The notes under the pieces were generated by a model, which was not told the origin of the DNA, searched no databases, and saw nothing but the letters and a program-made list of their open reading frames with translations. A stretch of 64,000 nt of DNA from an uncultured Myxococcales bacterium (GTDB taxonomy: Bacteria > Myxococcota_A > UBA9042 > DTJE01): positions 1-64,000 of the forward strand of contig CAIZWN010000002.1 in NCBI GenBank assembly GCA_903936705.1. Direction: 5' to 3'. Numbering within the stretch: position 1 is the stretch's first letter; each line of letters starts with the position of its first letter. Position numbers and translations under genes: made by a program. Below, one piece after another: positions 1-64,000 of this stretch.

Positions 1-711
1 CACATCCGGCAGGCCTCGGTCAAGGCCACGGGCCACCGCCATGAAGACAGCCTGTATCGACGAATCCTCTTCCGGCATGTCATACGGCAGGCGCCCTGCA
101 AGCAGGCGGTACAGAACCACGCCCAGACTGTAAATATCTGACCGCGGAGAGGCCTTTTTACCCTCCAGCAGTTCCGGCGCCATATATGCGGGAGTCCCGA
201 CAGCCTTGCCAGTCCCGGTCATCGACTTGTCGCCAAGTGTCCGGGCAAGGCCAAAGTCCAGCACCTTCACGCCGCCATCGTCCAGCACCTGAATATTGCC
301 GGGTTTGATGTCACGGTGAAGCACGGCTGGCGACTGTCTATGTGCATATCCAAGGCCCGCAGCAACCAGGCGGATGATGTTCACAGCCCGCTCTGCTGAC
401 CACAGGGTGCCGTCCGTTTTCAATATCTGTTCCAGCGACTGCCCGCTCAGATACTCCATCGGCAGGTAGATCTGGCCACCTTCCAGAAACGGCGTCTGGG
501 TGGCAACTATGTTTGGATGCTGCATCCGCGCAAGTATTGATGCTTCCTGAAGAAACCTGAGCCGGGATTCCTTGTCTTCACTTAGCTCGGGCCGAATCAC
601 CTTGACTGCCCACGCCCCTGTCAGGATTTCATGCGTGGCACTATAGACCACGCCCATTCCGCCGCGGCCAACCTCCTCCAACAGCGTCCATTCTCGAACG
701 ACCCTGGCCAT
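1..711 (-). CDS. Serine/threonine protein kinase, Hanks type (3' end outside window)
   Basis: The minus-strand frame is open from ATG at 711 to the window edge, giving about 237 residues of an N-terminal kinase domain. It begins MARVVREWTLLEEVGRGGMG. A glycine-rich loop (GRGGMGVVY, residues 15-23) is followed by the ATP-anchoring Lys in AVKVIR (Lys37), the catalytic loop HRDIKPGN near residue 130, DFG near 150 and an APE motif. All core catalytic elements are present, so it should phosphorylate Ser/Thr on target proteins. The C-terminal part, where membrane or sensor domains sit in PknB-like proteins, lies outside the window, so the signal it senses is unknown. No neighbour in the window points to a substrate. 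Kinases of this kind are especially numerous in Myxococcota. Confidence 0.93.
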   Translation of the reverse strand, partial: MARVVREWTLLEEVGRGGMGVVYSATHEILTGAWAVKVIRPELSEDKESRLRFLQEASILARMQHPNIVATQTPFLEGGQIYLPMEYLSGQSLEQILKTDGTLWSAERAVNIIRLVAAGLGYAHRQSPAVLHRDIKPGNIQVLDDGGVKVLDFGLARTLGDKSMTGTGKAVGTPAYMAPELLEGKKASPRSDIYSLGVVLYRLLAGRLPYDMPEEDSSIQAVFMAVARGLDRGLPDV

Positions 712-893
712 TTACGCCCCCAATTCACACAGGTCGGCTTATGGCTGTCCTGTTTAACATATTCTGGACGGAACCTGTCGACTACTTTGAGACACCCGGT
801 CCTATCCAAACTCTAAATTGACTTGAACCTGGCCAGCGTCGTGTCGATTCAGCTCATCGGCGGGGCCCATCAACGTCGCGGGTACAAGAAGAA

Positions 894-1862
894 TCACAGA
901 AGGCCGACTCGAGCCGCCACAGGCCAGAACTGAGGAACCCCGTCCGCCCCAACCGGTGCGTGTCCCGACATGTGGCAGTTATGGCAGGCCCGCCGGCTGC
1001 GTTCCGTCGGGCCGGTCGCCTCGCCTGCGTGGCAGTAATCGCAGGCAGTGATGCCGGCGGAGGCCCCTTGCGGATCGAACCTGTCCTGGTAGTCGGCGAC
1101 GGCCGCCACGTGAGCGTTATGGATTGGCGACTTGTCCGAACCGAAGTCGTGACAATCGAGGCAGCCGAGCGTCGCCCCGTGGTCCTCGGCCATGAGATTG
1201 TGGCATCCTCCGCATCCTGGTCCGAACGAGGATATCCGGAAATCGGCCTGCTCGGACGGGCGGGCCCCCGATTTCCAGAGTCTGGAGTGGGCATTCGTTC
1301 CCCCATCCAGCAAGGCGCCCGGTCGCAGGGAACCTTTCACCGGCGGCACCTCCACAGCCTCCGGGAAACCCGACACGTCCGTGCCGGTATCGACCCACCC
1401 ATGGCACGCCGGCGCACAGTCAGCCGCTCCGGTGAAGGCCTTGCCCGGCGACGGATACAGTCGCAGACCGTGTCCGGTCCCGTCCGCCGAGAGCGGGTGA
1501 CACGAGGCGCATTCCCCCCCCGCAGTGTGGACGCCACGGCGCGGCCACGGCGTCCCCCACCAGTTCCCGGGTTCCGGGAACAGCGGATCCACGCGCACGA
1601 GTCCCTGCGCCGCCGCCGCCGCCCAGGCCCCTGGCGCCTTCCCCACACCGGCCCCTGCCTCGGCCAGCGCGGCCAAGTCGTGGCACGTCCCGCACTCGCT
1701 CACCAACGCCGGAATCTCGGGCGCAGGGGACTCGTCGGGGAAAACGTCCGCAGCTTCCGGCAGGTCAGCCTGCTGCTCGACGCGGCCGCAGGCGGTCGTC
1801 AGCAGCACCCCCAGCACCGCAGCCCACCGCACCCGCTTCGCTATTCGTTGCGTCCGCGTCAT
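894..1862 (-). CDS. Seven-heme c-type cytochrome lipoprotein
   Basis: Begins MTRTQRIAKRVRWAAVLGVL and carries a lipobox ending at Cys25 (LTTAC). About 322 residues contain six CXXCH heme sites (CGTCH, CASCH, CGGCH, CLDCH, CDYCH, CHNCH) plus one CAPACH site, a rarer CX3CH spacing, so up to seven covalently bound hemes. Its ATG overlaps the TGA of the upstream small-subunit gene (ATGA), which implies translational coupling. Downstream of a GMC dehydrogenase and its small subunit, it should take electrons from the flavin and pass them towards the respiratory chain or an outer acceptor. In known FAD-glucose, gluconate and fructose dehydrogenases the cytochrome subunit has three hemes; seven is more. 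The start inside a longer open frame was chosen for the lipoprotein signal and the overlap. The physiological substrate is unknown. Confidence 0.85.
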   Translation of the reverse strand: MTRTQRIAKRVRWAAVLGVLLTTACGRVEQQADLPEAADVFPDESPAPEIPALVSECGTCHDLAALAEAGAGVGKAPGAWAAAAAQGLVRVDPLFPEPGNWWGTPWPRRGVHTAGGECASCHPLSADGTGHGLRLYPSPGKAFTGAADCAPACHGWVDTGTDVSGFPEAVEVPPVKGSLRPGALLDGGTNAHSRLWKSGARPSEQADFRISSFGPGCGGCHNLMAEDHGATLGCLDCHDFGSDKSPIHNAHVAAVADYQDRFDPQGASAGITACDYCHAGEATGPTERSRRACHNCHMSGHAPVGADGVPQFWPVAARVGLL

Positions 1863-2452
1863 GGCATCCACCCATTCCCGGTCAGCTCCGCGCATACCGC
1901 CACTCGGAACGACGCCTCCGGCAAGTGTCTGAAGCCCAGGTTCGGCCCGGGATATCCGACGTATCGCAAGCCGATGCCGTTGTAGGCGCCGCCAAAGAAG
2001 GCAGACCGGATCGCCCGGAAGGCCAGGCGCAGCATGGGAAGCTGGTCCTGGGCGGTCACCAGCACCTGCAGGCGCTGCAGGTAGGGAAGGTCCGCAAAGG
2101 CCGAACCGTAGGCGTCGGTCGCAATCCCGTCCAGGGCCAGCGCGAACAGGTCCGCGTACTTCCGGAACGGAAATGACCCGTCCAGCAGGATGTTCATCGA
2201 GCACGCCTCCAGTGCGCCGGCCGTCCCCTCCGGATCCGTCGCCGGCCCCGGCACGACGGTGTCGAGCATGGCCCCCAGCGTCCGCTCCACGTCGCCCAGG
2301 GGCTGCAGGCACGCGCCAGGCAGCGGATCACGCGCGAACTGTGTCCCAGCCCATGCCGCCTCGCCCGCCCTGGCAATCGATTCCCCAACAGCTCCAAGAA
2401 TCATCGCTAGCGCCCCGCCACCGGCCGTGAGAAGGAAGTCCCTACGCTCCAT
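1859..2452 (-). CDS. Gluconate 2-dehydrogenase subunit 3-like small subunit of GMC dehydrogenase
   Basis: The start chosen is MERRDFLLTAGGGALAMILG. The RRDFL signal resembles the Tat-type leaders of GMC small subunits. The roughly 197-residue protein is otherwise helical with no cofactor motif. Established knowledge: FAD-dependent gluconate, fructose and glucose dehydrogenases have a small subunit with a Tat signal that carries the folded, signal-less flavoprotein across the membrane. The adjacent GMC protein lacks its own signal peptide, which fits this hitchhiker role. The gene lies 10 nt after the GMC stop and overlaps the cytochrome start by 4 nt. The family assignment rests on context, leader and size rather than on a diagnostic motif. 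Confidence 0.65.
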   Translation of the reverse strand: MERRDFLLTAGGGALAMILGAVGESIARAGEAAWAGTQFARDPLPGACLQPLGDVERTLGAMLDTVVPGPATDPEGTAGALEACSMNILLDGSFPFRKYADLFALALDGIATDAYGSAFADLPYLQRLQVLVTAQDQLPMLRLAFRAIRSAFFGGAYNGIGLRYVGYPGPNLGFRHLPEASFRVAVCAELTGNGWMP

Positions 2453-2462
2453 CGCTTCCTCC

Positions 2463-3896
2463 CTAACTCGCTGCCAGCGCCACCGCGATGCGCTCTGCAT
2501 TCGCCGCGATTGTGTGCGCCGGGTTCACGCCCGTCCCACCAGGTACCGACGCGCCGTCGCTGACGAACACACCCGGGTGCGACCGCAACTCGCCTTCGGG
2601 GGTGCAGGGCGCGCGCTCCCCGTCGTCGCCGATGCGACACGTGGCCAGTGGATGGGCGTCGCCATGCTCGTAGTTGTCGCCACCGGTTCGCAGCAGTTCC
2701 GCCCCGTTCGCGTCGGCGATCTGGCGCCCCACGCCGGCGACGCGCGCAATGTATGCCCTCAGTCGATCCGTCAGCGGCAGGTCGAACTGCACCACGCCGT
2801 CGCCATCCACCGTCACAGTGCCTTCGCCATCAACCAGCCCGATGGCCAGCGACGGGAACAGGTGCGTCGCGTACTGGTCGCGCACGTAATGTTTGAACGG
2901 CACGCCCATCGGAGCCGAGGGCTCTCCCTTCTCGCTGAACACGTCCATAGCCGCCACCAACGCAGGCGGCCCGGCGCCAGGATGGATCGTGATCCGGTGC
3001 TCGTCCCAGAAGGCGTAGGTGATGATGCCGGCGTTGTTGCGCCCCATGAACGGGTACGTAGGAGCCAGGGAATCCGGGACACGCCACAGAAAGGCAACGT
3101 CGCCGTTCTGGTTCAGGTTCTTCCCGACCTGCGGATGCAGATCCTTCATCCACGGTTTCGATCGCAGCAGGATTCCCGGCGTCTCGAGCGCGCTGGCGGC
3201 CAGCACCACGCGCTCGCCCCTGGCCGTCCGCTGGACGTTCCAAGGGTCGAAGTAGGCGACCTTCCAACCGGTCCCGTCGGGTTCAAGGTGGTGTACGCGG
3301 CACTTCACGCGGAACTCGGCCCCGGCGGCCTCGGCTCGCGGAATATAGTTGACGCCCAGGTGCCTCTTGCGTCCGAAGGGACAGCCGCACATGCAGAAGC
3401 CGCACTGGAGGCAGTCATGGATCGGGTACATCGACCGGTCGGCGGTCTTTCCCATCGCGGCCATCATCTTCCCGAAAATCCCCCCGGCGCGAGGCACGTC
3501 CGACCACGAAGCGCGGACGATGTCCATCTCCTGCTCGACTTTGGCATAGAACGGGTCCATGACCGCACGCGTGATCGAGGCCGGCCAGACGCGGTACCCG
3601 TCCCGGTCCTTCCACTCGAAGACCTCGGATGGCGAGCGCAGCATGGCCGCGGCATAAGTCAGCGAACCGCCGCCCAGGCCCCTGCCATAACGAAGGATGA
3701 CGTGGTAGTCCTTCGAGGTGTAGGTCACGAACAGCCGGGACTGAGCCTTGAAAGACCAGTCCTGCACGAAGTCCTTCTGGGCAAGACGCTCGCCTTGTTC
3801 CAGGCACAGGACCGATCGGCCCGCTTGCGCCAGCCGCAGGGCCGGGATGGCGCCCCCGAAGCCGGATCCCACGATCACGACGTTCCGGTCGTCCAT
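2463..3896 (-). CDS. GMC family FAD-dependent oxidoreductase (large subunit)
   Basis: Begins MDDRNVVIVGSGFGGAIPAL, a classic FAD dinucleotide-binding GxGxxG fold. An AGAGGAG ribosome site lies 9 nt before this ATG, which favours it over an upstream in-frame start at 3944. A second GMC signature appears as GRGLGGGSLTYAAA (near residues 71-84). The C-terminal block has HPLATCRIG and NPAHTIAANAE, supplying the expected active-site His and Asn region. Residues 162-172 read CLQCGFCMCGC followed by Pro, a CX2CX2CX3CP arrangement as in ferredoxins. Similar Cys blocks occur in ChoD/cholesterol-oxidase-like GMC proteins, and I cannot tell whether an Fe-S cluster is bound. With the next two genes it forms a likely three-subunit alcohol, sugar or sterol dehydrogenase that reduces cytochrome c rather than oxygen. 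The substrate is not predictable. Confidence 0.88.
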   Translation of the reverse strand: MDDRNVVIVGSGFGGAIPALRLAQAGRSVLCLEQGERLAQKDFVQDWSFKAQSRLFVTYTSKDYHVILRYGRGLGGGSLTYAAAMLRSPSEVFEWKDRDGYRVWPASITRAVMDPFYAKVEQEMDIVRASWSDVPRAGGIFGKMMAAMGKTADRSMYPIHDCLQCGFCMCGCPFGRKRHLGVNYIPRAEAAGAEFRVKCRVHHLEPDGTGWKVAYFDPWNVQRTARGERVVLAASALETPGILLRSKPWMKDLHPQVGKNLNQNGDVAFLWRVPDSLAPTYPFMGRNNAGIITYAFWDEHRITIHPGAGPPALVAAMDVFSEKGEPSAPMGVPFKHYVRDQYATHLFPSLAIGLVDGEGTVTVDGDGVVQFDLPLTDRLRAYIARVAGVGRQIADANGAELLRTGGDNYEHGDAHPLATCRIGDDGERAPCTPEGELRSHPGVFVSDGASVPGGTGVNPAHTIAANAERIAVALAAS

Positions 3897-3974
3897 AGGG
3901 GGATGCTCCTCTTGTGCGAGGGGAACGTACCACAGTCTGGTCACTCACATAAAGGGCTGAAGTTGCCCCTCCTC

Positions 3975-3994
3975 AATAATCCGTCTGCGTTGAA
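3975..3994 (+). repeat. Left-end motif of IS remnant 1
   Basis: This 20-bp block (AATAATCCGTCTGCGTTGAA) matches 17 of 20 positions of the block at 4339-4358. Each copy lies a few dozen bases upstream of a truncated transposase reading frame. It is probably part of the left terminal region of a related pair of insertion sequences. Confidence 0.5.
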
Positions 3995-4036
3995 TTGTTT
4001 GTCTTTTCCCGCCCTCGGCAGGTAGGCTGCCCGACC

Positions 4037-4357
4037 GTGAATCGACTACTCCAGACGCTGTTCAGTTTGGCCATGGTGACGCTCCGGGCCAGGGAGGACC
4101 TGGTCCTTGAAAACCTCGCCCTCAGCCAGCAGATTGAGATCCTGCAGAGGACCGGCAGACGGCCGAGGGCGACGAAAGCCGATCGGGTCTTCTGGGTCGC
4201 CCTTTCGAAAATCTGGTCAGGTTGGCGGGATTCGCTCGTGGTCTTCGCGCCCGCGACGGTCGTGGCTTGGCATCGAAAGGGCTTCAAGTCGTTCTGGACC
4301 GGGAAGAGCCGCGTGCGTCATTGCCGCTGTCCCTCGCCAATATTCCGTCCGCGCTGA
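4037..4357 (+). pseudogene. Truncated integrase-type (rve/DDE) transposase, N-terminal fragment 1
   Basis: From a GTG at 4037 the frame encodes VNRLLQTLFSLAMVTLRARE, then LENLALSQQIEILQRTGRRP and a WALSKIW-WRDSLVV-ATVVAWHRKGF stretch. This is the typical N-terminus of integrase-core transposases, where LRARxDLxLENLALRQQ is followed by the WHRxGFxxFW block. The catalytic DDE domain is missing. Similarity ends around 4318, and the frame runs into the left end of a second, related element. It cannot be active and marks past transposition beside the vapBC and integrase remnants. Confidence 0.7.
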
Positions 4358-4358
4358 A
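4339..4358 (+). repeat. Left-end motif of IS remnant 2
   Basis: The block AATATTCCGTCCGCGCTGAA differs from the copy at 3975-3994 at three positions. It begins about 60 bp before the second truncated transposase start at 4400, mirroring the spacing of the first copy. It marks where remnant 1 was interrupted. Confidence 0.5.
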
Positions 4359-4399
4359 ATCGTAGCGTTTCCCTGTCTCCCACGTTACCGTCCGCGGCC

Positions 4400-4495
4400 A
4401 TGCTAACTCTGCTTCAAGCCCCGTTCGATACGACGCTTTCGTGCCTCCGTACCAAGGAGGAACTGGCCATCGAGAACCTGGCCCTGCGCGAGCCC
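4400..4495 (+). pseudogene. Truncated integrase-type transposase, N-terminal fragment 2
   Basis: The first 32 or so residues, MLTLLQAPFDTTLSCLRTKE followed by ELAIENLALRE, match the same N-terminal block as fragment 1 (leader helix plus ENLALR). The similarity then stops abruptly and the rest of the open frame runs antisense to vapC. This is a second, shorter 5' relic of a related insertion sequence arranged head-to-tail with the first. Confidence 0.6.
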
Positions 4496-4609
4496 GCTTC
4501 GGACGGCGGATGGAGTTTTGGCGAGACACAGGTGGACCAGGTGGTGGACCGTTCTGCCACCCTCTTGCTCCCGGATGACACGGGCATCTTGGCCCTCCCG
4601 ATGCTGCCG

Positions 4610-5002
4610 TTATCCCCGACGGAGTTTCAGCCCCTCGATGTGCTGGAAGTGGGCGTCCAGCGAGAACAGTTCGAACTCGTGACGAAGGCACACTTGCGCG
4701 ACCAGCAGATCGGTCAATGGCAAGGTAACCCCGCGCTCGCGCATGGATGCACCCAGGTCGCCCGCCGACTCCCAGTCGGCCGAATCCACTGGGACGTTTG
4801 GCACCGCGTTGAACAGGTCCAGGACCTTGCTGCGCTCGCGGTCGCGCAGACCCACACGCAGTTCGGCGCCCACCACGTCGCAGCGGACGACTCGATCCTC
4901 CCGCAACAGGTCGCCGACTGCCTCGACGACGGCCGCCGTCCTGCCGCGCAAGGCGTCGACCCAGACCGAAGTATCCAGAAGTACCTGCGGTCTATCGCTC
5001 AT
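4610..5002 (-). CDS. vapC: VapC-type PIN-domain toxin RNase
   Basis: Begins MSDRPQVLLDTSVWVDALRG; about 130 residues, the usual VapC length. PIN-domain acidic residues are visible: LLDTSVWVD near residue 10, GAELRVGL in the middle, and PLTDLLVAQ then SLDAHF near the C-terminus. PIN toxins cleave tRNA or rRNA with Mg2+. Its ATG lies 10 nt inside the antitoxin gene, so the pair is overlapping and coupled. It sits inside a decayed mobile segment between transposase and integrase relics. The reading frame is intact and may still be functional. Confidence 0.85.
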   Translation of the reverse strand: MSDRPQVLLDTSVWVDALRGRTAAVVEAVGDLLREDRVVRCDVVGAELRVGLRDRERSKVLDLFNAVPNVPVDSADWESAGDLGASMRERGVTLPLTDLLVAQVCLRHEFELFSLDAHFQHIEGLKLRRG

Positions 5003-5237
5003 CGCGATGCTCCTCGCCAAACACCCTCTTCTCCTTCGCAGCCTCTGCCGCACCGAGGGACGAGACAGCCTCCTCATCGATGTCTACCTTGCCGAGCATA
5101 GAGGCCAGACGCCGCAACTTCTCGCGACGGATCTGTTCGTCCACGGCCCGCGCCACGGCGGCAGTCTTGGTCCTGGCCCCGGTGAGGCGCATCAGGACAT
5201 CCACCTTCGCTTCGTCCAGGACCACGTTCGTGCGCAT
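4992..5237 (-). CDS. vapB: VapB-type antitoxin
   Basis: Begins MRTNVVLDEAKVDVLMRLTG and is about 81 residues long. The short N-terminal strand RTNVVLD followed by a helical KTAAVARAVDEQIRREKLRR segment matches the ribbon-helix-helix antitoxins paired with VapC. The acidic, helical C-terminus should wrap the toxin. It lies directly upstream of vapC and overlaps it by 11 nt. A 7-bp inverted repeat that overlaps its predicted promoter fits autoregulation by the VapBC complex. Confidence 0.8.
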   Translation of the reverse strand: MRTNVVLDEAKVDVLMRLTGARTKTAAVARAVDEQIRREKLRRLASMLGKVDIDEEAVSSLGAAEAAKEKRVFGEEHRDER

Positions 5238-5266
5238 CGCGACCTCATGCACAACAACCAACACGT

Positions 5267-5295
5267 ATTTTGTACGCTTCGTGTGTACAAATCAA
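5267..5295 (-). promoter_or_regulatory. vapBC promoter with inverted-repeat operator
   Basis: On the minus strand, TTGATT (5295-5290) is followed after 17 nt by CAAAAT (5272-5267), a plausible sigma70 promoter 30 nt before vapB. A perfect inverted repeat TTTGTAC / GTACAAA (5269-5275 and 5285-5291, 9-bp spacer) covers the spacer and both hexamer edges. A bound repressor would exclude RNA polymerase, the standard arrangement for toxin-antitoxin autoregulation. Confidence 0.5.
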
Positions 5296-5434
5296 GGCTA
5301 GGAACTGCCCCTGAGAACCGCGCGAACCCGGAAACGTTGACTGGGCTGCAAACGACCTCGCCAAGGCAGTCTGATGACCGACCAGTAGGCCAGTCAACGC
5401 TGTCCAGCTATTTGGACGCAGCAACTCGGTCGGT

Positions 5435-5864
5435 CCACCACAAGGCGACCATGGAAAACCGGAAGAAGAAGCTGCCGACCGGGCCCAGCGACCTGATCTT
5501 CCCCGCCAGGGATGGGAAGCTGCGACACGTGTCCGAGCTCGTGAGGCCCTTCCACATCGCCCTGAAGGAGATGGGCATCACGCGCCGCCTCACCATTCAC
5601 GGGATGCGGCGCACCTACAACAACCTGGTGCGGCAAGCCGAGACGGACACCATCATCGTGCAGTCCATGACGGGGCACTCCGACGACCGGATGACCCAGC
5701 ACTACAGTCACGTCTCACTTGACGAAAAACGCCGGGCGCTGGAGAAGCTGTTCGGCCACATCGGGATGGCCCCGGGACTCCGGGAATCGGCCAGAATTGG
5801 GGATTTGATTGGGGATCACGTGCAGGAGACCAAACCATCCCCCTCGAAGACCCTACCTAATTGA
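5435..5864 (+). pseudogene. Tyrosine recombinase / phage integrase, C-terminal fragment
   Basis: The frame ends with a recognisable catalytic C-terminus: HGMRRTYNNL (the HxxR box), MTGHSDDRMTQHYSHVSLDE (second His and catalytic Tyr), then LEKLFGHI. Upstream of about 5435 the open frame is antisense to vapBC and not integrase-like, so the N-terminal DNA-binding domain and first catalytic Arg are lost. The remnant stops 26 bp from the 3' end of tRNA-Val. Since tRNA 3' ends are frequent attachment sites, a decayed integrative element is likely. No start codon can be assigned. Confidence 0.7.
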
Positions 5865-5889
5865 TTGCGATTTCGAGGAGTTCCGTGGG

Positions 5890-5961
5890 TGGGCGATACT
5901 GGGATTGAACCAGTGACTTCCACCGTGTGAAGGTGGCACTCTCCCGCTGAGTTAATCGCCC
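5890..5961 (-). tRNA. tRNA-Val (anticodon CAC)
   Basis: The minus strand folds into a complete cloverleaf of 72 nt. The acceptor stem pairs GGGCGAT with ATCGCCC. The D stem is ACTC/GAGT, the anticodon stem CCACC/GGTGG has the loop TTCACAC (anticodon CAC, reading GUG), and the T stem ACTGG/CCAGT has the loop TTCAATC. The discriminator is A and CCA is not encoded. A strong promoter lies upstream at 5981-6008. Confidence 0.95.
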
Positions 5962-5980
5962 GGGACGAAAAAGCAGGGGA

Positions 5981-6008
5981 ATTCTAGCAAGGCGTTACAT
6001 GCTGTCAA
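5981..6008 (-). promoter_or_regulatory. Sigma70-type promoter of tRNA-Val
   Basis: On the minus strand, a perfect TTGACA (6008-6003) is followed by a 16-nt spacer and TAGAAT (5986-5981), preceded by TGC, an extended -10. The predicted start is about 13 nt before the mature tRNA 5' end. This is the clearest consensus promoter in the window. Confidence 0.75.
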
Positions 6009-6033
6009 GGGATTCGCGTTGTTTTCGGGGCGA

Positions 6034-7881
6034 TCATGGCGGGTCGGGAGGTTCTTCCTTTCGCCCAAGGACCCGGTACAGGCCCAGTTTCATTTCGTCC
6101 TTCGAGGCGACACACCATGGGAAGTCCATTTCGTGCCCGTCGGGTCTGATGCCGGCGGCCAGGAAGGTCCGTTCGAATACCGGTTCCATCCGATAGGTGT
6201 CGAACATCGCTGCGCAGGAAGGGTGCATCTGTCGTGGCGCGGTGCAGTCCCTTAGCCAGCAGCGAGTCCCCAAGACGAAGTAGGCCGGGCGATCGACGCT
6301 GTCCATCGATCGGAAACTGTCGGGCCCCAGGGGAATGTCGTTGCGAAAAGGTGGGCGAAAGGCGTAGTCGGGAAACGCCAGGTGCAGCCGTTCGACTGGT
6401 TCGTCGTAGTACCCGCGGCGAATCAGCACCACGGACTGGGTCGGCAGGGCCTCCCGGACGTCTGACAGAAGATCCTCCTCGTCCGCCGCGCTGGTGCGCT
6501 GCCACAACGATGGAATGGTGTTGACCAGCGTCGTTGCCACGGCCGTCATCTCGGCCAATCCCAGCACCATCGACGTGAAGACGGGAAGCCATCGCCCTTG
6601 CAGGCGCGCCAATCCCTGTGCCCCCAGGGCCGCGGCCAGCGTCACGAAAACGGCAGCCGGAACCTGGACGCGCGGTATCGAGACGTCGGGCAGGTCCACC
6701 AGGGACACGGCCGTCCACGCCGCAGCCAGAACCAGCAACGCCAGCACCACGCGGCGTCGATGCGCCAGAACAAGCGAGGCCGCCGCCAGCAGCGTCACGC
6801 CTGCCGGGAAAATCGCGGGCATCAAGACCAGGTTGCGGACAAGAATGTCGCGCATGACCATGGGCAGGTACCCCTGGGCATCGAACAACAGCGACGTATT
6901 GCCCAGCGAACGGTCCAGGTCCACCCGGATCCACAGGTGCAGAAGGCGCAACGCCAACGCCGCGGCCGCAACCGCCAGCACCACCGGCAGAACCCACCGC
7001 CGCGATTGGCCCTGCGACGGCCCCAGGAATCCCAGCATCACGACCGCCATCGGAACCAGCACCATCGACTCGGGTCGCGAAAACATCGCCAGCACGGCGA
7101 GCAGCGCACCCGCCACCAAGTCCGCAACCGCCCTCCCCTGCCGATAGCGCAGAACCAGGCCAACGGCGCAAACGGTCCACAGGGTCGCAGGAACCAGCAG
7201 ACTCTCGGTCGTGGAGTCATGTATAAAGGCGGGCACAAGGGCCAGCAGAACCGTCCCGACCGAAACTCCACCCGCGGTCGCACCCAGGCGCACAAGCAGG
7301 GCACCACCAGCCAGCGGCAGAATCGCCCCCAGCACCGAATTCAGGAAGGTCATCGCCACGTGCGACGTGCCAGTCGCCAGGAACAGCAGGTGGTACAACG
7401 CCAAGGCCCCAGGACCGTACTTGGGGATGTCCCGTAAACTGGCCGCATCCTGCGCCAGGGCATAGCCAAGGTAGTGCATCGACAGCAGATGCGGAGCCAG
7501 CATGCGCGCCACGCACCCGCCGATTACGGCCAGGACCACCGCCAGTGGCAACAGTTTACGCAAAGTCCCGGAACCTTCCGGAGCGGCCAGTGCGCGCCGC
7601 AAGTCCACAACGATCCAGCGACCGATAACTGGCAACACCAGCAGAAAGCCGACAGCAAGAACCAGCCCCAGCCAGCGCATGGCCGAATCGACCCAGTTGA
7701 TCAGCCCAGCATCAAAGTTCCCGACCGCCCGCATCCGAGGCAACGGCTCTGGTTCCAGAATTTTCCGACCCGAATAAAGCCCCGAGTCATGGCCGGATTC
7801 CGCCGCACTTACAGGCAGCGTTGTCGCCACCACGCCAAACAATACAATCGCCAACACGGCAATCCTGATTCCGCCAGACAA
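6034..7881 (-). CDS. Polytopic membrane protein, possibly a GT-C-type glycosyltransferase
   Basis: The frame starts at TTG 7881 and encodes up to 615 residues. A signal-like N-terminal helix (IAVLAIVLFGVVATTLPVSA) is followed by ten or so hydrophobic segments and a soluble C-terminal domain of about 150 residues rich in Cys and Trp. The layout (many helices, an early periplasmic loop, a soluble tail) resembles dolichyl-phosphate-type GT-C glycosyltransferases. However, I see no certain catalytic Asp/Glu motif, so the call is tentative. A TATTAG hexamer lies 8 nt before the TTG. No operon partner: tRNA-Val lies downstream and a divergent membrane-protein gene upstream. Confidence 0.6.
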   Translation of the reverse strand: MSGGIRIAVLAIVLFGVVATTLPVSAAESGHDSGLYSGRKILEPEPLPRMRAVGNFDAGLINWVDSAMRWLGLVLAVGFLLVLPVIGRWIVVDLRRALAAPEGSGTLRKLLPLAVVLAVIGGCVARMLAPHLLSMHYLGYALAQDAASLRDIPKYGPGALALYHLLFLATGTSHVAMTFLNSVLGAILPLAGGALLVRLGATAGGVSVGTVLLALVPAFIHDSTTESLLVPATLWTVCAVGLVLRYRQGRAVADLVAGALLAVLAMFSRPESMVLVPMAVVMLGFLGPSQGQSRRWVLPVVLAVAAAALALRLLHLWIRVDLDRSLGNTSLLFDAQGYLPMVMRDILVRNLVLMPAIFPAGVTLLAAASLVLAHRRRVVLALLVLAAAWTAVSLVDLPDVSIPRVQVPAAVFVTLAAALGAQGLARLQGRWLPVFTSMVLGLAEMTAVATTLVNTIPSLWQRTSAADEEDLLSDVREALPTQSVVLIRRGYYDEPVERLHLAFPDYAFRPPFRNDIPLGPDSFRSMDSVDRPAYFVLGTRCWLRDCTAPRQMHPSCAAMFDTYRMEPVFERTFLAAGIRPDGHEMDFPWCVASKDEMKLGLYRVLGRKEEPPDPP

Positions 7882-7940
7882 CGTCGCCCCTAATATTCAC
7901 ACCGGCCGCCAGAATAGGTTTGACCACCAGGTCGGTCAAG

Positions 7941-7968
7941 ACGTCAAGGAACAGACGTCAAGGAACAG
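7941..7968 (+). repeat. 14-bp tandem duplication
   Basis: ACGTCAAGGAACAG occurs twice head-to-tail (7941-7954 and 7955-7968), with a degenerate third start (ACTTCGAAGGAC) just after. It lies in the intergenic region between two divergent membrane-protein genes. Confidence 0.8.
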
Positions 7969-8065
7969 ACTTCGAAGGACGCATCAAGCGACGTCCAAAG
8001 GCTGCCGCCTGAACCTGGCCCGCAAAATAGTTGGAATCGACTGTTCCGAAAATTCAATTCGCGAC

Positions 8066-8071
8066 TAGAAT
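8066..8071 (+). promoter_or_regulatory. Candidate -10 element for a leaderless transcript
   Basis: TAGAAT ends 7 nt before the GTG at 8079. Transcription would start at or next to the start codon, and no Shine-Dalgarno sequence is visible. The same TAGAAT-7 nt-start layout occurs at 39213. No good -35 was found. Confidence 0.35.
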
Positions 8072-8078
8072 ACGCGCC

Positions 8079-9074
8079 GTGGCAGATGGACCCGAAGCCG
8101 CGGCCCGGAAGGGTCGCCTGCGTGCAGCGCTGGGATGGGGGGGAACCCTCGTCCTGATGACCTACCTCGTGATGACAACCGATCTGACCATGGCCTGGCG
8201 CGCCTTCATGAACGCCGATCACACGCTGTTCGTTCTTACGCTGGTGATTTCGACCTTTGGCAGCTACATACTGGACGTGGTGACGGTCAGGGAACTGCTG
8301 AATCGTGTCGGCATACGGGTAGGATTTGGCGAATTCCTCAAGACCAAGGGCGCCTCGTACCTGCTGAACATAGTCAACTACAACCTGGCACTGGTCCTGA
8401 TGGTGGCCATGATCAGGAAGCGAACTGACCGAGGCTGGGGCGCATCAGGCAGCCCATTCCTGTTGTTGAACTTCGTGGATCTGTCGGTGTTCGGGGCACT
8501 TGCCTTGTTGGCCGTAGCTGCAGGAGAAACCCCATTCGAGCCGACCGCAACCATCTTCGTGGCCCTGTTTGCTGCCGGTGCCCTGGTGGCACCGCCGATT
8601 CTTTGCGGCCTGACGCGCCTCGAGAAGCTCCCCGGCATCCTGGGCCGCGTGTTCAGTCACGATATCCTGGCAGCATTCCGTCACCTGGAATTTCGTTCGA
8701 TCCCCTGGCTGATGTTCCTGCGCTCGCTGCTGATCCTGCTGTACGCCGTGATGGGATGGGCATTCCTGCACGCCTTCGGAGTTGACGTGCCGATACTCAC
8801 GCTGATGGTCTTCATGCCGATCCTGTCGCTGATAGCCTTCGTGCCCGTGTCGGTGTCCGGCTTGGGCTCCACGCAGGTGGTCATGCGCGAATTCCTGGCG
8901 CCATACGTCCTGCCCGCTGTTGCCGTGACCTCGGCAGCCCGCGAGGCGGTCATCGACGCATACTCGACCTCCACGATCGTCAGCATGATTCTTCTGCGAG
9001 CCGTCATAGGCCTGGTGTGCCTGCCATGGGTGTCGCGCACGCTGGCTGCCGCCCGTCCTGAACAGGAGCCCTAG
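8079..9074 (+). CDS. Lysylphosphatidylglycerol synthase-type TM domain protein (UPF0104)
   Basis: A multi-helix membrane protein of about 331 residues from GTG 8079. An upstream in-frame TTG at 8031 would add 16 residues of unconvincing sequence. Features of the LPG_synthase_TM/UPF0104 family include an early GGTLVLMTYLV helix, a KTKGASYLLNIVNYNLAL segment and a late FVPVSVSGLGSTQVVMREFL block, which matches the conserved PxSxxGLGxxE-like motif of this family. Such proteins occur in lipid flipping or aminoacyl-phospholipid synthesis and in glycan export. The soluble transferase domain of MprF is absent. Its stop overlaps the rsmB start by 1 nt, so the two are cotranscribed. The physiological substrate is unknown. 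Confidence 0.72.
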   Translation: MADGPEAAARKGRLRAALGWGGTLVLMTYLVMTTDLTMAWRAFMNADHTLFVLTLVISTFGSYILDVVTVRELLNRVGIRVGFGEFLKTKGASYLLNIVNYNLALVLMVAMIRKRTDRGWGASGSPFLLLNFVDLSVFGALALLAVAAGETPFEPTATIFVALFAAGALVAPPILCGLTRLEKLPGILGRVFSHDILAAFRHLEFRSIPWLMFLRSLLILLYAVMGWAFLHAFGVDVPILTLMVFMPILSLIAFVPVSVSGLGSTQVVMREFLAPYVLPAVAVTSAAREAVIDAYSTSTIVSMILLRAVIGLVCLPWVSRTLAAARPEQEP

Positions 9075-10420
9075 TGAACCGACCTGCGGGAAGACGCACT
9101 CGCGTTACGGGAGATCCCCGTCAGGACGCGCCGCGCGCGCTGGTCGAGGTCCTTTCCGGTCGCAGGCGCAGCACGGACGTCGTCAACGAGGCCCTGGCTG
9201 CCTGGCCAGGTGAAGCCCGAGACGCAGGGCTGTTCCAGGCGCTGGTGATGGGGGTCTTGCGCCGCCGGATGTCGCTGGCTGCCGTCCTGGCGCCACTGCT
9301 GCGCCGCCGGCTCGATGCCTCTCCGCCGCTGGTCCGCGAAGTCCTGCTGTGCCTGGCCTACCAGTCCCTGTACATGCAGCGAGTCCCCTCGCATGCCCGC
9401 GTTTCGGCATCGGTCGAAGCGGCCAGACGGCTGACAAATGAATCCGCTGCCGGGTTCGTCAACGCGGTGGGCCGCGGTCTGGAAAAGCTGCTGGCATCCG
9501 GTGATCCGCTGGCGGGCCAATCCGCCGAACTTCGCGCCTCGATACCAGCATTCATCATGGCCCACGTGAAGGCCGTTGATCCCGGCCCCTGGGACGATTC
9601 CCTGCTGGAAACGCTGGCCGCCGAAGCACCGTCGGTGCTGCGAGTGAACCGGATGGCGACAACCAGGGACGCTGTCCTTGAACAACTGCACGCGCGGGAA
9701 ATGACGGTTCGACCGACACTTTTCGCCCCCGACGGCATCGCTGTAGACCAGGGCACTCCACTGGCCGACCGGTCGCTGGTACCACGTATCCTCGTGCCCC
9801 AGGACGAGGCATCCCAACTGGTCGTGGAGGCCTTGGCGCCACGCAATGGCGAACGAATACTGGACCTGTGCGCTGGTACAGGCATCAAGACCTCGCAGAT
9901 CCTCGCGATCGCCCCCGAAGCATCGATTCGCGCCGTGGATATCGACGGCCAGAAACTGCAACGTTGCAGGGAATTGTGCCTTTCAATGGGCCTTCCGCCG
10001 CCGGAAACCGTGGTCGCTGATGCCCGTGCCCTGGCCGATCCCGGCCTGGCCGGCCAGCAGGACGCAGTCCTTCTTGATGCCCCGTGCACCGGTTTGGGGA
10101 CCCTGGTCAGGCGGCCCGAGGTACGCTATCTGCGAACCGATACCGATGTCGCCCGCTGCGCCACGATGCAACTGGAACTTCTGGAGGCCGCATCGCGTCT
10201 GTTGAAGCCAGGAGGCCGCCTGGTCTACGCAGTATGCTCGTTCACAAGGATGGAAGGTCCGGACGTCATCGATGCCGCTCTTGCGCGTATTCCGGGCCTG
10301 CGTCTTGATCCGATTCCCCTGGACGCACCCTTTCGCCTGCCAGACGGCACATTGAGGATTCTTCCCTGGCGGCACGGAATGGACGGTTTCTGTGTGGCGA
10401 AGTTCAGACGAGAGGCTTGA
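9074..10420 (+). CDS. rsmB: 16S rRNA (cytosine-967-C5)-methyltransferase
   Basis: Starts at GTG 9074, sharing its G with the TAG of the previous gene. The N-terminal 140 or so residues form a NusB-like RNA-binding domain (ALVEVLSGRR to NAVGRGLEKL). The C-terminal SAM-dependent domain has motif I LDLCAGTGIKT, motif IV DAPCTGLGTLVRRPE with one catalytic Cys, and motif VI YAVCSF with the second Cys. This two-domain, two-Cys arrangement is diagnostic for RsmB (Sun). At 448 residues it is close to the usual 430-450. It methylates 16S rRNA in the small subunit. It converges with the M50 protease gene with only 15 bp between them. Confidence 0.93.
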   Translation: MNRPAGRRTRVTGDPRQDAPRALVEVLSGRRRSTDVVNEALAAWPGEARDAGLFQALVMGVLRRRMSLAAVLAPLLRRRLDASPPLVREVLLCLAYQSLYMQRVPSHARVSASVEAARRLTNESAAGFVNAVGRGLEKLLASGDPLAGQSAELRASIPAFIMAHVKAVDPGPWDDSLLETLAAEAPSVLRVNRMATTRDAVLEQLHAREMTVRPTLFAPDGIAVDQGTPLADRSLVPRILVPQDEASQLVVEALAPRNGERILDLCAGTGIKTSQILAIAPEASIRAVDIDGQKLQRCRELCLSMGLPPPETVVADARALADPGLAGQQDAVLLDAPCTGLGTLVRRPEVRYLRTDTDVARCATMQLELLEAASRLLKPGGRLVYAVCSFTRMEGPDVIDAALARIPGLRLDPIPLDAPFRLPDGTLRILPWRHGMDGFCVAKFRREA

Positions 10421-10435
10421 CCCGCTTTCCCGCGT

Positions 10436-11089
10436 CTACATGTTTCCCGTCACCAGCAGCAGCAGCCGGGTAACAACCTCGACCGGCCACGCCATCAAAC
10501 GGCCGGCAAACATTATCAGGGCCCCAAAAGCCAGCAGGGTGAACATCGGGTTGCTTTCCAGAATCGCGTATTTCCGCCCCAGCGAGTCCGGCAGCAGCCC
10601 GACCAGGACACGGCTGCCGTCCAGGGGCGGCACCGGAATCAGGTTGAACAGGGCAAGAACGACGTTGATCTTGAACGTCATGATCAACAAGGTCATCAGC
10701 GACTCTGGAACCTGGACATTCAGGTACGCGACGACTCGGAATCCGATGGCAACCAGGAATGCGAACATCAGATTCGACGCCGGACCGGCAGCTGCGGTCA
10801 AAAGGACGCCTGTCTTCATCTGGAATCGCCGCGTCAGACGCACCGGGTTGATCGGTACAGGCTTGGCCCATCCAAAAAAGAATCCACTGCCCGAAGCAAT
10901 CGCGATGACCGGCAAGAGGATCGTCCCGAACATGTCGATGTGGGACATCGGGTTCAGGTTCATGCGACCCATACGTGAAGCCGTGTCGTCACCCAGCGCA
11001 TACGCGGCCCGGGCATGAGCATACTCGTGAACGCTGAGGGACAGGATCATGGGAACAAGCACCATTATTGCTTGCTGAACGATGTCCAC
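10436..11089 (-). CDS. Site-2-type M50 zinc metalloprotease
   Basis: 217 residues, mostly membrane helices. The zinc motif HEYAH (HExxH) sits near residue 21 and the third ligand motif NLIPVPPLDG near residue 158, exactly as in compact M50B/S2P-like proteases. There is no PDZ domain and no CBS domain, so this is the short family common in bacteria, whose substrate is usually unknown. It would cleave within the membrane. A GAGGAG ribosome site precedes the ATG. It converges on rsmB. Confidence 0.88.
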   Translation of the reverse strand: MDIVQQAIMVLVPMILSLSVHEYAHARAAYALGDDTASRMGRMNLNPMSHIDMFGTILLPVIAIASGSGFFFGWAKPVPINPVRLTRRFQMKTGVLLTAAAGPASNLMFAFLVAIGFRVVAYLNVQVPESLMTLLIMTFKINVVLALFNLIPVPPLDGSRVLVGLLPDSLGRKYAILESNPMFTLLAFGALIMFAGRLMAWPVEVVTRLLLLVTGNM

Positions 11090-11151
11090 CGGTCACTCCT
11101 CGATGCCGCAAGAAGGGGGCCTTTCCCCCTGCCAGGAAAGCGACGCCAGCA

Positions 11152-12894
11152 TTATGGGGATGCCGACCCCCTAGGTCCAGCCCTCCGGCAAACGATTCGC
11201 CACCGGCGCCGTTCAAGAACGGTTGCCAGGACGAACATCAAGGCTGCGATCCACCAGGGTCCGGACCACCCGGTCGCCGAGGCGCCGCCCCCGATTGCAC
11301 AGCCTCCCGCGCCCAGGCCGGCAAGAGCGCCGACCTCCGATGCCTCGGTTGCAACATCAATACCCGAGGCGCCGTCCAATTCCCGTCCGGTTTCCTCGAC
11401 TCCAGGCAATTCCGACGCCTGCTCTGAAAATTCCGGAGGCACAGTTGCAAGATCCCCAGGCATCTCCAGGAAGCCATCCTTGGCCGGCAGCAGGTCCTGG
11501 CCCTGGTTAACTTCCTCTAAACCGGCGTCGCCGGGCAATTCAGGCGATTCAGGCAATTCAAGCAATTCGATCACTTCACGCGCATCGCCTGGCAATTCAG
11601 ACGGTTCAATCACCTCACCCGCATCGCCAGTTTGCTCCGGCACCGGCTCGACCGGATCAGGAGGATACGCCAGGTCCAGCGCAACCCATGGGTCCTCCGA
11701 ATCCTCTTCGTAACCCAGCGCCCAATAGGCAATCCCACCCAGGCTGCGCGCGGCCGCCAGCCCCACCTTCGCCGCAAGTGATTCGCCGTTCTCGCACCAC
11801 AACTGGCGCCACGAACCACTGCTGGAGTACCCGATCCAGGGGGTGCTGGCAACCTCGTCCCAACGCCATCCCCCTGCCGCAACGGCACGACGACCGCAAT
11901 CAGCATAGGAGCGGGCCGTGGCACTCCCGGTCGCGATTCCTGGCGCCTCGTCTGCCTCGACCGGCCAGTCGTACCCGTACAGCGGCAGCGCCAGCAGGAA
12001 GCGCCCGCGATTCCCGACCCCACCCCAACGGTCGTAGTCGTCCAGGGTCCACGTCAGCGAACTCTTTTCGGTCGGATCGACTGTCGCCAACGGCGCCACC
12101 GGTCCAGGATCGCCGCCACGCCAGTGGTAGTCGTAACCCATGATGACCAGACCGTCGCCGGCCAGCGCCAGGGCGTCGTAGTCGTATGCCCCGGTCCAGT
12201 CGACTGCCGGCGTGTCCACGGTCACGTAGGAAATCCCAAGCGACTTGTCCATTGCGGCCTTCAACTCGCCAACGAACGTCACGAACGCCGACTTCGAGGC
12301 AACAGGCAGCCCCTCGAAATCGACATTGACGCCGTCGCCCCCGGCAGCCGCCACCTGCGCCACTATTCCGTCCACGGCCTCCCGGCGGATTGCGGCACTG
12401 GCCAGCAGGTCAGCCATCGCGACGGCATCGAAACACGTCACGACAAGAACAACCCTCACCCCAGAGGATCTGGCCGTGTCCATCACAGGCTGCATTCCTG
12501 AAGTTCCCCAGTGCCTGGTATCCCCCAGCGTCCCGTCGCCCGCGACCTCGACGGCAAAATATGCAATCGTCGTCAATCGATCCATGCGCAGAATGGCATC
12601 CCCAAGATTCCAGTATGGCAGGAACCCCAGAACCTCGACCCTCCGGGATTTATCGAACGAGTCCTTGGAAAGCACGAAAGACACTGGTGGGTTGGGCTGA
12701 ACCCGAAGCCCCCTGTGGGCCTCCCAATCCTCGGCAATTCTGGAGTTCCCGCCGTAGGCCCACGGGCCGACAGCCGATGCCGCTGGAACACCTGGAAAAT
12801 GCTGGTCTACGCCCACGAAATCCCGCCCGCTTGCCGGCAACGCAGCCAGCAGGCCGATCAACGCAGCGACGAACAACCCACACCAACGCCCCAT
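11152..12894 (-). CDS. GH18 (chitinase/YaaH-like) protein with C-terminal membrane-anchor signal
   Basis: 580 residues. A signal peptide (GLFVAALIGLLAALPASG) is followed by a glycosidase-18 barrel: VLGFLPYWNLGD, then the catalytic DGVNVDFEGLP (DGxxxDxE) near residue 195, later GIAYWALGYE. After about residue 425 comes a Pro/Glu-rich linker with several near-repeats of ELPGDA. The C-terminus is GGCAIGGG, a hydrophobic helix (WWIAALMFVLATVL) and an Arg-rich tail. This resembles the MYXO-CTERM type of sorting signal, where a Cys after Gly precedes the helix, but is not a textbook match. GH18 proteins act on GlcNAc polymers, spore coats or peptidoglycan. A TAGAAT -10 preceded by TGG is at 12924-12919. 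It diverges from the TetR gene. Confidence 0.85.
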   Translation of the reverse strand: MGRWCGLFVAALIGLLAALPASGRDFVGVDQHFPGVPAASAVGPWAYGGNSRIAEDWEAHRGLRVQPNPPVSFVLSKDSFDKSRRVEVLGFLPYWNLGDAILRMDRLTTIAYFAVEVAGDGTLGDTRHWGTSGMQPVMDTARSSGVRVVLVVTCFDAVAMADLLASAAIRREAVDGIVAQVAAAGGDGVNVDFEGLPVASKSAFVTFVGELKAAMDKSLGISYVTVDTPAVDWTGAYDYDALALAGDGLVIMGYDYHWRGGDPGPVAPLATVDPTEKSSLTWTLDDYDRWGGVGNRGRFLLALPLYGYDWPVEADEAPGIATGSATARSYADCGRRAVAAGGWRWDEVASTPWIGYSSSGSWRQLWCENGESLAAKVGLAAARSLGGIAYWALGYEEDSEDPWVALDLAYPPDPVEPVPEQTGDAGEVIEPSELPGDAREVIELLELPESPELPGDAGLEEVNQGQDLLPAKDGFLEMPGDLATVPPEFSEQASELPGVEETGRELDGASGIDVATEASEVGALAGLGAGGCAIGGGASATGWSGPWWIAALMFVLATVLERRRWRIVCRRAGPRGSASP

Positions 12895-13067
12895 CGAGTA
12901 ACACTCCCTTGGCGACGCATTCTACCATTCGACACGATTCTCCGTTACGTTCCGGCAAGCTGCCGCAGCCGCTGTGTTATCATTCGAACCGCACCAGGGG
13001 GGGCCGACTTGAACCCTCCCCGCCTGCGCGGCATGTTCTAAACCCGCCAGGAGCAAGCGAGGTCCAG

Positions 13068-13694
13068 ATGCCTTCAGACCTTCGACAGGAAAGGGATCGC
13101 ACCCGGTCCGAGCGACGGCGCATCGACGTGCTGGACGCCGCCGAAAGGGTGTTCGTCCGACAGGGTTTCCATCGCACGCTGATCTCGGATATCGCCACCG
13201 AGGCCGGAGTGGGCCAGGGCACGTTCTACCGGCATTTCCCGGACAAACGCGCCGTCTTCGAGACCATCTTTGACCGTCTGGTCGATTCCTTGTTCGCTGA
13301 ATTCGCCGGCATGAGCGCCAACCTACCCAGCGATGCGCGCGAATATCGTGACGCCTCGGTGGCAGCACTGCGCCGCGTGGCCCAAGCCGTCGAACGGAAC
13401 GGGGACCTCGTTCGCATGATTCTGCGCGAGACACCCACGGTGGACCACTCGCTGGAAGACAAACTGGCCTCGCTGCATGACGGGTTCATGATGCTGGCAA
13501 AATCCTTCCTGGACCACGCGGTGAACGAGGGCTTTGCGCGCCCCTGCGACACCGAGATCATCGCCCAGGCTATCGTGGGGATGGGCACCTGGACCGCGCA
13601 CATGTGGTTCAGTGGCCGAGCCCCCGACGTCACGCTGGACCACCTCATCGGCGAAATGGTCGACTTCGCGTTCCAGGGCATTTCCGCCCGCTGA
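13068..13694 (+). CDS. TetR/AcrR family transcriptional regulator
   Basis: Begins MPSDLRQERDRTRSERRRID; 208 residues, the normal TetR size. The helix-turn-helix is TLISDIATEAGVGQGTFYRH followed by FPDKRAVFETIF, a near-consensus TetR DNA-binding domain. The rest is a helical ligand-binding and dimer domain. A GAGG site 5 nt before the ATG supports this start over the much longer open frame, which is antisense to the GH18 gene upstream. The divergent GH18 gene is a possible target; no clear palindromic operator was seen in the 173 bp between them. The ligand is unknown. Confidence 0.9.
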   Translation: MPSDLRQERDRTRSERRRIDVLDAAERVFVRQGFHRTLISDIATEAGVGQGTFYRHFPDKRAVFETIFDRLVDSLFAEFAGMSANLPSDAREYRDASVAALRRVAQAVERNGDLVRMILRETPTVDHSLEDKLASLHDGFMMLAKSFLDHAVNEGFARPCDTEIIAQAIVGMGTWTAHMWFSGRAPDVTLDHLIGEMVDFAFQGISAR

Positions 13695-13892
13695 CCACGG
13701 CCCCCCAGCCTGCAGCGTCGTTCCAAACCTCATCTCTTCACCAGGCCGTTTTGCACAAAAACATTAGTTGCCACAACCCTGAAACGAAATCGCTCGGACC
13801 TCGATATCCCTCTTGAACACCGCGGCATCAGGTCCGCTGGTGCAGTCCTGGGTTGTGACGTCCAAAACGGGCGAAAATGGAGGGGATCGACC

Positions 13893-16580
13893 ATGAGAAA
13901 TGGGCAGTTGGCTTGCTGGTTCCTGGCTGTGGTCCTTGCCGGAAGCCTCTGGTGCCACGGGTGTACCAACATGTCCGAAATCGACGGCATGCAGGAGGAT
14001 TCGGTCGGCGATGCCTTGAAGGATGCCAATGCCGAACACGGCATGGATCAGGCCAGGGACCTGACGACATCGATGGACGTGACCGGAAAGGATCCTGGAA
14101 TCCTCGACACGCACTCATCGAAAGACATCCGGAATGACAACATCAACAAGGAAGGCGCTGGTGACCAGGGACCAGACGAGGAATGGGACTGTCCCAGCAG
14201 CTTTGGCTGCCCATGCGGTGGCAACGAGGACTGCTACAGCGGGTTGTGCATCGAGGCTCAAGACCGGTACAGGTGTTCAAGAACGTGCAAGACCCGGGAT
14301 GCCTGCCCCCAGGGGTGGTCGTGCGGTCTCGTCGACGGTTCCGGCCCCGACATCAGGTTCGTATGCATTGATCCATTCTCGCGTCTGTGTCAGCCGTGCC
14401 GTGAGGATTCCGAATGCATTCCGGCAATTGGCGCCGGGAACCTGCGCCACATATGCCTTCCCTTCGGACCTTCCGGCCGATTCTGCGGCGTCGAGTGTTC
14501 CGCCGACACCGACTGCCCCGATGACTACAAGTGCGCCCAGGCCCCCGACACGTTCCCGGCCACGCGCCAGTGCATTCCGCGATCAGGCGTCTGCGAGTGC
14601 ACCGACCGGTTCAGGATCCAGGAAAACCTGACCATCTGTTCGCTGAGCAACATCCACGGAACCTGCAAGGCCCAGCGCACGTGCGACCAGCCCTGCCCTG
14701 CCTCGACACCAGCGCCCGAACAATGCAACGGCGTGGACGACGACTGCAATGGGAAGACCGATGACGGCCTGGACGGCGGGCACTGCGACCTTGACAACGC
14801 GTATGGCACTTGCGAAGGGAAAACCCGTTGCGTCGCAGGCCACGAGTTCTGCGAAGGCGCCTCTGCAACTCCCGAAATATGCAACGGCATCGATGACGAT
14901 TGCGATGGCAAGACCGATGAAATCGATGCGACCGGCTGCAGGACGTACTATCTCGACTCGGACCTGGACGGCTTTGGAGCATACGGCAGCGGCCAGTGCA
15001 TGTGCCAGCCGGCCGTACCCTTCGTCGCCACAGTTGACGGGGACTGCACCGACAGGCTTGCCGCAGTCCACCCTGGAGCCGTCGAAAGCTGCAACGGCCT
15101 CGACGATGACTGCGACGGACTGATCGACGAGGACACCACTAACGCCTGCTCGCCATACGTATGCGCCCCGTCGCTGGGCAGATGCAAGACAACTTGCGAC
15201 GGCCCACAGGACTGCCAGCCCGGCAGCGAGTGTGTGAACAAGGTGTGCCAACGGGCGTGCGTCTTTGACCCCGACTGCCAGGCCGGTTTCCTATGCGTGG
15301 GTGGCCGCTGTGTACACGACATGGGTTTGGAATGCTCGGCCGACGTCGAATGCGCCAGCGGCTTCTGCACCGATGGCGTATGCTGCCGCCAAAGGTGCGG
15401 ATCAACATGCGAATCATGCAATCTGCCAGGGCGGGCAGGCTTTTGCGACCCGGTACCAGACGGACAGGACCCGGCCAGCGAGTGCCCCTGGGAACCCGCA
15501 GCCAGTTGCCGGTTCACCGGAGCCTGTTCCGGGTCCCGTTCCTGCCGCATGCATCCCAACGGCACCGCCTGCACGACGGCTGCGTGCAATTCGACCACGG
15601 TCTCGAGCAATCCCGATTTCTGCAACGGGACGGGCACCTGCGTTGACGGAGGCGCCCGCGACTGCACGCCATTCGCCTGCAACATTTCGACCGGAAGGTG
15701 CGGAACTTCCTGTCTGACATCCCAGGACTGCGCCCCCGGGTCCGTCTGCCAGGCATCGACAGGCATGTGCCTGAAACCTGACGGCCAGACGTGCGCCACC
15801 AGCGCCGACTGCTTCGCCGGAACGTGCTGCAACGGATTGTGCCGCGACCTTACTACCGATCGGAACAATTGCGGGTCATGCGGCACCGTCTGCCGCAACG
15901 AACACGGTTCCACATCATGTTCCGCCGGTTTGTGTCGTCCAACATGCACCTCCGGATGGGGAGACTGTGACGGACATCGCAGCACCGGGTGCGAAACGTC
16001 CCTTCGGACAACCAGCGACTGCGGGGCGTGCAACACTGCCTGCGCCATCAACGACGGGGTGGCTTCTTGTGCAACGGGTACCTGCCTGCTTGAAGGGTGC
16101 AGTCCGGAACACGCCAACTGCGACGGGAACGATTCAAACGGCTGCGAGGCCGATCTGGCGCGAACTTCAAACACATGCGCGACAGCGGATTCGGTCGGTT
16201 TCCAATGCGGTGACGAGGCTTGCGGAACATTCTGCCCGCCATCCACATGGCGTTCTTTCGCAATGCGAACCGGCCGTGCTGGACGCTGGTTCAAGGGCGG
16301 TGTTCTGGAGTGTTCCGACTGCTGCTCAGACGTACTGGCACGCGTGACGCTGACGGTCCCCGACGGCGTCGACTATGACCTTTATGTCTACAGTTCGTGC
16401 GGCAGCCTGATGGCCTCATCCACGAGGGGGGCAGGCGCCACCGAACAGGTTGCCGTGCGGCGACAAGACGATTGTCTGAACGGCAACAGCGGCTTCGACT
16501 TCCTGGTCGAGGTCCGCTATCACAGTGGGGAATCGTGCGAAAGCTGGACCCTTGGCTTTGACGGCACTTCCTGCTCCTGA
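13893..16580 (+). CDS. Cys-rich secreted protein with MopE-like putative metal-binding repeats
   Basis: 895 residues. A signal-like N-terminus (LACWFLAVVLAGSLWCHGC) is followed by an acidic linker and then very Cys-rich sequence. Three CNGxDDDCxGxxD repeats lie near residues 277, 329 and 399, the putative metal-binding motif of MopE-like proteins, with many CxxDxDC and CxxG-type knots around them. The last 150 residues contain a DYDLYVYSSCG segment like a C-terminal pre-peptidase beta domain. The GGAGG before ATG 13893 is 9 nt away. Such proteins are exported and are abundant in Myxococcota; function is usually unknown. The lipobox is not canonical, so surface anchoring is uncertain. Confidence 0.8.
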   Translation: MRNGQLACWFLAVVLAGSLWCHGCTNMSEIDGMQEDSVGDALKDANAEHGMDQARDLTTSMDVTGKDPGILDTHSSKDIRNDNINKEGAGDQGPDEEWDCPSSFGCPCGGNEDCYSGLCIEAQDRYRCSRTCKTRDACPQGWSCGLVDGSGPDIRFVCIDPFSRLCQPCREDSECIPAIGAGNLRHICLPFGPSGRFCGVECSADTDCPDDYKCAQAPDTFPATRQCIPRSGVCECTDRFRIQENLTICSLSNIHGTCKAQRTCDQPCPASTPAPEQCNGVDDDCNGKTDDGLDGGHCDLDNAYGTCEGKTRCVAGHEFCEGASATPEICNGIDDDCDGKTDEIDATGCRTYYLDSDLDGFGAYGSGQCMCQPAVPFVATVDGDCTDRLAAVHPGAVESCNGLDDDCDGLIDEDTTNACSPYVCAPSLGRCKTTCDGPQDCQPGSECVNKVCQRACVFDPDCQAGFLCVGGRCVHDMGLECSADVECASGFCTDGVCCRQRCGSTCESCNLPGRAGFCDPVPDGQDPASECPWEPAASCRFTGACSGSRSCRMHPNGTACTTAACNSTTVSSNPDFCNGTGTCVDGGARDCTPFACNISTGRCGTSCLTSQDCAPGSVCQASTGMCLKPDGQTCATSADCFAGTCCNGLCRDLTTDRNNCGSCGTVCRNEHGSTSCSAGLCRPTCTSGWGDCDGHRSTGCETSLRTTSDCGACNTACAINDGVASCATGTCLLEGCSPEHANCDGNDSNGCEADLARTSNTCATADSVGFQCGDEACGTFCPPSTWRSFAMRTGRAGRWFKGGVLECSDCCSDVLARVTLTVPDGVDYDLYVYSSCGSLMASSTRGAGATEQVAVRRQDDCLNGNSGFDFLVEVRYHSGESCESWTLGFDGTSCS

Positions 16581-16594
16581 TGATCAGACCGACC

Positions 16595-18421
16595 CTACGG
16601 AGTGCCCCACCGGGTCGGGTCCAGAACCACATCACAATCCACGAAACGGACACCTGCAGGGTTCTTGAACGGCGAACCGCAGTACTCGATCAGGGCGGCG
16701 ATGTCCTCGATTCGGATGGCGGTTGAACGGTACTTGGGATGGAAGCCATCACGGAAACTGTATGTGCCGTCAGGTACCGATGCATCCCAGAGGTTCCAGT
16801 TGGGGAAATCCTTGTATTCATCCACTGACTGTATGTGGAACTTGTGCACCAGGCGGGCCTCCTCCGAAGTCAACGGCAGGCCGGTGACCGCGGCGCGCAA
16901 CAGGTACATCGAGATGTCACGAGGAAAGTCGGCCTCGGCAAGACCGCTCTCGCCGCTGGACGGGTCGCGATAGCGTGAGATGCGGGTCGCCAGGCCCTCG
17001 ACCAAAGCCAACGCCTCCTCGGCATGCCCGGTAGTCAGCGCCAGCAGGGCCGCAACCTGGTGGAAGTAGGTGATGATGTCGTAGTTGAAATAGTGAGTGG
17101 TCGTCGCAATCTGATCGTACGGGCTGCCCTGGCCACTGCCGCAGTCGACATCGAGGGTGTCCCCGTAACCCAGCAGCGCAGTAGACAGACGTCCATCGCA
17201 CTCGGCGTCAGGGATGAAGTCGGTGTAGGCCACAAAGCTTGCCAGGTCCTCGGTCTCGGGAATGAAGATCTGCCCGTCAGCGTCCTTCGTTCTGACCTTC
17301 CAGCCGGACTCGACAATGTCCTGCGCCGATTTGCGCATCAGGTCAAGGGCCTCGGTTGCCGCGGCACGGACCGTCGCGTCGGGGGACATCTCGACAACAT
17401 AGGGCAGCCAGGCCGCAACCCTGTACAGGTAAGGCAGGTCGTCCTTGCTGCGCTTGTTCGTCACCCAGATGTCACCCCATATCGGGTTGTTCTGATAACG
17501 GAACCTGTCGGCATTCCATCCCGTGTACGCGAAATGCCACTCGTCGTATTCGACGACCTTCTTTCGGCCGTCCGGCAATTCAAAGGCGTGATTGTCGGCA
17601 GTGATGTTGCGGGACATCAGCCAGTCCACGGTGTCGTCCGAGTCGAACAGAAAGCCCTTCATGCATGCGGTCTGAGACTTGGTGTATTGCTCGACGATGT
17701 ATCGAATGGACTCGTCGTTCGACGCCAGGTGACCGACCAGAGCGCTTGCCAGCACTACGCCCGTAGGCTCGGCGTTGTTGTGGCTGCCCCCGTCGGCGGC
17801 GTTGGCCCGGAACGTGACGGTGTCACCGGCCTTCACTGCGACGAAATCGTGCCACCAGATCAGGTAGTCTGGCTCGCCGGTGGAAACATCCACTCCGGCG
17901 CTGGTCTCGGCCGCCCAATCAAAGAAGCGGATCTGCTTCCACAGGCCGGTAATCCTGGACGTGAAGACGGTGACCTCCTCGTCAGTCAACGGCGTGCCCA
18001 CGTCAGGTCGCCGGTACACGAATGGCAGCGAGTATGGAAGTCCGCCGGACGTTGTCACGACCTCGATGTCAAAGGGGTTGTCGGCAGGCACGTCGACAGG
18101 CGCATCCACGATTGAATCTGCCTGCGCATCAGGCGCCACCACGTCCTGCGCATCCGCAGCGACATCGACCACCAGGTCCATGGACACCTCGGACACAATG
18201 TCGATCAAAACGTCATTCGACAGGTCGCTGATCATTTCACCGGGAACATCAGCCGACTGCACGTCAGGGGCGATGTCCTTCGTCCCATCCGAGCCGCCGC
18301 AACCTGTGGCCAGCCCCAGCCATAGCGCCAGAACCGGCAGCATGACCCGCAGCTTGGCCTGAACCATGACCGGCAACGTCCCCGACGAAACTGCAACCTG
18401 ACCAGGCAATGCGCGACGCAT
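16595..18421 (-). CDS. Asp-rich-linker lipoprotein of unknown function
   Basis: 608 residues. GGAGG with 5 nt spacing supports the ATG at 18421. The lipobox LATGC is followed by GG and then about 75 residues of Asp/Val-rich linker (DVLIDIVSEVSMDLVVDVAA is typical), which should tether a folded domain away from the membrane. The globular part, from about residue 120, is largely alpha-helical and rich in Trp and Tyr, with no motif I recognise. It resembles alpha/alpha-toroid-like proteins only loosely. It diverges from a lipoprotein esterase with the same kind of acidic linker. Function unknown; lipoprotein call confident. Confidence 0.7.
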   Translation of the reverse strand: MRRALPGQVAVSSGTLPVMVQAKLRVMLPVLALWLGLATGCGGSDGTKDIAPDVQSADVPGEMISDLSNDVLIDIVSEVSMDLVVDVAADAQDVVAPDAQADSIVDAPVDVPADNPFDIEVVTTSGGLPYSLPFVYRRPDVGTPLTDEEVTVFTSRITGLWKQIRFFDWAAETSAGVDVSTGEPDYLIWWHDFVAVKAGDTVTFRANAADGGSHNNAEPTGVVLASALVGHLASNDESIRYIVEQYTKSQTACMKGFLFDSDDTVDWLMSRNITADNHAFELPDGRKKVVEYDEWHFAYTGWNADRFRYQNNPIWGDIWVTNKRSKDDLPYLYRVAAWLPYVVEMSPDATVRAAATEALDLMRKSAQDIVESGWKVRTKDADGQIFIPETEDLASFVAYTDFIPDAECDGRLSTALLGYGDTLDVDCGSGQGSPYDQIATTTHYFNYDIITYFHQVAALLALTTGHAEEALALVEGLATRISRYRDPSSGESGLAEADFPRDISMYLLRAAVTGLPLTSEEARLVHKFHIQSVDEYKDFPNWNLWDASVPDGTYSFRDGFHPKYRSTAIRIEDIAALIEYCGSPFKNPAGVRFVDCDVVLDPTRWGTP

Positions 18422-18584
18422 GAAACCCTCCGGATGGACGAGAAAGCCCAGACAGTTCTAGCCGATCCGACACGTCGGCTCAAGAGGCGTTGACGGCATC
18501 GCGGAAGGCATCGGCAAGGAAGTCACTTCCTTCGAGCACGGTTGCAAGCTATTCTCTTTGCGCCATTTCTCTGCGGAGGTTGAC

Positions 18585-19703
18585 GTGATCAACTGGGCCC
18601 TGCGCTTGATCGTACTTGTTCCTCTGGTCTCCTTGGCATGCGGCAGCACCGGCGGCACCTCGGATACGTCAACGACGACGGACATGGGCCAGTCGGACCT
18701 GGGCCAGCCCCCGGACGACACAGTTACGCCGGAGGATATTCCCTCGCGCATCGACGGCACCGTCGAGGACGCCGCCCTGGACGTCGCGGTTCTGGACATG
18801 CCTGCGCCGACCGACACGACCGTCGATACCAGCATCCCGATCTCCACGGAATGCGCCGCAGTGGCACCCAGCGACAGCCTGCTGAACAAGCTGACTGTCG
18901 ATGGCGTGCAGCGCAGATTCATGCTCTCGATTCCGGCAGCAGCCAGCGGCCCCCGAGGCAAGTGGCCGCTGATCTTCCAGTGGCACGGGTTTGTTGGCTC
19001 CAGCATGGGCTATTCCGACACGGCCGAAGTCAAGAACTGGCACCTGAACATGCTGGGGCCGGCGGTAGACGACAGTCGGATGCCGTTCCTGCTGGTGACC
19101 CCTCTGGCGGATGGCGCTGCGCTGCTGGACTGGAACATCATGGACACGTACGCTGACCCGCCGAATCCTGACGTCAGACTGTTCGACGAGGTCGTGGCTT
19201 GCCTGGACGCCAAGTACGGCGTCGATTCCGACCACATCCACTCGGTCGGCTTCTCGGCAGGAGGCATCCTGTCGGACCTGCTGGGTGTCATGCGCGGCGA
19301 CAAACTGGCGTCCACGTTGACCTGGTCCGGCGGCTACCTCGTCAACCCGGCGAACGCCATCGAGGAATTCCCGGTAATCTGGCCGGATCCCGGCGCGTCG
19401 TCCGGGTGGACGCAGGTCCTGTTCCACGGCGGCGTTACCGACCAGTGGGAGGTCCAGGGACTTTTCACCGCCCATTTCAACGTGTGGAACGAGGCTGACG
19501 TCGGGTATCTGAACGGCCTTGGCCACGACGTGATTCTGTGCACCCACACTTACGGGCACACGCCTCCACCCGGCAGCAACCCGGCGGCCTACGTCATCGA
19601 CTTCTTCAAGGCGCACCCCCGCGGAACAACGACGTCACCTTTCGCCTCCGCGCTGCCAAGCTCGTTCCCGGCCAACTGCACCTACCACGCGAAGACGAAC
19701 TGA
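18585..19703 (+). CDS. Lipoprotein esterase of the PHB-depolymerase/feruloyl-esterase (CE1) type
   Basis: Starts at GTG 18585, preceded by GGAGG with 5 nt spacing, giving a short lipoprotein signal ending VSLAC. An upstream in-frame ATG at 18558 lacks a ribosome site. After an Asp/Thr-rich linker, residues 100-370 form an alpha/beta hydrolase: GKWPLIFQWHGF oxyanion region, the nucleophile elbow GFSAGG, an acid region near FHGGVTDQW, and the catalytic His probably in THTYGH. This is the order seen in secreted CE1 esterases that cleave polyester or feruloyl esters. The substrate here is unknown. It shares an intergenic region with the divergent 608-residue lipoprotein. Confidence 0.78.
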   Translation: MINWALRLIVLVPLVSLACGSTGGTSDTSTTTDMGQSDLGQPPDDTVTPEDIPSRIDGTVEDAALDVAVLDMPAPTDTTVDTSIPISTECAAVAPSDSLLNKLTVDGVQRRFMLSIPAAASGPRGKWPLIFQWHGFVGSSMGYSDTAEVKNWHLNMLGPAVDDSRMPFLLVTPLADGAALLDWNIMDTYADPPNPDVRLFDEVVACLDAKYGVDSDHIHSVGFSAGGILSDLLGVMRGDKLASTLTWSGGYLVNPANAIEEFPVIWPDPGASSGWTQVLFHGGVTDQWEVQGLFTAHFNVWNEADVGYLNGLGHDVILCTHTYGHTPPPGSNPAAYVIDFFKAHPRGTTTSPFASALPSSFPANCTYHAKTN

Positions 19704-19798
19704 TCCCGATTCCCCCCCGCTACCACGTGATGCAGACTAGTCTCTTGCAGTAAACCAGACGCGGTACCGCACACCGCAAATGCATCAGTAATACCAAC

Positions 19799-20110
19799 TC
19801 ATTCTTCTGCGTTTGTGGAGGGAGGCACATGGTCGGTCACGAAGGCCAGTAGGGTCTTCGCTGTGGCGTCAGGGACCGCCCGCAAGAGGACGAGGCCAGC
19901 GTACAGATGCGGAACCTTGGACTTCTTACCCTTCTCCGATTCACCTTCCGATAGCCGAACCTCGACGGCCCCAACGACCACCGTCTTCTCGTCCACGTTT
20001 CGGCCACCAGACATGCCGATGCGGATCCCGCCGAGGTACGTCTCATCGACTTGGACGATGCCGTGCAGGGCCTCCCGAGTCGGGTTCACCATCGCGCGGC
20101 GAATCTTGTA
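19799..20110 (-). pseudogene. IS1595-family (ISXO2-like) transposase fragment
   Basis: Minus-strand residues read KIRRAMVNPTREALHGIVQV then DETYLGG and KTVVVGAVEV, the first catalytic Asp region of ISXO2-type DDE transposases. Upstream of about 20110 the similarity shifts to another frame. Downstream it ends at a stop at 19799, so both ends are lost. The fragment abuts the stop codon of the next lipoprotein gene, suggesting that an insertion or recombination event reached its 3' end. Confidence 0.7.
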
Positions 20111-20167
20111 AGGCGACAAGCCCCTTGAGGTCGTCCGCTGTCGGCTGGAAGCGATGGAGGCGCACAA

Positions 20168-22036
20168 TCAGTCGAAGAACACGTACCGCTTGAAATAGTC
20201 CTGCTGAACGCTGACCTCGAAAAGCGATGAAACGTCGCCGGTCTGGAAGGCGAACGTCATACGGCGCATGGATGGTTCCAGGGACACGTTCCACCGGTCC
20301 AGCATCAGCCGGTAGCTACCCGCGGGAATGTTCGTGAACTGAAGCGTCGTGTACTTCTGGCCCCCGCTGGTGAAAACGATCGCCCGGGCCTGGACCCCCG
20401 GGGACGAGGGGGCGTCATTCAGACCGCGCAACACCAGGCTCGCCTGCAGGCCTTCGGGCACCGCGGCGTTGTAGGTCGTCCAGACCCTGTCGGAGAACGT
20501 GACCGAAATCGCGTTGTCGTAGCCGTCCACCTTGGCCTCGGTCCCGAAGACGCCGCCGGCGTCCAGCACCTCGTTCCAGATCGCGTCCGCAGGCAGGTTG
20601 GCGGGGTCCTGGATACTGAGCTTGAAAAAGATCTGCTTGGTAAACTCGACGGTCCCGACAACCGAATACGCGGCCTCTACGAAGACGATGGCTTCGCTGT
20701 CGAACTTCGGCCAGATTTCGTCAAAGAAGGGTTGAAGGGAAATCTCGGTACTCGAGTACGCCTCGTCCACCAGGAACAACGCCACCTGCTCTACCGCCCG
20801 GTACCGAAGCCAGGCCATCTTCAACAACTGGTAGCCCTGGTACACGCTGTTCGGGTCGGTGGGATCGACGACCTGGCTGACGACGTCGGCCATCTGCTTC
20901 AGGAAGCTGTCCTTCAAGAGGGACTTGTCCCCGACGAGGTTCGCGTTCAGCCGTCGCACGGCCTTCATCAGGTCCACGTTCCCGGTGACGATTCGGACGT
21001 AGCTGTTCACCGCCATCGTCCACTGTTCAGGCGTCTTCGTGGGGTCCTTGACCGTGGCCAGGACGCCTCGATACAGGTCCAGGACCGACAGGATGAGCTG
21101 CTCGTCATCGACCATCTGGATCACCAGGGTGTTGTACCTGGTTTTGAGCGCTTCGTCGGTCGTCAGCTTGGCCAGGCGGTCGGTGGACTGGGCGATCTGC
21201 TGCTGGATCACGACCAACTGGGCCTGAACCTGGTCCAGCTTGACGATGACCTTGTCCAGTTTGGCGTTGACCTCGGCGATGGCGGCCAGGATCTCGGCCG
21301 ATTTATCGCCGAAGAAGTCCGCGATGAAAGGAATGCTTTTCAACGCTTTCTCGGTGGCCATTCCCACGACCTTCCCAGCCATCTGGCCGGCCGCCCACTT
21401 CGTAAACTCGCCGGCCATGGACGGCGGGCTGATGGGGGACTGCAGGCCGGGCCTCGTGTACAGTTCTTTGGCCTGGATCCGTGACATCTGCGTCGCGATG
21501 TAAGGGTCGAGCCCGCCGGCATCGGCCGCCTTGTCGAGGAACGCAAACTCGTTGAAGTGGACGTCCAGGAGCGACGCCCCTGCCTCGTAGTCGAATCCGA
21601 CCGGCAGGGCCAGGAAGGCCGATACTGCGGACTTGGCGACGGCTGGGTCTACCGAGGCAAACGTCGCGTAAGCCCAGGCCAGCGTGGTCGGAATGTTCAC
21701 ATGGACAAAGTCACCCGACTGGTATCCCGTCACCAGGCAGCCTAGGGACTGACCGGCCGCGGTGTCTGTCACCTGGACCCGGAACTCGGCAGGCAGATCG
21801 CCGGTGTCCAGGACAAAGGTTCGCGCGCTGCCCAGGTTCACCCCCTGGGTGGCAAAGATCGGGGCGCCGGTCGCGTCCGTGACCGCGACGTCGACAACCC
21901 GGTTCGCCTCCAGCCCGCGGACGATCCCGACGAACCCCGTGGCGCCACCGTTCTCGGATGCCGCATCACATCCGGACGCGGCGGACGCCAGGAGGACGAG
22001 CCCCCCTGAAACCAGGAATCGCATAAACACAGGCAT
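20168..22036 (-). CDS. Large helical lipoprotein of unknown function, central coiled coil
   Basis: 622 residues; ATG 22036 has GGAG 6 nt upstream. The signal ends SAASGC, a lipobox. After a beta-rich N-terminal domain comes a long helical region. It includes KALKSIPFIADFFGDKSAEI then EVNAKLDKVIVKLDQVQAQL, a heptad coiled coil, and more helices to about residue 470. The C-terminus looks like a beta sandwich (VPEGLQASLVLRG to FTNIPAGSYRLML). A coiled coil after a hydrophobic helix, then a beta domain, recalls alpha-helical pore-forming toxins, but I see no family motif; this is speculation. The C-terminal end meets an IS1595 relic. Confidence 0.7.
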   Translation of the reverse strand: MPVFMRFLVSGGLVLLASAASGCDAASENGGATGFVGIVRGLEANRVVDVAVTDATGAPIFATQGVNLGSARTFVLDTGDLPAEFRVQVTDTAAGQSLGCLVTGYQSGDFVHVNIPTTLAWAYATFASVDPAVAKSAVSAFLALPVGFDYEAGASLLDVHFNEFAFLDKAADAGGLDPYIATQMSRIQAKELYTRPGLQSPISPPSMAGEFTKWAAGQMAGKVVGMATEKALKSIPFIADFFGDKSAEILAAIAEVNAKLDKVIVKLDQVQAQLVVIQQQIAQSTDRLAKLTTDEALKTRYNTLVIQMVDDEQLILSVLDLYRGVLATVKDPTKTPEQWTMAVNSYVRIVTGNVDLMKAVRRLNANLVGDKSLLKDSFLKQMADVVSQVVDPTDPNSVYQGYQLLKMAWLRYRAVEQVALFLVDEAYSSTEISLQPFFDEIWPKFDSEAIVFVEAAYSVVGTVEFTKQIFFKLSIQDPANLPADAIWNEVLDAGGVFGTEAKVDGYDNAISVTFSDRVWTTYNAAVPEGLQASLVLRGLNDAPSSPGVQARAIVFTSGGQKYTTLQFTNIPAGSYRLMLDRWNVSLEPSMRRMTFAFQTGDVSSLFEVSVQQDYFKRYVFFD

Positions 22037-22240
22037 GCAGTTCTCCTTCTGACCTTGAGGCGCCTACCGTCCCGGCGGCATTGTAGGAAACGGCATCATG
22101 GTTGCAACCAAAGGATATCCTGTTAATGAGGGCGGCAATGACTGTCGGCCGGCAGGCTGCTGGCTCCACTCCACCGAGCCTTTGGAACGCGCCGGAAAAC
22201 CGGAGAAGCATGTATCAACTGACATGGACACAGGCTTACG

Positions 22241-22271
22241 GTCGATGGTCACCGGTCTATAGTCGATGGTC
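22241..22271 (-). repeat. Direct repeat with 21-bp period upstream of lipoprotein gene
   Basis: GTCGATGGTC occurs at 22241-22250 and again at 22262-22271, a 21-bp centre-to-centre distance, two helical turns. The gap of 260 bp (22037-22296) otherwise holds nothing recognisable. It lies about 200 bp upstream of the lipoprotein that starts at 22036, so a regulator-binding site is possible. Confidence 0.4.
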
Positions 22272-22296
22272 GAAGGATGTTCGTTGAACGCGGGGG

Positions 22297-24342
22297 CTAG
22301 ACGCCGATCCGTTCGGCCAGCAGTTCCGCGATGTCCTTGGTCTTCAGCTGGTCCGACAGTTCCAGTTCCGCGATGCCGTCCTTGTTCATCTGCAGGCAGA
22401 AGGGGCAGGCAGACGCGACCATCTCGGGATTGTTCGCTTCCTGCAGCTGCTTGACGCGCACGCGGTTGATACGCTCGCCCTCGTGTTCTTCCTTCCACAT
22501 CATGCCGCCGCCGGCGCCGCAGCACATGCCGTTCTTGCGGCTCTTCTCGATCTCGCCCAGCGAAACGCCCGGCAGCGCCTTCAGCACGTCGCGCGGCTGG
22601 TCGTAGATGCCGTTATAGCGACCCAGATAGCAGGAATCGTGGAAGACCACTCGCAGCGGATCCCCGTGCGCCGGCAGGGCCAGGCGTCCGTCGCGGACCA
22701 GTTGCGCCAGCAGTTCTGCGTGGTGCACCACTTCGTAGTTCCCGCCAAACTGCGGGTACTCGTTCTTGATCGTGTTGTAACCGTGCGGGCACGCAGTCAG
22801 GATCTTCTTGAACTTGTACTGCTTGAATGCCTCGATGTTCTGCTGGGCCTGCATCTGGAACAGGTACTCGTTGCCCAGGCGCCGCGCGGAATCGCCGCAG
22901 CAAGCCTCTTCCGGCCCGAGGATCGCGAAATCGATTCCAGCCTTCTGCAACAGCTTGACCAGCGCCGTAGCAACCCGCTTGTTGCGGTCATCGAAGGAAG
23001 CCGAACAGCCCAGGTAGTACAGGTACTCGGCCTCGCCCTTCTCGCTGATCAGCGGGACGCCCAGTTCCTCGACCATCCACATGCCGCGCTCGCCCATGGC
23101 CAGGCCCCACGGGTTCGACTTGTTCTCCAGGTTCTTCATCGTGGTGCCGATTTCCGGCGCATAGTCGCCTTCCATCAGGGTCAGGCGGCGACGGTAGTCC
23201 ACGATCTTGTCGGTGTGCGTGATGGAAACCGGGCAGTTTTCCTCGCATGACCGGCACGTCGTGCACGCCCAGATCGCTTCCTTCTTGACGTAGTCGATCA
23301 TCGTCTCGCCGCTTTCGGCGGTGTCCTTGCCCGCCAGAATGTCGGCCTCGTGCTTCTTGATGTACTCGCGGGTGTCGATGATCAACTGCTTCGGAGACAG
23401 CGTCTTGCCGGAAATGACCGTCGGGCACGTAACCGTGCAGCGGCCGCATTCGGTGCAGGAATAGCCGTCGAAAATCTGCTTCCAGGTCAGTTCGCGGGGC
23501 TCGATGACGCCGAACGTTTCCTGGTTCTCGATGTCCTTGATCGGGGCCAGCGCGCCGGGGGAATCCAGGCTGGCAAAGAACGTGTTGGGGATCGACGTAA
23601 TGACGTGGAAGTGCTTGCTGCGCGGCAGCTCGTTCATGAAGAACAGCAGGATCCCAAGGTGCAGCCAGAACATCGCAACTTCAATCACGGTCAGGACCGA
23701 AGGCGACAGCGACGCAAACCAGGTTCCGACGAAGGCGCTGACCGGGGCGTAACCCTGTTCATGCGTCAGGGCCTTGACCAGTTCCTGAGGCATCGTGAAG
23801 CCGTCCTTGCCCACGAAGGCCAACTGCGCGAACCGTGCGCCGTCGTAAAGGAAGTCCGTGATCATCAGGCCGCCGATCAGCGACAGGACCAGGTAGCCGC
23901 TGAAGGTGATCGTCAGGCGCTTGGGCTTGGTGACCGCGCGACGGAACCACGCATAGCCAACCATCGCCAGGACGACCAGCTCGGTCCAGTCCTTCATGTA
24001 GGTGTAAATCGTCTCGAGGGTCGGGCAGAACCACAGCAGCGTCCAATTCGATTCCGGGCCCGCAAAGCCGCGTCCCATGATCGAAATCGAACGCACCAGC
24101 AGCATCAGAAAGCCCCAGAAGATCAGGGCATGCATCAGGCCCGGGCCGGGTTCCTTGAACAGCTTGACCTGCGCGAAGGCGACTTTCACCATCGCCCCGA
24201 TGCGTTCGGGCACCCGGTCCCAGCGGACGTCGGGCTTGGCCTTCAGCAGGATCTGCACCTTGGTGATCATGATCTTCACGAAGAACGCCAGAGCCACGAT
24301 CAGCATCACGGACATCACGATCGGATAGACGACATTCGCCAT
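22297..24342 (-). CDS. Membrane-bound iron-sulfur oxidoreductase, HdrD/CCG type (ETF:quinone-like)
   Basis: ATG 24342 has AGGAGG six nt upstream; 681 residues, despite a longer open frame. Five or six N-terminal helices form a NarI-like membrane domain (residues 1-280). They are followed by two [4Fe-4S] motifs, CTECGRCTVTCP and CTTCRSCEENCP. Then come two CCG domains, EACCGDSARRLG and GMCCGAGGGMMW. This order (membrane b-type domain, two clusters, paired CCG) is that of EMO-type ETF:menaquinone oxidoreductases and related HdrD proteins, which pass electrons from flavoproteins to the quinone pool, for example in fatty-acid oxidation. No etfAB genes lie beside it, so the donor is inferred. Confidence 0.85.
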   Translation of the reverse strand: MANVVYPIVMSVMLIVALAFFVKIMITKVQILLKAKPDVRWDRVPERIGAMVKVAFAQVKLFKEPGPGLMHALIFWGFLMLLVRSISIMGRGFAGPESNWTLLWFCPTLETIYTYMKDWTELVVLAMVGYAWFRRAVTKPKRLTITFSGYLVLSLIGGLMITDFLYDGARFAQLAFVGKDGFTMPQELVKALTHEQGYAPVSAFVGTWFASLSPSVLTVIEVAMFWLHLGILLFFMNELPRSKHFHVITSIPNTFFASLDSPGALAPIKDIENQETFGVIEPRELTWKQIFDGYSCTECGRCTVTCPTVISGKTLSPKQLIIDTREYIKKHEADILAGKDTAESGETMIDYVKKEAIWACTTCRSCEENCPVSITHTDKIVDYRRRLTLMEGDYAPEIGTTMKNLENKSNPWGLAMGERGMWMVEELGVPLISEKGEAEYLYYLGCSASFDDRNKRVATALVKLLQKAGIDFAILGPEEACCGDSARRLGNEYLFQMQAQQNIEAFKQYKFKKILTACPHGYNTIKNEYPQFGGNYEVVHHAELLAQLVRDGRLALPAHGDPLRVVFHDSCYLGRYNGIYDQPRDVLKALPGVSLGEIEKSRKNGMCCGAGGGMMWKEEHEGERINRVRVKQLQEANNPEMVASACPFCLQMNKDGIAELELSDQLKTKDIAELLAERIGV

Positions 24343-24443
24343 GGAGTACCTCCTCCTGGGGCGCGTCGCTTGGACGCGCTGCGTCAAGGAACCGGCATTC
24401 TCGGGGGCGAGCCCGGATGCCGGACACTTGGGTCTGGCGAATC

Positions 24444-25208
24444 CTACCGGCGGAACAGCGCGGCTGTAAAGGTCTTTGTGCCGGCAGAAAGCAGCCGGAT
24501 CTCCCGATCGGTCATAGGCATGTCGGATGTGCACCAGCCCGCGTCATATCGGCCGGTTTCAGTGAAGGCCTCGACCATTGTGTTCAGGTAGGGTTCGACG
24601 TCGCTTTTCAGGACCAGGAGTCCGCCTGGCCTGAGGGCATTGGCCAGCACAGTCCCCATGACGGAACCGTGGCGGCGGCCAGCATGCTTGCGCTTCCACC
24701 AGGGGTCCGGGTACAGAAGGTAGGCCTCCGCCGCGGTCGCTGGCGGAACAATCTGCGGAATCGTGACCCTGGCATCACCCCACGCCATCCACAAATTGGA
24801 ATGGCCCTCGTGATCTGCTCGGCGCAGACCCTTGATGCAGAAGCCAAGGCGCGTCTCGCAACCCATCAGGCGGGCGTCGGGGCGCTTGGCCGCCATGCCG
24901 TTGATAAACCGTCCCAACCCGCTGCCGACCTCGAGAATCAGCGGACCTTCCGCAAGGCCTAGACGGGCGGCCTCGACCGTCGCAGGCTCGCCAGGGATCA
25001 CAAGATGCGGGTGCGACGGGATGCGAGAAGGCAAGCTGAGAGTCGCGCGGACATGCCCTCCGATAATCGACTCGCCGACACCGCACCCTTTGTAACCCCT
25101 GAAATCCTTCAGAAACCGTTCGGCATATTCGCCTGGGTTTCGCCCGGCCACTGGGGAAGAAACGCAGGCACCCAGGCAAGGCTTGTCCTGGCTGTCATCG
25201 GTCGTCAT
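24444..25208 (-). CDS. trmB: tRNA (guanine-N7-)-methyltransferase
   Basis: From ATG 25208 the protein is 254 residues. SAM motif I is ILEVGSGLGRF and the family signature YPDPWWKRKHAGRR stands for the usual FPDPWxKxxHxxRR. TrmB adds m7G at position 46 of tRNA. Its N-terminal 60 residues are longer than in E. coli and contain an extra Cys-containing segment of unclear role. It lies about 100 nt upstream of the FeS oxidoreductase start on the same strand, but a functional link is not evident. Confidence 0.88.
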   Translation of the reverse strand: MTTDDSQDKPCLGACVSSPVAGRNPGEYAERFLKDFRGYKGCGVGESIIGGHVRATLSLPSRIPSHPHLVIPGEPATVEAARLGLAEGPLILEVGSGLGRFINGMAAKRPDARLMGCETRLGFCIKGLRRADHEGHSNLWMAWGDARVTIPQIVPPATAAEAYLLYPDPWWKRKHAGRRHGSVMGTVLANALRPGGLLVLKSDVEPYLNTMVEAFTETGRYDAGWCTSDMPMTDREIRLLSAGTKTFTAALFRR

Positions 25209-25399
25209 GGCAATCAATCCGCACGCAAGAGAACCTGGGCTCGGGCGCGTTTTTACCATATCCCGCGAAACACGGCAGCCTGGTGAAACAGGATGATGAA
25301 CCAAACGATACTATCCCATGCGCCTCGACGCGTTTGCCGGCAGGGTCCTGGCGACCAAGTGAAAAGACACGTGTAAATGATGGAAATTGCCGAATATCA

Positions 25400-25446
25400 A
25401 GCCCTTCCAAGGGCTGCTTGTACGATGCGGTGTCATCCTGTAAAAT
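25400..25446 (+). promoter_or_regulatory. Sigma70 promoter and 16-bp palindrome ahead of the Gly-rich lipoprotein
   Basis: TTGTAC (25418-25423) is separated by exactly 17 nt from TAAAAT (25441-25446), 27 nt before ATG 25474. Immediately upstream of -35 lies AGCCCTT-CC-AAGGGCT (25400-25415), a perfect 7-bp inverted repeat placed where an activator would bind. Spacing and hexamers support a real promoter; the palindrome's role is inferred. Confidence 0.55.
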
Positions 25447-25473
25447 CTGCGCGGTCCGAAGTAGGGGGGCACA

Positions 25474-27864
25474 ATGAACCTTTTCCTTGACTTGCGACGC
25501 TGTGGCACTGTCCTGGCGCTTGCGATATTTACCTTGTCGGCAGCTTGCGGCGGCAGCAACAACATTGCCGGCCAGGACTCGGGCAATGGCGACGCTTGTG
25601 GCAATGGCGGATGCCTGGACACTCCAGACACCGGCGTTATTGACGCCTCCGACGTCGAACGCCCCGACACCCAGGAGTACGACCCCGGCTATGACAATGG
25701 CACAGGGCCGGACGCCGACGAGTGCAAGTGCCAGAGCACCGAAATGCCATGGGGCTTCGGCTGCCCGTGCGAACACATGCAGGACTGCGTCAGTCAGTTC
25801 TGTGTACTGATGCCCGACAATTCTCGCCAGTGCACCACGGGATGCATCGAAAAGTGTCCCTGCGGATGGGAATGCAAGCAGGTCATGATGGGCGGCGAGT
25901 CGCCCTGGGTCTGCATGCCCTACCAGGATCCCCTGTGCAACAAACTGTGCCTCAGCGACAGCGATTGCGGCATCGACGCCCTCTGCGCAGTGCTGGAAGC
26001 CGACAAGGGCGGAACAAAGAAGTACTGCCTTCAGGCGTGCGACGACGAGAACGCCCCATGCCCCTTGGACTACACGTGCACGGACGTCACCAACTCGCTT
26101 GGAGACATCACATCAAAGCAGTGCGTACCGCTGGCAGGCCATTGCGATTGCCGGCCGAAGGAAGCCGGCGACCCGCCTATCGACTATCTGACCGATGCGA
26201 ACCACTGCGGGTCGTGCGAATCCACGTGCGCCTACGCGAACGGAACTCCCTACTGCGACGCTGGAAATTGCACCTTGGCCGGCTGTTTGGAAGGGTTCAT
26301 GAACCTGGACGGCCAGGACGACAACGGCTGCGAATACGGGTGCGTCTACAAGGCCGGCGAGGATCTCCCCGACCCCGACAGCGTTGCCGCGGCATGTCCT
26401 GGCGAGAACTGCTTTGACGCCAACTGCGACGGCCTGGATGGAAACATTTCGAAGGGCGTCTTCGTTGATGGCGCGTCAGGTGCCGACGAGTTCAACACCT
26501 GGGGCGACCAGGCTCGTCCCTTCAAGACCATCACCGCTGCCATCGCGTTCGCGGATGTGCAGGACCCCAAGAAGGAAGTCTACGTTGCGGCCGGGCAGTA
26601 TCGCGAAAAAGTGATCCTGAAGGATGGCGTCAGCGTTTTCGGCGGGTACGCCCGTGGCACCTGGAAGCGGGAGATCGAAAAGAACAAGACGCAGATCTCG
26701 TGGGACGGTCAGGAAACGCTGGCCATTCGGGCCGTCATTGCCAGTGGTATCATCAGCATGACATTCTTCGACGGCTTCTTCATCAAGTCGTTCTCGGCCA
26801 CACAGGCATCGGCCTCGTCCTACGGAATTTTCATATTCCAGAGTTCCAGCGCATTGAAGATCCAGAACTGCACCATTGAACCCGGCAAGGGTGCTGATGG
26901 ACGGAACGGCGCTGCTGGCAAGGCAGGACTGAACGGAGGACGAGGCGGGGATGGCGCCGGGTCGTTCGAGTACGACTCATGCGGGTTGCCCATCGGGTGC
27001 AACAGCGCGAACTACCCAGGACAAGCTGTGTTTGGCGTAGGCGGCATCAGCCCGTGCGGAATGACTGGCGGCAACGGCGGACGTGGCGGCTCCAGCAGTG
27101 GGAGCGGCGTTGCAGGATCGGCAGGTGCGAACAACGGCGGTACGGCCGGCATGGCAGGAGGCCCCACGAACGCAGGCAGCCCCGGCGGGAAGGGCACGGA
27201 AGCAACGGCAGGCGCCAACGGCGGCGGCGGGACATCCGGCGGAGGCCCAAATCTGTCGGGCGACTGGGAACCGGCACACGGCGAGGACGGGGCTGACGGA
27301 CAGAATGGCATGGGCGGCGGCGGTGGTGGAGGCGGCGGCGGCGACAACGATTGCGTCCTGTTCTTCAACTGCGGCAGCGCCGGCGGCTCGGGTGGCGGCG
27401 GCGGCGGCGGGGGTTGCGGCGGAACCGGGGGGAAGAAGGGAACCGGCGGAGGAGGATCCTTCGGCGTGTTCATCGTCCAGTCCAGCCCGGTTATCAAGAA
27501 CTGCCTGGTAGCTTCGGATGACGGCGGAAACGGCGGAAATGGCGGCCTCAGTGGGGCAGCCGGCCTGTCAGGCACCGGCGGAAACGGTGGCGGGGACACG
27601 GAAGGCCCGGGCGGCGGCGGCGGCGGCGATGGCGGTATTGGCGGCGCCGGCGGTCATGGTGGCGGAGGATCCGGCGGTCCCACCTACCCGATCTACATCG
27701 TCGGAAACTCGTCCAGCCCGACCTGCGATGGCAACACTTACGAAATCAACGGTTTTCCGGGCGTCGGCGGCCAGTCTGGAGACCCGGACAGCTCGACCAA
27801 CAAGGGCTCTGACGGCGTAGCTGGCAACATCTATGGGGCCACGCCCACCTGCCTTGCTCCCTGA
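25474..27864 (+). CDS. Cys-rich and Gly-rich surface lipoprotein with parallel-beta-helix domain
   Basis: 796 residues. Lipobox LSAAC at Cys25, then an Asp/Gly linker. Residues 90-260 are Cys-rich with spacing like the small disulfide repeats found in neighbouring proteins. From about 340, PFKTITAAIAFA and VYVAAGQYREKVILKDGVSVF belong to a DUF1565-type right-handed beta-helix. From about residue 490 to 740 the sequence is dominated by Gly with GGNGG and GGGGG runs. The helix strand IQNC/IKNC rungs reappear in places, so the Gly tracts are probably loops of the same helix. A surface lipoprotein is likely. The function is not evident. It has its own promoter. Confidence 0.8.
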   Translation: MNLFLDLRRCGTVLALAIFTLSAACGGSNNIAGQDSGNGDACGNGGCLDTPDTGVIDASDVERPDTQEYDPGYDNGTGPDADECKCQSTEMPWGFGCPCEHMQDCVSQFCVLMPDNSRQCTTGCIEKCPCGWECKQVMMGGESPWVCMPYQDPLCNKLCLSDSDCGIDALCAVLEADKGGTKKYCLQACDDENAPCPLDYTCTDVTNSLGDITSKQCVPLAGHCDCRPKEAGDPPIDYLTDANHCGSCESTCAYANGTPYCDAGNCTLAGCLEGFMNLDGQDDNGCEYGCVYKAGEDLPDPDSVAAACPGENCFDANCDGLDGNISKGVFVDGASGADEFNTWGDQARPFKTITAAIAFADVQDPKKEVYVAAGQYREKVILKDGVSVFGGYARGTWKREIEKNKTQISWDGQETLAIRAVIASGIISMTFFDGFFIKSFSATQASASSYGIFIFQSSSALKIQNCTIEPGKGADGRNGAAGKAGLNGGRGGDGAGSFEYDSCGLPIGCNSANYPGQAVFGVGGISPCGMTGGNGGRGGSSSGSGVAGSAGANNGGTAGMAGGPTNAGSPGGKGTEATAGANGGGGTSGGGPNLSGDWEPAHGEDGADGQNGMGGGGGGGGGGDNDCVLFFNCGSAGGSGGGGGGGGCGGTGGKKGTGGGGSFGVFIVQSSPVIKNCLVASDDGGNGGNGGLSGAAGLSGTGGNGGGDTEGPGGGGGGDGGIGGAGGHGGGGSGGPTYPIYIVGNSSSPTCDGNTYEINGFPGVGGQSGDPDSSTNKGSDGVAGNIYGATPTCLAP

Positions 27865-27918
27865 CGTCGATTCGGATGTACTGGTTACAAACCTATTCCC
27901 TGTAGGCGAGGCAATATC

Positions 27919-28911
27919 ATGCCCGGTTTGCTTGACCCACTGAACATAGCCGGGTTGCACGTGCGCAACCGGATCGTCATGCCACCGATGGCTTCCGGAC
28001 GGGCCGGCCCCGACGGATACGCGACGAAGGACCATGTCGAGTACCACAGGGTTCGGGCGGCAGCCGGGACTGGTCTGGTCATCGTCGAGCACGCGTACGT
28101 GCTGCCGATAGGTCGCTTCAACGAGGGCCAACTTGGCGCACACGACGACGGGACTGTGCCTGGGCTTCGGAACGTGGCTGCCGCCATCCGCGGCACCGGA
28201 GCAACTGCCTGCCTGCAACTGTCGCACGCCGGCTCCGCTGGCCAGCCGGCGGCACACGGACGACGTCCCGTGGCTCCCTCGGCAGTACCTCACCCCAACG
28301 GCAAAAGTGAACTGCCGGACGAACTGGGCATTTCCGACATCGAGACGACTGTTATGGCGTTTGGCGACGCCGCGGCAAGGGCGGTGTACGCCGGCTTCGA
28401 GGCCGTGGAAATTCATGCTGCACACGGTTTTCTGTTGTGCCAGTTCCTGTCGCCACTGACAAACCACCGCACCGACCAGTACGGGGGCAGCGAGGAAAAC
28501 CGGGTACGTCTGCACTGCGATGTTCTGCGCGAGGTCCGGCGACAGGTTGGTCCAGGCGTCGCAATCCTGTTGCGCCTTGGTGCCGACGACGAAATGCAGG
28601 GCGGGGTGACCATCGACATGACCTGCCGCGCGGCCCCAGGCCTGATCGAGGCTGGCGCTGATGTGCTGGACGTGTCGGGTGGCTTGCAGGGCTCGCGACC
28701 GACATGGCATTCCGGGCAGGGGTACTTCGTCAAGTACGCAGAAGCCCTTAAAAAGGCTGCTAAAGTCCCAGTGATCGCTGTCGGCGGCATCACAGAACCG
28801 TCGTTTGCCGACGCTGTTGTGCGGGAAGGACGTGCCGACCTGGTAGGCATCGGCCGAGCAATGCTGAAGGACCCTCAGTGGTCCGCGTGGGCAATCCAGG
28901 AACTATCCTAG
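27919..28911 (+). CDS. Old yellow enzyme-family NAD(P)H:flavin oxidoreductase
   Basis: 330 residues, one TIM barrel. Begins MPGLLDPLNIAGLHVRNRIV and shows MPPMASG. The substrate-binding AAHGFLLCQFLSPLTNHRTD segment, with QYGGSEENRVR, is nearly canonical for this family. FMN-phosphate motifs at the C-terminus read VGGITEP and VGIGRAML. The enzyme lacks the C-terminal FeS/FAD domains of 2,4-dienoyl-CoA reductase, so it is a stand-alone ene-reductase. It likely reduces activated C=C bonds with FMN; the natural substrate is unknown. It faces polA convergently, with 62 bp between. Confidence 0.88.
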   Translation: MPGLLDPLNIAGLHVRNRIVMPPMASGRAGPDGYATKDHVEYHRVRAAAGTGLVIVEHAYVLPIGRFNEGQLGAHDDGTVPGLRNVAAAIRGTGATACLQLSHAGSAGQPAAHGRRPVAPSAVPHPNGKSELPDELGISDIETTVMAFGDAAARAVYAGFEAVEIHAAHGFLLCQFLSPLTNHRTDQYGGSEENRVRLHCDVLREVRRQVGPGVAILLRLGADDEMQGGVTIDMTCRAAPGLIEAGADVLDVSGGLQGSRPTWHSGQGYFVKYAEALKKAAKVPVIAVGGITEPSFADAVVREGRADLVGIGRAMLKDPQWSAWAIQELS

Positions 28912-28973
28912 ATCAAAGCACCGCAGCCACGGTTCATTCGACACGCTTCAATCGGGCCAATACGGAAACAGAC

Positions 28974-31625
28974 CTACCCGTGCAGTTTCGACCACACGTG
29001 GCCACGGCCGACTTCGACCGACAATGGCACCGACATTTGCCAGGCGCCTTCCATGACCTCGCGCAACACGGCGGCGACCTCCTGGCCAGTTCCCTCGCGG
29101 GTCTCCAGCACAAGTTCATCGTGGACCGACAACACCAGGCGGGCTGGCAGGCCGTCGGCCAGCAACCGGTCGCGCATGCGGACCATCGCAATCTTGATGA
29201 TGTCCGCGGCTGTTCCCTGGATTGGCATGTTCAAGGCCATTCTTTCGGCACCCGCGCGCTCGTTGCGGTTGGCGGCGGCAATTCCCTCGATGGACCGTCG
29301 CCGACCAAACGCTGTTTGCACGTGGCCTTGAGTTCGCGCAAGTTCCAGCGTCGAATCCAGATACCGACGCACTGATGGGAACGCCCCGAAATAGTCGTCA
29401 ATTATGTGCTGCGCCTGGGACTGCGGGATCTTGAGGTCACGCCCCAGCCTGAATGCACCCATCCCGTACAGCAGTCCGAAGTTGACGACCTTGGCGGTAC
29501 GGCGCTGGTCGGGTGTTACAACCGCCTCGTCGCAGTGGAAGATGCGCGCGGCAGTCCTGGCGTGAATATCAAGGCCGCTGCGAAATGCGTCAACCAGCGA
29601 CTCATCCCCCGACAGATGAGCCAGGACGCGCAGCTCGATTTGCGAGTAGTCGGCGGACACGAACTCCAGGCCCTCGCCGCTGACGAAGGCCGCACGAATC
29701 TTGCGTCCGGCCTCGGTGCGGATCGGGATGTTCTGCAGGTTCGGATCCGAGGACGACAGGCGGCCGGTCGAGGCAACGGCCTGATTATACGACGTATGGA
29801 TGCGACCCGTTCGGGCATGAATCAGGTTGCCCAGCGCGTCTGCATAGGTCCCCTTCAGCTTTGCAAGCGACCTGTATTCAAGGATCAACGCAGGCACCGG
29901 ATGGCGGCTGGACAACTCCTCGAGGACCGTCACGTCGGTTGACGGGCCTGTCTTGGTTTTCTTGATCACTGGCAATTGCAGCTTGCCGAACAGGACGTCA
30001 GCCAACTGCCTGGGGGAATTCGGATTGAACACCATGCCGGCAGCGTCAAGAATCTGTTTCTCAAGACGCTGAAGGTCAACCGCGAGATCGGCGGACAGCC
30101 TCGACAGGCCCGCCCGGTCCACGGCAATCCCGGTTCGCTCCATCTCGGCCAGCACGCGGGCAAGCGGGATTTCGACATCCAGATTCAGCCGTTGAAGCCC
30201 GCTTCCTGCAAGAAGGCCTTCCATCGGGGCACGAACCAGCCTGGCCGCAGCCGCGCGCAATGCCAACGCTTGCGGCGAGACATCCGAGATCGGAGGCAGC
30301 ACGGTTGAAAGTCGCTCCAGCACCAGCGTGTCCAGCGAATGGGAATCGCGCTCGGCATTCAACAGATAGGATGCCAGTACAGGGTCAAAGCCGGGCAGAC
30401 CCGGATCGCCGCCGGCAGCCGCAAAAACCTGGTGCATTTCCTTTGATGCCGCCGTCCCGGCAGACCGTTCGCGCAGCGCGGCAGCAAGGTCGGCCATGAA
30501 ACCGGCGGGGGCCTCGGCGGGCCGAATGACCAGCGCCTCGGCGTCCGACACCGCTATCGCCAGCCCCTTCACGTCAGGTGACACAGGGTCACGGGCTCCG
30601 AACAGTGCAGCAATGCCCGGGCGCGTGGACGCCGCAACCCTGGACAAGGTCTCGTCCCACGACAAGTCGGCACCGGCAACTACAGCCCGCACCGACAGAA
30701 CCGCTGATGCTGACACCTCGACTTGTGGCAGGTCTGGCACCGAGGCAAACAGATCCGGGGGCCCGCCACCGCGTTCGGCCATGACCTCTGCCAGCATCTG
30801 GCGAAACTCCAACTCCTTCAGCAGGGAGACCACTCCATCCAGATCCGGCAGTCGCATCGTCAGCGTCGCAGGGTCGTTCTCGCCGGCCGGCAGCGGCACG
30901 TCCTTTCTCAAGGTAGCCAGGTCCCTTGACAGGAACGCGGACGCGCGCCCTGCCACCAGCGCGTCGCGCTTTCGCGGCGTCAGCCCGTCCAGGTTGGCGT
31001 AAACCCCCTCGAGCGTCCCGAACGCGTTGACCAGTTCGCACGCGCCTTTTTCTCCGATGCCCTCCACGCCCGGCACGTTATCGGATGCGTCACCGACCAG
31101 CGCCAGGAAATCGCGCACCCCCTCGGGCGGCACCCCCAGCCTGCCGATGACCCCGTCGCGGTCGTAGACCTTGTCCCGCATCGGATCGCGTGCCGTGACG
31201 CCCGGACCAACAAGCTGCAGCAGATCCTTGTCGCCCGACTCGACCACAACCTCCATGCCAGCCGTCCCAGCCAGCTCGCACAATGTCGCGATCACGTCGT
31301 CAGCCTCGTAGCCGGGGACTTCCAGCACGGGAAAGCCCATCGCCTCGCAGATGCGCCTGGCATAAGGAAACTGCATCACCAGGTCAGGGTCGGACGGTGG
31401 ACGGTTCGCCTTGTACTGGTCGTACATCGCGTTGCGAAAAGTCTCGCGCCCGGCGTCAAACACCACTGCCACGCGGTCCGGCCGCTGTCCCTTGACGAAC
31501 TTTCGCAGCATCTGCACCAGCCCGAACAGGGCGTTGGTGGGCAGGCCCTTCGAAGTCTTCAGTGGTCGAATTGCGTGGAACGCCCGGTGAATCAGGCCGC
31601 TTGCATCAATCAGATGGATGGTCAT
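28974..31625 (-). CDS. polA: DNA polymerase I, probably without 3'-5' proofreading
   Basis: ATG 31625 gives 883 residues; an earlier start seven codons upstream is less plausible. Residues 1-290 form the 5'-3' exonuclease (LIDASGLIHRAFHAI). The polymerase motifs are complete: A SADYSQIELRVLAHLSGDES, B RRTAKVVNFGLLYGMGAFRL, C LSVHDELVLE. The middle domain keeps FDPVLASYLLNAE and the general exonuclease fold, but the DxE residues of its first motif are replaced in the stretch GARDPVSPDVKGLAIAVSD. Proofreading is therefore probably lost, as in Taq polymerase. It diverges from smpB across a shared -10. Confidence 0.92.
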   Translation of the reverse strand: MTIHLIDASGLIHRAFHAIRPLKTSKGLPTNALFGLVQMLRKFVKGQRPDRVAVVFDAGRETFRNAMYDQYKANRPPSDPDLVMQFPYARRICEAMGFPVLEVPGYEADDVIATLCELAGTAGMEVVVESGDKDLLQLVGPGVTARDPMRDKVYDRDGVIGRLGVPPEGVRDFLALVGDASDNVPGVEGIGEKGACELVNAFGTLEGVYANLDGLTPRKRDALVAGRASAFLSRDLATLRKDVPLPAGENDPATLTMRLPDLDGVVSLLKELEFRQMLAEVMAERGGGPPDLFASVPDLPQVEVSASAVLSVRAVVAGADLSWDETLSRVAASTRPGIAALFGARDPVSPDVKGLAIAVSDAEALVIRPAEAPAGFMADLAAALRERSAGTAASKEMHQVFAAAGGDPGLPGFDPVLASYLLNAERDSHSLDTLVLERLSTVLPPISDVSPQALALRAAAARLVRAPMEGLLAGSGLQRLNLDVEIPLARVLAEMERTGIAVDRAGLSRLSADLAVDLQRLEKQILDAAGMVFNPNSPRQLADVLFGKLQLPVIKKTKTGPSTDVTVLEELSSRHPVPALILEYRSLAKLKGTYADALGNLIHARTGRIHTSYNQAVASTGRLSSSDPNLQNIPIRTEAGRKIRAAFVSGEGLEFVSADYSQIELRVLAHLSGDESLVDAFRSGLDIHARTAARIFHCDEAVVTPDQRRTAKVVNFGLLYGMGAFRLGRDLKIPQSQAQHIIDDYFGAFPSVRRYLDSTLELARTQGHVQTAFGRRRSIEGIAAANRNERAGAERMALNMPIQGTAADIIKIAMVRMRDRLLADGLPARLVLSVHDELVLETREGTGQEVAAVLREVMEGAWQMSVPLSVEVGRGHVWSKLHG

Positions 31626-31658
31626 CGTGAGGCACCGCCACAACAAGTTCTAGGAAGG

Positions 31659-31666
31659 ATTATAAT
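31659..31666. promoter_or_regulatory. Shared bidirectional -10 between polA and smpB
   Basis: ATTATAAT at 31659-31666 is self-complementary, so TATAAT reads on both strands: forward 31661-31666 towards smpB (ATG 28 nt later) and reverse 31664-31659 towards polA (ATG 33 nt later). No good -35 is visible in either direction, so strength is uncertain. If real, the two promoters would exclude each other. Confidence 0.45.
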
Positions 31667-31694
31667 GCGCCCGGCTGGAACCTGGTGATATCCG

Positions 31695-32147
31695 ATGAAG
31701 GCCCCGAAAGATGATGGTTGCAAGGTCGTGGCCGAGAACCGCCGGGCCAGGCACGACTACGAGATCATCGACCGGATCGAGGCCGGGATGTCCCTGCTGG
31801 GAAGCGAGGTCAAGTCGCTGCGTAATGGTGGCGCTCAACTCGTTGATTCATATGCCGAAGTGCGCAATGGCGAGGTCTTCCTGATTGGCGCCAACATCGT
31901 CCAGTATTCGGCTGCGTCCTACCAGAACCACGACCCTAGGCGGCCTCGGAAACTGCTGCTGCACGCGGCCGAAATCCACCGCCTGAACATGAAGGTGCGC
32001 GAGAAGGGCCTTACTTTGGTACCCCTGTCTTTGTACTTTCGCGACCGGCACGCCAAGGTGGAACTGGCGCTGGCCAGGGGGCGAAAGTCGTACGACAAGC
32101 GCGACAAGATCCTCCAGCGCGACCTGGATCGCGCGGCGCATGAATAG
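31695..32147 (+). CDS. smpB: SsrA-binding protein
   Basis: 150 residues, the normal SmpB length. Conserved blocks: [49 protein letters not shown] and [17 protein letters not shown]. SmpB binds tmRNA and delivers it to stalled ribosomes in trans-translation. No ssrA gene was found in the window. It is followed 24 nt later by rnc on the same strand, an arrangement that puts two RNA-processing genes together. Confidence 0.95.
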
Positions 32148-32171
32148 GTTGCTGCCCTGGAGATCGGAGGA

Positions 32172-32936
32172 ATGATGATCACCGAACGCCAGCCAGACCT
32201 GGGTCGGCTGGAAGAGGACTGCGGCTACCGGTTCCAGTCACGAGGGCTGCTTGAGGCTGCCCTGACCCACGCCTCGTTCTGCAACGAGTCGCGGGATCCG
32301 CTGCCGGACAACGAACGCCTGGAATTCCTGGGCGATGCCGTAGTCAGCACCGTGGTCGCCGCCCTGGCCTACGAGCTGTTCCCCGAGGCCCCCGAGGGGG
32401 AACTGACCCGCCTGAAATCGGCCGTGGTCAGCGAACCGGCCTTGGCCCAGCGCGGACGCGCACTGCGGCTGGGCGAATGCCTGCGACTGGGGCGAGGCGC
32501 CGCCCAGGGGGACCGGGTTGCCGAAACGCCGTCGGTTCTTGCGAACACCTTCGAGGCCCTCGCAGGGGCCATCTACCTGGATGGAGGTTTCGCGGCTGCA
32601 CAAGCGTTCGTGGTCGGGCAACTGCAACCCCTGCTGGACCGAGCCCGCGCCGAAGGCAGGGTCGGCGACCCCAAGTCCACGCTGCAGGTCCTGTGCCTGA
32701 AGACATCCCGCGCTGTTCCGCGCTATGTCGTAACCGCCTCGTCAGGTCCGTCGCACGCCCCCAGCTTTACCGTCCAGGTAACGCTTTTCGACGGACGATC
32801 ATTTTCCGGCCGCGGACGTTCAAAGAAGGAGGCTGAACAGGCTGCTGCCCTGGCTGCCCTGAGTTCGGTCAACCAGGCGCCCGATTCAGGCCCTGATGTC
32901 CAGGATCCGGGTCCGATTCAGGACCCGACCCGTTGA
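32172..32936 (+). CDS. rnc: Ribonuclease III
   Basis: 254 residues; a GGAGG is 1 nt before ATG 32172 and 4 nt before ATG 32175, so translation may begin at either. The catalytic signature NERLEFLGDAVV carries the first metal ligands and NTFEALAGAIYLDGG the second acidic pair. The C-terminal dsRNA-binding domain (DPKSTLQVLCL to KKEAEQAAALAALS) is complete. A proline/aspartate-rich tail of about 20 residues follows. RNase III cuts double-stranded RNA in rRNA and mRNA maturation. It follows smpB in an operon. Confidence 0.95.
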   Translation: MMITERQPDLGRLEEDCGYRFQSRGLLEAALTHASFCNESRDPLPDNERLEFLGDAVVSTVVAALAYELFPEAPEGELTRLKSAVVSEPALAQRGRALRLGECLRLGRGAAQGDRVAETPSVLANTFEALAGAIYLDGGFAAAQAFVVGQLQPLLDRARAEGRVGDPKSTLQVLCLKTSRAVPRYVVTASSGPSHAPSFTVQVTLFDGRSFSGRGRSKKEAEQAAALAALSSVNQAPDSGPDVQDPGPIQDPTR

Positions 32937-32949
32937 AGGAGATTCGCAG

Positions 32950-33399
32950 ATGTCCCACAGATTCGCGATCGAGGATTCGGCAGTCATTGCTGCAGCCATG
33001 GATACACGATTCGTGACCTTCCTGCGCGACGAACACTTCGAGGTCAGCGGGCGCGTCGAAGCAACCTTCGTCGAGATGAACGTGGTCCTGGCCGACAGGA
33101 CCGGCACCTTCAGGTATGCGATGGATTTCCGGGCAGCCCTGATCGAGAACGGCATTGCCGAGGCCGGGGCCCTGGACCTTCTGGCCGATTTCGCCGAGTA
33201 CTATCTGGACCAGTATTTCGAGGGTGGTCGCGACCTGCTGATGCCGCTGGACTTCCAGCCCTACGATGTCGAGGACAAGGTGGTGTTCGCGCGCGGTGAC
33301 ATTACCAATCCATCACTCGAGAAGATGGCCGAAGATATCCTTGCTGCCGGCGTGCCGCTGACGGCCGACGACCCTCGGCACCGCGTCAGGAAGAAGTAG
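32950..33399 (+). CDS. Conserved-looking hypothetical protein after rnc
   Basis: From ATG 32950, with AAGGAG 8 nt upstream, 149 residues beginning MSHRFAIEDSAVIAAAMDTR. No signal peptide or membrane helix. The sequence alternates short strands and helices (FEVSGRVEATFVEMNVVLAD; LLADFAEYYLDQYF) and ends in a basic tail RHRVRKK. I do not recognise a family. It is 13 nt after rnc, suggesting operon membership, and its 3' end overlaps the convergent TerC gene by 14 nt. Confidence 0.6.
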   Translation: MSHRFAIEDSAVIAAAMDTRFVTFLRDEHFEVSGRVEATFVEMNVVLADRTGTFRYAMDFRAALIENGIAEAGALDLLADFAEYYLDQYFEGGRDLLMPLDFQPYDVEDKVVFARGDITNPSLEKMAEDILAAGVPLTADDPRHRVRKK

Positions 33400-34333
33400 A
33401 ATCGCCCCGCCCAGCCTGCCTCCGCGTCAGCCACAACGAAGCCACGATCGACAGCGCAATGAGGCCCGAGATCACGCCAAGGGACAACCCGATGGATATC
33501 TTGATCCAGTGCGGCGACACCAGCATCTTGATGCCCACGAACCCAAGAACGGCCGCCAGCCCATAGTGCAGCAACGTGAAACGGCTGAGGCTTCCCGCCA
33601 GCACAAAGAACAGCGCCCGCAACCCAAGGATCGCAAACACGTTCGACGTGTACACAATGAAGGTGTCGGTGGTCACAGCGAACACGGCTGGAACGGAATC
33701 CACGGCGAACATCACGTCCGTCATCTCGACAAAAACCAGGACGAAAAACAGTGGGGTCGCCCGACGGATGCCGTCTTCCCCCTTCACCGTAAAACGCTTG
33801 CCTACGTAGTCGGTGGTTGACGGAATCCACTTGCGAATCCACCTGAGGACCGGGTTGTGTTCGGGATGGATCTCGGTATTCCCCGAGCGGGCCAGCTTGA
33901 ACGCCGTGTAGACCAGGAACGCACCGAAGATGTAAATGGTCCACTCGAACGCCTGGATCAGGGCACCGCCTACGAACACAAATACCGCGCGCAGCACCAG
34001 CGCTCCGAAAACGCCCCAGAATAGGACGGTGTGCTGCAGTTTCTTGGGAACGGAAAAATAGCTGAAGACAGCCAGGAAGACGAACAGGTTGTCGATGCTC
34101 AGCGCCTTCTCGATCAGCCAGCCGGTGGTGAACTGCAGCCCCTTCTCGTAGCCCTCGATCCACCAGACAGCGCCTGCAAAAACCAGCGCCAGCGATATCC
34201 AGGCGATCGACCAGCCGATCGCCTCTCGCATCCGAACCTCGTGCTCGCGACGATTGAAGACGCCCAGATCAAGGGCCAGCATCGCAAGAACGAACACGCT
34301 GAAACCCGCCCACAGCAACGGTGTACCTGACAT
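33386..34333 (-). CDS. TerC/Alx-family membrane protein
   Basis: About 315 residues with seven to nine helices. ATG 34333 chosen; a TTG 12 nt upstream has a good GGAGG as well. Family motifs are clear: KALSIDNLFVFLAVFSYF early and FVEMTDVMFAVDSVPAVFAV later, both with the acidic residues implicated in metal handling. TerC/Alx proteins act in Mn2+ homeostasis and metallation of exported enzymes. The gene lies 50 nt after purE; a weak hairpin and seven T residues fill part of the gap. It converges on the small hypothetical gene. Confidence 0.9.
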   Translation of the reverse strand: MSGTPLLWAGFSVFVLAMLALDLGVFNRREHEVRMREAIGWSIAWISLALVFAGAVWWIEGYEKGLQFTTGWLIEKALSIDNLFVFLAVFSYFSVPKKLQHTVLFWGVFGALVLRAVFVFVGGALIQAFEWTIYIFGAFLVYTAFKLARSGNTEIHPEHNPVLRWIRKWIPSTTDYVGKRFTVKGEDGIRRATPLFFVLVFVEMTDVMFAVDSVPAVFAVTTDTFIVYTSNVFAILGLRALFFVLAGSLSRFTLLHYGLAAVLGFVGIKMLVSPHWIKISIGLSLGVISGLIALSIVASLWLTRRQAGRGDSTSS

Positions 34334-34383
34334 CGCCTCTCCCAAGGAACCCTCCGAAAGTCGATAGAAAAAAAGCCGGTCGG

Positions 34384-34866
34384 TCAGACCTGGTCGTAAC
34401 GCAAGCGATCTGCATCCAGGGCCGCCTGCAACGCATCACGCACGTCAGGATCGTGCAGCGCCAGGATGCGCGCCGCCAGAATCGCCGCGTTCCGGCCGCC
34501 GTCGATGGCCACGGTTGCAACCGGGATACCCGGTGGCATCTGGACCGTGGCCAGCAATGCGTCCAGCCCCAGCAACGTTCCTCCGGCAACCGGGACTCCG
34601 ATCACCGGCAACAAAGTATGCGCCGCCACAACGCCCGCCAGATGCGCGGCCAGGCCAGCGCATGCAATCAGGACGCCGATGCCGCGCCCCTCGGCTGCCT
34701 TCACGTAGGTCACGACCCGATCGGGCGTGCGATGCGCCGACAGAACCTTGACTTCGCACCCGATTGACAGGCCAGTCAAGGCTTCCACGATCTTGTCGGC
34801 CAGGGGCCTGTCGCTGGGGCTGCCAATCAGAATGCCCACTCGAATCGTTTCCATGGAAACGGACAT
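34384..34866 (-). CDS. purE: N5-carboxyaminoimidazole ribonucleotide mutase
   Basis: 160 residues; ATG 34866 has GGAGG 7 nt upstream. Signatures: [42 protein letters not shown] and [22 protein letters not shown]. These match class I PurE, which moves the carboxyl of N5-CAIR to C4 in purine synthesis. It needs a partner PurK, which is not in this window. The family call is strong. Confidence 0.93.
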
Positions 34867-34892
34867 CGGATTTCCTCCAGCAAGTGCCTAGG

Positions 34893-35828
34893 TCACTTCG
34901 CGGCCTTGGGAAACGCCTTGGCCGACGCCTTCTTCCACGCGTCAGACACCTTCTTCATGACCTTGTAGTGCAGCGGCGAGCCCTTCTCCTCGGCCTCGAA
35001 GTAGTCGCCCGACCAGAACTTCCATGCATCCGCAAACCCGGTCGCCAATTCCCCGGCCGCCTTGACCGCCGCGCCATCGACGGCCAAAGTCGGTGCTCCC
35101 ATGGCTCCGGCCGCACGTGTCCCGATCGTTGCCGACGTCATCAGGCTGTACCGCCAGATCGGCAGGTTCTCCTTGCGCTGCGATTCTATCCAGGTCGTGA
35201 AATCGGCCGGCAGGCGCGCAATCGCGTCGTGCGACCACTGGATACGCCCTGCAACCGGCACCGTACCGCTGTCGCGCAGATCGGCATCCGACAGCTTTCG
35301 CACCCTTTCCAGACTGGCACTCATCGCGCCAACGTCGGCACGCAGCGCGTCGCGCAGTTCCCCAAGCATCTTCTTGTAGGGGATCTTGTCGCGCACCCCC
35401 ACCTTCTTGCACCTGAATCCCAGGAACATGTATCGGTCGGCGACCAGCGCCGCGCCGCGCAGGAATTCGTCCAGCGCCGGATGTCGGAAGCCTGCCGGCT
35501 GCACAAGTTCCTGGAATTGAGTCAGCAAGGGGTCGCACCGCTCTTCCATCGAAGGCACGTCGATTGCCAGTTCCCACTTGTCGATCTTGGAGGGATCCAC
35601 CTTCGCAAACCACCCCTTGTCGCACGACACGGCCAGCGCCGCAAAACCCTCGATATTCTTGCGTAATGCGTCGAATTCTGAGGGCGGCGCAGGCGGCGGT
35701 TTTGGCGCCTGCTCCGGCTTTGCGGCCTGGGTCTTGGCCGCTTCCTTTTTGGCAGCAACCTCACTCTTTTCGGCACAAGCCACCGGAACCAGCGCGAACG
35801 CCAGCACAGCTATCGAAATGCGTCGCAT
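34893..35828 (-). CDS. Lipoprotein of unknown function
   Basis: 311 residues from ATG 35828, preceded by GGAGG seven nt away; a second ATG 6 nt upstream has too short a gap. The signal is AFALVPVAC, followed by a Lys/Ala/Pro linker (KKEAAKTQAAKPEQAPKPPP). The rest is mainly helical with four Cys and no motif I recognise. It shares a polarity and closely spaced operon with the following 517-residue lipoprotein, which also begins with a lipobox. A role in the cell envelope is inferred from the export signal only. Confidence 0.65.
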   Translation of the reverse strand: MRRISIAVLAFALVPVACAEKSEVAAKKEAAKTQAAKPEQAPKPPPAPPSEFDALRKNIEGFAALAVSCDKGWFAKVDPSKIDKWELAIDVPSMEERCDPLLTQFQELVQPAGFRHPALDEFLRGAALVADRYMFLGFRCKKVGVRDKIPYKKMLGELRDALRADVGAMSASLERVRKLSDADLRDSGTVPVAGRIQWSHDAIARLPADFTTWIESQRKENLPIWRYSLMTSATIGTRAAGAMGAPTLAVDGAAVKAAGELATGFADAWKFWSGDYFEAEEKGSPLHYKVMKKVSDAWKKASAKAFPKAAK

Positions 35829-35845
35829 GGTCATTCCTCCGGGGT

Positions 35846-37399
35846 TCATTTCCCGCAGACCTGAACCTCGAGCCTGGACTGCAATTCCTTGACGAACGAG
35901 CACTTCGGGTCGCCGCACTCAAGGAACATCGGCTCGAGAACGGCCCCGAACGCCTGCATCGAGGCGCCCTCGGCTGCCAGGATCAGGCCCGTGCCAGTCT
36001 TCAGGTGCGCCACGGCACCCTTCGCATCCACATCTTTCAGCCCGGTAACCTTGCCGCCTGCAAAGGTGCCAGCCTTCAGGCCATCGGTGCCGATCCACAC
36101 CGTCGGACCAACCGCGCCAGGCAGATCAGCCGCATCCGGCACCTGGCCCAGCGGCCGGCATTTCAGCGCGCCAACGCCTTCCACGACCACCTTGCGTGCA
36201 ACCACCGGGACCTCGCGGAACGTCAACTTGCCGAATACCGTGCGACGGTTCATGTTGTCCAGGCGACGGCGCGCACCGAACGCAACGTAACGGGGCGGCT
36301 GCTTCTTGAAAATCTCGACCAGCGCCGCTGGAATGTTCATCGTGGCGTCCTTGTCCATCGACACCAGCAACGTCTCGAGGTTCTCGGGACCGCGCTCCTT
36401 TTCCATGTCGGGCATGCGATCAACCACTGCCTTTTCGAACACCTTCCAGTCCTTGGACGGCACAGCCCAACCCTTGTCGAAGGACAGGTAGTCGCGCTCT
36501 TCCCAGGTCAGCCCGGTCTTCATCACGGTCACGATCGTGTCGCCGACATATGGGGCCTTGGCAATCCCGTCCACCATGACCGGTTCCTCCGAGAACGAAG
36601 GAATCGTCAGAAGGCGTGCATCGACATCGGCCAGAAGCGGGGCAAACACCTTGTTGAACTTCGCGTCCGGATGAGCCTTCAGATAGTCGCCGACGATGCG
36701 CTTGACGGCTGTCAGGTAGGGGCGCTCCAGCGCAAAGTGGACCGACTCGAACGGGACCGTCTTGCAGAAGTCGCCCATGTGATTCATGCACAGGCGAGCC
36801 AGGTACTCCGAGACAGCCTCGCCCTTTTCGCGCGGAAAACTGAACGCCACCTGCCAGTGCCGGAAGAAGTACACGGCGCGGTCGTCGCCCTCCATGTCCT
36901 GGGCGCCATAGAAGGCCTCAAGATGCACGAATGCGTGGTCGAAGTCGGCCAGCAGGTTGGCCACCGGGTCATCGCACGTCTTCTTCAGCTTGTCATAGGC
37001 CGCCATGTAATCCTTGAAATCGACTTCCTTCTTCCAGAACTTCTCCATAGTTTCGAAGAAGTTCGGAATGGCATCGAAGTCCTTCTCGACCACGGTGCCC
37101 TTCGCCGGCACGACTGCCGCCGTCAGGGGCCGCTGCCAATCGTACTTGAACGTGTCCAGGCGCCAGCGGACCAGCGGGCTCTTGGATTTCTCGAACTTGC
37201 GCACGTCCTCGGGAACGGTCTTGGCCATGTCCTCGACCCAGCCGTTCAGCGCCTTGTCGACTTCTGCCGTGATCGCGACCTTCTTTGCGGCAAACGCCGC
37301 CTTCTGCTTGGCCGCCATGTCGCCCTTGCCGCAGCCTATGGCTGCCAAGGCAACCATGGCCGCCATGACGATCCGAATGTTCCCGGTATTCGAACGCAT
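35846..37399 (-). CDS. Lipoprotein of unknown function, partner of the downstream lipoprotein gene
   Basis: 517 residues from ATG 37399, with GGGGGAG directly ahead. Lipobox LAAIGC at Cys23, then a Lys/Ala-rich stretch and a large mixed alpha/beta domain. Scattered Cys residues (CDDP, LCMNH, FCKTV, CRPLG, CGDPKC, VCGK) could form disulfides. The gene ends 17 nt before the next lipoprotein gene starts. No motif is recognised. The two lipoproteins are likely exported together. Confidence 0.65.
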   Translation of the reverse strand: MRSNTGNIRIVMAAMVALAAIGCGKGDMAAKQKAAFAAKKVAITAEVDKALNGWVEDMAKTVPEDVRKFEKSKSPLVRWRLDTFKYDWQRPLTAAVVPAKGTVVEKDFDAIPNFFETMEKFWKKEVDFKDYMAAYDKLKKTCDDPVANLLADFDHAFVHLEAFYGAQDMEGDDRAVYFFRHWQVAFSFPREKGEAVSEYLARLCMNHMGDFCKTVPFESVHFALERPYLTAVKRIVGDYLKAHPDAKFNKVFAPLLADVDARLLTIPSFSEEPVMVDGIAKAPYVGDTIVTVMKTGLTWEERDYLSFDKGWAVPSKDWKVFEKAVVDRMPDMEKERGPENLETLLVSMDKDATMNIPAALVEIFKKQPPRYVAFGARRRLDNMNRRTVFGKLTFREVPVVARKVVVEGVGALKCRPLGQVPDAADLPGAVGPTVWIGTDGLKAGTFAGGKVTGLKDVDAKGAVAHLKTGTGLILAAEGASMQAFGAVLEPMFLECGDPKCSFVKELQSRLEVQVCGK

Positions 37400-37525
37400 G
37401 TCTCCCCCATCATCGAAGGCCCCATCCCGGTTCGGCCAAACTCGACCCGCCCCGGGGGGCGCCCGGTCGGCCGATGATAGTGCGTGTCGGTTACCGGGGG
37501 AAGGGGCGTAAAGTGCCTTCGGACA

Positions 37526-38374
37526 TCAACCCTTGCACTGTCGGTCACCCTTTGGGCACCTGAATCGGACGTGCAGGTGAGTCATGTGCTCGTTGTCTCC
37601 CTGGATCACTCCATTACCGAAGAACTTCAGATAGCGACTGCGCAAGGACCGATTTTTCACAACGTAGGCCTTCAACGAGTTGACGACCGTCCAGGACGCG
37701 AAGATGAACTGGGTCTCGCGATTGTCCAGCAGGCATTGGATCACGGTCCATTCCTTCTGGACATCCAGGTTCGTGGCGGTCGCCTCCCGGTTGAAAACCC
37801 CTATCGACTGAGGAGGCTTCGTCAGAAAGCCAAGGTCCACATCACGGCCCGACTGGTGCGACAGGTGGTTCCCGACGTGGCCGCCGTCCCTGGTGGACAG
37901 GTCTCCGATGTTGACCGGGGCGCCCTTCTTGTAGTTTGCACGGTAGCGCGACATGCACTGGCGAATGTGTCGAACGGTGGCCGGCGTACCCCAGGACGTC
38001 GTGCGCCCTGCCGGAAGCACGAAACCGACGCCCTTGCGATCGCCGTCGGTATCCAGGTTCACCCCGCCACGCAAGTTGCCTGCATTGCAGGAACCCACGG
38101 ACCCCGGCACGAATACCGGCACGCAATAGCGCAGGTTCTGCCCGCCTCGAACCTGCGGGCCGTTCAGCCGATTCCAGCGTTGCAAATCAGCGACGCTGGT
38201 CTTTGTTCTGCCGGCAACACCTGCCAGAGTCTCACCCTTCTGAACGTTCGTCTGGCGCGCCTTCGTTCCCTTGGGGCACGTGCGAGGCGATGCTGCGTAT
38301 GCGTTGGCAGTCGTTGCCAGGATGGCAAGAACCAGCTTCACGACCAGTTTCATTAACGGTACCGGCTTATTCAT
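37526..38374 (-). CDS. LysM plus MepA-type (M74) murein endopeptidase
   Basis: 282 residues, signal peptide ending ANAYA. Residues 40-85 are a LysM peptidoglycan-binding domain (VQKGETLAGVAGRTKTSVADLQRWNR). The C-terminal domain has the M74 zinc ligands: SHQSGRDVDLGF and HMTHLHVRFRCP, with the extended KPPQSIG loop. MepA-like enzymes cleave D-Ala-mDAP cross-links and are penicillin insensitive. Its ATG lies within the stop region of the previous gene (8-nt overlap), so both are coupled. A role in cell-wall remodelling is well supported by family. Confidence 0.85.
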   Translation of the reverse strand: MNKPVPLMKLVVKLVLAILATTANAYAASPRTCPKGTKARQTNVQKGETLAGVAGRTKTSVADLQRWNRLNGPQVRGGQNLRYCVPVFVPGSVGSCNAGNLRGGVNLDTDGDRKGVGFVLPAGRTTSWGTPATVRHIRQCMSRYRANYKKGAPVNIGDLSTRDGGHVGNHLSHQSGRDVDLGFLTKPPQSIGVFNREATATNLDVQKEWTVIQCLLDNRETQFIFASWTVVNSLKAYVVKNRSLRSRYLKFFGNGVIQGDNEHMTHLHVRFRCPKGDRQCKG

Positions 38375-39188
38375 CGGGTGCCTGCTGCTCCAGTACGACG
38401 TGAATACGCTGCGTCAAGCCGGGTGCGACATGCACCATGAACTGTCGGATCCGGCCCGACTCGCCGGTAACAACCACCTGGTGTTCGCCCTCGACGACCT
38501 GAAGCGCATCCACCGGCAACTGGACCGTGTCCCAGCCATCGATCGTCGCCGATGCCGGTTCGGATGCGGTCATGGTCACCCACCCCAGCTTCTCGGCCGG
38601 ATAGTAGAGATCCCGCATGGGCAACGTATCCAGGCGGGCGCGAACCTCGGCCGTCACCGACGATATGACGCGCAAGGCGCATGGCGCCTCTCGAAGAGCC
38701 GCCTGGGTCAGATGATAGCGCACCATGCTCCGACCCCAGGCCGACCATACCTCGTACCTGGGCTGATCCGCCGGGGCAGTTTTGTTGGCAGCCCTCCCGG
38801 CCGTCGCAACGCCGGGAACCTGACACGTCCAGGCACCTGCCTCCTTCAAAACAGCCAACAGCGACGCAGCATTATTTCCTTCCAGCAGGCGAACGCGCTC
38901 GCGCTGGCCGGTCTGGCAAAGGTTCTCCTTGACCAGACTGACGATGACCGTCGAACCGCGAACCGTGACGTCCCACGACACAACCGTAAACGGCGACACG
39001 CCGCCATCAAGAGTGATCCTGACAAACGATCCGTCCGGTGCTGCTGTCGAATCGACCACTGGCAGGGCCGGTTCGGCGGCCGCGACGAACGCCGGAAGAC
39101 ACAGGACAGCGGCAGCAAGAAGGACGCCCGCGCCACCAGCGCCGGCAAGCTTCAGTCTGCTGGACCCTGATACAACCCGCGAGTACAT
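38367..39188 (-). CDS. Exported PEGA-like beta-domain protein
   Basis: 273 residues from ATG 39188. An N-terminal signal (GAGVLLAAAVLCLPAFVAAA) and a central beta region lead to a C-terminal segment with SEPASATIDGWDTVQLPVDA, EGEHQVVVTGESGRIRQFMV and VVLEQ. That pattern is typical of PEGA domains, which bind or present surface material and often sit in proteins that act on the cell wall. The gene overlaps the MepA-type endopeptidase by 8 nt, so the two are cotranslated and may act together on peptidoglycan. The AMIN-like first half is not certain. Confidence 0.6.
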   Translation of the reverse strand: MYSRVVSGSSRLKLAGAGGAGVLLAAAVLCLPAFVAAAEPALPVVDSTAAPDGSFVRITLDGGVSPFTVVSWDVTVRGSTVIVSLVKENLCQTGQRERVRLLEGNNAASLLAVLKEAGAWTCQVPGVATAGRAANKTAPADQPRYEVWSAWGRSMVRYHLTQAALREAPCALRVISSVTAEVRARLDTLPMRDLYYPAEKLGWVTMTASEPASATIDGWDTVQLPVDALQVVEGEHQVVVTGESGRIRQFMVHVAPGLTQRIHVVLEQQAPDE

Positions 39189-39212
39189 CCCACCGCCGTC
39201 GCTGTCACGTGC

Positions 39213-39218
39213 TAGAAT
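39213..39218 (+). promoter_or_regulatory. Extended -10 (TGC-TAGAAT) for a possible leaderless mRNA
   Basis: TAGAAT at 39213-39218, preceded by GTGC, ends 7 nt before the ATG at 39226. No Shine-Dalgarno lies between. The same spacing occurs at 8066 and nearly at the hicA start. Confidence 0.4.
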
Positions 39219-39225
39219 CCGCACG

Positions 39226-39867
39226 ATGCGCCTTGCCTACTGCATCGCGACCGTCTTCGCGGTCGCAACGCCGGCTACTCTAGCACGCGCGGAAACACCC
39301 CGCGAATGCGCAGCCATACCACGCCCATCTGCCGGTGAGACACGGCCATTCGCCAAATCCGGCCCGTACGCCGCCGGATTGAAGGCATTGGTCCCAGGTC
39401 GAGAGGCTCGGGCGTCCAGGGATCTGGCTGCCGCCTGGGGCAGGGTTCGCGCCGAACTTTCAAAAGCGTTCGCATCCGGCGAATGCAAGGAAACCGTCAT
39501 ACAGAAGGCGCTTGACCGCAGGGTCTTCGTAAACCCACCTCACGCCGTCGCGGGCGAGGACCGATACCTGCCACCACGCCCGGTTGCGTTGGCCGTGGCC
39601 GCTGGCCTGTGTGCCTCGGGTGACCCCGATGGTGCGGCGATCTGGCTGATGGACACCACCGGCGCCGAGGATGCGCCTGCACGGGCCTCGGCAGCGATTC
39701 TTTGGGCCGCCGCCGGGAGGCTTGATGCCGCAAGGGCGCTGCTGCCGCCCAATGCGAAAGGACCCCACTGGGAAGCGGCCAGACGTGCCATCGAATTCCG
39801 TTCCAGCCAGGCTGCCGACGAAACGCAGTCGCCGCAGTTGGCAAAACCAAGGCGGAGTATCCAGTGA
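39226..39867 (+). CDS. Exported hypothetical protein
   Basis: 213 residues from ATG 39226, the first methionine after the -10 element at 39213. Signal peptide MRLAYCIATVFAVATPATLA. The mature part is helical and looks like tandem helical hairpins (RPVALAVAAGLCASGDPDGA; ASAAILWAAAGRLDAARALL), perhaps a degenerate TPR-like or HEAT-like fold. No family motif. Its stop overlaps the GTG of the next gene, which suggests a cluster with the Cys protein and the ATP-grasp enzyme. Confidence 0.6.
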   Translation: MRLAYCIATVFAVATPATLARAETPRECAAIPRPSAGETRPFAKSGPYAAGLKALVPGREARASRDLAAAWGRVRAELSKAFASGECKETVIQKALDRRVFVNPPHAVAGEDRYLPPRPVALAVAAGLCASGDPDGAAIWLMDTTGAEDAPARASAAILWAAAGRLDAARALLPPNAKGPHWEAARRAIEFRSSQAADETQSPQLAKPRRSIQ

Positions 39868-40091
39868 AGGCTCACGTGAAACCCTATTTGCCCTCACCGG
39901 GCGAGCACGAGCGCTTCCTTGCGCAGGTGGCGACATTTGATTTCAGGTGGCGCTGTCCCGACTGCATTCATGTGGCGCCAGCATCCGAAAAATGCAGCCT
40001 GGAGTTCCGCACGCAGGACTTGATGGCAGCGACATCGTTCGTTGAAGCCCGTGGAAACTTCACATTCTGCAAGTATTTCGAGGCTGCGTAA
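39864..40091 (+). CDS. Small Cys-containing protein
   Basis: 75 residues from GTG 39864, sharing the GTGA overlap with the previous stop. Sequence shows FRWRCPDCIHVAP with a CxxC pair and two later Cys (EKCSLEF, FTFCKYF). Four cysteines in this layout may bind zinc. No named family is recognised. Translational coupling to an exported helical protein upstream, and 17 nt to the ATP-grasp gene downstream, suggest a common pathway. Confidence 0.6.
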   Translation: MKAHVKPYLPSPGEHERFLAQVATFDFRWRCPDCIHVAPASEKCSLEFRTQDLMAATSFVEARGNFTFCKYFEAA

Positions 40092-40108
40092 GCCGGTGGA
40101 GGCGTTGC

Positions 40109-41173
40109 GTGCTTGGATCGGCAAAACGCGTTCTGGTCCCAGGTGCTGGCGGTCCGGGCGCCGTGAACCTTACCAGGGGCCTGCTGGCCGCACCCGAACC
40201 TGTGTTCACCGTGGGGTGTGACGCCAGCCCCTATTACATCCATCTGGCCCTGACACACGAAAGGGCACTGGTACCTCGCTGTTCAGACGAGACAGCTTAC
40301 ATGGACGCGGTCTGCACCTTGATTCGCAACTACCGCCTGAATGCTGTCTTCCCGAACAGCAGTCTCGAAATGCTGGTGCTGACGAAAAACCGCGAGCGCC
40401 TGGAGGAACTGGGTGCCCGGATGCTGGTGCCGTCCCTGGAAACGCAGCTGATAGCCGCAAGCAAATGGCAGACGTGGCAGCATTGGCAGGCCGCCGGTAT
40501 TCCGATACCGCAAACCGTAAGCATTGATAGCGACGATGACATCCAGCGGGCGTTCGACGAGATCCCGACGCGGCCAGTCTGGTTCCGAGGTTCCGGCATC
40601 CCTGGTCGCGGGATCGGCGGTGGTGCCCTGCCCTGCCGCACCCCGCTGGAGGCGCGCGGCTGGATAGCCTTTCACGACGGCTTCGGCGCCTTCATCGCAT
40701 CGGAATACCTGCCGGGCGAAAACCTGACGTGGCTGGGCCTGTTTCGCAACGGGGAGTTGGTCACCAGCCAGGGCCGTCAGCGTGACGCGTACGTCATCCC
40801 GCATGTCAGCCCGTCGGGAATTACCGGCGCGCCAGCCATCAGTCATACGGTGCACCGCAAGGACCTGAACGACCTGGGCCTGCGGTGCGTCCTGGCCGTT
40901 GATCCGGCATTCCACGGGGTTGCGTTCGTCGATGCAAAGGCGGCTGCTGACGGCTCGCTGAAGCCTACCGAGGTGAACGCCGGGCGCCTGGGCACGACCC
41001 ACCACTTCTATTCGGCAGCCGGCGCCAATTTCCCCTGGTGGATGCTTCGGATTGCCTTCCGCGAATCCATGCCTGAACTGGCGCTGTTCGACATTCTTCC
41101 GGCAGACCTTTACTGGATTCGCACACTTGACGCGGGACCAGTACTGGTGAACAAAACCGACCTGAGTTTGTAG
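40109..41173 (+). CDS. ATP-grasp family ligase
   Basis: 354 residues from GTG 40109, preceded by GGAGG. Begins VLGSAKRVLVPGAGGPGAVN with a Rossmann-like preATP-grasp segment, followed by a conserved ASKWQTWQHWQAAGIPIPQT boundary, which is the start of the ATP-binding subdomain. The C-terminal KPTEVNAGRLGTTHHFYSAA and VDAKAA fit the metal-binding region. It resembles carbamoyl-phosphate-synthase-like ATP-grasp enzymes. The family joins a carboxylate to an amine or thiol. The substrates are unknown. The upstream small Cys protein may be functionally linked. Confidence 0.75.
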   Translation: MLGSAKRVLVPGAGGPGAVNLTRGLLAAPEPVFTVGCDASPYYIHLALTHERALVPRCSDETAYMDAVCTLIRNYRLNAVFPNSSLEMLVLTKNRERLEELGARMLVPSLETQLIAASKWQTWQHWQAAGIPIPQTVSIDSDDDIQRAFDEIPTRPVWFRGSGIPGRGIGGGALPCRTPLEARGWIAFHDGFGAFIASEYLPGENLTWLGLFRNGELVTSQGRQRDAYVIPHVSPSGITGAPAISHTVHRKDLNDLGLRCVLAVDPAFHGVAFVDAKAAADGSLKPTEVNAGRLGTTHHFYSAAGANFPWWMLRIAFRESMPELALFDILPADLYWIRTLDAGPVLVNKTDLSL

Positions 41174-41182
41174 GGCTGGTGA

Positions 41183-42697
41183 CTATTCCTGGCCTTCGCC
41201 TTCGCCTGCAGCAGGGGCCGCTGCCGGGGCAGGAGCAGCCCCGTCGGATCCTTCCCCCGCTTCCCCGCCGCCTTCTGGAACCAGGCCTCGGATGCGCGCA
41301 CGGCCTATTACAGTCGGCATCATGGGTTGCGACCTGGCCGCTGCCTGCGCCGCTGCCTGCGCCGCTGCCTGCGCCGTAGCGGCTGCATTCGCGGCACCGG
41401 TCAGACCCCCTGACATCCCGGCGCCACTGGCAGTATTCTCCGCCGTTGGCAGGGGCTCCTGACGAGGAGGCTGGGGCGGGATCTGCACTGGCATGGCAGG
41501 GGCCTGCGGGGCTGCAGGGGTCGGGCTCGTCGGCGCCGTCCGTGGCACATTCGGAACGACGGGCTTCGAACCCGTATCCTTGGCATCTGTCTTGTCGTCA
41601 ACCTTTGCCGGCAACTTGAAGTCGCCGCCGCGAATCGACGGTTTCTTGGGCTGGCACGATGGGCGCTCGACCGTTCCCGAGCACGTAAGCCCCCAGTAGG
41701 ACCCGGACTGGGCCGAACGCCACTTCGGATCCATGCCCAGGATGGTGCGCAGGAACCTGTTCGGAGTTGACACTTCGGTCCCGGCTCGAACCTGCCTGTC
41801 GAAGAACGGTTCGCTTAGACTGAACGCCAAATCCACGGTCAAGGCTCCATCCTTGAACGGGCGGGCTGGCACCAGCCGAATCACCGAATGGCCCTCGACC
41901 TGGGCTTTTGCGTCAGATCCGTCCAGGTCGGCCTTTTCGATATGCAGGACTGTCGCGTCGCCGCCCGGACCCTTGCGGTCGGCCTTGAAGGCCGGAATGT
42001 TCGAACGCTTGTCCAGGTTTATCGCCAGGGTCAGCGTGCCAAGGTCCACGTCGGACAAGCTGATATTTGCATGCGTCGAACCTCTCAACGTTGGCTTCGG
42101 GACGCGAATCCCATCGGCCTTCAGGTCCAGATGCCCCTTGCTGGAGGCCAAACCTCCCTTCAAGTCATACGTCATCGTCCCCTTCAGCACAGACAGCTTC
42201 CCGAAAAATCTGATTCCGAAGACGGGCATATCGGAAGGCAGCGGAAAATCCTGCGCAGACTCAATTTCGACAGTCACGGTCTCGGCAGTTTTCACGACGA
42301 CAACTGGCCCAAGCACGCCCTCGCCCGAGTAGACCGTGGCCTTCACCTTCAGGTCGCCTAGAAGCAGACTTAACAGGCCCAGGGACAGATCCAGCCGGTC
42401 GGCCGACAAGGTACGCAGATCCTCGTACGCGGAGCCGTCCGGATTTGTCCCCCGATCCGGCGGCAATTCGACCTTCAGCCCGGTCAAACGAACGCTGCCG
42501 AACCCGCGAATGGACAGATCCTGGATTTTGACGGTCACCCCGCCCTGGGACAGGCGGTTTTCAAGATACCCGCGCAGTCGCGAGGCCGGGAAGGTCCAGA
42601 CCACCGACAGCGCGAACAGCAGCAACCCGAATGCAACGTATCCTGATATGCGGGCGGCCTTTCTTACGACCGGTTTCCGGGTCCACTCGAACGTCAT
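41183..42697 (-). CDS. gspN: Type II secretion system protein GspN
   Basis: 504 residues from ATG 42697 (GGAGG 5 nt upstream; a TTG lies directly before). One N-terminal membrane helix (ISGYVAFGLLLFALSVVWTF) is followed by an AsmA-like beta domain: QDLSIRGFGSVRLTGLKVEL, LSLGLLSLLLGDLKVKATVY, then DLKADGIRV repeats. This matches the long GspN of deltaproteobacteria, larger than the 250-residue form in gamma-proteobacteria. The C-terminus adds a Pro/Ala-rich tail of about 130 residues, unique to this lineage as far as I can see. Last gene of the gsp operon, 24 nt after gspM. Role: inner-membrane assembly factor. Confidence 0.82.
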   Translation of the reverse strand: MTFEWTRKPVVRKAARISGYVAFGLLLFALSVVWTFPASRLRGYLENRLSQGGVTVKIQDLSIRGFGSVRLTGLKVELPPDRGTNPDGSAYEDLRTLSADRLDLSLGLLSLLLGDLKVKATVYSGEGVLGPVVVVKTAETVTVEIESAQDFPLPSDMPVFGIRFFGKLSVLKGTMTYDLKGGLASSKGHLDLKADGIRVPKPTLRGSTHANISLSDVDLGTLTLAINLDKRSNIPAFKADRKGPGGDATVLHIEKADLDGSDAKAQVEGHSVIRLVPARPFKDGALTVDLAFSLSEPFFDRQVRAGTEVSTPNRFLRTILGMDPKWRSAQSGSYWGLTCSGTVERPSCQPKKPSIRGGDFKLPAKVDDKTDAKDTGSKPVVPNVPRTAPTSPTPAAPQAPAMPVQIPPQPPRQEPLPTAENTASGAGMSGGLTGAANAAATAQAAAQAAAQAAARSQPMMPTVIGRARIRGLVPEGGGEAGEGSDGAAPAPAAAPAAGEGEGQE

Positions 42698-42721
42698 CAA
42701 CCCCTCCTTACCCAGCCGACC

Positions 42722-43420
42722 CTACTCGGTAGCTCCCGAGGCTTCCGTTGCCGCGGCCGGTGTCTCGTCGCCACCGCCGCCTCCCCCCTGGAACTGGAAG
42801 GTCGCTACGGTGACCTGCGCCCGAACGTGCTCCATGTTGTTGAACTTGCGGGCAAGGTCCAGCCTGGTCACGAACAGGATCTCCTTGCCCTGTTCCACCT
42901 GGTCCAGCAGCGACAGAAGATCTGCGCTGGGAACCTCCTTGAACTCCAGGCCCTGCTCGATCTGGACTATACCGGTGGCAGATTCCTTTGATTTGCCCTT
43001 GGCCGCCTTCTTCCTGGACTTGCCCACCTCGACCGGGGTGTCGGTCGTCTTTCCCTCGAACGACACTATGTCGGCAAGGGTGTCGCCCAGCGCACCAGGC
43101 ACATCCGAGGACATCGACTGCCTCTTCAGCAGGTCGTTCACCAGCGAGCGAGCCGTCGATTTGTTCCCCCGGATCGCGTCCTCGATGGCCTTCTTCTGGT
43201 CGCTGAGTTCCTTGTATCGCGGCTCCAGGGCGCGGGCCTCGGCCATCACGGTCCTGCCGTGGTCTATCTCGTCCTGGATCGACCCGAATACCGCTGACAT
43301 GGCCAGGAAAATGGCCACCAGCACGGTCCCGCAAGCCGCAGCGGCCAGGACAAGAAACAGCCGCCGCTCGCGCTGCGTCATCCGGGCCACCATGGCGTCG
43401 AACGAATCAACCAGTTTCAT
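42722..43420 (-). CDS. gspM: Type II secretion system protein GspM
   Basis: 232 residues. Cytoplasmic N-tail, one membrane helix (LFLVLAAAACGTVLVAIFLA), then a coiled coil (MAEARALEPRYKELSDQKKA) and a periplasmic ferredoxin-like fold near the C-terminus. This is the GspM layout, though the sequence is diverged. Two low-complexity insertions (SRKKAAKGKSKES and a Gly-rich segment) are unusual. Order between gspL and gspN confirms the call. GspM joins GspL in the inner-membrane platform. Confidence 0.75.
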   Translation of the reverse strand: MKLVDSFDAMVARMTQRERRLFLVLAAAACGTVLVAIFLAMSAVFGSIQDEIDHGRTVMAEARALEPRYKELSDQKKAIEDAIRGNKSTARSLVNDLLKRQSMSSDVPGALGDTLADIVSFEGKTTDTPVEVGKSRKKAAKGKSKESATGIVQIEQGLEFKEVPSADLLSLLDQVEQGKEILFVTRLDLARKFNNMEHVRAQVTVATFQFQGGGGGGDETPAAATEASGATE

Positions 43421-43443
43421 CGGTTCGAACCCTCCCCGCGCCT

Positions 43444-45174
43444 TCAGTTGGCGGACGCGGCCTTATCCTTCGAGCCGGTTTCCTTGGCCCCGTCCTTCGC
43501 TCCGTCCTTCGCTGCGTCCTTGGCACTGTCCTTGGCAACGTCCTTGGCGCTGTCCTTGACCTTCTTGGCAGCATCCTTGGTGGTGCAATCGACCGTCATT
43601 CGCAACGTGAATCGCTGCCAGCCCTGGTGTCGCTGAAACTGGATGCGCTCGGTACTTTCGGACACCACCTCGCTGATGCACGAATCAGCGTTGAGGTTTG
43701 CGACAAAGTGGTCCAGGGTTTCGATTGTCTCGGCCTCGCCACGAATCGTGGCCTGCCGCTGTTCTATCCGCAGGTTCTCCAGTTCAACCGCCCAGGCACC
43801 TTCCGCCGCAGCAGGCGCCGATTCGGTACCGTCCTCACCACTCTTTACCGCAGCCGGGGCGCTGTTGACGGCATGACCGACGTCCATCATGGCCTTCGAG
43901 ATGCGCTGCAACGTGCCCACCGCAGTCCACCTGGGGAAGATCCGCACGTCCTCCTCGGACACCGATTTCAGGGTCTTCAGCACGGTGTCGAAACTGTCCT
44001 TCTCGGCGCCAAGGACCTCCTTGGAAAAGGCCTTCAACTCGGCAATGCCGGCATCGCGTTCGGCCCTCAAACCCATGTATCTGACGACGCCTCTACCGAT
44101 ACCCAGCGACGCGAACAGCGCCAGGATCACGAAGAAATATATCGCCCGCTCACGAAATACGCTGCTTGCGCCCTCGGTGGCAAAGACGCCCGATCGCAGG
44201 TTCAGACTGCCGGGACCTCCACCGCTTGCGGTACCCAATGCCAGCGCAAGGGCCTTTGTCATCGCCGGCGACAATCCTTGACATGAGGACGCACCTGGAA
44301 TCGGCAAGCGGCCCGGATCCAGGATATCGCACGGAAGGTTCAACGCCTCCTGCAGCGGACCTGCCAGCACGAACGCATCGGGCCCGGCCACAAGGACACG
44401 CCCTACCGACGCCCCACCCTCGGCCGCCACAGCCGCGCTGAGGACCACTTCGCGCAGGAATGCGGCTGCGACATCCCCGCCGCCTACCACCGGTTCGCCA
44501 AGGCGCACCGCCCTTGTCAGTACCGATTGCTGCCCCCTGGCGACGGCGATCTCCACGAGGTCGTCATCGACCCAAACCAGCATCTGAACCTCGCTGGCCC
44601 CGTCGTCAGCAACACTTGCGGTGAACGGCAACAGGCTCAGAAGGCACTGCCCCTCCACACCCACATGTGCCGGTTCCAGACCGTCAACCCGCGCCGCATC
44701 AAGGAATTCGCGAAACTCGTTCATCGGCACGGCAACCGCCAGAACCTCGGTCCCGGCAGCCCCTTCGATCGGAACCTTCTCGTAGGCACAGTGGATCTGG
44801 TCGGGATTAACGGGCACCAACCCGATCATCTGGAACGGCAAGGCCGCCTCGACCTGCGAGGCCTTCTTGAACGGCAGGGACATGCGCCGAACGAACGCCC
44901 GGTCGCCAGGATAAGCCAGCACCACCGTATCGCCGGGCGCCGGAGGAGGCGTCACACAGTTTGCCACAAGGTCCCAGGTACGCTGAAGCGTTCGCGAATC
45001 CTCGGCGGACTCGTCCGGAGGTTCCTCGGCGCCTTCCCAGGCCATGACCGTCGGCTTGGCCCTGCGCGACATCTCGAAGGCCGCCTTCAACTCGAAACGC
45101 CTCAGCCGGGTCTCGATGACAGCCACGCGGACCATCTCGTTCCCGACACAAATCCCGAAGACCCGGTGACCCAT
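43444..45174 (-). CDS. gspL: Type II secretion system protein GspL with repetitive C-terminal tail
   Basis: 576 residues from ATG 45174 (GAGG 5 nt upstream; a GTG two codons earlier is possible). The cytoplasmic half has the actin-like fold of GspL/PilM (GHRVFGICVGNEMVRVAVIE, VVLAYPGDRAFVRRMSLPFK). A single membrane helix lies near residue 370 (AIYFFVILALFASLGIGRGV), then a periplasmic domain. From about residue 535 comes a tail of Lys-Asp-Ala-Ala repeats (DSAKDVAKDSAKDAAKDGAK), which is not part of GspL in general. GspL recruits the ATPase GspE to the membrane. Follows gspK closely. Confidence 0.85.
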   Translation of the reverse strand: MGHRVFGICVGNEMVRVAVIETRLRRFELKAAFEMSRRAKPTVMAWEGAEEPPDESAEDSRTLQRTWDLVANCVTPPPAPGDTVVLAYPGDRAFVRRMSLPFKKASQVEAALPFQMIGLVPVNPDQIHCAYEKVPIEGAAGTEVLAVAVPMNEFREFLDAARVDGLEPAHVGVEGQCLLSLLPFTASVADDGASEVQMLVWVDDDLVEIAVARGQQSVLTRAVRLGEPVVGGGDVAAAFLREVVLSAAVAAEGGASVGRVLVAGPDAFVLAGPLQEALNLPCDILDPGRLPIPGASSCQGLSPAMTKALALALGTASGGGPGSLNLRSGVFATEGASSVFRERAIYFFVILALFASLGIGRGVVRYMGLRAERDAGIAELKAFSKEVLGAEKDSFDTVLKTLKSVSEEDVRIFPRWTAVGTLQRISKAMMDVGHAVNSAPAAVKSGEDGTESAPAAAEGAWAVELENLRIEQRQATIRGEAETIETLDHFVANLNADSCISEVVSESTERIQFQRHQGWQRFTLRMTVDCTTKDAAKKVKDSAKDVAKDSAKDAAKDGAKDGAKETGSKDKAASAN

Positions 45175-45184
45175 GCTCACCTCG

Positions 45185-46429
45185 TCATTCAGACGCCTGC
45201 TGTTCAGGCGTCTTCTTTGGTACCATCAGCGACGTCGCGTCGAATCCGGTCTCGTGCCAGTGCAGCCAGTTGACCGACCCCCGGTCGATCACGCCGGTAA
45301 TCTGCCAGCCTGACGTCCCGACCCAGCCGCGCGACGTCACCCTGACAACCTTGCTCTTGACCCCAGCCAGCGGTTCCAGGCCGGTCGCGTTCACGTTCAA
45401 CAGACCGCTGAATTCGATGCTGGAAATCAGGTTCAGCATCTTGGGAAATTCGGTCGCGTTCGCGAAAGGCGGCATGAAGACCAGCCGCTTGATGCGCCGG
45501 CACGTGTCCAGCACCTGAAGGCCAAGATCAACCAGGGCATAGGGACTGTTTGCAGGAGGGACACATGCCAGGACAGGATCGCCGATCAAATTGGTGCACC
45601 ACAATGCGCGCAGCGTACGCAAATCGGCGTCGTTCACGTTGATCTTGTCCGTCTGGTATACGGTGAACTGGTCGTGGATTTCGCAGAACAGTTCGTCGGT
45701 CATGCCCTCGACCAGACGCAGTTCCTCGACGCTGTCCATGCGGGAGTTCCGGGCCCTGTAGCCGTACCTGGAATAGTCCACGTTCTCGCCTGCCCCGCCC
45801 GCGGCGACCAGGTTTCCGTTGCTGTCAATATCGGACCGCTGGTCGTCAGGATCCACCCAGTCCATTATGTTCAGGATCAGTTCCTTCGCCTTCGGATCCA
45901 GTCCAGTTGACGTCCGAAAACTGTCCGGATCCACCCGCCCCGCCAGCAACGGGTACAGCCTTGCAAAGAAGGCACTGCGGCCCTTGGCGGACGAATCTCC
46001 AAGGCTGACACTGGCCCTGGCGTCCTCCGACTCGACGTCAAGCTTGAAGGACCCTTCATCGACGCCCAGGCCCTCAGCCCCCTTCAGGTCGATCAGATCG
46101 ATACCCATCAGCTTCAGCGTCCGATTCGCAAAGATGTCCGCGAACATCGACGCAAACCGCCACAGTTCGATCTTGTCGGCCATACCGGCCGCCATCGCGT
46201 TCAGAGTGGTCTTCTGGAAGTCCACCACCAGGCGCGCGATCTCGATGCCAGAACGAGCGTGAAAATATGCCTGAATCTGCTTTTCGAGGTTGTTCGCGGC
46301 CTGGATGCCGACGCGGGACCGGTAGGTGAATTCCGACGAGAACGCCGCCAGGATGGTGATCCCTGCCAGGACCACGATCAAGGCCACGCCCTTCGACTGC
46401 CTCCACCGCTGCCGCAACCGGCCCATCAT
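45185..46429 (-). CDS. gspK: Type II secretion minor pseudopilin GspK
   Basis: 414 residues from ATG 46429 (a GTG 12 nt upstream is less likely). Short basic leader then SKG-VALIVVLAG, a processed prepilin-type N-terminus with the usual Glu at +5 missing, as GspK often shows. The large C-terminal globular domain is diagnostic: KINVNDADLRTLRALWCTNL resembles the GspK helix-hairpin-helix block. In the tip complex it caps the pseudopilus with GspI and GspJ. It follows gspJ by about 50 nt and precedes gspL with a 10-nt gap. Confidence 0.85.
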   Translation of the reverse strand: MMGRLRQRWRQSKGVALIVVLAGITILAAFSSEFTYRSRVGIQAANNLEKQIQAYFHARSGIEIARLVVDFQKTTLNAMAAGMADKIELWRFASMFADIFANRTLKLMGIDLIDLKGAEGLGVDEGSFKLDVESEDARASVSLGDSSAKGRSAFFARLYPLLAGRVDPDSFRTSTGLDPKAKELILNIMDWVDPDDQRSDIDSNGNLVAAGGAGENVDYSRYGYRARNSRMDSVEELRLVEGMTDELFCEIHDQFTVYQTDKINVNDADLRTLRALWCTNLIGDPVLACVPPANSPYALVDLGLQVLDTCRRIKRLVFMPPFANATEFPKMLNLISSIEFSGLLNVNATGLEPLAGVKSKVVRVTSRGWVGTSGWQITGVIDRGSVNWLHWHETGFDATSLMVPKKTPEQQASE

Positions 46430-46479
46430 CGGGTTCCCCACCTAGCCAGACACGAAACCATACGCGCACCATGCCGCCA

Positions 46480-47247
46480 TCAGAAGTTCAACGGCAGCCT
46501 CATGTGTATCCTTGCCTGGGTCTCGAAGACGTGTTCCAGGCCGTCGGAATCCTCCAGTACCAGCCTCACGAAGACCCGCTCGGGAAGCTGGAACTTCTTC
46601 AGTTCCTCGTTCTGGGCCTCCTTGTACATCTGCGACCCGGCAGGGTTCAGGACGGGCGTGTACTTGCCTGTATCGCCGGCCTTGCCGTCCTTGACCGCCG
46701 GCTCCATCTCGGCCTTCCAGTCGCCCTTCCAGTCTTCCTGCTTGTCATCCCAGTACTGCAGCCTGAACTCTTTGACCCGACTGACCAGGGTTTCCTTCGT
46801 CCCCCCCCGCTCGGGCTCGGTGTCCGGAATCGCCTTCTCGCGACGCTCGATTGTCCGCCCGTCGTCATCACGCCCAAGCCGGTACTCGACCACTCCCTGG
46901 TCCGACTCCCGCGCCCCACGCCTGCGCCGCTCGTGCCCCAGATAGCTGAACATCAGCGATTCCTCGTTGCCGACGAACAGTGTCGTGGATGCAGGCTCGT
47001 CGCGGTTCACGTGGTTCGACAGGTACGCCATCGACACGTCCGTCACGATCTTCCTCAGGGCCACCCTGGCCGCATGATTCAGTTCCTCGACCCTGGCGAT
47101 CTGCTCGCGCGTCTTGAACGTCAGCGATATCGCCTCGAACATCAGCAGCGACAAGATCCCCAGCAGGCCAACCGCAACCAGGACTTCAAGCAGCGTGAAG
47201 CCCGCCTGGCCTGTGAAACGGTTTCGCGGCCCGATGCGCCCCCTCAC
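46480..47247 (-). CDS. gspJ: Type II secretion minor pseudopilin GspJ
   Basis: 255 residues from GTG 47247, which overlaps the TGA of gspI (GTGA). The prepilin signal GQAG-FTLLEVLVAVGLLGIL is exact. The rest carries VSRVKEFRLQYWDD and RPxRVFVRLVLE-like strands typical of GspJ. An upstream in-frame extension of about 70 residues belongs to the gspI coding region and is not used. GspJ is part of the tip complex of the pseudopilus. Confidence 0.85.
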   Translation of the reverse strand: MRGRIGPRNRFTGQAGFTLLEVLVAVGLLGILSLLMFEAISLTFKTREQIARVEELNHAARVALRKIVTDVSMAYLSNHVNRDEPASTTLFVGNEESLMFSYLGHERRRRGARESDQGVVEYRLGRDDDGRTIERREKAIPDTEPERGGTKETLVSRVKEFRLQYWDDKQEDWKGDWKAEMEPAVKDGKAGDTGKYTPVLNPAGSQMYKEAQNEELKKFQLPERVFVRLVLEDSDGLEHVFETQARIHMRLPLNF

Positions 47248-48008
47248 TTTCCAGGCTCCTTCTGTGTCACGGCAACCACGAACGTCTGCACCTTCAATTC
47301 GCGCTGCCCCCGAGGGCCGTCGCGCCAGGACAACCTGACCGTCAACTGGCGCGTCCGCTGGGTAATCTGGTTCACAATCATCGGCAGGAAACCCAGCACG
47401 CCCATCGCGCCAGTCGCAAGCTGCGACATGAGAACGGTCGGCTGAATCCCGCATACGGCCTGAAGCTGCGGGTTTGTCAGAGCCGACTGCAACAGCATTA
47501 TCTTTTCCATGTCGGCGCCCTGGATGCCTGCCCCCGACAGCCCCTGCTGCACGGCCTCGGCACCGCCGTCGCCCCCCATCAGGCCGCCCAGAAGACCGCT
47601 GGCTCCCGATGAACCGCCACCCTTCCCGCCTGCATTTCCGCCACCCGCATCGGGCGCACCTGTCAACTTCTGCATGGTCGCCTGGGTCAGCCCCTGGATC
47701 TGTTCGGGCGTCAGATCCAATGCCTTCAGGTCATAGCTGCACGAGAACGTGCCTGCGAAATCGCGGGGCAGATCGCAATCCTTGTCCTCAAGGCTGTTAG
47801 TCGGGAAACCCTTGCGCACGTAGTACGCCTGAGTGTCGTTGACGACGCCCTCGACAAGGAACGCCGCGGTGGTCATGCGCGTGATCCGGGCCACGTGGGA
47901 AACTGCCGCAGAATTGGCATACGTGATCGCCCCCAGGCCCATCGCCAGGATCAGCAGGGCAATCATGATCTCCAGCAGCGTGAAGCCGCGGTCGGCCGTC
48001 CGACGCAT
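47244..48008 (-). CDS. gspI: Type II secretion minor pseudopilin GspI
   Basis: 254 residues from ATG 48008 (GGAGG 6 nt upstream). Prepilin cleavage site DRG-FTLLEIMIALLILAMG, then a GspI-like periplasmic domain. It is roughly double the usual 120-130 residues because of a Gly-rich insertion (GGGNAGGKGGGSSGASGLLG) and helical segment between residues 120 and 210. The C-terminal strand VRLSWRDGPRGQRELKVQTF matches the end of GspI. The inserted segment is unusual. Confidence 0.8.
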   Translation of the reverse strand: MRRTADRGFTLLEIMIALLILAMGLGAITYANSAAVSHVARITRMTTAAFLVEGVVNDTQAYYVRKGFPTNSLEDKDCDLPRDFAGTFSCSYDLKALDLTPEQIQGLTQATMQKLTGAPDAGGGNAGGKGGGSSGASGLLGGLMGGDGGAEAVQQGLSGAGIQGADMEKIMLLQSALTNPQLQAVCGIQPTVLMSQLATGAMGVLGFLPMIVNQITQRTRQLTVRLSWRDGPRGQRELKVQTFVVAVTQKEPGK

Positions 48009-48039
48009 CGAAGACCCTCCATGCCAGACACCAGGGTTC

Positions 48040-48822
48040 CTAAGACTCATCCAGCAGATCCCTGGAATCCAGTTCCACGCGATGCACCCTGGCCGCCCCT
48101 TTCAGCGGCACGGTCTCGATCGTGTAGACCTCGTCGCCCTGCTGCATATAGATGTACGCCTTCTCGACATAGCCGCTGGGGAAGAAGTAGATCTCGGCCT
48201 TCCCCTCCTCGGTAGGTTCGTCCTGGTGACCGGTCATCACCTTCGAAAAAGACAGGCCTTTCGACAGGTTGTGTCTTTCCAACAAACGTTCACGCACGGC
48301 CCTCGCATCGGCCTTGGCGCCCGAAACCGGCGCCCCATCACCGCCGCCTGGCGCGCCGCCCGTGGCCGCCGGCCCCTGCATCAACGCCGCCAGCCCACCG
48401 GGCTGCAGCATGGCTTCCCTGATGGCCCGTTCGGACGGCCTCCCGGACCCTCCGGAACGTGCCGAGCCATCAGACTCCTTGGGGCCGAACTTCATCTCCT
48501 CGTCAGACGGCAGCAAGGCGGCCCCGCAGCCCATCGACGGATCCGCAGGCTCGCCCCAGTAGGCACCCGAGGCCAGATCAACCACCAACCGGTACGGCCG
48601 GTTGGTCACGACAGCCAGGTCGTATAGATAGCGCACCGCGGAAGTCATCCGCGACGCCGCCGTGCTGATGTTCGCCTGGCGCACGGAACGCAGCGTCGCG
48701 ATGCCAGCGACCGACAAAATCATCGCGATAGCCACGACCGCGGACAGTTCGATCAGTGTATAGCCGGCATCAATCGGGCAGGACCGGCGTCCCGATGGAC
48801 CCGAATATCTGGCAATCTTCAC
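48040..48822 (-). CDS. gspH: Type II secretion minor pseudopilin GspH
   Basis: 260 residues. The leader ends at PIDAG-YTLIELSAVVAIAM, a type IV prepilin site. The globular part starts with RLVVDLASGAYWGE, a GspH-like strand pair. A 100-residue Gly/Ala-rich insertion (about residues 110-180) separates the last strands (AEIYFFPSGYVEKAYIYMQQ). The gene lies between gspG and gspI as expected. Role: minor pseudopilin in the pseudopilus tip. Confidence 0.8.
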   Translation of the reverse strand: MKIARYSGPSGRRSCPIDAGYTLIELSAVVAIAMILSVAGIATLRSVRQANISTAASRMTSAVRYLYDLAVVTNRPYRLVVDLASGAYWGEPADPSMGCGAALLPSDEEMKFGPKESDGSARSGGSGRPSERAIREAMLQPGGLAALMQGPAATGGAPGGGDGAPVSGAKADARAVRERLLERHNLSKGLSFSKVMTGHQDEPTEEGKAEIYFFPSGYVEKAYIYMQQGDEVYTIETVPLKGAARVHRVELDSRDLLDES

Positions 48823-48824
48823 GT

Positions 48825-49235
48825 CTATTCCTGGCAGATGTCGTCTTCACCACCGGACCGTCGATCAGGACCATTCGAGCACAGGTCGAATTCCCGCGAC
48901 TTCTCTTGCGACGGGTAGGCATAGCGGAAATCCTGGCCCCATGGATCCTTCAATTGCTTGGGCTTCAACGGCGCACCGGCCCCCTCGGTCAGGACCTGGA
49001 GATTTGCCGGATAGTCCCCGTCCAGGGAGTACATCTGGACCGCATTCGCGATGTTGGACAACTGGGACTTGGTGGCGCTGATCTTGGCCTTGTTCAAATA
49101 GCCGACCACGCCCACTCCGATTGCGGTCATGACGATGCCGATGATCGCGATGACGACCATGATTTCCAGCAGCGTCATGCCACGCGCGGACTGAAACGCC
49201 GCCTTCCTGCTCATCAACGCGTTCCGCCAGTTCAT
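48825..49235 (-). CDS. gspG: Type II secretion major pseudopilin GspG
   Basis: 136 residues from ATG 49235 (GGAGG 6 nt upstream). Processing site SARG-MTLLEIMVVIAIIGIV with Glu5 is exact. The C-terminal calcium-loop region reads KDPWGQDFRYAYPSQEKSRE and LCSNGPD, the conserved signature of GspG. This is the main subunit of the pseudopilus. It is directly followed by gspH with 2 nt between. Confidence 0.92.
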   Translation of the reverse strand: MNWRNALMSRKAAFQSARGMTLLEIMVVIAIIGIVMTAIGVGVVGYLNKAKISATKSQLSNIANAVQMYSLDGDYPANLQVLTEGAGAPLKPKQLKDPWGQDFRYAYPSQEKSREFDLCSNGPDRRSGGEDDICQE

Positions 49236-49286
49236 ACGGCACCTCCCGGCCGGCACATCGCCAGCCACGAACCGACACCCGGTCTC

Positions 49287-50603
49287 CTATGACCCCGATA
49301 TGACCTCGTTCATCTTCAGCATCGGCATCAGGATGGCGAACACCAGGAAGGCCACCATGATGCCCATGCCCACGATCATCACCGGCTCCAGCACTGCCGT
49401 CAGGGTGGTGACGCGCGCCTCGACTTCGGCGTCGTAAGCGTCGGCCACGTTTCCCAGCATCTCCTCCAGTTGCCCGGTCTTTTCGCCAATCGCGATCATG
49501 TGGGTCATCATCGGCGGGAACAGGCCGCTCTTCTGCAGGGGGCCGGCAAGGCTCTCGCCCTCGCGCACGGCGACCTTGGCATCCTCGATGGCCTTCGAAA
49601 GAATCACGTTGTTCACGATGCTCTTGACGATGTCCAGCGACAGCAGAACCGGCACGCTGGACTTCAGCAGAGTCGCCAGGGTCCGCGCGAACCTGGACAC
49701 CGCCACCAACCGCACGACCGGCCCGAAGATCGGTGCGCGCAGGACGAACGCATCCCATTTCCAGCGCCCAGCCTCGGTCGCACGCCAACGCCTGAAGTAC
49801 CAGACCGACCCGATCATCAGCGGCAGCGCGATGTACCAGGTCTGCGTAAAGAAGTTGCTGATGGTGATCAGGATCCGCGTCAGCAAAGGCAGTTCGCCGC
49901 CCATGTCCTTGAACAGGTCTACCATGCGCGGCACCACGAACAGCATCATCAACGAGATCAGCACCAGCGCCACGCAGAACATCAGGGCCGGGTAGATCAT
50001 CGCCGCCGTCACCTTGGAACGCAGCCTGACGCTGGATTCCAGGAATTCGGCCAGCCGATTGAGAACTATATCCAAGGTGCCCGATGCCTCGCCGACCCGC
50101 ACCATGTTGATGTACAGGTCGGGAAAAACCTTCCGGTGGTCGCCCAACGCATCCGCAAGCGAGCCGCCCTCGCGCACCTTCTCGCGAATCTGGCTTAGAA
50201 CGGTGCGCAGCTTGGCCGCCTCCTGCTGCTCGACCAGGGCGTTCAGAGCCTCGGTCATCGGGATCCCGGCCTTCAGCAAGGTGCCGAACTGGCGCGTCAT
50301 GACGGCCAGGTCCGTTGACTTCACCCGCTCGAAGACCTTCTTCAGGTCCACCTCGCGAGCAAAGATGCTGCTGGCAACCGGGGCATTGCCGGCCGCTCCG
50401 CCTGGTTTTGCCGAGGGCTTGGCCGCACCGGCCTTTGCAGCGCCTTTGCCGGCAGCTGCCTTTCCCCCGGCCTCGACAAAACCGGTAAGGAACAGGCCGT
50501 CCTTGGACAGTTTGGCGCGCAACTCGGCCGGGCCGTCGGCTTCGACAAGCCCCGAAACCGCCTTTCCCTTCGCGGTGAACGCCTTGTAATCGAACAATGG
50601 CAT
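49287..50603 (-). CDS. gspF: Type II secretion inner-membrane platform protein GspF
   Basis: 438 residues with two GspF domains and three membrane helices. Conserved blocks: RQFGTLLKAGIPMTEALNAL in the first domain, GEASGTLDIVLNRLAEFLES, and in the second domain SRFARTLATLLKSSVPVLLS with IGEKTGQLEEMLGNVADAYD. Residues 48-75 are an Ala/Lys/Gly-rich insertion not common in the family. GspF couples the ATPase to the pseudopilus. Located between gspE and gspG. Confidence 0.92.
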   Translation of the reverse strand: MPLFDYKAFTAKGKAVSGLVEADGPAELRAKLSKDGLFLTGFVEAGGKAAAGKGAAKAGAAKPSAKPGGAAGNAPVASSIFAREVDLKKVFERVKSTDLAVMTRQFGTLLKAGIPMTEALNALVEQQEAAKLRTVLSQIREKVREGGSLADALGDHRKVFPDLYINMVRVGEASGTLDIVLNRLAEFLESSVRLRSKVTAAMIYPALMFCVALVLISLMMLFVVPRMVDLFKDMGGELPLLTRILITISNFFTQTWYIALPLMIGSVWYFRRWRATEAGRWKWDAFVLRAPIFGPVVRLVAVSRFARTLATLLKSSVPVLLSLDIVKSIVNNVILSKAIEDAKVAVREGESLAGPLQKSGLFPPMMTHMIAIGEKTGQLEEMLGNVADAYDAEVEARVTTLTAVLEPVMIVGMGIMVAFLVFAILMPMLKMNEVISGS

Positions 50604-50691
50604 CAGGTACCACCCGCGTCACGGCCGCTGCATGCGGCCCGGTTCCGGTAGTCAGCCTGCTGACGGCAGCCGACCAACCGCCACAGACAAC

Positions 50692-52422
50692 CTAGTCAAC
50701 GTCCCCCTGGGTCACCCGCATCACCTCCTCGGCGGTGGTGACGCCTCGGCGGATCTTCAGGACACCGTCCCCGCGAAGGGTGCGCATGTTCCTTGCCAGA
50801 GCCGCCTTCTTGATCTGGCCTGCGTCCGCGTTCCGCATGACCAGCTCGCGCACGCTGTCATCGACAACCAGCAACTCGTAGATTGCCTGCCGACCGGCGT
50901 ATCCGGTGCCACTGCACGACGGGCATCCGGTGGCCCGATAGAACGTATCAGTGGGTTCGATCCTCGTCAGGCCCAGGGTTTCCAGCTCGCCCGGCGACGG
51001 CGTGTAGGGCTGGCGACACTCGCGGCAAACCACGCGCACCAGGCGCTGCGCCACCATCGCCAGAACGGACGAAGCTATCAGGAAGGGCTCGACGCCCATG
51101 TCGACCAGGCGCGTGAAGGCCGATGCCGAATCGTTCGTATGCAGCGTGCTGAACACCAGGTGGCCGGTCAGCGACGCCTGCACTGCGATCTCGGCGGTCT
51201 CCTTGTCACGAATCTCGCCGATCAAGACCACGTCAGGGTCCTGTCGCAAAATGGCCCGCAGACCGTTCGCGAAGGTGAAGTCGATCTTGGCGTTGACCTG
51301 CATCTGGCCGATGCCCGTGATCTGGTATTCGACCGGGTCCTCGACCGTCAGGATGTTCTTGTCAGGCGTGTTGATGCGCACCAGGCATGCGTACAAAGTC
51401 GTGGTCTTTCCCGAACCGGTCGGCCCGGTGACCAGGATGATCCCGTGGGGCCTCGTGACCAGATCCTCCATTCGATCGTGCAATTCGGGATCAAGGCCCA
51501 GGTCGGCCAGTTCCAGGACCGTCGACGTACGGTCCAGGATTCGCATGACCAGGCGCTCGCCGAATGTGGTGGGCACGGTCGAAAGGCGGATGTCGATCTC
51601 CTTGCCGGCAACCACGCGCCGGATACGGCCGTCCTGGGGCAAGCGCTTTTCCGCTATATTCAGATTGCCCATGATCTTGATGCGGCTGGCGATGGACGCC
51701 TGAAACCGCTTGGGTGGGCGCAGCACCTCGCGCAGGATGCCGTCCTTGCGGAATCGCACCGACAGGTGTTTTTCGAACGGCTCGATATGGATGTCACTGA
51801 CGCGCTCCTTGACCGCCTGGGACAAGACGCTGTTGACCAGACGGATGATCGGCGCTTCGTCGGTGACGTCCAGCAGGTCCTTCGTGGACTCCTCGATCTC
51901 GTGAGCAATCGACCCAAGATCCTCGTCCTGGAAGACCTCGCCCGCGGTGCCCTCCAGGCCCGTCTTGCGGTCATACAGCCGGTTGATGCCGTCGAAAACG
52001 ACCTCGCGTGGGGCCAGTTGCGGCACTATGCGAGCCTTGAGGATCACCCTCAGGTCGTCCAGCACCGCCAGTCCCAGCGGGTTCGAAACGGCGACGAAAA
52101 CCCTTTCTCCCTCGCGACGCAATGGCAGAACGTAGGACTGCTTGGCCCACGTGATCGGCAGTTCGCCGATCAGTTCGAGGTCGATTTCATCGACGGGCAG
52201 AGTGTCGGCGACCTCGATGCCCAGAAGGGCGCCAAACGCAGCCAGATAGCGCCTCTCGTCCATCAGGCCAAGGTTCAACAGGGCTTCCACCAGGCCCACG
52301 TCGGGCCTGGCGATACGCGCCTCCTCGGCCTTGCGAACCGCCTCCTGATCGACAAGGTGGTGGTCAATCAGCAGGCGCGTCACGAATTCGTTGCCCCGAG
52401 GGGCCGATGCGATTTCCGCCAT
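50692..52422 (-). CDS. gspE: Type II secretion ATPase GspE
   Basis: About 576 residues from ATG 52422 (AGGGG seven nt upstream); a GTG at 52440 overlaps the gspD stop and is an alternative. N-terminal GspE N domain (RNEFVTRLLIDHHLVDQEAV-like), then Walker A GPTGSGKTTTLY, Asp box, Walker B VVLIGEIRDKETAEIAVQAS and His box STLHTNDS. The zinc-binding loop has CRECRQP and CPSCSGTGY. It powers pseudopilus assembly at the inner membrane. Downstream 88 nt separate it from gspF. Confidence 0.92.
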   Translation of the reverse strand: MAEIASAPRGNEFVTRLLIDHHLVDQEAVRKAEEARIARPDVGLVEALLNLGLMDERRYLAAFGALLGIEVADTLPVDEIDLELIGELPITWAKQSYVLPLRREGERVFVAVSNPLGLAVLDDLRVILKARIVPQLAPREVVFDGINRLYDRKTGLEGTAGEVFQDEDLGSIAHEIEESTKDLLDVTDEAPIIRLVNSVLSQAVKERVSDIHIEPFEKHLSVRFRKDGILREVLRPPKRFQASIASRIKIMGNLNIAEKRLPQDGRIRRVVAGKEIDIRLSTVPTTFGERLVMRILDRTSTVLELADLGLDPELHDRMEDLVTRPHGIILVTGPTGSGKTTTLYACLVRINTPDKNILTVEDPVEYQITGIGQMQVNAKIDFTFANGLRAILRQDPDVVLIGEIRDKETAEIAVQASLTGHLVFSTLHTNDSASAFTRLVDMGVEPFLIASSVLAMVAQRLVRVVCRECRQPYTPSPGELETLGLTRIEPTDTFYRATGCPSCSGTGYAGRQAIYELLVVDDSVRELVMRNADAGQIKKAALARNMRTLRGDGVLKIRRGVTTAEEVMRVTQGDVD

Positions 52423-52436
52423 TATCGGTCCCCTCG

Positions 52437-55196
52437 TCACTGGCCAGCCGGTTCTGCAACCGGGGAAGCAGGCTCGGCAGCCGGCGAGGCTCCTGCAGCA
52501 CCCACGGGCGGAACAATCGCCGGCGGCGCCTGTTGCTGCGGCACGACACCTGCCGACACCTCGGTGTTCGCATCCCCCGCTGCCGCACCGGGCGCGTTGC
52601 CAATCGGGGTGAAGGGGTCGTACTCAAGGTCGTGCGTCTCGGGTGCGCCGACGCGATCAACCTCGTCAAACCTGGTCTGCTCCAGCAGGTCACGATCCTT
52701 GCGGACACGGTCCATCGTCTTCCGGATGTCCTCCATCACGCCTGTCTTCTTGCGGTAGTCGATGTTTCCGGCCGCCTCCTTCTTTTTCGCGGACATGTAC
52801 TCCGCGAACTTCTGCATCTCGTCCATCTTCTGTTCGTGAATCCTGCGCAGGTCCGACGGGTCCTCGATGATGTAAGGCGTGATGATCATCAACAGGTTGC
52901 GCTTCTCGGTGCGCGTGGCTGTCTTGCGGAACAAAACTCCCAGCAACGGGATGTCGCCCAGGAACGGCACCTTGTCGACGCCGGTGACTTCCATGTCCCG
53001 CATCAGGCCGCCAATGACGACCGGCTGCTGGTCCCGCACGACGACCGTGTTCGACACCTTGCGCTTGGAGGTTGTCGGGCCCAGCGTGGCGTCCAGCGAT
53101 TCGACATCGTCGATCTGCTGATTGATCTTCAGCTTCACGAAGTTGCTCTCGCTGATCTGGGGCGTGATCTTCAACGTCAGATCGACGTCGATGCGCTGGA
53201 CGTAGTTGGAACCATAGCCACCCAATCCGCCGCTGCCCATGAGGCTGCTGGCAAGGCCGCCGGTCAGGCTTGATGCTCCCGGAATCGCAGATGCCAGCGA
53301 GCCAAGGCCCGATGAACCGCCCAGCAAGCTCGACAGGCTGTTGTTGCCCGTTGACGAAGCCTGGTAGGGAATCGTCTTGCCCACGACGATCTCGGCTTCC
53401 TCGTTGTCCGTGGTCAGGATGTGTGGCGTCGACAGGATGTTGACGTCCGAGTTTGCCTGGAACGCCTGGATCAGGAAACCGTATGAAGGCAGCGAAAGTG
53501 AACCGGCTGTCGATGCTGAACCGGTTGTACCCGTGCTGACGTCCAGCAGGGGGCCGGTCAGGCCCATGGCCAGGCCGCCCTTGTTCAACTGCTGCATGTC
53601 CAGGCCCGAAATACCCAATCCGCCCATGCCCAGCATCAACGGCACGTCGTTCCCACCTATGTTCACCGAGGCGCCGCCGCTGGCCGAGATACCCAGCTTG
53701 CGGTCCTTGTTGGAGGAAATTTCCATGATGACGGCTTCGACATAGACCTGCTTGCGACGCACGTCGATCTGCTGGACCACTCGTTTGACCGACAGGTAGT
53801 CCTTCAGGCTGGATTCGATGACCAGGCTGTTTGTCGCCTTGTGGGCCGTGATCTTGACCTCACCCGAGAAAAGGGATGCCGCCGAAGGTGCCCCGCCTCC
53901 GCCAGCCTTGCCGCCCGCCGCCGACTTCTTCGCACCGCCGCCCGAGGTCAGCGAGGACAAGGTCGATGCCACGTCCTCGGCCGCTGCGTTCTCGAGGTAG
54001 TAGATGTGGATCTGGCCCTCGCCTTCGATCGGCATGTCCATTCGGCGCAACAGGTGGTCGATCTTCAGATAGGCTGACGGCGTGGCGACGATGATCAACT
54101 GGTTGGTACGCTCGTCGGCAATCACCTTCGAAAGGGTCGATGGACCGTCAATCGCCTCGCCGCCAGAGACCGCTGCCGCGGCGTTCGCGCCGGCAGCACC
54201 CTTGGGCGAGGGACTGGGCGCGCGCCCGGCCGATCCGCCACCCTTTCCGGCCTTGTCCCCGAACAGGCTGGTGACCAGGTTCGCCATGTCGGTCGCATTG
54301 GCGTACTGGACGGGGCGTACCCAGATCTTCTCGCGACCGGTTGGGATATCCAGTTCGCCGATGAACTTCAACATGCGGACGACGTTGCGCCCCATGTCGG
54401 TCACGATCAGGCTGTTGGCCGGCGCATAGGAACTGATGTCGCCCGCGCCCGTCTTGAACTTGTTCAGGACCGGCTCGATGTCCTTCACATCGATGTAACG
54501 CAGCGCAATGATACGGGTGATCAGTCGGTCTTCCTCGGGCACATCCTCCCTGGAACCGAAGATCGGGACCGGTTCCGACTTTGCCTTGGCCGTTTCGATG
54601 ATCTTGTAGAACGGACCCGACGGAATCACCGTCAACCCGTTGATGTCGAGGGCGGACAGGAACGCCTTGTAGGCCTCGTAGACCGTAACCGGCGTGGTTG
54701 ACAGGATCGTGACGCTCTTGCCCTGCTTCATGTTGGTGCCCAGCAGGTAGTTGCGCTGGGTGATGCACGCAATGAACTTCAACACGTCGTACAGCGGGGC
54801 TTCCTCGAAATCCACGCTGATCTTCGAGTTCAACGGCAGCGGGACGCACTTCACGTCCTTCTCGAAGTTGGTCTTGAAGGACATCACTTCGTCGAGTTCC
54901 TGGCCGGCCGCCCTTACCGATCCTGTCGCACCCTTTCCAGAAGCCCCGGAAGTCGCGCCGCCCCCCCCGGACATGCCCGAGGCGCCGGCGGAGGCCGGGA
55001 ACTGGCCCGGAATCTTCTGGGCAGATCCTGGAATAGTCGGGGGTGGCAGCCCCTTGGCCTTCGGGAGAACGGCAGTTCCCCTGGCTGGCGCCTGGGCGAA
55101 AACCCAGCCCGGCGCCGCCGCCGCCGCCACCGCCAAGGCCGCCAGGGTCGCCACACACGCGGCCCCGATCCCCCTGCCACAGCAATTCCGATCCAT
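52437..55196 (-). CDS. gspD: Type II secretion secretin GspD
   Basis: 919 residues from ATG 55196 (GGAGG 4 nt upstream), which places the signal peptide at the N-terminus; an earlier ATG at 55283 would bury it. N0 and N1-N3 ring-building domains (VSVDFEEAPLYDVLKFIACI, LRYIDVKDIEPVLNKFKTGA) precede the secretin core, VKLKINQQIDDVESLDATLG and VGGLMRDMEVTGVDKVPFLG. A Pro/Ala-rich tail of about 65 residues follows. It forms the outer-membrane pore. The stop overlaps the gspE alternative start by 3 nt. Confidence 0.92.
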   Translation of the reverse strand: MDRNCCGRGIGAACVATLAALAVAAAAAPGWVFAQAPARGTAVLPKAKGLPPPTIPGSAQKIPGQFPASAGASGMSGGGGATSGASGKGATGSVRAAGQELDEVMSFKTNFEKDVKCVPLPLNSKISVDFEEAPLYDVLKFIACITQRNYLLGTNMKQGKSVTILSTTPVTVYEAYKAFLSALDINGLTVIPSGPFYKIIETAKAKSEPVPIFGSREDVPEEDRLITRIIALRYIDVKDIEPVLNKFKTGAGDISSYAPANSLIVTDMGRNVVRMLKFIGELDIPTGREKIWVRPVQYANATDMANLVTSLFGDKAGKGGGSAGRAPSPSPKGAAGANAAAAVSGGEAIDGPSTLSKVIADERTNQLIIVATPSAYLKIDHLLRRMDMPIEGEGQIHIYYLENAAAEDVASTLSSLTSGGGAKKSAAGGKAGGGGAPSAASLFSGEVKITAHKATNSLVIESSLKDYLSVKRVVQQIDVRRKQVYVEAVIMEISSNKDRKLGISASGGASVNIGGNDVPLMLGMGGLGISGLDMQQLNKGGLAMGLTGPLLDVSTGTTGSASTAGSLSLPSYGFLIQAFQANSDVNILSTPHILTTDNEEAEIVVGKTIPYQASSTGNNSLSSLLGGSSGLGSLASAIPGASSLTGGLASSLMGSGGLGGYGSNYVQRIDVDLTLKITPQISESNFVKLKINQQIDDVESLDATLGPTTSKRKVSNTVVVRDQQPVVIGGLMRDMEVTGVDKVPFLGDIPLLGVLFRKTATRTEKRNLLMIITPYIIEDPSDLRRIHEQKMDEMQKFAEYMSAKKKEAAGNIDYRKKTGVMEDIRKTMDRVRKDRDLLEQTRFDEVDRVGAPETHDLEYDPFTPIGNAPGAAAGDANTEVSAGVVPQQQAPPAIVPPVGAAGASPAAEPASPVAEPAGQ

Positions 55197-55293
55197 GGTC
55201 CCTCCGATGCTGGATACCGACGGGCCAACGCCCGACCGGTCTGCAACCGCCTCGTTCCGATTTTGCGAATGGTCCGTTTTCATCGGCTCCCGC

Positions 55294-56217
55294 TTACTTG
55301 ATCTGGTACATCTGCGTAACCTTCTGGCCCCGTCGTTCGATGTCCAGGCTGATCGACGGGCTGTTCCGAAGCTGCTCGAACAGTTCTATGGCCTTGTTAG
55401 GCGTGTCGATGTCGCTGCCGTTCACGCGCCGGATCAGGTCGCCGGACTGCAGGCCGATGGCCTTGTAGATGCTGTCGGGACGAACCCCAACCAGCCTGAA
55501 GCCCGCATACCGGCCGCCTTCGTAGTTCGGTACTATCCGGGCCTGCATGCCAAGTTTGCTGAGGTCTTGCAGGTTTTCTTCCAGCATCGACCGGTCGATC
55601 TGGTAGTCGTTAGCACCCGTCTTCTTGACTCCCTTGGTGAAGTCCTCGGCAGGCGGCCCACCGGCAACCGCAACCTGGCTGGCCGGCGCCTTCTTGGCTG
55701 CGGCAGCCTTGTCTGCGGTCTTGACGTCCCACAGACGAACCACCTGCTGCTTGGCGCCGTTCTGCAGCACAATATAACGGGCGGTGATCTCGACCACTTC
55801 GGCCTTGTCCGACACCGTGACGCCAATCCGGATCAGCTTGGAAGTCCCGTCCACGCGAATCGTTGCCAGGGACCATTCGGGCTTGGCGGAAACCAGCGTG
55901 CCCAGCAGGTCGATGTTCAGGTCCAGACCGTCGTTTGCCGCGCCCGCGTTCGCATCGTCCGCAGACTCGACGACCTTTGGTTCCGCGTCGAACAGGTTCC
56001 TGCCGCCAAGGGTCGTCAGCAGGACGCCACCCGGCTCGGGCTTGACCGGCCTTATCGACAGGTGCAGCGAATCCTTCGCGGCCCTGGCCCCGACCGCGGG
56101 CGGCTTCAGGATCAGCACGGCCGCGACCTCGGTCACCAGACCTGCCGCAAGGAACGACCCGACGGCAATAGTCGCCAGGTTGACAGACCAGAAGTTGCGC
56201 CGGAGAAAGTCCTGCAT
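55294..56217 (-). CDS. gspC: Type II secretion system protein GspC
   Basis: 307 residues from ATG 56217 (GGGAG 6 nt upstream). One membrane helix after QDFLRRNFWSVNLATIAVGS, an HR domain (LLGTLVSAKPEWSLATIRVD; NLDLNIDLLG-like), and a C-terminal PDZ domain: VGVRPDSIYKAIGLQSGDLI, RRVNGSDIDTPNKAIELFEQ. GspC connects inner-membrane platform and secretin. First gene of the operon; gspD begins 98 nt after its stop. Confidence 0.9.
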   Translation of the reverse strand: MQDFLRRNFWSVNLATIAVGSFLAAGLVTEVAAVLILKPPAVGARAAKDSLHLSIRPVKPEPGGVLLTTLGGRNLFDAEPKVVESADDANAGAANDGLDLNIDLLGTLVSAKPEWSLATIRVDGTSKLIRIGVTVSDKAEVVEITARYIVLQNGAKQQVVRLWDVKTADKAAAAKKAPASQVAVAGGPPAEDFTKGVKKTGANDYQIDRSMLEENLQDLSKLGMQARIVPNYEGGRYAGFRLVGVRPDSIYKAIGLQSGDLIRRVNGSDIDTPNKAIELFEQLRNSPSISLDIERRGQKVTQMYQIK

Positions 56218-56560
56218 CTGTGGCTCCCGTCTCCTCGGGGCGCGACCGCCCGCCATTGGTACAAGCAAGGGTCGTACCACGACAAGAACAATATTCGATC
56301 GGCCTGAAACAACGCCTTCTGCGACGGTTGGGCGGCCCGAGCCACGGGAATCCCAGGGGCAACTGCCGCCGTGGTCCAGCCTGTCCAGGTCGCCGAGACC
56401 GGCTTCGCAAGGTCACGGATGACAAATTGACAACGCCCCACGAAGGACGGTGGTCAAGCTGACAGGAGGAACAAGGCCGGTCACGACACCCCCGCAGCCC
56501 GCCCCGTTTGACTTGAGGGGATGCGGGTCGGGATAATACCTGGTGCCTCCGGAGGTGCCG
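56218..56560. other. Divergent intergenic region between gspC and the TIG lipoprotein
   Basis: About 340 bp without a credible gene. It holds the promoter of the TIG lipoprotein (56508-56537) and an imperfect inverted repeat TGGTAC-N11-GTACCA (56257-56279) in the gspC leader. No -35/-10 pair that convinces me was found for gspC. The long open frames crossing it are shadows of gspC. Confidence 0.5.
56508..56537 (+). promoter_or_regulatory. Promoter for the TIG lipoprotein
   Basis: TTGACT (56508-56513), an 18-nt spacer and GATAAT (56532-56537) lie 23 nt before the GTG at 56561. The GGAGG preceding the GTG is 5 nt away. Both hexamers have a good match to sigma70 consensus. Confidence 0.5.
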
Positions 56561-59500
56561 GTGATCAAGGCCTTTCGTCAAACCACACAGAACCCGTGCC
56601 GACACGGTACATGGAACATCATGGGGCTGGCCCTGACTGCGGCCTCGGGCCTTGCTTTCGGGTGTTCCCTATCCGGTTTTGCGCCTCCGTCTTCCGGATC
56701 TGACATCCAGGAGGTGCAGGACATATTCGAACCGCCTGACAACTACGTCCAGGGTGACGGGGATGCCCCTGGCTTCCTGGTTTCCACCGTGGATCCTTCG
56801 CGAGGGCCCATTGCCGGCGGCACCAGGATCGAGATCGCAGGCGTCGGCTTCCAGGCAGGGTCCATCGCGATCATCGGCGCATCCACGGCATCGGAAGTCG
56901 TTGTCCAGACAGGCAGTTCCATCCTCGCCACGACCCCCTCACACCCTGCTGGGTGGGTTGATGTCACGGTCAAGCGCCCGGATGGAAAGACCGCTCGCCT
57001 GGAAAACGCCTTCTTCTACGAGGCATCGGTCGGTGCTTTTTCGGTCGAGCCCGCGGTCGGCCCCAGTGGCGGAGGCACTCCGATCACCGTCCGGGGCAGC
57101 GGAATCACGGCCGGCAGTCGTCTTCTGATCGGCGGGCGCGAGGCTCAGGGTACCCTGGTGCTGGACGAACGATCGCTGCTGGCAGTCACACCTCCGGGCA
57201 CGACCGGCCCAAGGGACGTAACCATCCTGAACGATTCGGGTGCGGCAAGCCTGCGCCGCGGCTTCAGGTACGTGGCGGAACCCGGCTTGATCAGGTGTGA
57301 CCCGGTCCTGGCAATCACGAACGAACCGGTTGACGTGACCGTTTCGGGTAGTGGCCTGGATGACGGAACGATTTCGTTTTCGCCTGGAGCGGCAATGCAA
57401 CTTGCGCCTTCGACCGGCAGAACGGCGCGGTTCAGCTTTACACCATCGCAGACGGGACCGGTAACCGTGTCGTTCCAGGGACCCGGCGGATCATCGACCC
57501 GGCAGGCGTGTCTTTTTGCCGTCTCGGCCCAGGAACTGACCGACCCGACGCCCCGAGTGCTGGCAGTGACCCCATCGACTGGAAGCACTGTCGGCGGGGA
57601 TCCGGTCACGGCGTTGATTCTTGGCTTTCAAACAGTCAATCCCGGCGAACTGGCTGTGAAGATTGGCACGGGCACGGCGCTGGCGGTCGCTGTGTCATCG
57701 TCCGGCGACGAGGTTGCCTTCACTACTCCCCCTGGTGCCGTCGGAACGGTTGACGTGACCGTCAGCGGCTCGGGACTTCAGGCCACTGCAGCCCGGGCAT
57801 TCCAGTATCTGGCGGACGTTACGCTGGTATCTGTTACCCCGGACTTCGGCCCCTGCGAGGGCGGCACGCCGGTCAGGGTCGAAGGCACCGGACTGGACCA
57901 GATCCAGGAGGTGTTCATTGGCCCCCAGCCAGCCGTGGTCGTTCAGGGCGGGCCCGGAGGAACGTTCGTCGACGTGCGCACGGGGCCGGCAAACCCGGGT
58001 CGTCATGACGTTGCCGTGACAACACGCACGGGCAGACGGGTCGTCCTTGCCGGGGCGTTCGTTTTCGGGGCGACCTCACCCGGCCTTGTAGCGGTTACAC
58101 CTGACACAGGCTCGCAGTCTGGCGGCACCCTGACCTTCATCGCCGGCAACGGCTTTATACCTGGGGTTTCCGCATGGTTCGACGGACGCGAGGCCGCCGT
58201 GGTCGACGACCGGGACCCAGCCCTCCTGAAGGTTAAAACGCCGTCTGCCGACAAGGCTGCGCGCGTGGACGTCGAGGTGCGCTGGCCTGACGGCACTTCC
58301 CGGTTGCTGCGCCAGGCGTTCGGATACTTCGACCCGACCGGGTACTTCGGCGGCACCTGGGGCGGTTTCGTCAACGGTTCCGTGAACGTTACCGTGCTGG
58401 ATTCATACAACAACAAGCCGGTAAAGGACTCGTTCGTGATCCTCGGATGGCAGACCGAAACGCCCTTCAAGGGCCGCACCGACAAGCGAGGCCAGATCAC
58501 GCTGTCCGGCGAGGACCTGTTCGGCCCGATCCAGGCCACCGCTGCGCGCGAAGACTATTCGACATCGACGATAGTCGGCGTTGACGCCGAAAACATCACC
58601 TTGCACATCGACCCCATGAAACCGGTAATCAACCCGGGTGGCGGAGGCGGTGGTGGTGCCACCAACCTGCCCCCAGGCGTAGTGTCCGGACGCGTCCTGG
58701 GGATAGACAAGTACCTGCTGGCCAAGCCTGATTCCTGCAGGGATCGGCCGTTGAACAACGGTTTCCTGTGCCGTCCCTGCGCATCAGATGACGACTGTGG
58801 AACCGACGGCATCTGCACATCCATCGCGTCGGGGGGATTCCACTGCTCGACTTTGTGCGCCGGCCTGTCCGACTGCCCGGAAGGCTATGCCTGCAACCAG
58901 CTTGTGGACCGCCGAACCGGCTGTGTCCCGGCAGCGGGCCAGCCCGAGGTGCGGTGCGATACCTCGGCGGGCGGTGCGTTCTCGTCGGGGACGTCCACGG
59001 CCCCCGGATCGATGGCGAATGCCAGTGGCGACTACGCCCTCAGCGCCAAGGTTGGCGAGGTGGCTTTGTACTGCATCGGAGGATTGCGGCGGTTCGATGA
59101 TGGCACGTTCGAGCCAGTGGCGATGGGGATCGTCCGGCACGTCCCGGTCAGTTCCGCCAGGATCACGGACAGTGTCGACATGGACCTCTCGATTCCCCTG
59201 GACAGGGAGGTCGATGTGCGCCTGATCAACGCTCCAGGCGGCCCGGGCGGCCCGAACGACCACGTGGTCGTCGTGTCGTTGGACCTGGGTTCCGACGGCA
59301 GCCTTGACCTTTGGCCCACGATGACGGCGATCGATGGCGACCGGTTCGTACTGCGCCATCTTCCCCGCGACTTCACTGGGTTGCTGGAAGGCGCGGTCAT
59401 GTTCGCGCACGCCGAGGCGAATTCGCACACGCCGGACTCTTTGCCATATTCAGCATCACACGTGCTGGACTGGACGCCCGGACGGGACCTTGGTGTCGTG

Positions 59501-60709
59501 GAGATCCTGGATGGAACAGGGCGCCTGTTGTCCCCCGACATCCGGCCCGACGCGACAGGCGGTTGCGCACTGCCCGACGGCAGCAGCCTTGTCCTGGGAC
59601 ATCAGGGCCTTGCGTGGACCGTCAACCTGGAAGGGGCGATCGAGGCCGGTCCTTCGATGGGGCGGACAACCCTGCGGGCCTGTTCAGCGCTGGGCGAAGA
59701 GGTGCTGGCGGTGGGCGACGGGGGTGTCGTCGTTCGATCGGGACCGGCAGGGACCGCAGTCGAGGCCGCGCCGGGCGGTGCAGACCTGCGGGCCGTAACG
59801 TGGTTGCCTGATGGCACGGCCTGGGCGGCCGGTGACGGGACCTTGTTGCACATGGACTTGTCGGGGGCCTGGGCCCGCGTCGAATACGGTTCCCGCACCC
59901 CGCTGAACGCCCTTGCGGCGCAGTCGAACGGCACCGTCTGGGCGGCCGGTTCGAACGGGATGGTCGTCCGGATTACCGGAACGAGGGCAACGCCGATATC
60001 CCCGTCTCCGGCAGTTGATGACCTGTTCGCGGCCACGACATTCGGCGATCTGCCCATGCTGGTTGGCACCAGGGGGCTGGTTCTGCTGGGGGACGGTTCC
60101 GGCGAATTCACGTCGCTGTCGGCCGGGGGCATGGACGACCTTCGCGCCGTATTGGCGCAGCCCGACGGGACGGTGGTTGTCGGCGGTTCCCGGGGAACGT
60201 TGCTGCGCCTGAAGAACGGCACCTGGGAAAGCGCGTCACCGGCGGGGTTTACGGGCGAGGTCACGACCCTGGTACCGACCGGTCAGGCAGGCCTGGTGGC
60301 CATGACTGGCGATGCGCTGGTTCTGGGGCCGTTCCTGCGGGTCGCCACCTTCACAAACCCGATAAACGGCCTGCCATGGACCGATCGAACACTGGAATGG
60401 ACCAGGGATGGCCCTCCAACGCCTTCGCTGACATACACGATGATCTACGGCACGCTGGGAAACGCCGGACCTTGGGCCATAGCGGCCGAGGGATCCATCC
60501 AGCAGATCAAGCTGCCGGACCTGACAGCCGCCAGCGCGCCGCCCCCACTCGGCCAGGCGCCCCTCGAGGGCCTGCCTTCTGGCAACATCGTGATAGACGC
60601 CAGCCAGATGCTGATCGACGATTTCGACATGAATTCCTACGACCAGGACAACCTGCATTCGAACCGCTGGCGATCGTGGCAGGAATCGGTGGTGCGCCCC
60701 ATTCGATAA
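56561..60709 (+). CDS. Large lipoprotein with IPT/TIG repeats and beta-propeller-like domain
   Basis: 1,382 residues from GTG 56561; upstream GTG codons lack a better ribosome site. The signal ends GLAFGC, a lipobox. From about residue 60 to 590 come six IPT/TIG-like immunoglobulin repeats (VDPSRGPIAGGTRIEIAGVG, VEPAVGPSGGGTPITVRGSG, VTPDFGPCEGGTPVRVEGTG, VTPDTGSQSGGTLTFIAGNG and weaker ones). Next is a carboxypeptidase-regulatory-like domain, a Gly stretch and a Cys-rich knot (CRPCASDDDCGTDGICTS). The last 450 residues have repeats of AVGDGGVVV/WAAGSNGMVV form, like a beta-propeller. Large surface protein. It diverges from the gsp operon; use of that system is inferred. Confidence 0.8.
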   Translation: MIKAFRQTTQNPCRHGTWNIMGLALTAASGLAFGCSLSGFAPPSSGSDIQEVQDIFEPPDNYVQGDGDAPGFLVSTVDPSRGPIAGGTRIEIAGVGFQAGSIAIIGASTASEVVVQTGSSILATTPSHPAGWVDVTVKRPDGKTARLENAFFYEASVGAFSVEPAVGPSGGGTPITVRGSGITAGSRLLIGGREAQGTLVLDERSLLAVTPPGTTGPRDVTILNDSGAASLRRGFRYVAEPGLIRCDPVLAITNEPVDVTVSGSGLDDGTISFSPGAAMQLAPSTGRTARFSFTPSQTGPVTVSFQGPGGSSTRQACLFAVSAQELTDPTPRVLAVTPSTGSTVGGDPVTALILGFQTVNPGELAVKIGTGTALAVAVSSSGDEVAFTTPPGAVGTVDVTVSGSGLQATAARAFQYLADVTLVSVTPDFGPCEGGTPVRVEGTGLDQIQEVFIGPQPAVVVQGGPGGTFVDVRTGPANPGRHDVAVTTRTGRRVVLAGAFVFGATSPGLVAVTPDTGSQSGGTLTFIAGNGFIPGVSAWFDGREAAVVDDRDPALLKVKTPSADKAARVDVEVRWPDGTSRLLRQAFGYFDPTGYFGGTWGGFVNGSVNVTVLDSYNNKPVKDSFVILGWQTETPFKGRTDKRGQITLSGEDLFGPIQATAAREDYSTSTIVGVDAENITLHIDPMKPVINPGGGGGGGATNLPPGVVSGRVLGIDKYLLAKPDSCRDRPLNNGFLCRPCASDDDCGTDGICTSIASGGFHCSTLCAGLSDCPEGYACNQLVDRRTGCVPAAGQPEVRCDTSAGGAFSSGTSTAPGSMANASGDYALSAKVGEVALYCIGGLRRFDDGTFEPVAMGIVRHVPVSSARITDSVDMDLSIPLDREVDVRLINAPGGPGGPNDHVVVVSLDLGSDGSLDLWPTMTAIDGDRFVLRHLPRDFTGLLEGAVMFAHAEANSHTPDSLPYSASHVLDWTPGRDLGVVEILDGTGRLLSPDIRPDATGGCALPDGSSLVLGHQGLAWTVNLEGAIEAGPSMGRTTLRACSALGEEVLAVGDGGVVVRSGPAGTAVEAAPGGADLRAVTWLPDGTAWAAGDGTLLHMDLSGAWARVEYGSRTPLNALAAQSNGTVWAAGSNGMVVRITGTRATPISPSPAVDDLFAATTFGDLPMLVGTRGLVLLGDGSGEFTSLSAGGMDDLRAVLAQPDGTVVVGGSRGTLLRLKNGTWESASPAGFTGEVTTLVPTGQAGLVAMTGDALVLGPFLRVATFTNPINGLPWTDRTLEWTRDGPPTPSLTYTMIYGTLGNAGPWAIAAEGSIQQIKLPDLTAASAPPPLGQAPLEGLPSGNIVIDASQMLIDDFDMNSYDQDNLHSNRWRSWQESVVRPIR

Positions 60710-60969
60710 TCGCCCTCGGTCCGACGGGAACGCCCAGCCGCTTTAGGGCATGGAAGTAACGGACGTCCGTGGGAGATAAGCAGGGTTCATTTTTCGTCCA
60801 TTATGCAATCCGATTGCATGACAGCCGAACGAACCGTTGAAACCAAGGCCGAATGCCAACACGTGCTTTCGGCCAGTCGGGATCCAGATATGCGTATCGC
60901 ACCTGCTGGCCGACGGCTCGTGGCAACTAGCGTTCAGGAACACCGCCCCCCCCCAGGATGGCAAAGATC
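60710..60969. other. Intergenic region with two palindromes
   Basis: No gene is visible. It contains the 12-bp perfect palindrome ACGGACGTCCGT (60759-60770) and the 17-bp ATGCAAT-CCG-ATTGCAT hairpin (60803-60819). These lie between the end of the TIG lipoprotein and the end of hicB, so they may be terminators or protein sites, but no T-run follows. Confidence 0.4.
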
Positions 60970-61410
60970 CTACGCGGCCCGGCGGCCCTCCCTTGCGTCG
61001 ACCAATTCCATCTCGAGGTCCAGGAACGAAAGGATACGGGTCAAGGTCTTTAGGGTCACGTTGCCCTTCAGCGGGCTCTCGAAGCGCTGATAGACCTGGT
61101 AGGTCACGCCCATCGCGTCGGCCACCTGCTTCTGTGTCAAGCCAAGCGCCTTCCGACGCTCGCGGACCAACAGCGGCACACGAACGTCGAGAGCTGGTTC
61201 GACATGGTAGGGGGTGTCGATAGCCGACGGAACCGGCACACCAATCTTCCCGGCGGCTGCCTCCTGCAACCACAACGAGATGGCCTCCCTGGCGTTGACC
61301 AGTGCCTCTTCGACTGTCTGGCCCCAGGTGAAACAACCGTCGAGGTCCGGAACTACAACCGCGAACGCGCCGTCATCCGTGCGAATCAGAACAGGGTAGT
61401 GCAGATCCAT
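60970..61410 (-). CDS. hicB: HicB-type antitoxin with C-terminal HTH
   Basis: 146 residues. The N-terminal partial RNase H-like domain reads HYPVLIRTDDGAFAVVVPDL-DGCFTWGQTVEEALVNAREAI, the HicB signature. The C-terminal half is a helix-turn-helix of the XRE/Cro type (LGLTQKQVADAMGVTYQVYQ). HicB binds and neutralises HicA and represses the operon. It starts 5 nt after the hicA stop, with the ribosome site inside the last hicA codons. Order hicA-hicB is standard. Confidence 0.9.
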   Translation of the reverse strand: MDLHYPVLIRTDDGAFAVVVPDLDGCFTWGQTVEEALVNAREAISLWLQEAAAGKIGVPVPSAIDTPYHVEPALDVRVPLLVRERRKALGLTQKQVADAMGVTYQVYQRFESPLKGNVTLKTLTRILSFLDLEMELVDAREGRRAA

Positions 61411-61415
61411 GATTG

Positions 61416-61604
61416 CTACCTCTTCAGTTCCAGGCCGGTCTGCCGCAGGATCGCGTGCAGCGTGCCGGTCGGGATGTCGCCCTTGCCGTGAACCGGAACA
61501 ATCACCGTCAACTCGCCCTTGACGAGCTTATGGTGGCTACCGCGAACCCCGACCACCAGCCATCCCGCCTCGCGCAGCACCTTCAGCAGTTCGCGTCCAG
61601 TCAT
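61416..61604 (-). CDS. hicA: HicA-type mRNA interferase toxin
   Basis: 62 residues from ATG 61604: MTGRELLKVLREAGWLVVGV then GSHHKLVKGELTVIVPVHGK and GTLHAILRQTGLELK. The conserved catalytic His is in RGSHHKL, and the fold is the small dsRBD-like HicA. HicA cleaves mRNA. Sequence length and order fit the pair with hicB. A -10 hexamer ends 6 nt before the ATG, so the transcript may be leaderless. Confidence 0.9.
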   Translation of the reverse strand: MTGRELLKVLREAGWLVVGVRGSHHKLVKGELTVIVPVHGKGDIPTGTLHAILRQTGLELKR

Positions 61605-61610
61605 GTCCCA

Positions 61611-61639
61611 AAAATACAGCTTAAAAGCTGCGTCGTCAA
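61611..61639 (-). promoter_or_regulatory. hicAB promoter with palindromic operator in the spacer
   Basis: On the minus strand, TTGACG (61639-61634), a 17-nt spacer and TATTTT (61616-61611). The spacer contains CAGCTT-AA/TT-AAGCTG (61617-61630), a palindrome with 6-bp arms lying between the hexamers. Binding of HicB here would block polymerase. The -10 ends 6 nt from the hicA ATG. Confidence 0.6.
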
Positions 61640-61751
61640 CTATCTGCGCGTGGCTGGCGCTGGCCCGACGCCAACGAACCGTCCCGATGGGGTTTGGGCG
61701 CCGCACCGCGGCTATGCGCACTCCACCACGCAGGCTCACCCGGCAGACTTC

Positions 61752-61779
61752 TCTGGCCCAGCCACTCTGGCCCAGCCAC
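61752..61779 (+). repeat. 14-bp tandem repeat
   Basis: TCTGGCCCAGCCAC occurs twice in a row (61752-61765 and 61766-61779), immediately before the -35 of the AAA ATPase promoter. It lies in the gap that separates hicA from the divergently transcribed ATPase. Its role is unknown. Confidence 0.8.
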
Positions 61780-61808
61780 TTGACCCGCGTACAACTGACC
61801 TGTAATCT
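61780..61808 (+). promoter_or_regulatory. Promoter for the AAA ATPase gene
   Basis: TTGACC (61780-61785), exactly 17 nt, TAATCT (61803-61808), with the first ATG 31 nt further at 61840. No strong Shine-Dalgarno is visible at that ATG. Confidence 0.5.
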
Positions 61809-61839
61809 AACGCCACTGATCCCTTTTTTGGTAGATAAA

Positions 61840-62997
61840 ATGGATCTGCTCCCACGTTTATTGCAGGCGCCGGCGTCCAGTTTCTTCCTATTCGGGCCTC
61901 GCGGGACCGGCAAATCACTGTGGGTCAGGACGGCGTTTCCCGATGCCGTGCGGATCGACCTGCTGGACCCGGCAGAGTTCCACTCGCTGCAGGCGCGCCC
62001 GGAACGCCTGCTGGAAAGGGTCCGTGGCATGCGCGATGCCGGTGTCGTGATCATTGACGAGGTCCAGAAGGTCCCGGAACTTCTTTCGGCGGTTCACCTG
62101 CTGATCGAGGAAAATCCTGCCCGCCGATTTGTTCTGACCGGGTCCAGCGCCAGAAAGCTGAAGCGGGCCGGAGTGGACCTGCTGGCCGGACGCGCAGCCA
62201 TGCGTTCGATGCACCCGTTCATGGCGGCCGAACTAGGCAGCCTGTTCGACCTGACGACAGCCCTTGAAACAGGAATGGTGCCTCTGGTGCGGGCGGCCGT
62301 CGATCCCCGCGAGGCGCTTGCTGCATATGTCGGACTGTACCTGCGCGAGGAGATCCAGGCCGAGGGTCTGGTCAGGCAGTTGCGCGCCTTTGGCAGATTC
62401 CTGGAGGCGATCAGCTTTTCTCACGGATCGGTTCTGAACGTGGCCAACGTATCCCGCGAATGCGAGGTCGAAAGGACAACTGTAGAGGGCTATCTGGCCG
62501 TTCTGGAGGACCTGCTGCTTGCGTTCCGGATTCCGGTGTTCACCAAGCGGGCACGCCGCCAGATGACCACTCACCCCAAGTTCTACCTGTTCGATGCCGG
62601 GCTGTTTCGCAGCCTGCGCCCCTCCGGCCCCCTGGACCAGCCTGAAGCCATCGGGGGGGCTGCGCTGGAGGGTCTGGTGGCACAGCACTTGCGGACCTGG
62701 ATCTCGCTGCGAGGCGGTTCAGAAAACCTGTATTTCTGGCGGACCACCGACGCAGTCGAAGTGGACTTCGTAATCTACGGGCCAGGCGGCTTCTGGGCGA
62801 TCGAAGTCAAGAACACAGCCAGGGTGCGTCCCGACGACCTTGCCGGACTGCGCGCCTTCGGCACCGACTACCCCGAGGCGAAAAGAATCCTCCTGCACCG
62901 CGGACCGCACGCGCTGGAGATCGACGGAATTCAGTGTCTTCGGGTCGATGAATTCCTGCTGTCACTGGTCCCTGAACTGGGACCAGGAGACGCATAG
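61840..62997 (+). CDS. DUF4143-type AAA ATPase
   Basis: 385 residues. Walker A GPRGTGKS near residue 20 and Walker B VVIIDEVQKVPEL follow the order of the AAA_14/DUF4143 family, then a sensor FVLTGSSARKLKRAG. The C-terminal DUF4143 domain ends FWRTTDAVEVDFVIYG and AIEVKNTARV, with an acidic-acidic-lysine pattern like a PD-(D/E)XK nuclease. Such ATPases are common beside toxin-antitoxin and mobile regions; no biochemical role is established. An upstream reading extension is antisense to hicA and not used. It diverges from hicAB. Confidence 0.85.
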   Translation: MDLLPRLLQAPASSFFLFGPRGTGKSLWVRTAFPDAVRIDLLDPAEFHSLQARPERLLERVRGMRDAGVVIIDEVQKVPELLSAVHLLIEENPARRFVLTGSSARKLKRAGVDLLAGRAAMRSMHPFMAAELGSLFDLTTALETGMVPLVRAAVDPREALAAYVGLYLREEIQAEGLVRQLRAFGRFLEAISFSHGSVLNVANVSRECEVERTTVEGYLAVLEDLLLAFRIPVFTKRARRQMTTHPKFYLFDAGLFRSLRPSGPLDQPEAIGGAALEGLVAQHLRTWISLRGGSENLYFWRTTDAVEVDFVIYGPGGFWAIEVKNTARVRPDDLAGLRAFGTDYPEAKRILLHRGPHALEIDGIQCLRVDEFLLSLVPELGPGDA

Positions 62998-63091
62998 GCT
63001 GGGAAGAATGGGGTTCACCGAGCGGTTACTGTTCTGGCGCTCCATACTGGCCGAAAACGGGCCGATGGATTTTTGAGGAGGCACAGGCTAT

Positions 63092-63208
63092 CTACGGATC
63101 GTCAGTCCGAAAGGACGCGGCAATTGAACCCTCAATGAACGCACCAATCTTCTGCATAGCGGACTGGATGTCTTCAAGGTAGTCGAGTGCCTCTCGGCCG
63201 GCGATCAT
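63092..63208 (-). pseudogene. Truncated HEPN-domain (DUF86) toxin fragment
   Basis: Read by hand on the minus strand: ATG 63208 gives 38 residues, MIAGREALDYLEDIQSAMQK then IGAFIEG, then a stop at 63092. The N-terminal helix matches DUF86/HEPN toxins (LEDIxxAIxKIxxFxEG). The RX4-6H RNase site is not reached, so it cannot be active as is. The start overlaps the stop of the MNT fragment (ATGA), as in intact mntA-hepT pairs. Confidence 0.5.
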
Positions 63209-63381
63209 GCCCAGACAACCTCCCGAAGGACCTTCTGGCCGACTCGACCTCGAAGCGCCCCGCGGCTGACCAGGTCGATCCGCCTGCCAGTCATCGATCG
63301 CAGCAGGCTCTGAAGGTCCATCAATCCGAACAGATTCGGCGGACTCCGAAATTCGACAAGCACGTCAAGGGTTGAAACTCC
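63205..63381 (-). pseudogene. Truncated MNT-domain nucleotidyltransferase antitoxin fragment
   Basis: The minus strand reads GVSTLDVLVEFRSPPNLFGL, MDLQSLLRSMTGRRIDLVSR and GALRGRVGQKVLREVV, then TGA at 63205. The core resembles MntA-type minimal nucleotidyltransferases (DVLVEF, LFGLMDLQ, GRRIDLVSRGALR). The GSxxxG start of the active site is lost and no start codon precedes it. It continues in frame from the DUF4276 stop. With the next fragment it is a decayed HEPN-MNT toxin-antitoxin module. Confidence 0.55.
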
Positions 63382-63396
63382 CTGCGCCGTGGCCCT

Positions 63397-64000
63397 TCAG
63401 ATCCCGAAAACCTCGATCTTCGCCAGCCACTCGGCGAAGTGGGGGCAACGGGCCCGCAATGTTGGAAGCCCGATCTTATCGGCAACCAGAGGACCGGCAG
63501 AGGCCTTGCAGCCGTCGTATTCCGGGATTTCCTTGATGATTCGCTTCGACGGTGCGGTTGCGGCGCCATCGTCGATCACCTCGGGGGCCAGTTGCTGCGA
63601 CAGGTTGATCAGGCGCCCGATGGCAGCGTTGTGGTCGATGAACTCGCAGTCCAACTTCGTCGGGTCAGCGAACACAAGCGCCTCGAATTCGTGCAGTTGG
63701 ATGTACGGGATGAACCGCTCGGGCGGCAGGTAGTACCCAAGTTCATTCAGAATGTCCTTGCTGAGGGCCGCCTCCAACTCGGTCACTCGGTCCACGGGAG
63801 CCTTGGTGGCTGCGGCAGCGAAGCCGGGGAAGTCACGAGGAAGGGCGTAGAGGTCGAACATCGTGGTAAAGCGTGCGTCGTCGTTCTTGTCCTGGTGCAT
63901 CCGGCGCAGCAGGTCCTGCCGGAGGTGATCGTACGACCTTCCGCCACCCTTTCCCTTCCGCCCGAGTCCCAGGCGAGTCGTGACCATCGTGACATCGGCG
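63397..64000 (-). CDS. DUF4276-family protein (5' end outside window)
   Basis: About 200 residues visible; the frame is open to the window edge, and the TMVTTRLGLGRKGKGGGRSY segment lies where the middle of DUF4276 proteins is expected. FVEGxTE-type N-terminal residues would be beyond position 64000. Other landmarks are YIQLHEFEALVFADPTKL and DKIGLPTLRARCPHFAEWL, typical of the family. DUF4276 proteins usually stand next to an AAA_21-type ATPase; that gene could lie beyond the right edge. Function in defence is proposed for such pairs, not established here. Confidence 0.75.
   Translation of the reverse strand, partial: ADVTMVTTRLGLGRKGKGGGRSYDHLRQDLLRRMHQDKNDDARFTTMFDLYALPRDFPGFAAAATKAPVDRVTELEAALSKDILNELGYYLPPERFIPYIQLHEFEALVFADPTKLDCEFIDHNAAIGRLINLSQQLAPEVIDDGAATAPSKRIIKEIPEYDGCKASAGPLVADKIGLPTLRARCPHFAEWLAKIEVFGI

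Follow-up and report, generated by a model that had tools for sequence, protein, structure and literature searches.

The window, a stretch of 64,000 nucleotides from an uncultured Myxococcales bacterium, carries at its left edge a tightly packed operon of three minus-strand genes, which code, in this order, for a GMC-family flavoprotein (gmc), a small subunit with a twin-arginine leader, and a heptaheme c-type cytochrome (Table 1). The contig starts about 890 bases away from the trio. Coordinates, strand and motif counts of the three open reading frames were all correct in the first-pass annotation of this DNA, and the close spacing that it described was borne out as well: 10 bp separate gmc from the small-subunit gene, and the stop codon of the latter overlaps the ATG of the cytochrome gene (ATGA), which suggests translational coupling. 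Clear ribosome-binding sequences lie upstream of the gmc ATG (AGAGGAG) and of the small-subunit start (GGGAGGAAGCG). Using the closest relative (L010) as the reference, we obtained dN/dS values of 0.06 for gmc, 0.18 for the small subunit and 0.27 for the cytochrome, which indicates purifying selection on all three genes.

Table 1. Genes, heme sites and cysteine block of the locus; residues are numbered within the respective protein.
Feature	Position	Strand	Details
GMC-family flavoprotein (gmc)	2463-3896	-	477 aa; Pfam GMC_oxred_N 74 bits, GMC_oxred_C 37.5 bits
Cys block C162-LQ-C165-GF-C168-M-C170-G-C172-P	3381-3413	-	Candidate Fe-S site
Small subunit	1859-2452	-	197 aa; twin-arginine leader MERRDFL...ARA
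Heptaheme c-type cytochrome	894-1862	-	322 aa; Cytochrome_C7 26.8 bits
Heme site 1, CGTCH, C57-H61	1680-1694	-	C, C, H invariant
Heme site 2, CASCH, C118-H122	1497-1511	-	C, C, H invariant
Heme site 3, CAPACH (CX3CH), C149-H154	1401-1418	-	CX3CH in 6/7 trios
Heme site 4, CGGCH, C217-H221	1200-1214	-	C, C, H invariant
Heme site 5, CLDCH, C234-H238	1149-1163	-	C, C, H invariant in six complete sequences
Heme site 6, CDYCH, C274-H278	1029-1043	-	C, C, H invariant
Heme site 7, CHNCH, C293-H297	972-986	-	C, C, H invariant

The flavoprotein and the small subunit

The nearest relatives of the flavoprotein in the PDB are FAD-glucose dehydrogenase (FAD-GDH), cholesterol oxidase and fructose dehydrogenase; its best NCBIfam matches, cholesterol oxidase and mycofactocin GMC proteins, both fall far under their cut-offs. 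His415 and Asn458 occupy the GMC catalytic positions and are kept in nearly all of the 25 GMC proteins that we compared, and the product of gmc is probably an alcohol- or sugar-oxidising flavin enzyme. We found no signal peptide on this subunit. The Cys block (CLQCGFCMCGCP) reads CX2CX2CX3CP, with a fifth Cys within the X3. In a gapless alignment, C162, C168 and C172 correspond to C212, C218 and C222 of the FAD-GDH structure 6a2u, which we take to be the three ligands of its [3Fe-4S] cluster, and the block also aligns with the Cys region of fructose dehydrogenase. C162, C165, C168 and C172 are invariant in all seven trios that we identified (see below); the first-pass annotation had named a lack of such conservation as evidence against its reading. 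With C165 the motif takes a ferredoxin-like form. C165 is additionally present in GMC/small-subunit pairs without a cytochrome and in other GMC relatives, while another GMC branch has Arg, Ile, Thr, Ser or Ala at this position. The block is a candidate site for an Fe-S cluster, which may be [3Fe-4S] or [4Fe-4S].

It had been suggested that the Cys block might add an Fe-S relay to the enzyme. This part of the earlier reading has to be revised, as FAD-dependent glucose and fructose dehydrogenases already carry a [3Fe-4S] cluster there, and similar blocks occur in GMC relatives with no cytochrome gene nearby. On the latter grounds we also rejected the idea that only the heptaheme system has such a block. 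Judging from the alignments, it is an old feature of the GMC family, and because it is widespread among GMC relatives, an Fe-S relay at this site would be inherited, not added. In the FAD-GDH of Burkholderia cepacia (BcGDH), the [3Fe-4S] cluster accepts the electrons of FAD and is described as being 7-8 angstrom away from the third heme of the cytochrome subunit (PMC9727119; PMC5979317). One of the cluster cysteines in that enzyme is adjoined by Cys213 (PMC9727119). We found no counterpart of the disulfide that links this alpha-subunit Cys213 to Cys152 of the gamma subunit, since the equivalent position 163 is taken in the six trios compared by Leu, Met or Arg.

The small subunit is less easily placed. 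Its match to the TAT_signal model (16.9 bits) is below the cut-off; the twin-arginine leader itself is conserved, with RR and F invariant in six homologues. The protein does not reach the cut-off of PF13618 (Gluconate_2-dh3), and elsewhere in its own genome this family has zero matches. Nevertheless, the homologue at locus L041, which belongs to a pair without a cytochrome, scores over the PF13618 cut-off (25.7 bits vs 23.4) and matches the profile of the window family with an E-value of 1.7e-14, and hhalign of the small-subunit profile against a PF13618 protein of locus L042 gave 93%. The small subunit would accordingly be a divergent relative of Gluconate_2-dh3, by a link that is transitive through L041. 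A profile search against the PDB with the small subunit returned chance matches to the ecdysone receptor only, and the AlphaFold model, built from a six-member alignment, was of low confidence (mean pLDDT 43.6); a Foldseek search with this model gave a best E-value of 3.9. The small subunit of BcGDH has been described as a Tat hitch-hiker (PMC9727119). Given this precedent and the signal-less GMC subunit, it is likely that the small subunit plays the same part here as the Tat export partner of the flavoprotein.

The heptaheme cytochrome

Besides six CXXCH motifs, the cytochrome contains one CX3CH (CAPACH). In 20,000 shuffles of its residues, CXXCH occurred on average 0.03 times and at most twice, so that the six motifs greatly exceed what chance would produce. 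All seven heme sites are kept when six complete sequences and two partial ones are aligned; their absence from homologues was what the first-pass annotation had named as evidence against its reading. Site 3 very probably does bind a heme, because the homologue at locus L012 has a plain CXXCH (CTGCH) at the same columns. The window cytochrome has 15 His, of which 14 are invariant across the six complete sequences: seven belong to the heme motifs and seven lie outside them (residues 112, 131, 192, 228, 248, 251 and 301), so that the invariant non-motif His are as many as the hemes. Not a single Met is invariant across the same six sequences. On account of the seven extra His and the lack of an invariant Met, the simplest reading is that all seven hemes are bis-His, with the extra His as candidate axial ligands. 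This prediction fits the matches of the C-terminal part of the protein to PF14522 (Cytochrome_C7; cut-off 24.8 bits) and PF14537 (Cytochrom_c3_2; 25.0 bits, cut-off 25). In genome G171, a partial cytochrome at the edge of a contig has neither His248 nor His251, which may reflect an assembly error.

Cys25, located behind a hydrophobic leader, is invariant in all seven trio cytochromes, and for this reason the protein is probably a lipoprotein. The lipobox of the window cytochrome is only fair. The AlphaFold model of the cytochrome, also based on a six-member alignment, was likewise of low confidence (mean pLDDT 41.2).

The first-pass annotation had compared the cytochrome, as a longer heme wire, with the three-heme subunit of known dehydrogenases. 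It is not an extended form of that subunit: a profile search against the PDB detected no significant similarity to triheme subunits, the best being the fructose dehydrogenase cytochrome (7w2j_C) with an E-value of 0.32, and the predicted ligands point to a bis-His cytochrome of the c7/c3 type. We therefore prefer to describe the trio as a GMC dehydrogenase whose electron-transfer subunit is an unrelated heptaheme protein, and not as a triheme enzyme that has gained a longer wire.

Distribution and evolution of the trio

We searched for the three families in 379 Myxococcota genomes and found the trio, either in full or cut by a contig end, in seven of them (G000, G060, G011, G021, G055, G181 and G171), which represent at least five genera. 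The order gmc, small subunit, cytochrome is constant in all seven. The claim that the trio is an uncommon arrangement thus holds, and the three genes are conserved as a unit. A cytochrome encoded apart from the GMC gene, which the first-pass annotation had named as evidence against its reading, was not encountered: none of the 379 genomes has a full-length cytochrome homologue away from a GMC/small-subunit pair. There are partial pieces, namely a second one in G181, one at a separate contig end in G171, and short matches in G110, G206 and G221. We also considered that the trio might be part of a larger conserved cluster and rejected this, as the flanking genes differ at every locus. A single scan of 84,980 species genomes, which picks up close relatives only and is our sole view outside Myxococcota, returned five close relatives, all of them Myxococcota.

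Within the class, the trio is present in 7 of 52 genomes, and close relatives of the same genus are found without it. In the GMC tree the trio proteins form a single clade (support 100/100), in which members cluster by family (f1, f3 and f41), and the sister of this clade consists of GMC/small-subunit pairs without a cytochrome (97/97). This distribution suits a history of descent with repeated loss. Such a loss may be visible at locus L046 of G110, where a short frame (6098-6352) fuses the start of the GMC protein (IIVGSGFGG) to the end of the cytochrome (CYNCRLSGHQPVDAQGWAHFW); it looks like a loss of the trio in the making, such as would arise if the central part of the operon were deleted. 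Pairs with no cytochrome gene nearby occur in four sampled genomes (L038-L041). They resemble the trio in that their GMC proteins make up the sister clade, their small subunits are homologous and the gene order is identical, and they differ from it in having no multi-CXXCH gene in the flanks that we examined. In three of these four small subunits a Cys lies behind the twin-arginine leader, so they are possible lipoproteins. A plasmid collection contained no relatives of the cytochrome, and its GMC relatives were distant only; at plasmid loci L051, L052, L054, L076 and L080 the annotated small subunit precedes the GMC gene. In the literature readable without subscription, we found no paper that combines Gluconate_2-dh3 with a multiheme protein, and none that joins a GMC oxidoreductase, multi-heme and c-type cytochrome.

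A proposed flavocytochrome dehydrogenase and its alternatives

Direct-electron-transfer biosensors are built around bacterial FAD dehydrogenases that have a cytochrome subunit. The three-subunit enzymes for gluconate, fructose and glucose use a three-heme cytochrome. To our knowledge, the cytochrome-bearing FAD dehydrogenases described so far all have a triheme subunit with His/Met ligands. Among these, BcGDH (PDB 6a2u, 8grj) shares several features with the trio: its catalytic subunit is a GMC protein that has Cys at the [3Fe-4S] positions, its small subunit bears a Tat signal, and a c-type cytochrome is encoded alongside. Its cytochrome, however, is a triheme protein, the third heme being held by His338 and Met386 (PMC9727119), whereas that of the trio carries seven hemes, apparently all bis-His, and is not detectably similar to it. 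Moreover, the Cys block of the trio carries a fourth Cys (C165), and the window GMC protein is shorter (477 aa, compared with 545 aa for the chain in 6a2u). A GMC large subunit and an aligned Cys region are also present in fructose dehydrogenase (PDB 7w2j, 8jej), another three-subunit flavocytochrome, which likewise differs from the trio in its triheme subunit; our cytochrome profile does not match that subunit significantly. Cholesterol oxidase and the mycofactocin GMC proteins have the GMC fold in common with the flavoprotein, but the latter scores far below their equivalog levels and these family definitions include no adjoining multiheme cytochrome. In summary of these comparisons, the trio has the GMC protein with FAD motif, the catalytic His/Asn pair and the Cys at the [3Fe-4S] positions that mark FAD-GDH-type enzymes, and lacks the triheme His/Met cytochrome and the alpha-gamma disulfide of the FAD-GDH family. 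Because of these two differences, we place it outside that family proper and treat it as a variant within the wider kind.

These sequences are best read as following the FAD-GDH/fructose/gluconate dehydrogenase plan in a variant form, with an unrelated heptaheme protein in the place of the His/Met triheme subunit. We propose, with a probability of roughly 0.66, that the three genes code for a three-component flavocytochrome dehydrogenase of the periplasm, in which an Fe-S cluster passes electrons to a c7/c3-like heptaheme cytochrome that replaces the triheme subunit. Through its Tat signal, the small subunit would export the GMC subunit, which is folded and has no signal of its own, as a hitch-hiker, and the GMC subunit would oxidise a hydroxyl substrate at FAD with the His415/Asn458 pair. 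We infer that the three proteins form a complex and, by homology, that electrons flow from FAD to a cluster in the Cys block, on to the lipid-anchored heptaheme protein and finally to other cytochromes. The seven bis-His hemes would constitute a low-potential chain, from which single electrons would be handed to periplasmic or outer-membrane multiheme cytochromes of the cell. What the sequences establish is the anatomy of the system, and gene proximity alone is no proof of electron transfer between the proteins of the trio. If the proposal is correct, the electron-transfer subunit of these enzymes can be swapped in evolution, and the trio offers a candidate enzyme whose operating potential would differ and whose wire would be longer; it would also suggest how little-known Myxococcota of freshwater and digesters may couple periplasmic oxidation to a multiheme network.

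Other explanations have to be weighed against this proposal. The GMC/small-subunit pair could be the whole enzyme, and the heptaheme lipoprotein a free electron shuttle of the periplasm or outer membrane that serves several donors and is merely co-regulated, with no stable trimer. The pairs without a cytochrome in four sampled genomes argue for this, since the pair probably works there with other acceptors, and so does the faster evolution of the cytochrome compared with the GMC protein. Still, that a full-length cytochrome never occurs away from the pair in the 379 genomes is unusual for a general shuttle, and the start/stop overlap suggests translational coupling; we consider a free shuttle unlikely. 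Reverse flow, in which the cytochrome feeds the flavoprotein and a substrate is reduced, would agree with the low potentials that are usual for bis-His hemes, and there are multiheme flavocytochromes, fumarate reductase among them, that do act as reductases. The flavoprotein, however, belongs to the GMC family and has the His/Asn pair used in alcohol oxidation, and the GMC enzymes of solved structure that it matched are oxidases or dehydrogenases, which makes this direction highly improbable.

It is possible that the electrons of the trio are delivered to an external acceptor. The lipoprotein would then sit at the cell surface, or dock to an outer-membrane conduit, and reduce minerals or partner cells. 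In principle there is a route to external acceptors: OmcA/MtrC decaheme proteins, with scores over the NCBIfam cut-off, are encoded in the same genome, as are a multiheme protein that includes a b-type cytochrome-like domain and multiheme proteins of giant size. Matches to OmcA/MtrC are common in the class (26 of 52 genomes) and occur in six of the seven trio genomes vs 20 of the 45 others, a difference that is marginal (about 0.05 in a one-sided hypergeometric test) and confounded by kinship. One genome, G181, has the trio without OmcA/MtrC, and the conduit genes sit on contigs other than that of the trio. Taken together, we view extracellular delivery as possible but rather unlikely. The more elaborate picture of a distinct flavocytochrome lineage confined to some Myxococcota, with a four-Cys ferredoxin-like Fe-S site, direct wiring to the low-potential heptaheme lipoprotein and periplasmic alcohol or sugar oxidation coupled to extracellular electron transfer that bypasses both NADH and the quinone pool, appears improbable as a whole.

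Multiheme cytochromes elsewhere in the genome

In the 2959-aa frame of locus L071, 62 CXXCH, 16 CX4CH and 3 CX3CH motifs add up to 81 distinct heme histidines. This cytochrome is large and no record, since heme motif counts above 100 have been reported for proteins of other phyla (PMC11495043). The 1322-aa frame of L073 carries 28 CXXCH and 8 CX4CH motifs. At L072 a sensor kinase lies close to a cluster that comprises an OmcA/MtrC decaheme protein, proteins with 13 and with 14 hemes, and a fusion of an 8-heme protein with a b-type cytochrome-like domain; we regard this cluster as a candidate extracellular electron transfer locus.

Features of the genome, the window and related loci
Feature	Location	Strand	Basis or context
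Giant multiheme cytochrome, 2959-aa single frame	L071 4213-13089 = G000:C44:189212-198088	+	heme motif count
CxxxxCH/CxxCH family protein, Geobacter-type, 1322-aa frame	L073 3993-7958 (G000:C68)		heme motif count, family match
Multiheme cluster	L072 = G000:C5:240000-254000		
8-CXXCH cytochrome	L011 1653-3143	-	divergent, directly upstream of trio, in one relative
GMC relative	L040 6608-8293 (G010)	-	
Short frame, GMC start joined to heptaheme cytochrome end	L046 6098-6352 (G110)		
VapB antitoxin and PIN-domain toxin pair	window 4610-5264	-	upstream of operon
Phage-integrase-family frame, 285 aa	window 5007-5961		end adjoins tRNA-Val(CAC) gene

Variation among related loci

Because Ser replaces the third Cys of the Cys block (CVHCGFSTQGC) in the GMC relative of L040, a GMC and small-subunit pair, the putative Fe-S site may have been lost there. 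The short frame of L046, in another Myxococcota genome, is an apparent deletion scar of the GMC-heptaheme operon. The cytochrome beside the L011 trio bears a distant likeness to the hydroxylamine/hydrazine dehydrogenase type (PF13447 and NF052343, under cut-off).

Region upstream of the operon

The integrase frame beside tRNA-Val(CAC) is possibly the remnant of an integrated element.
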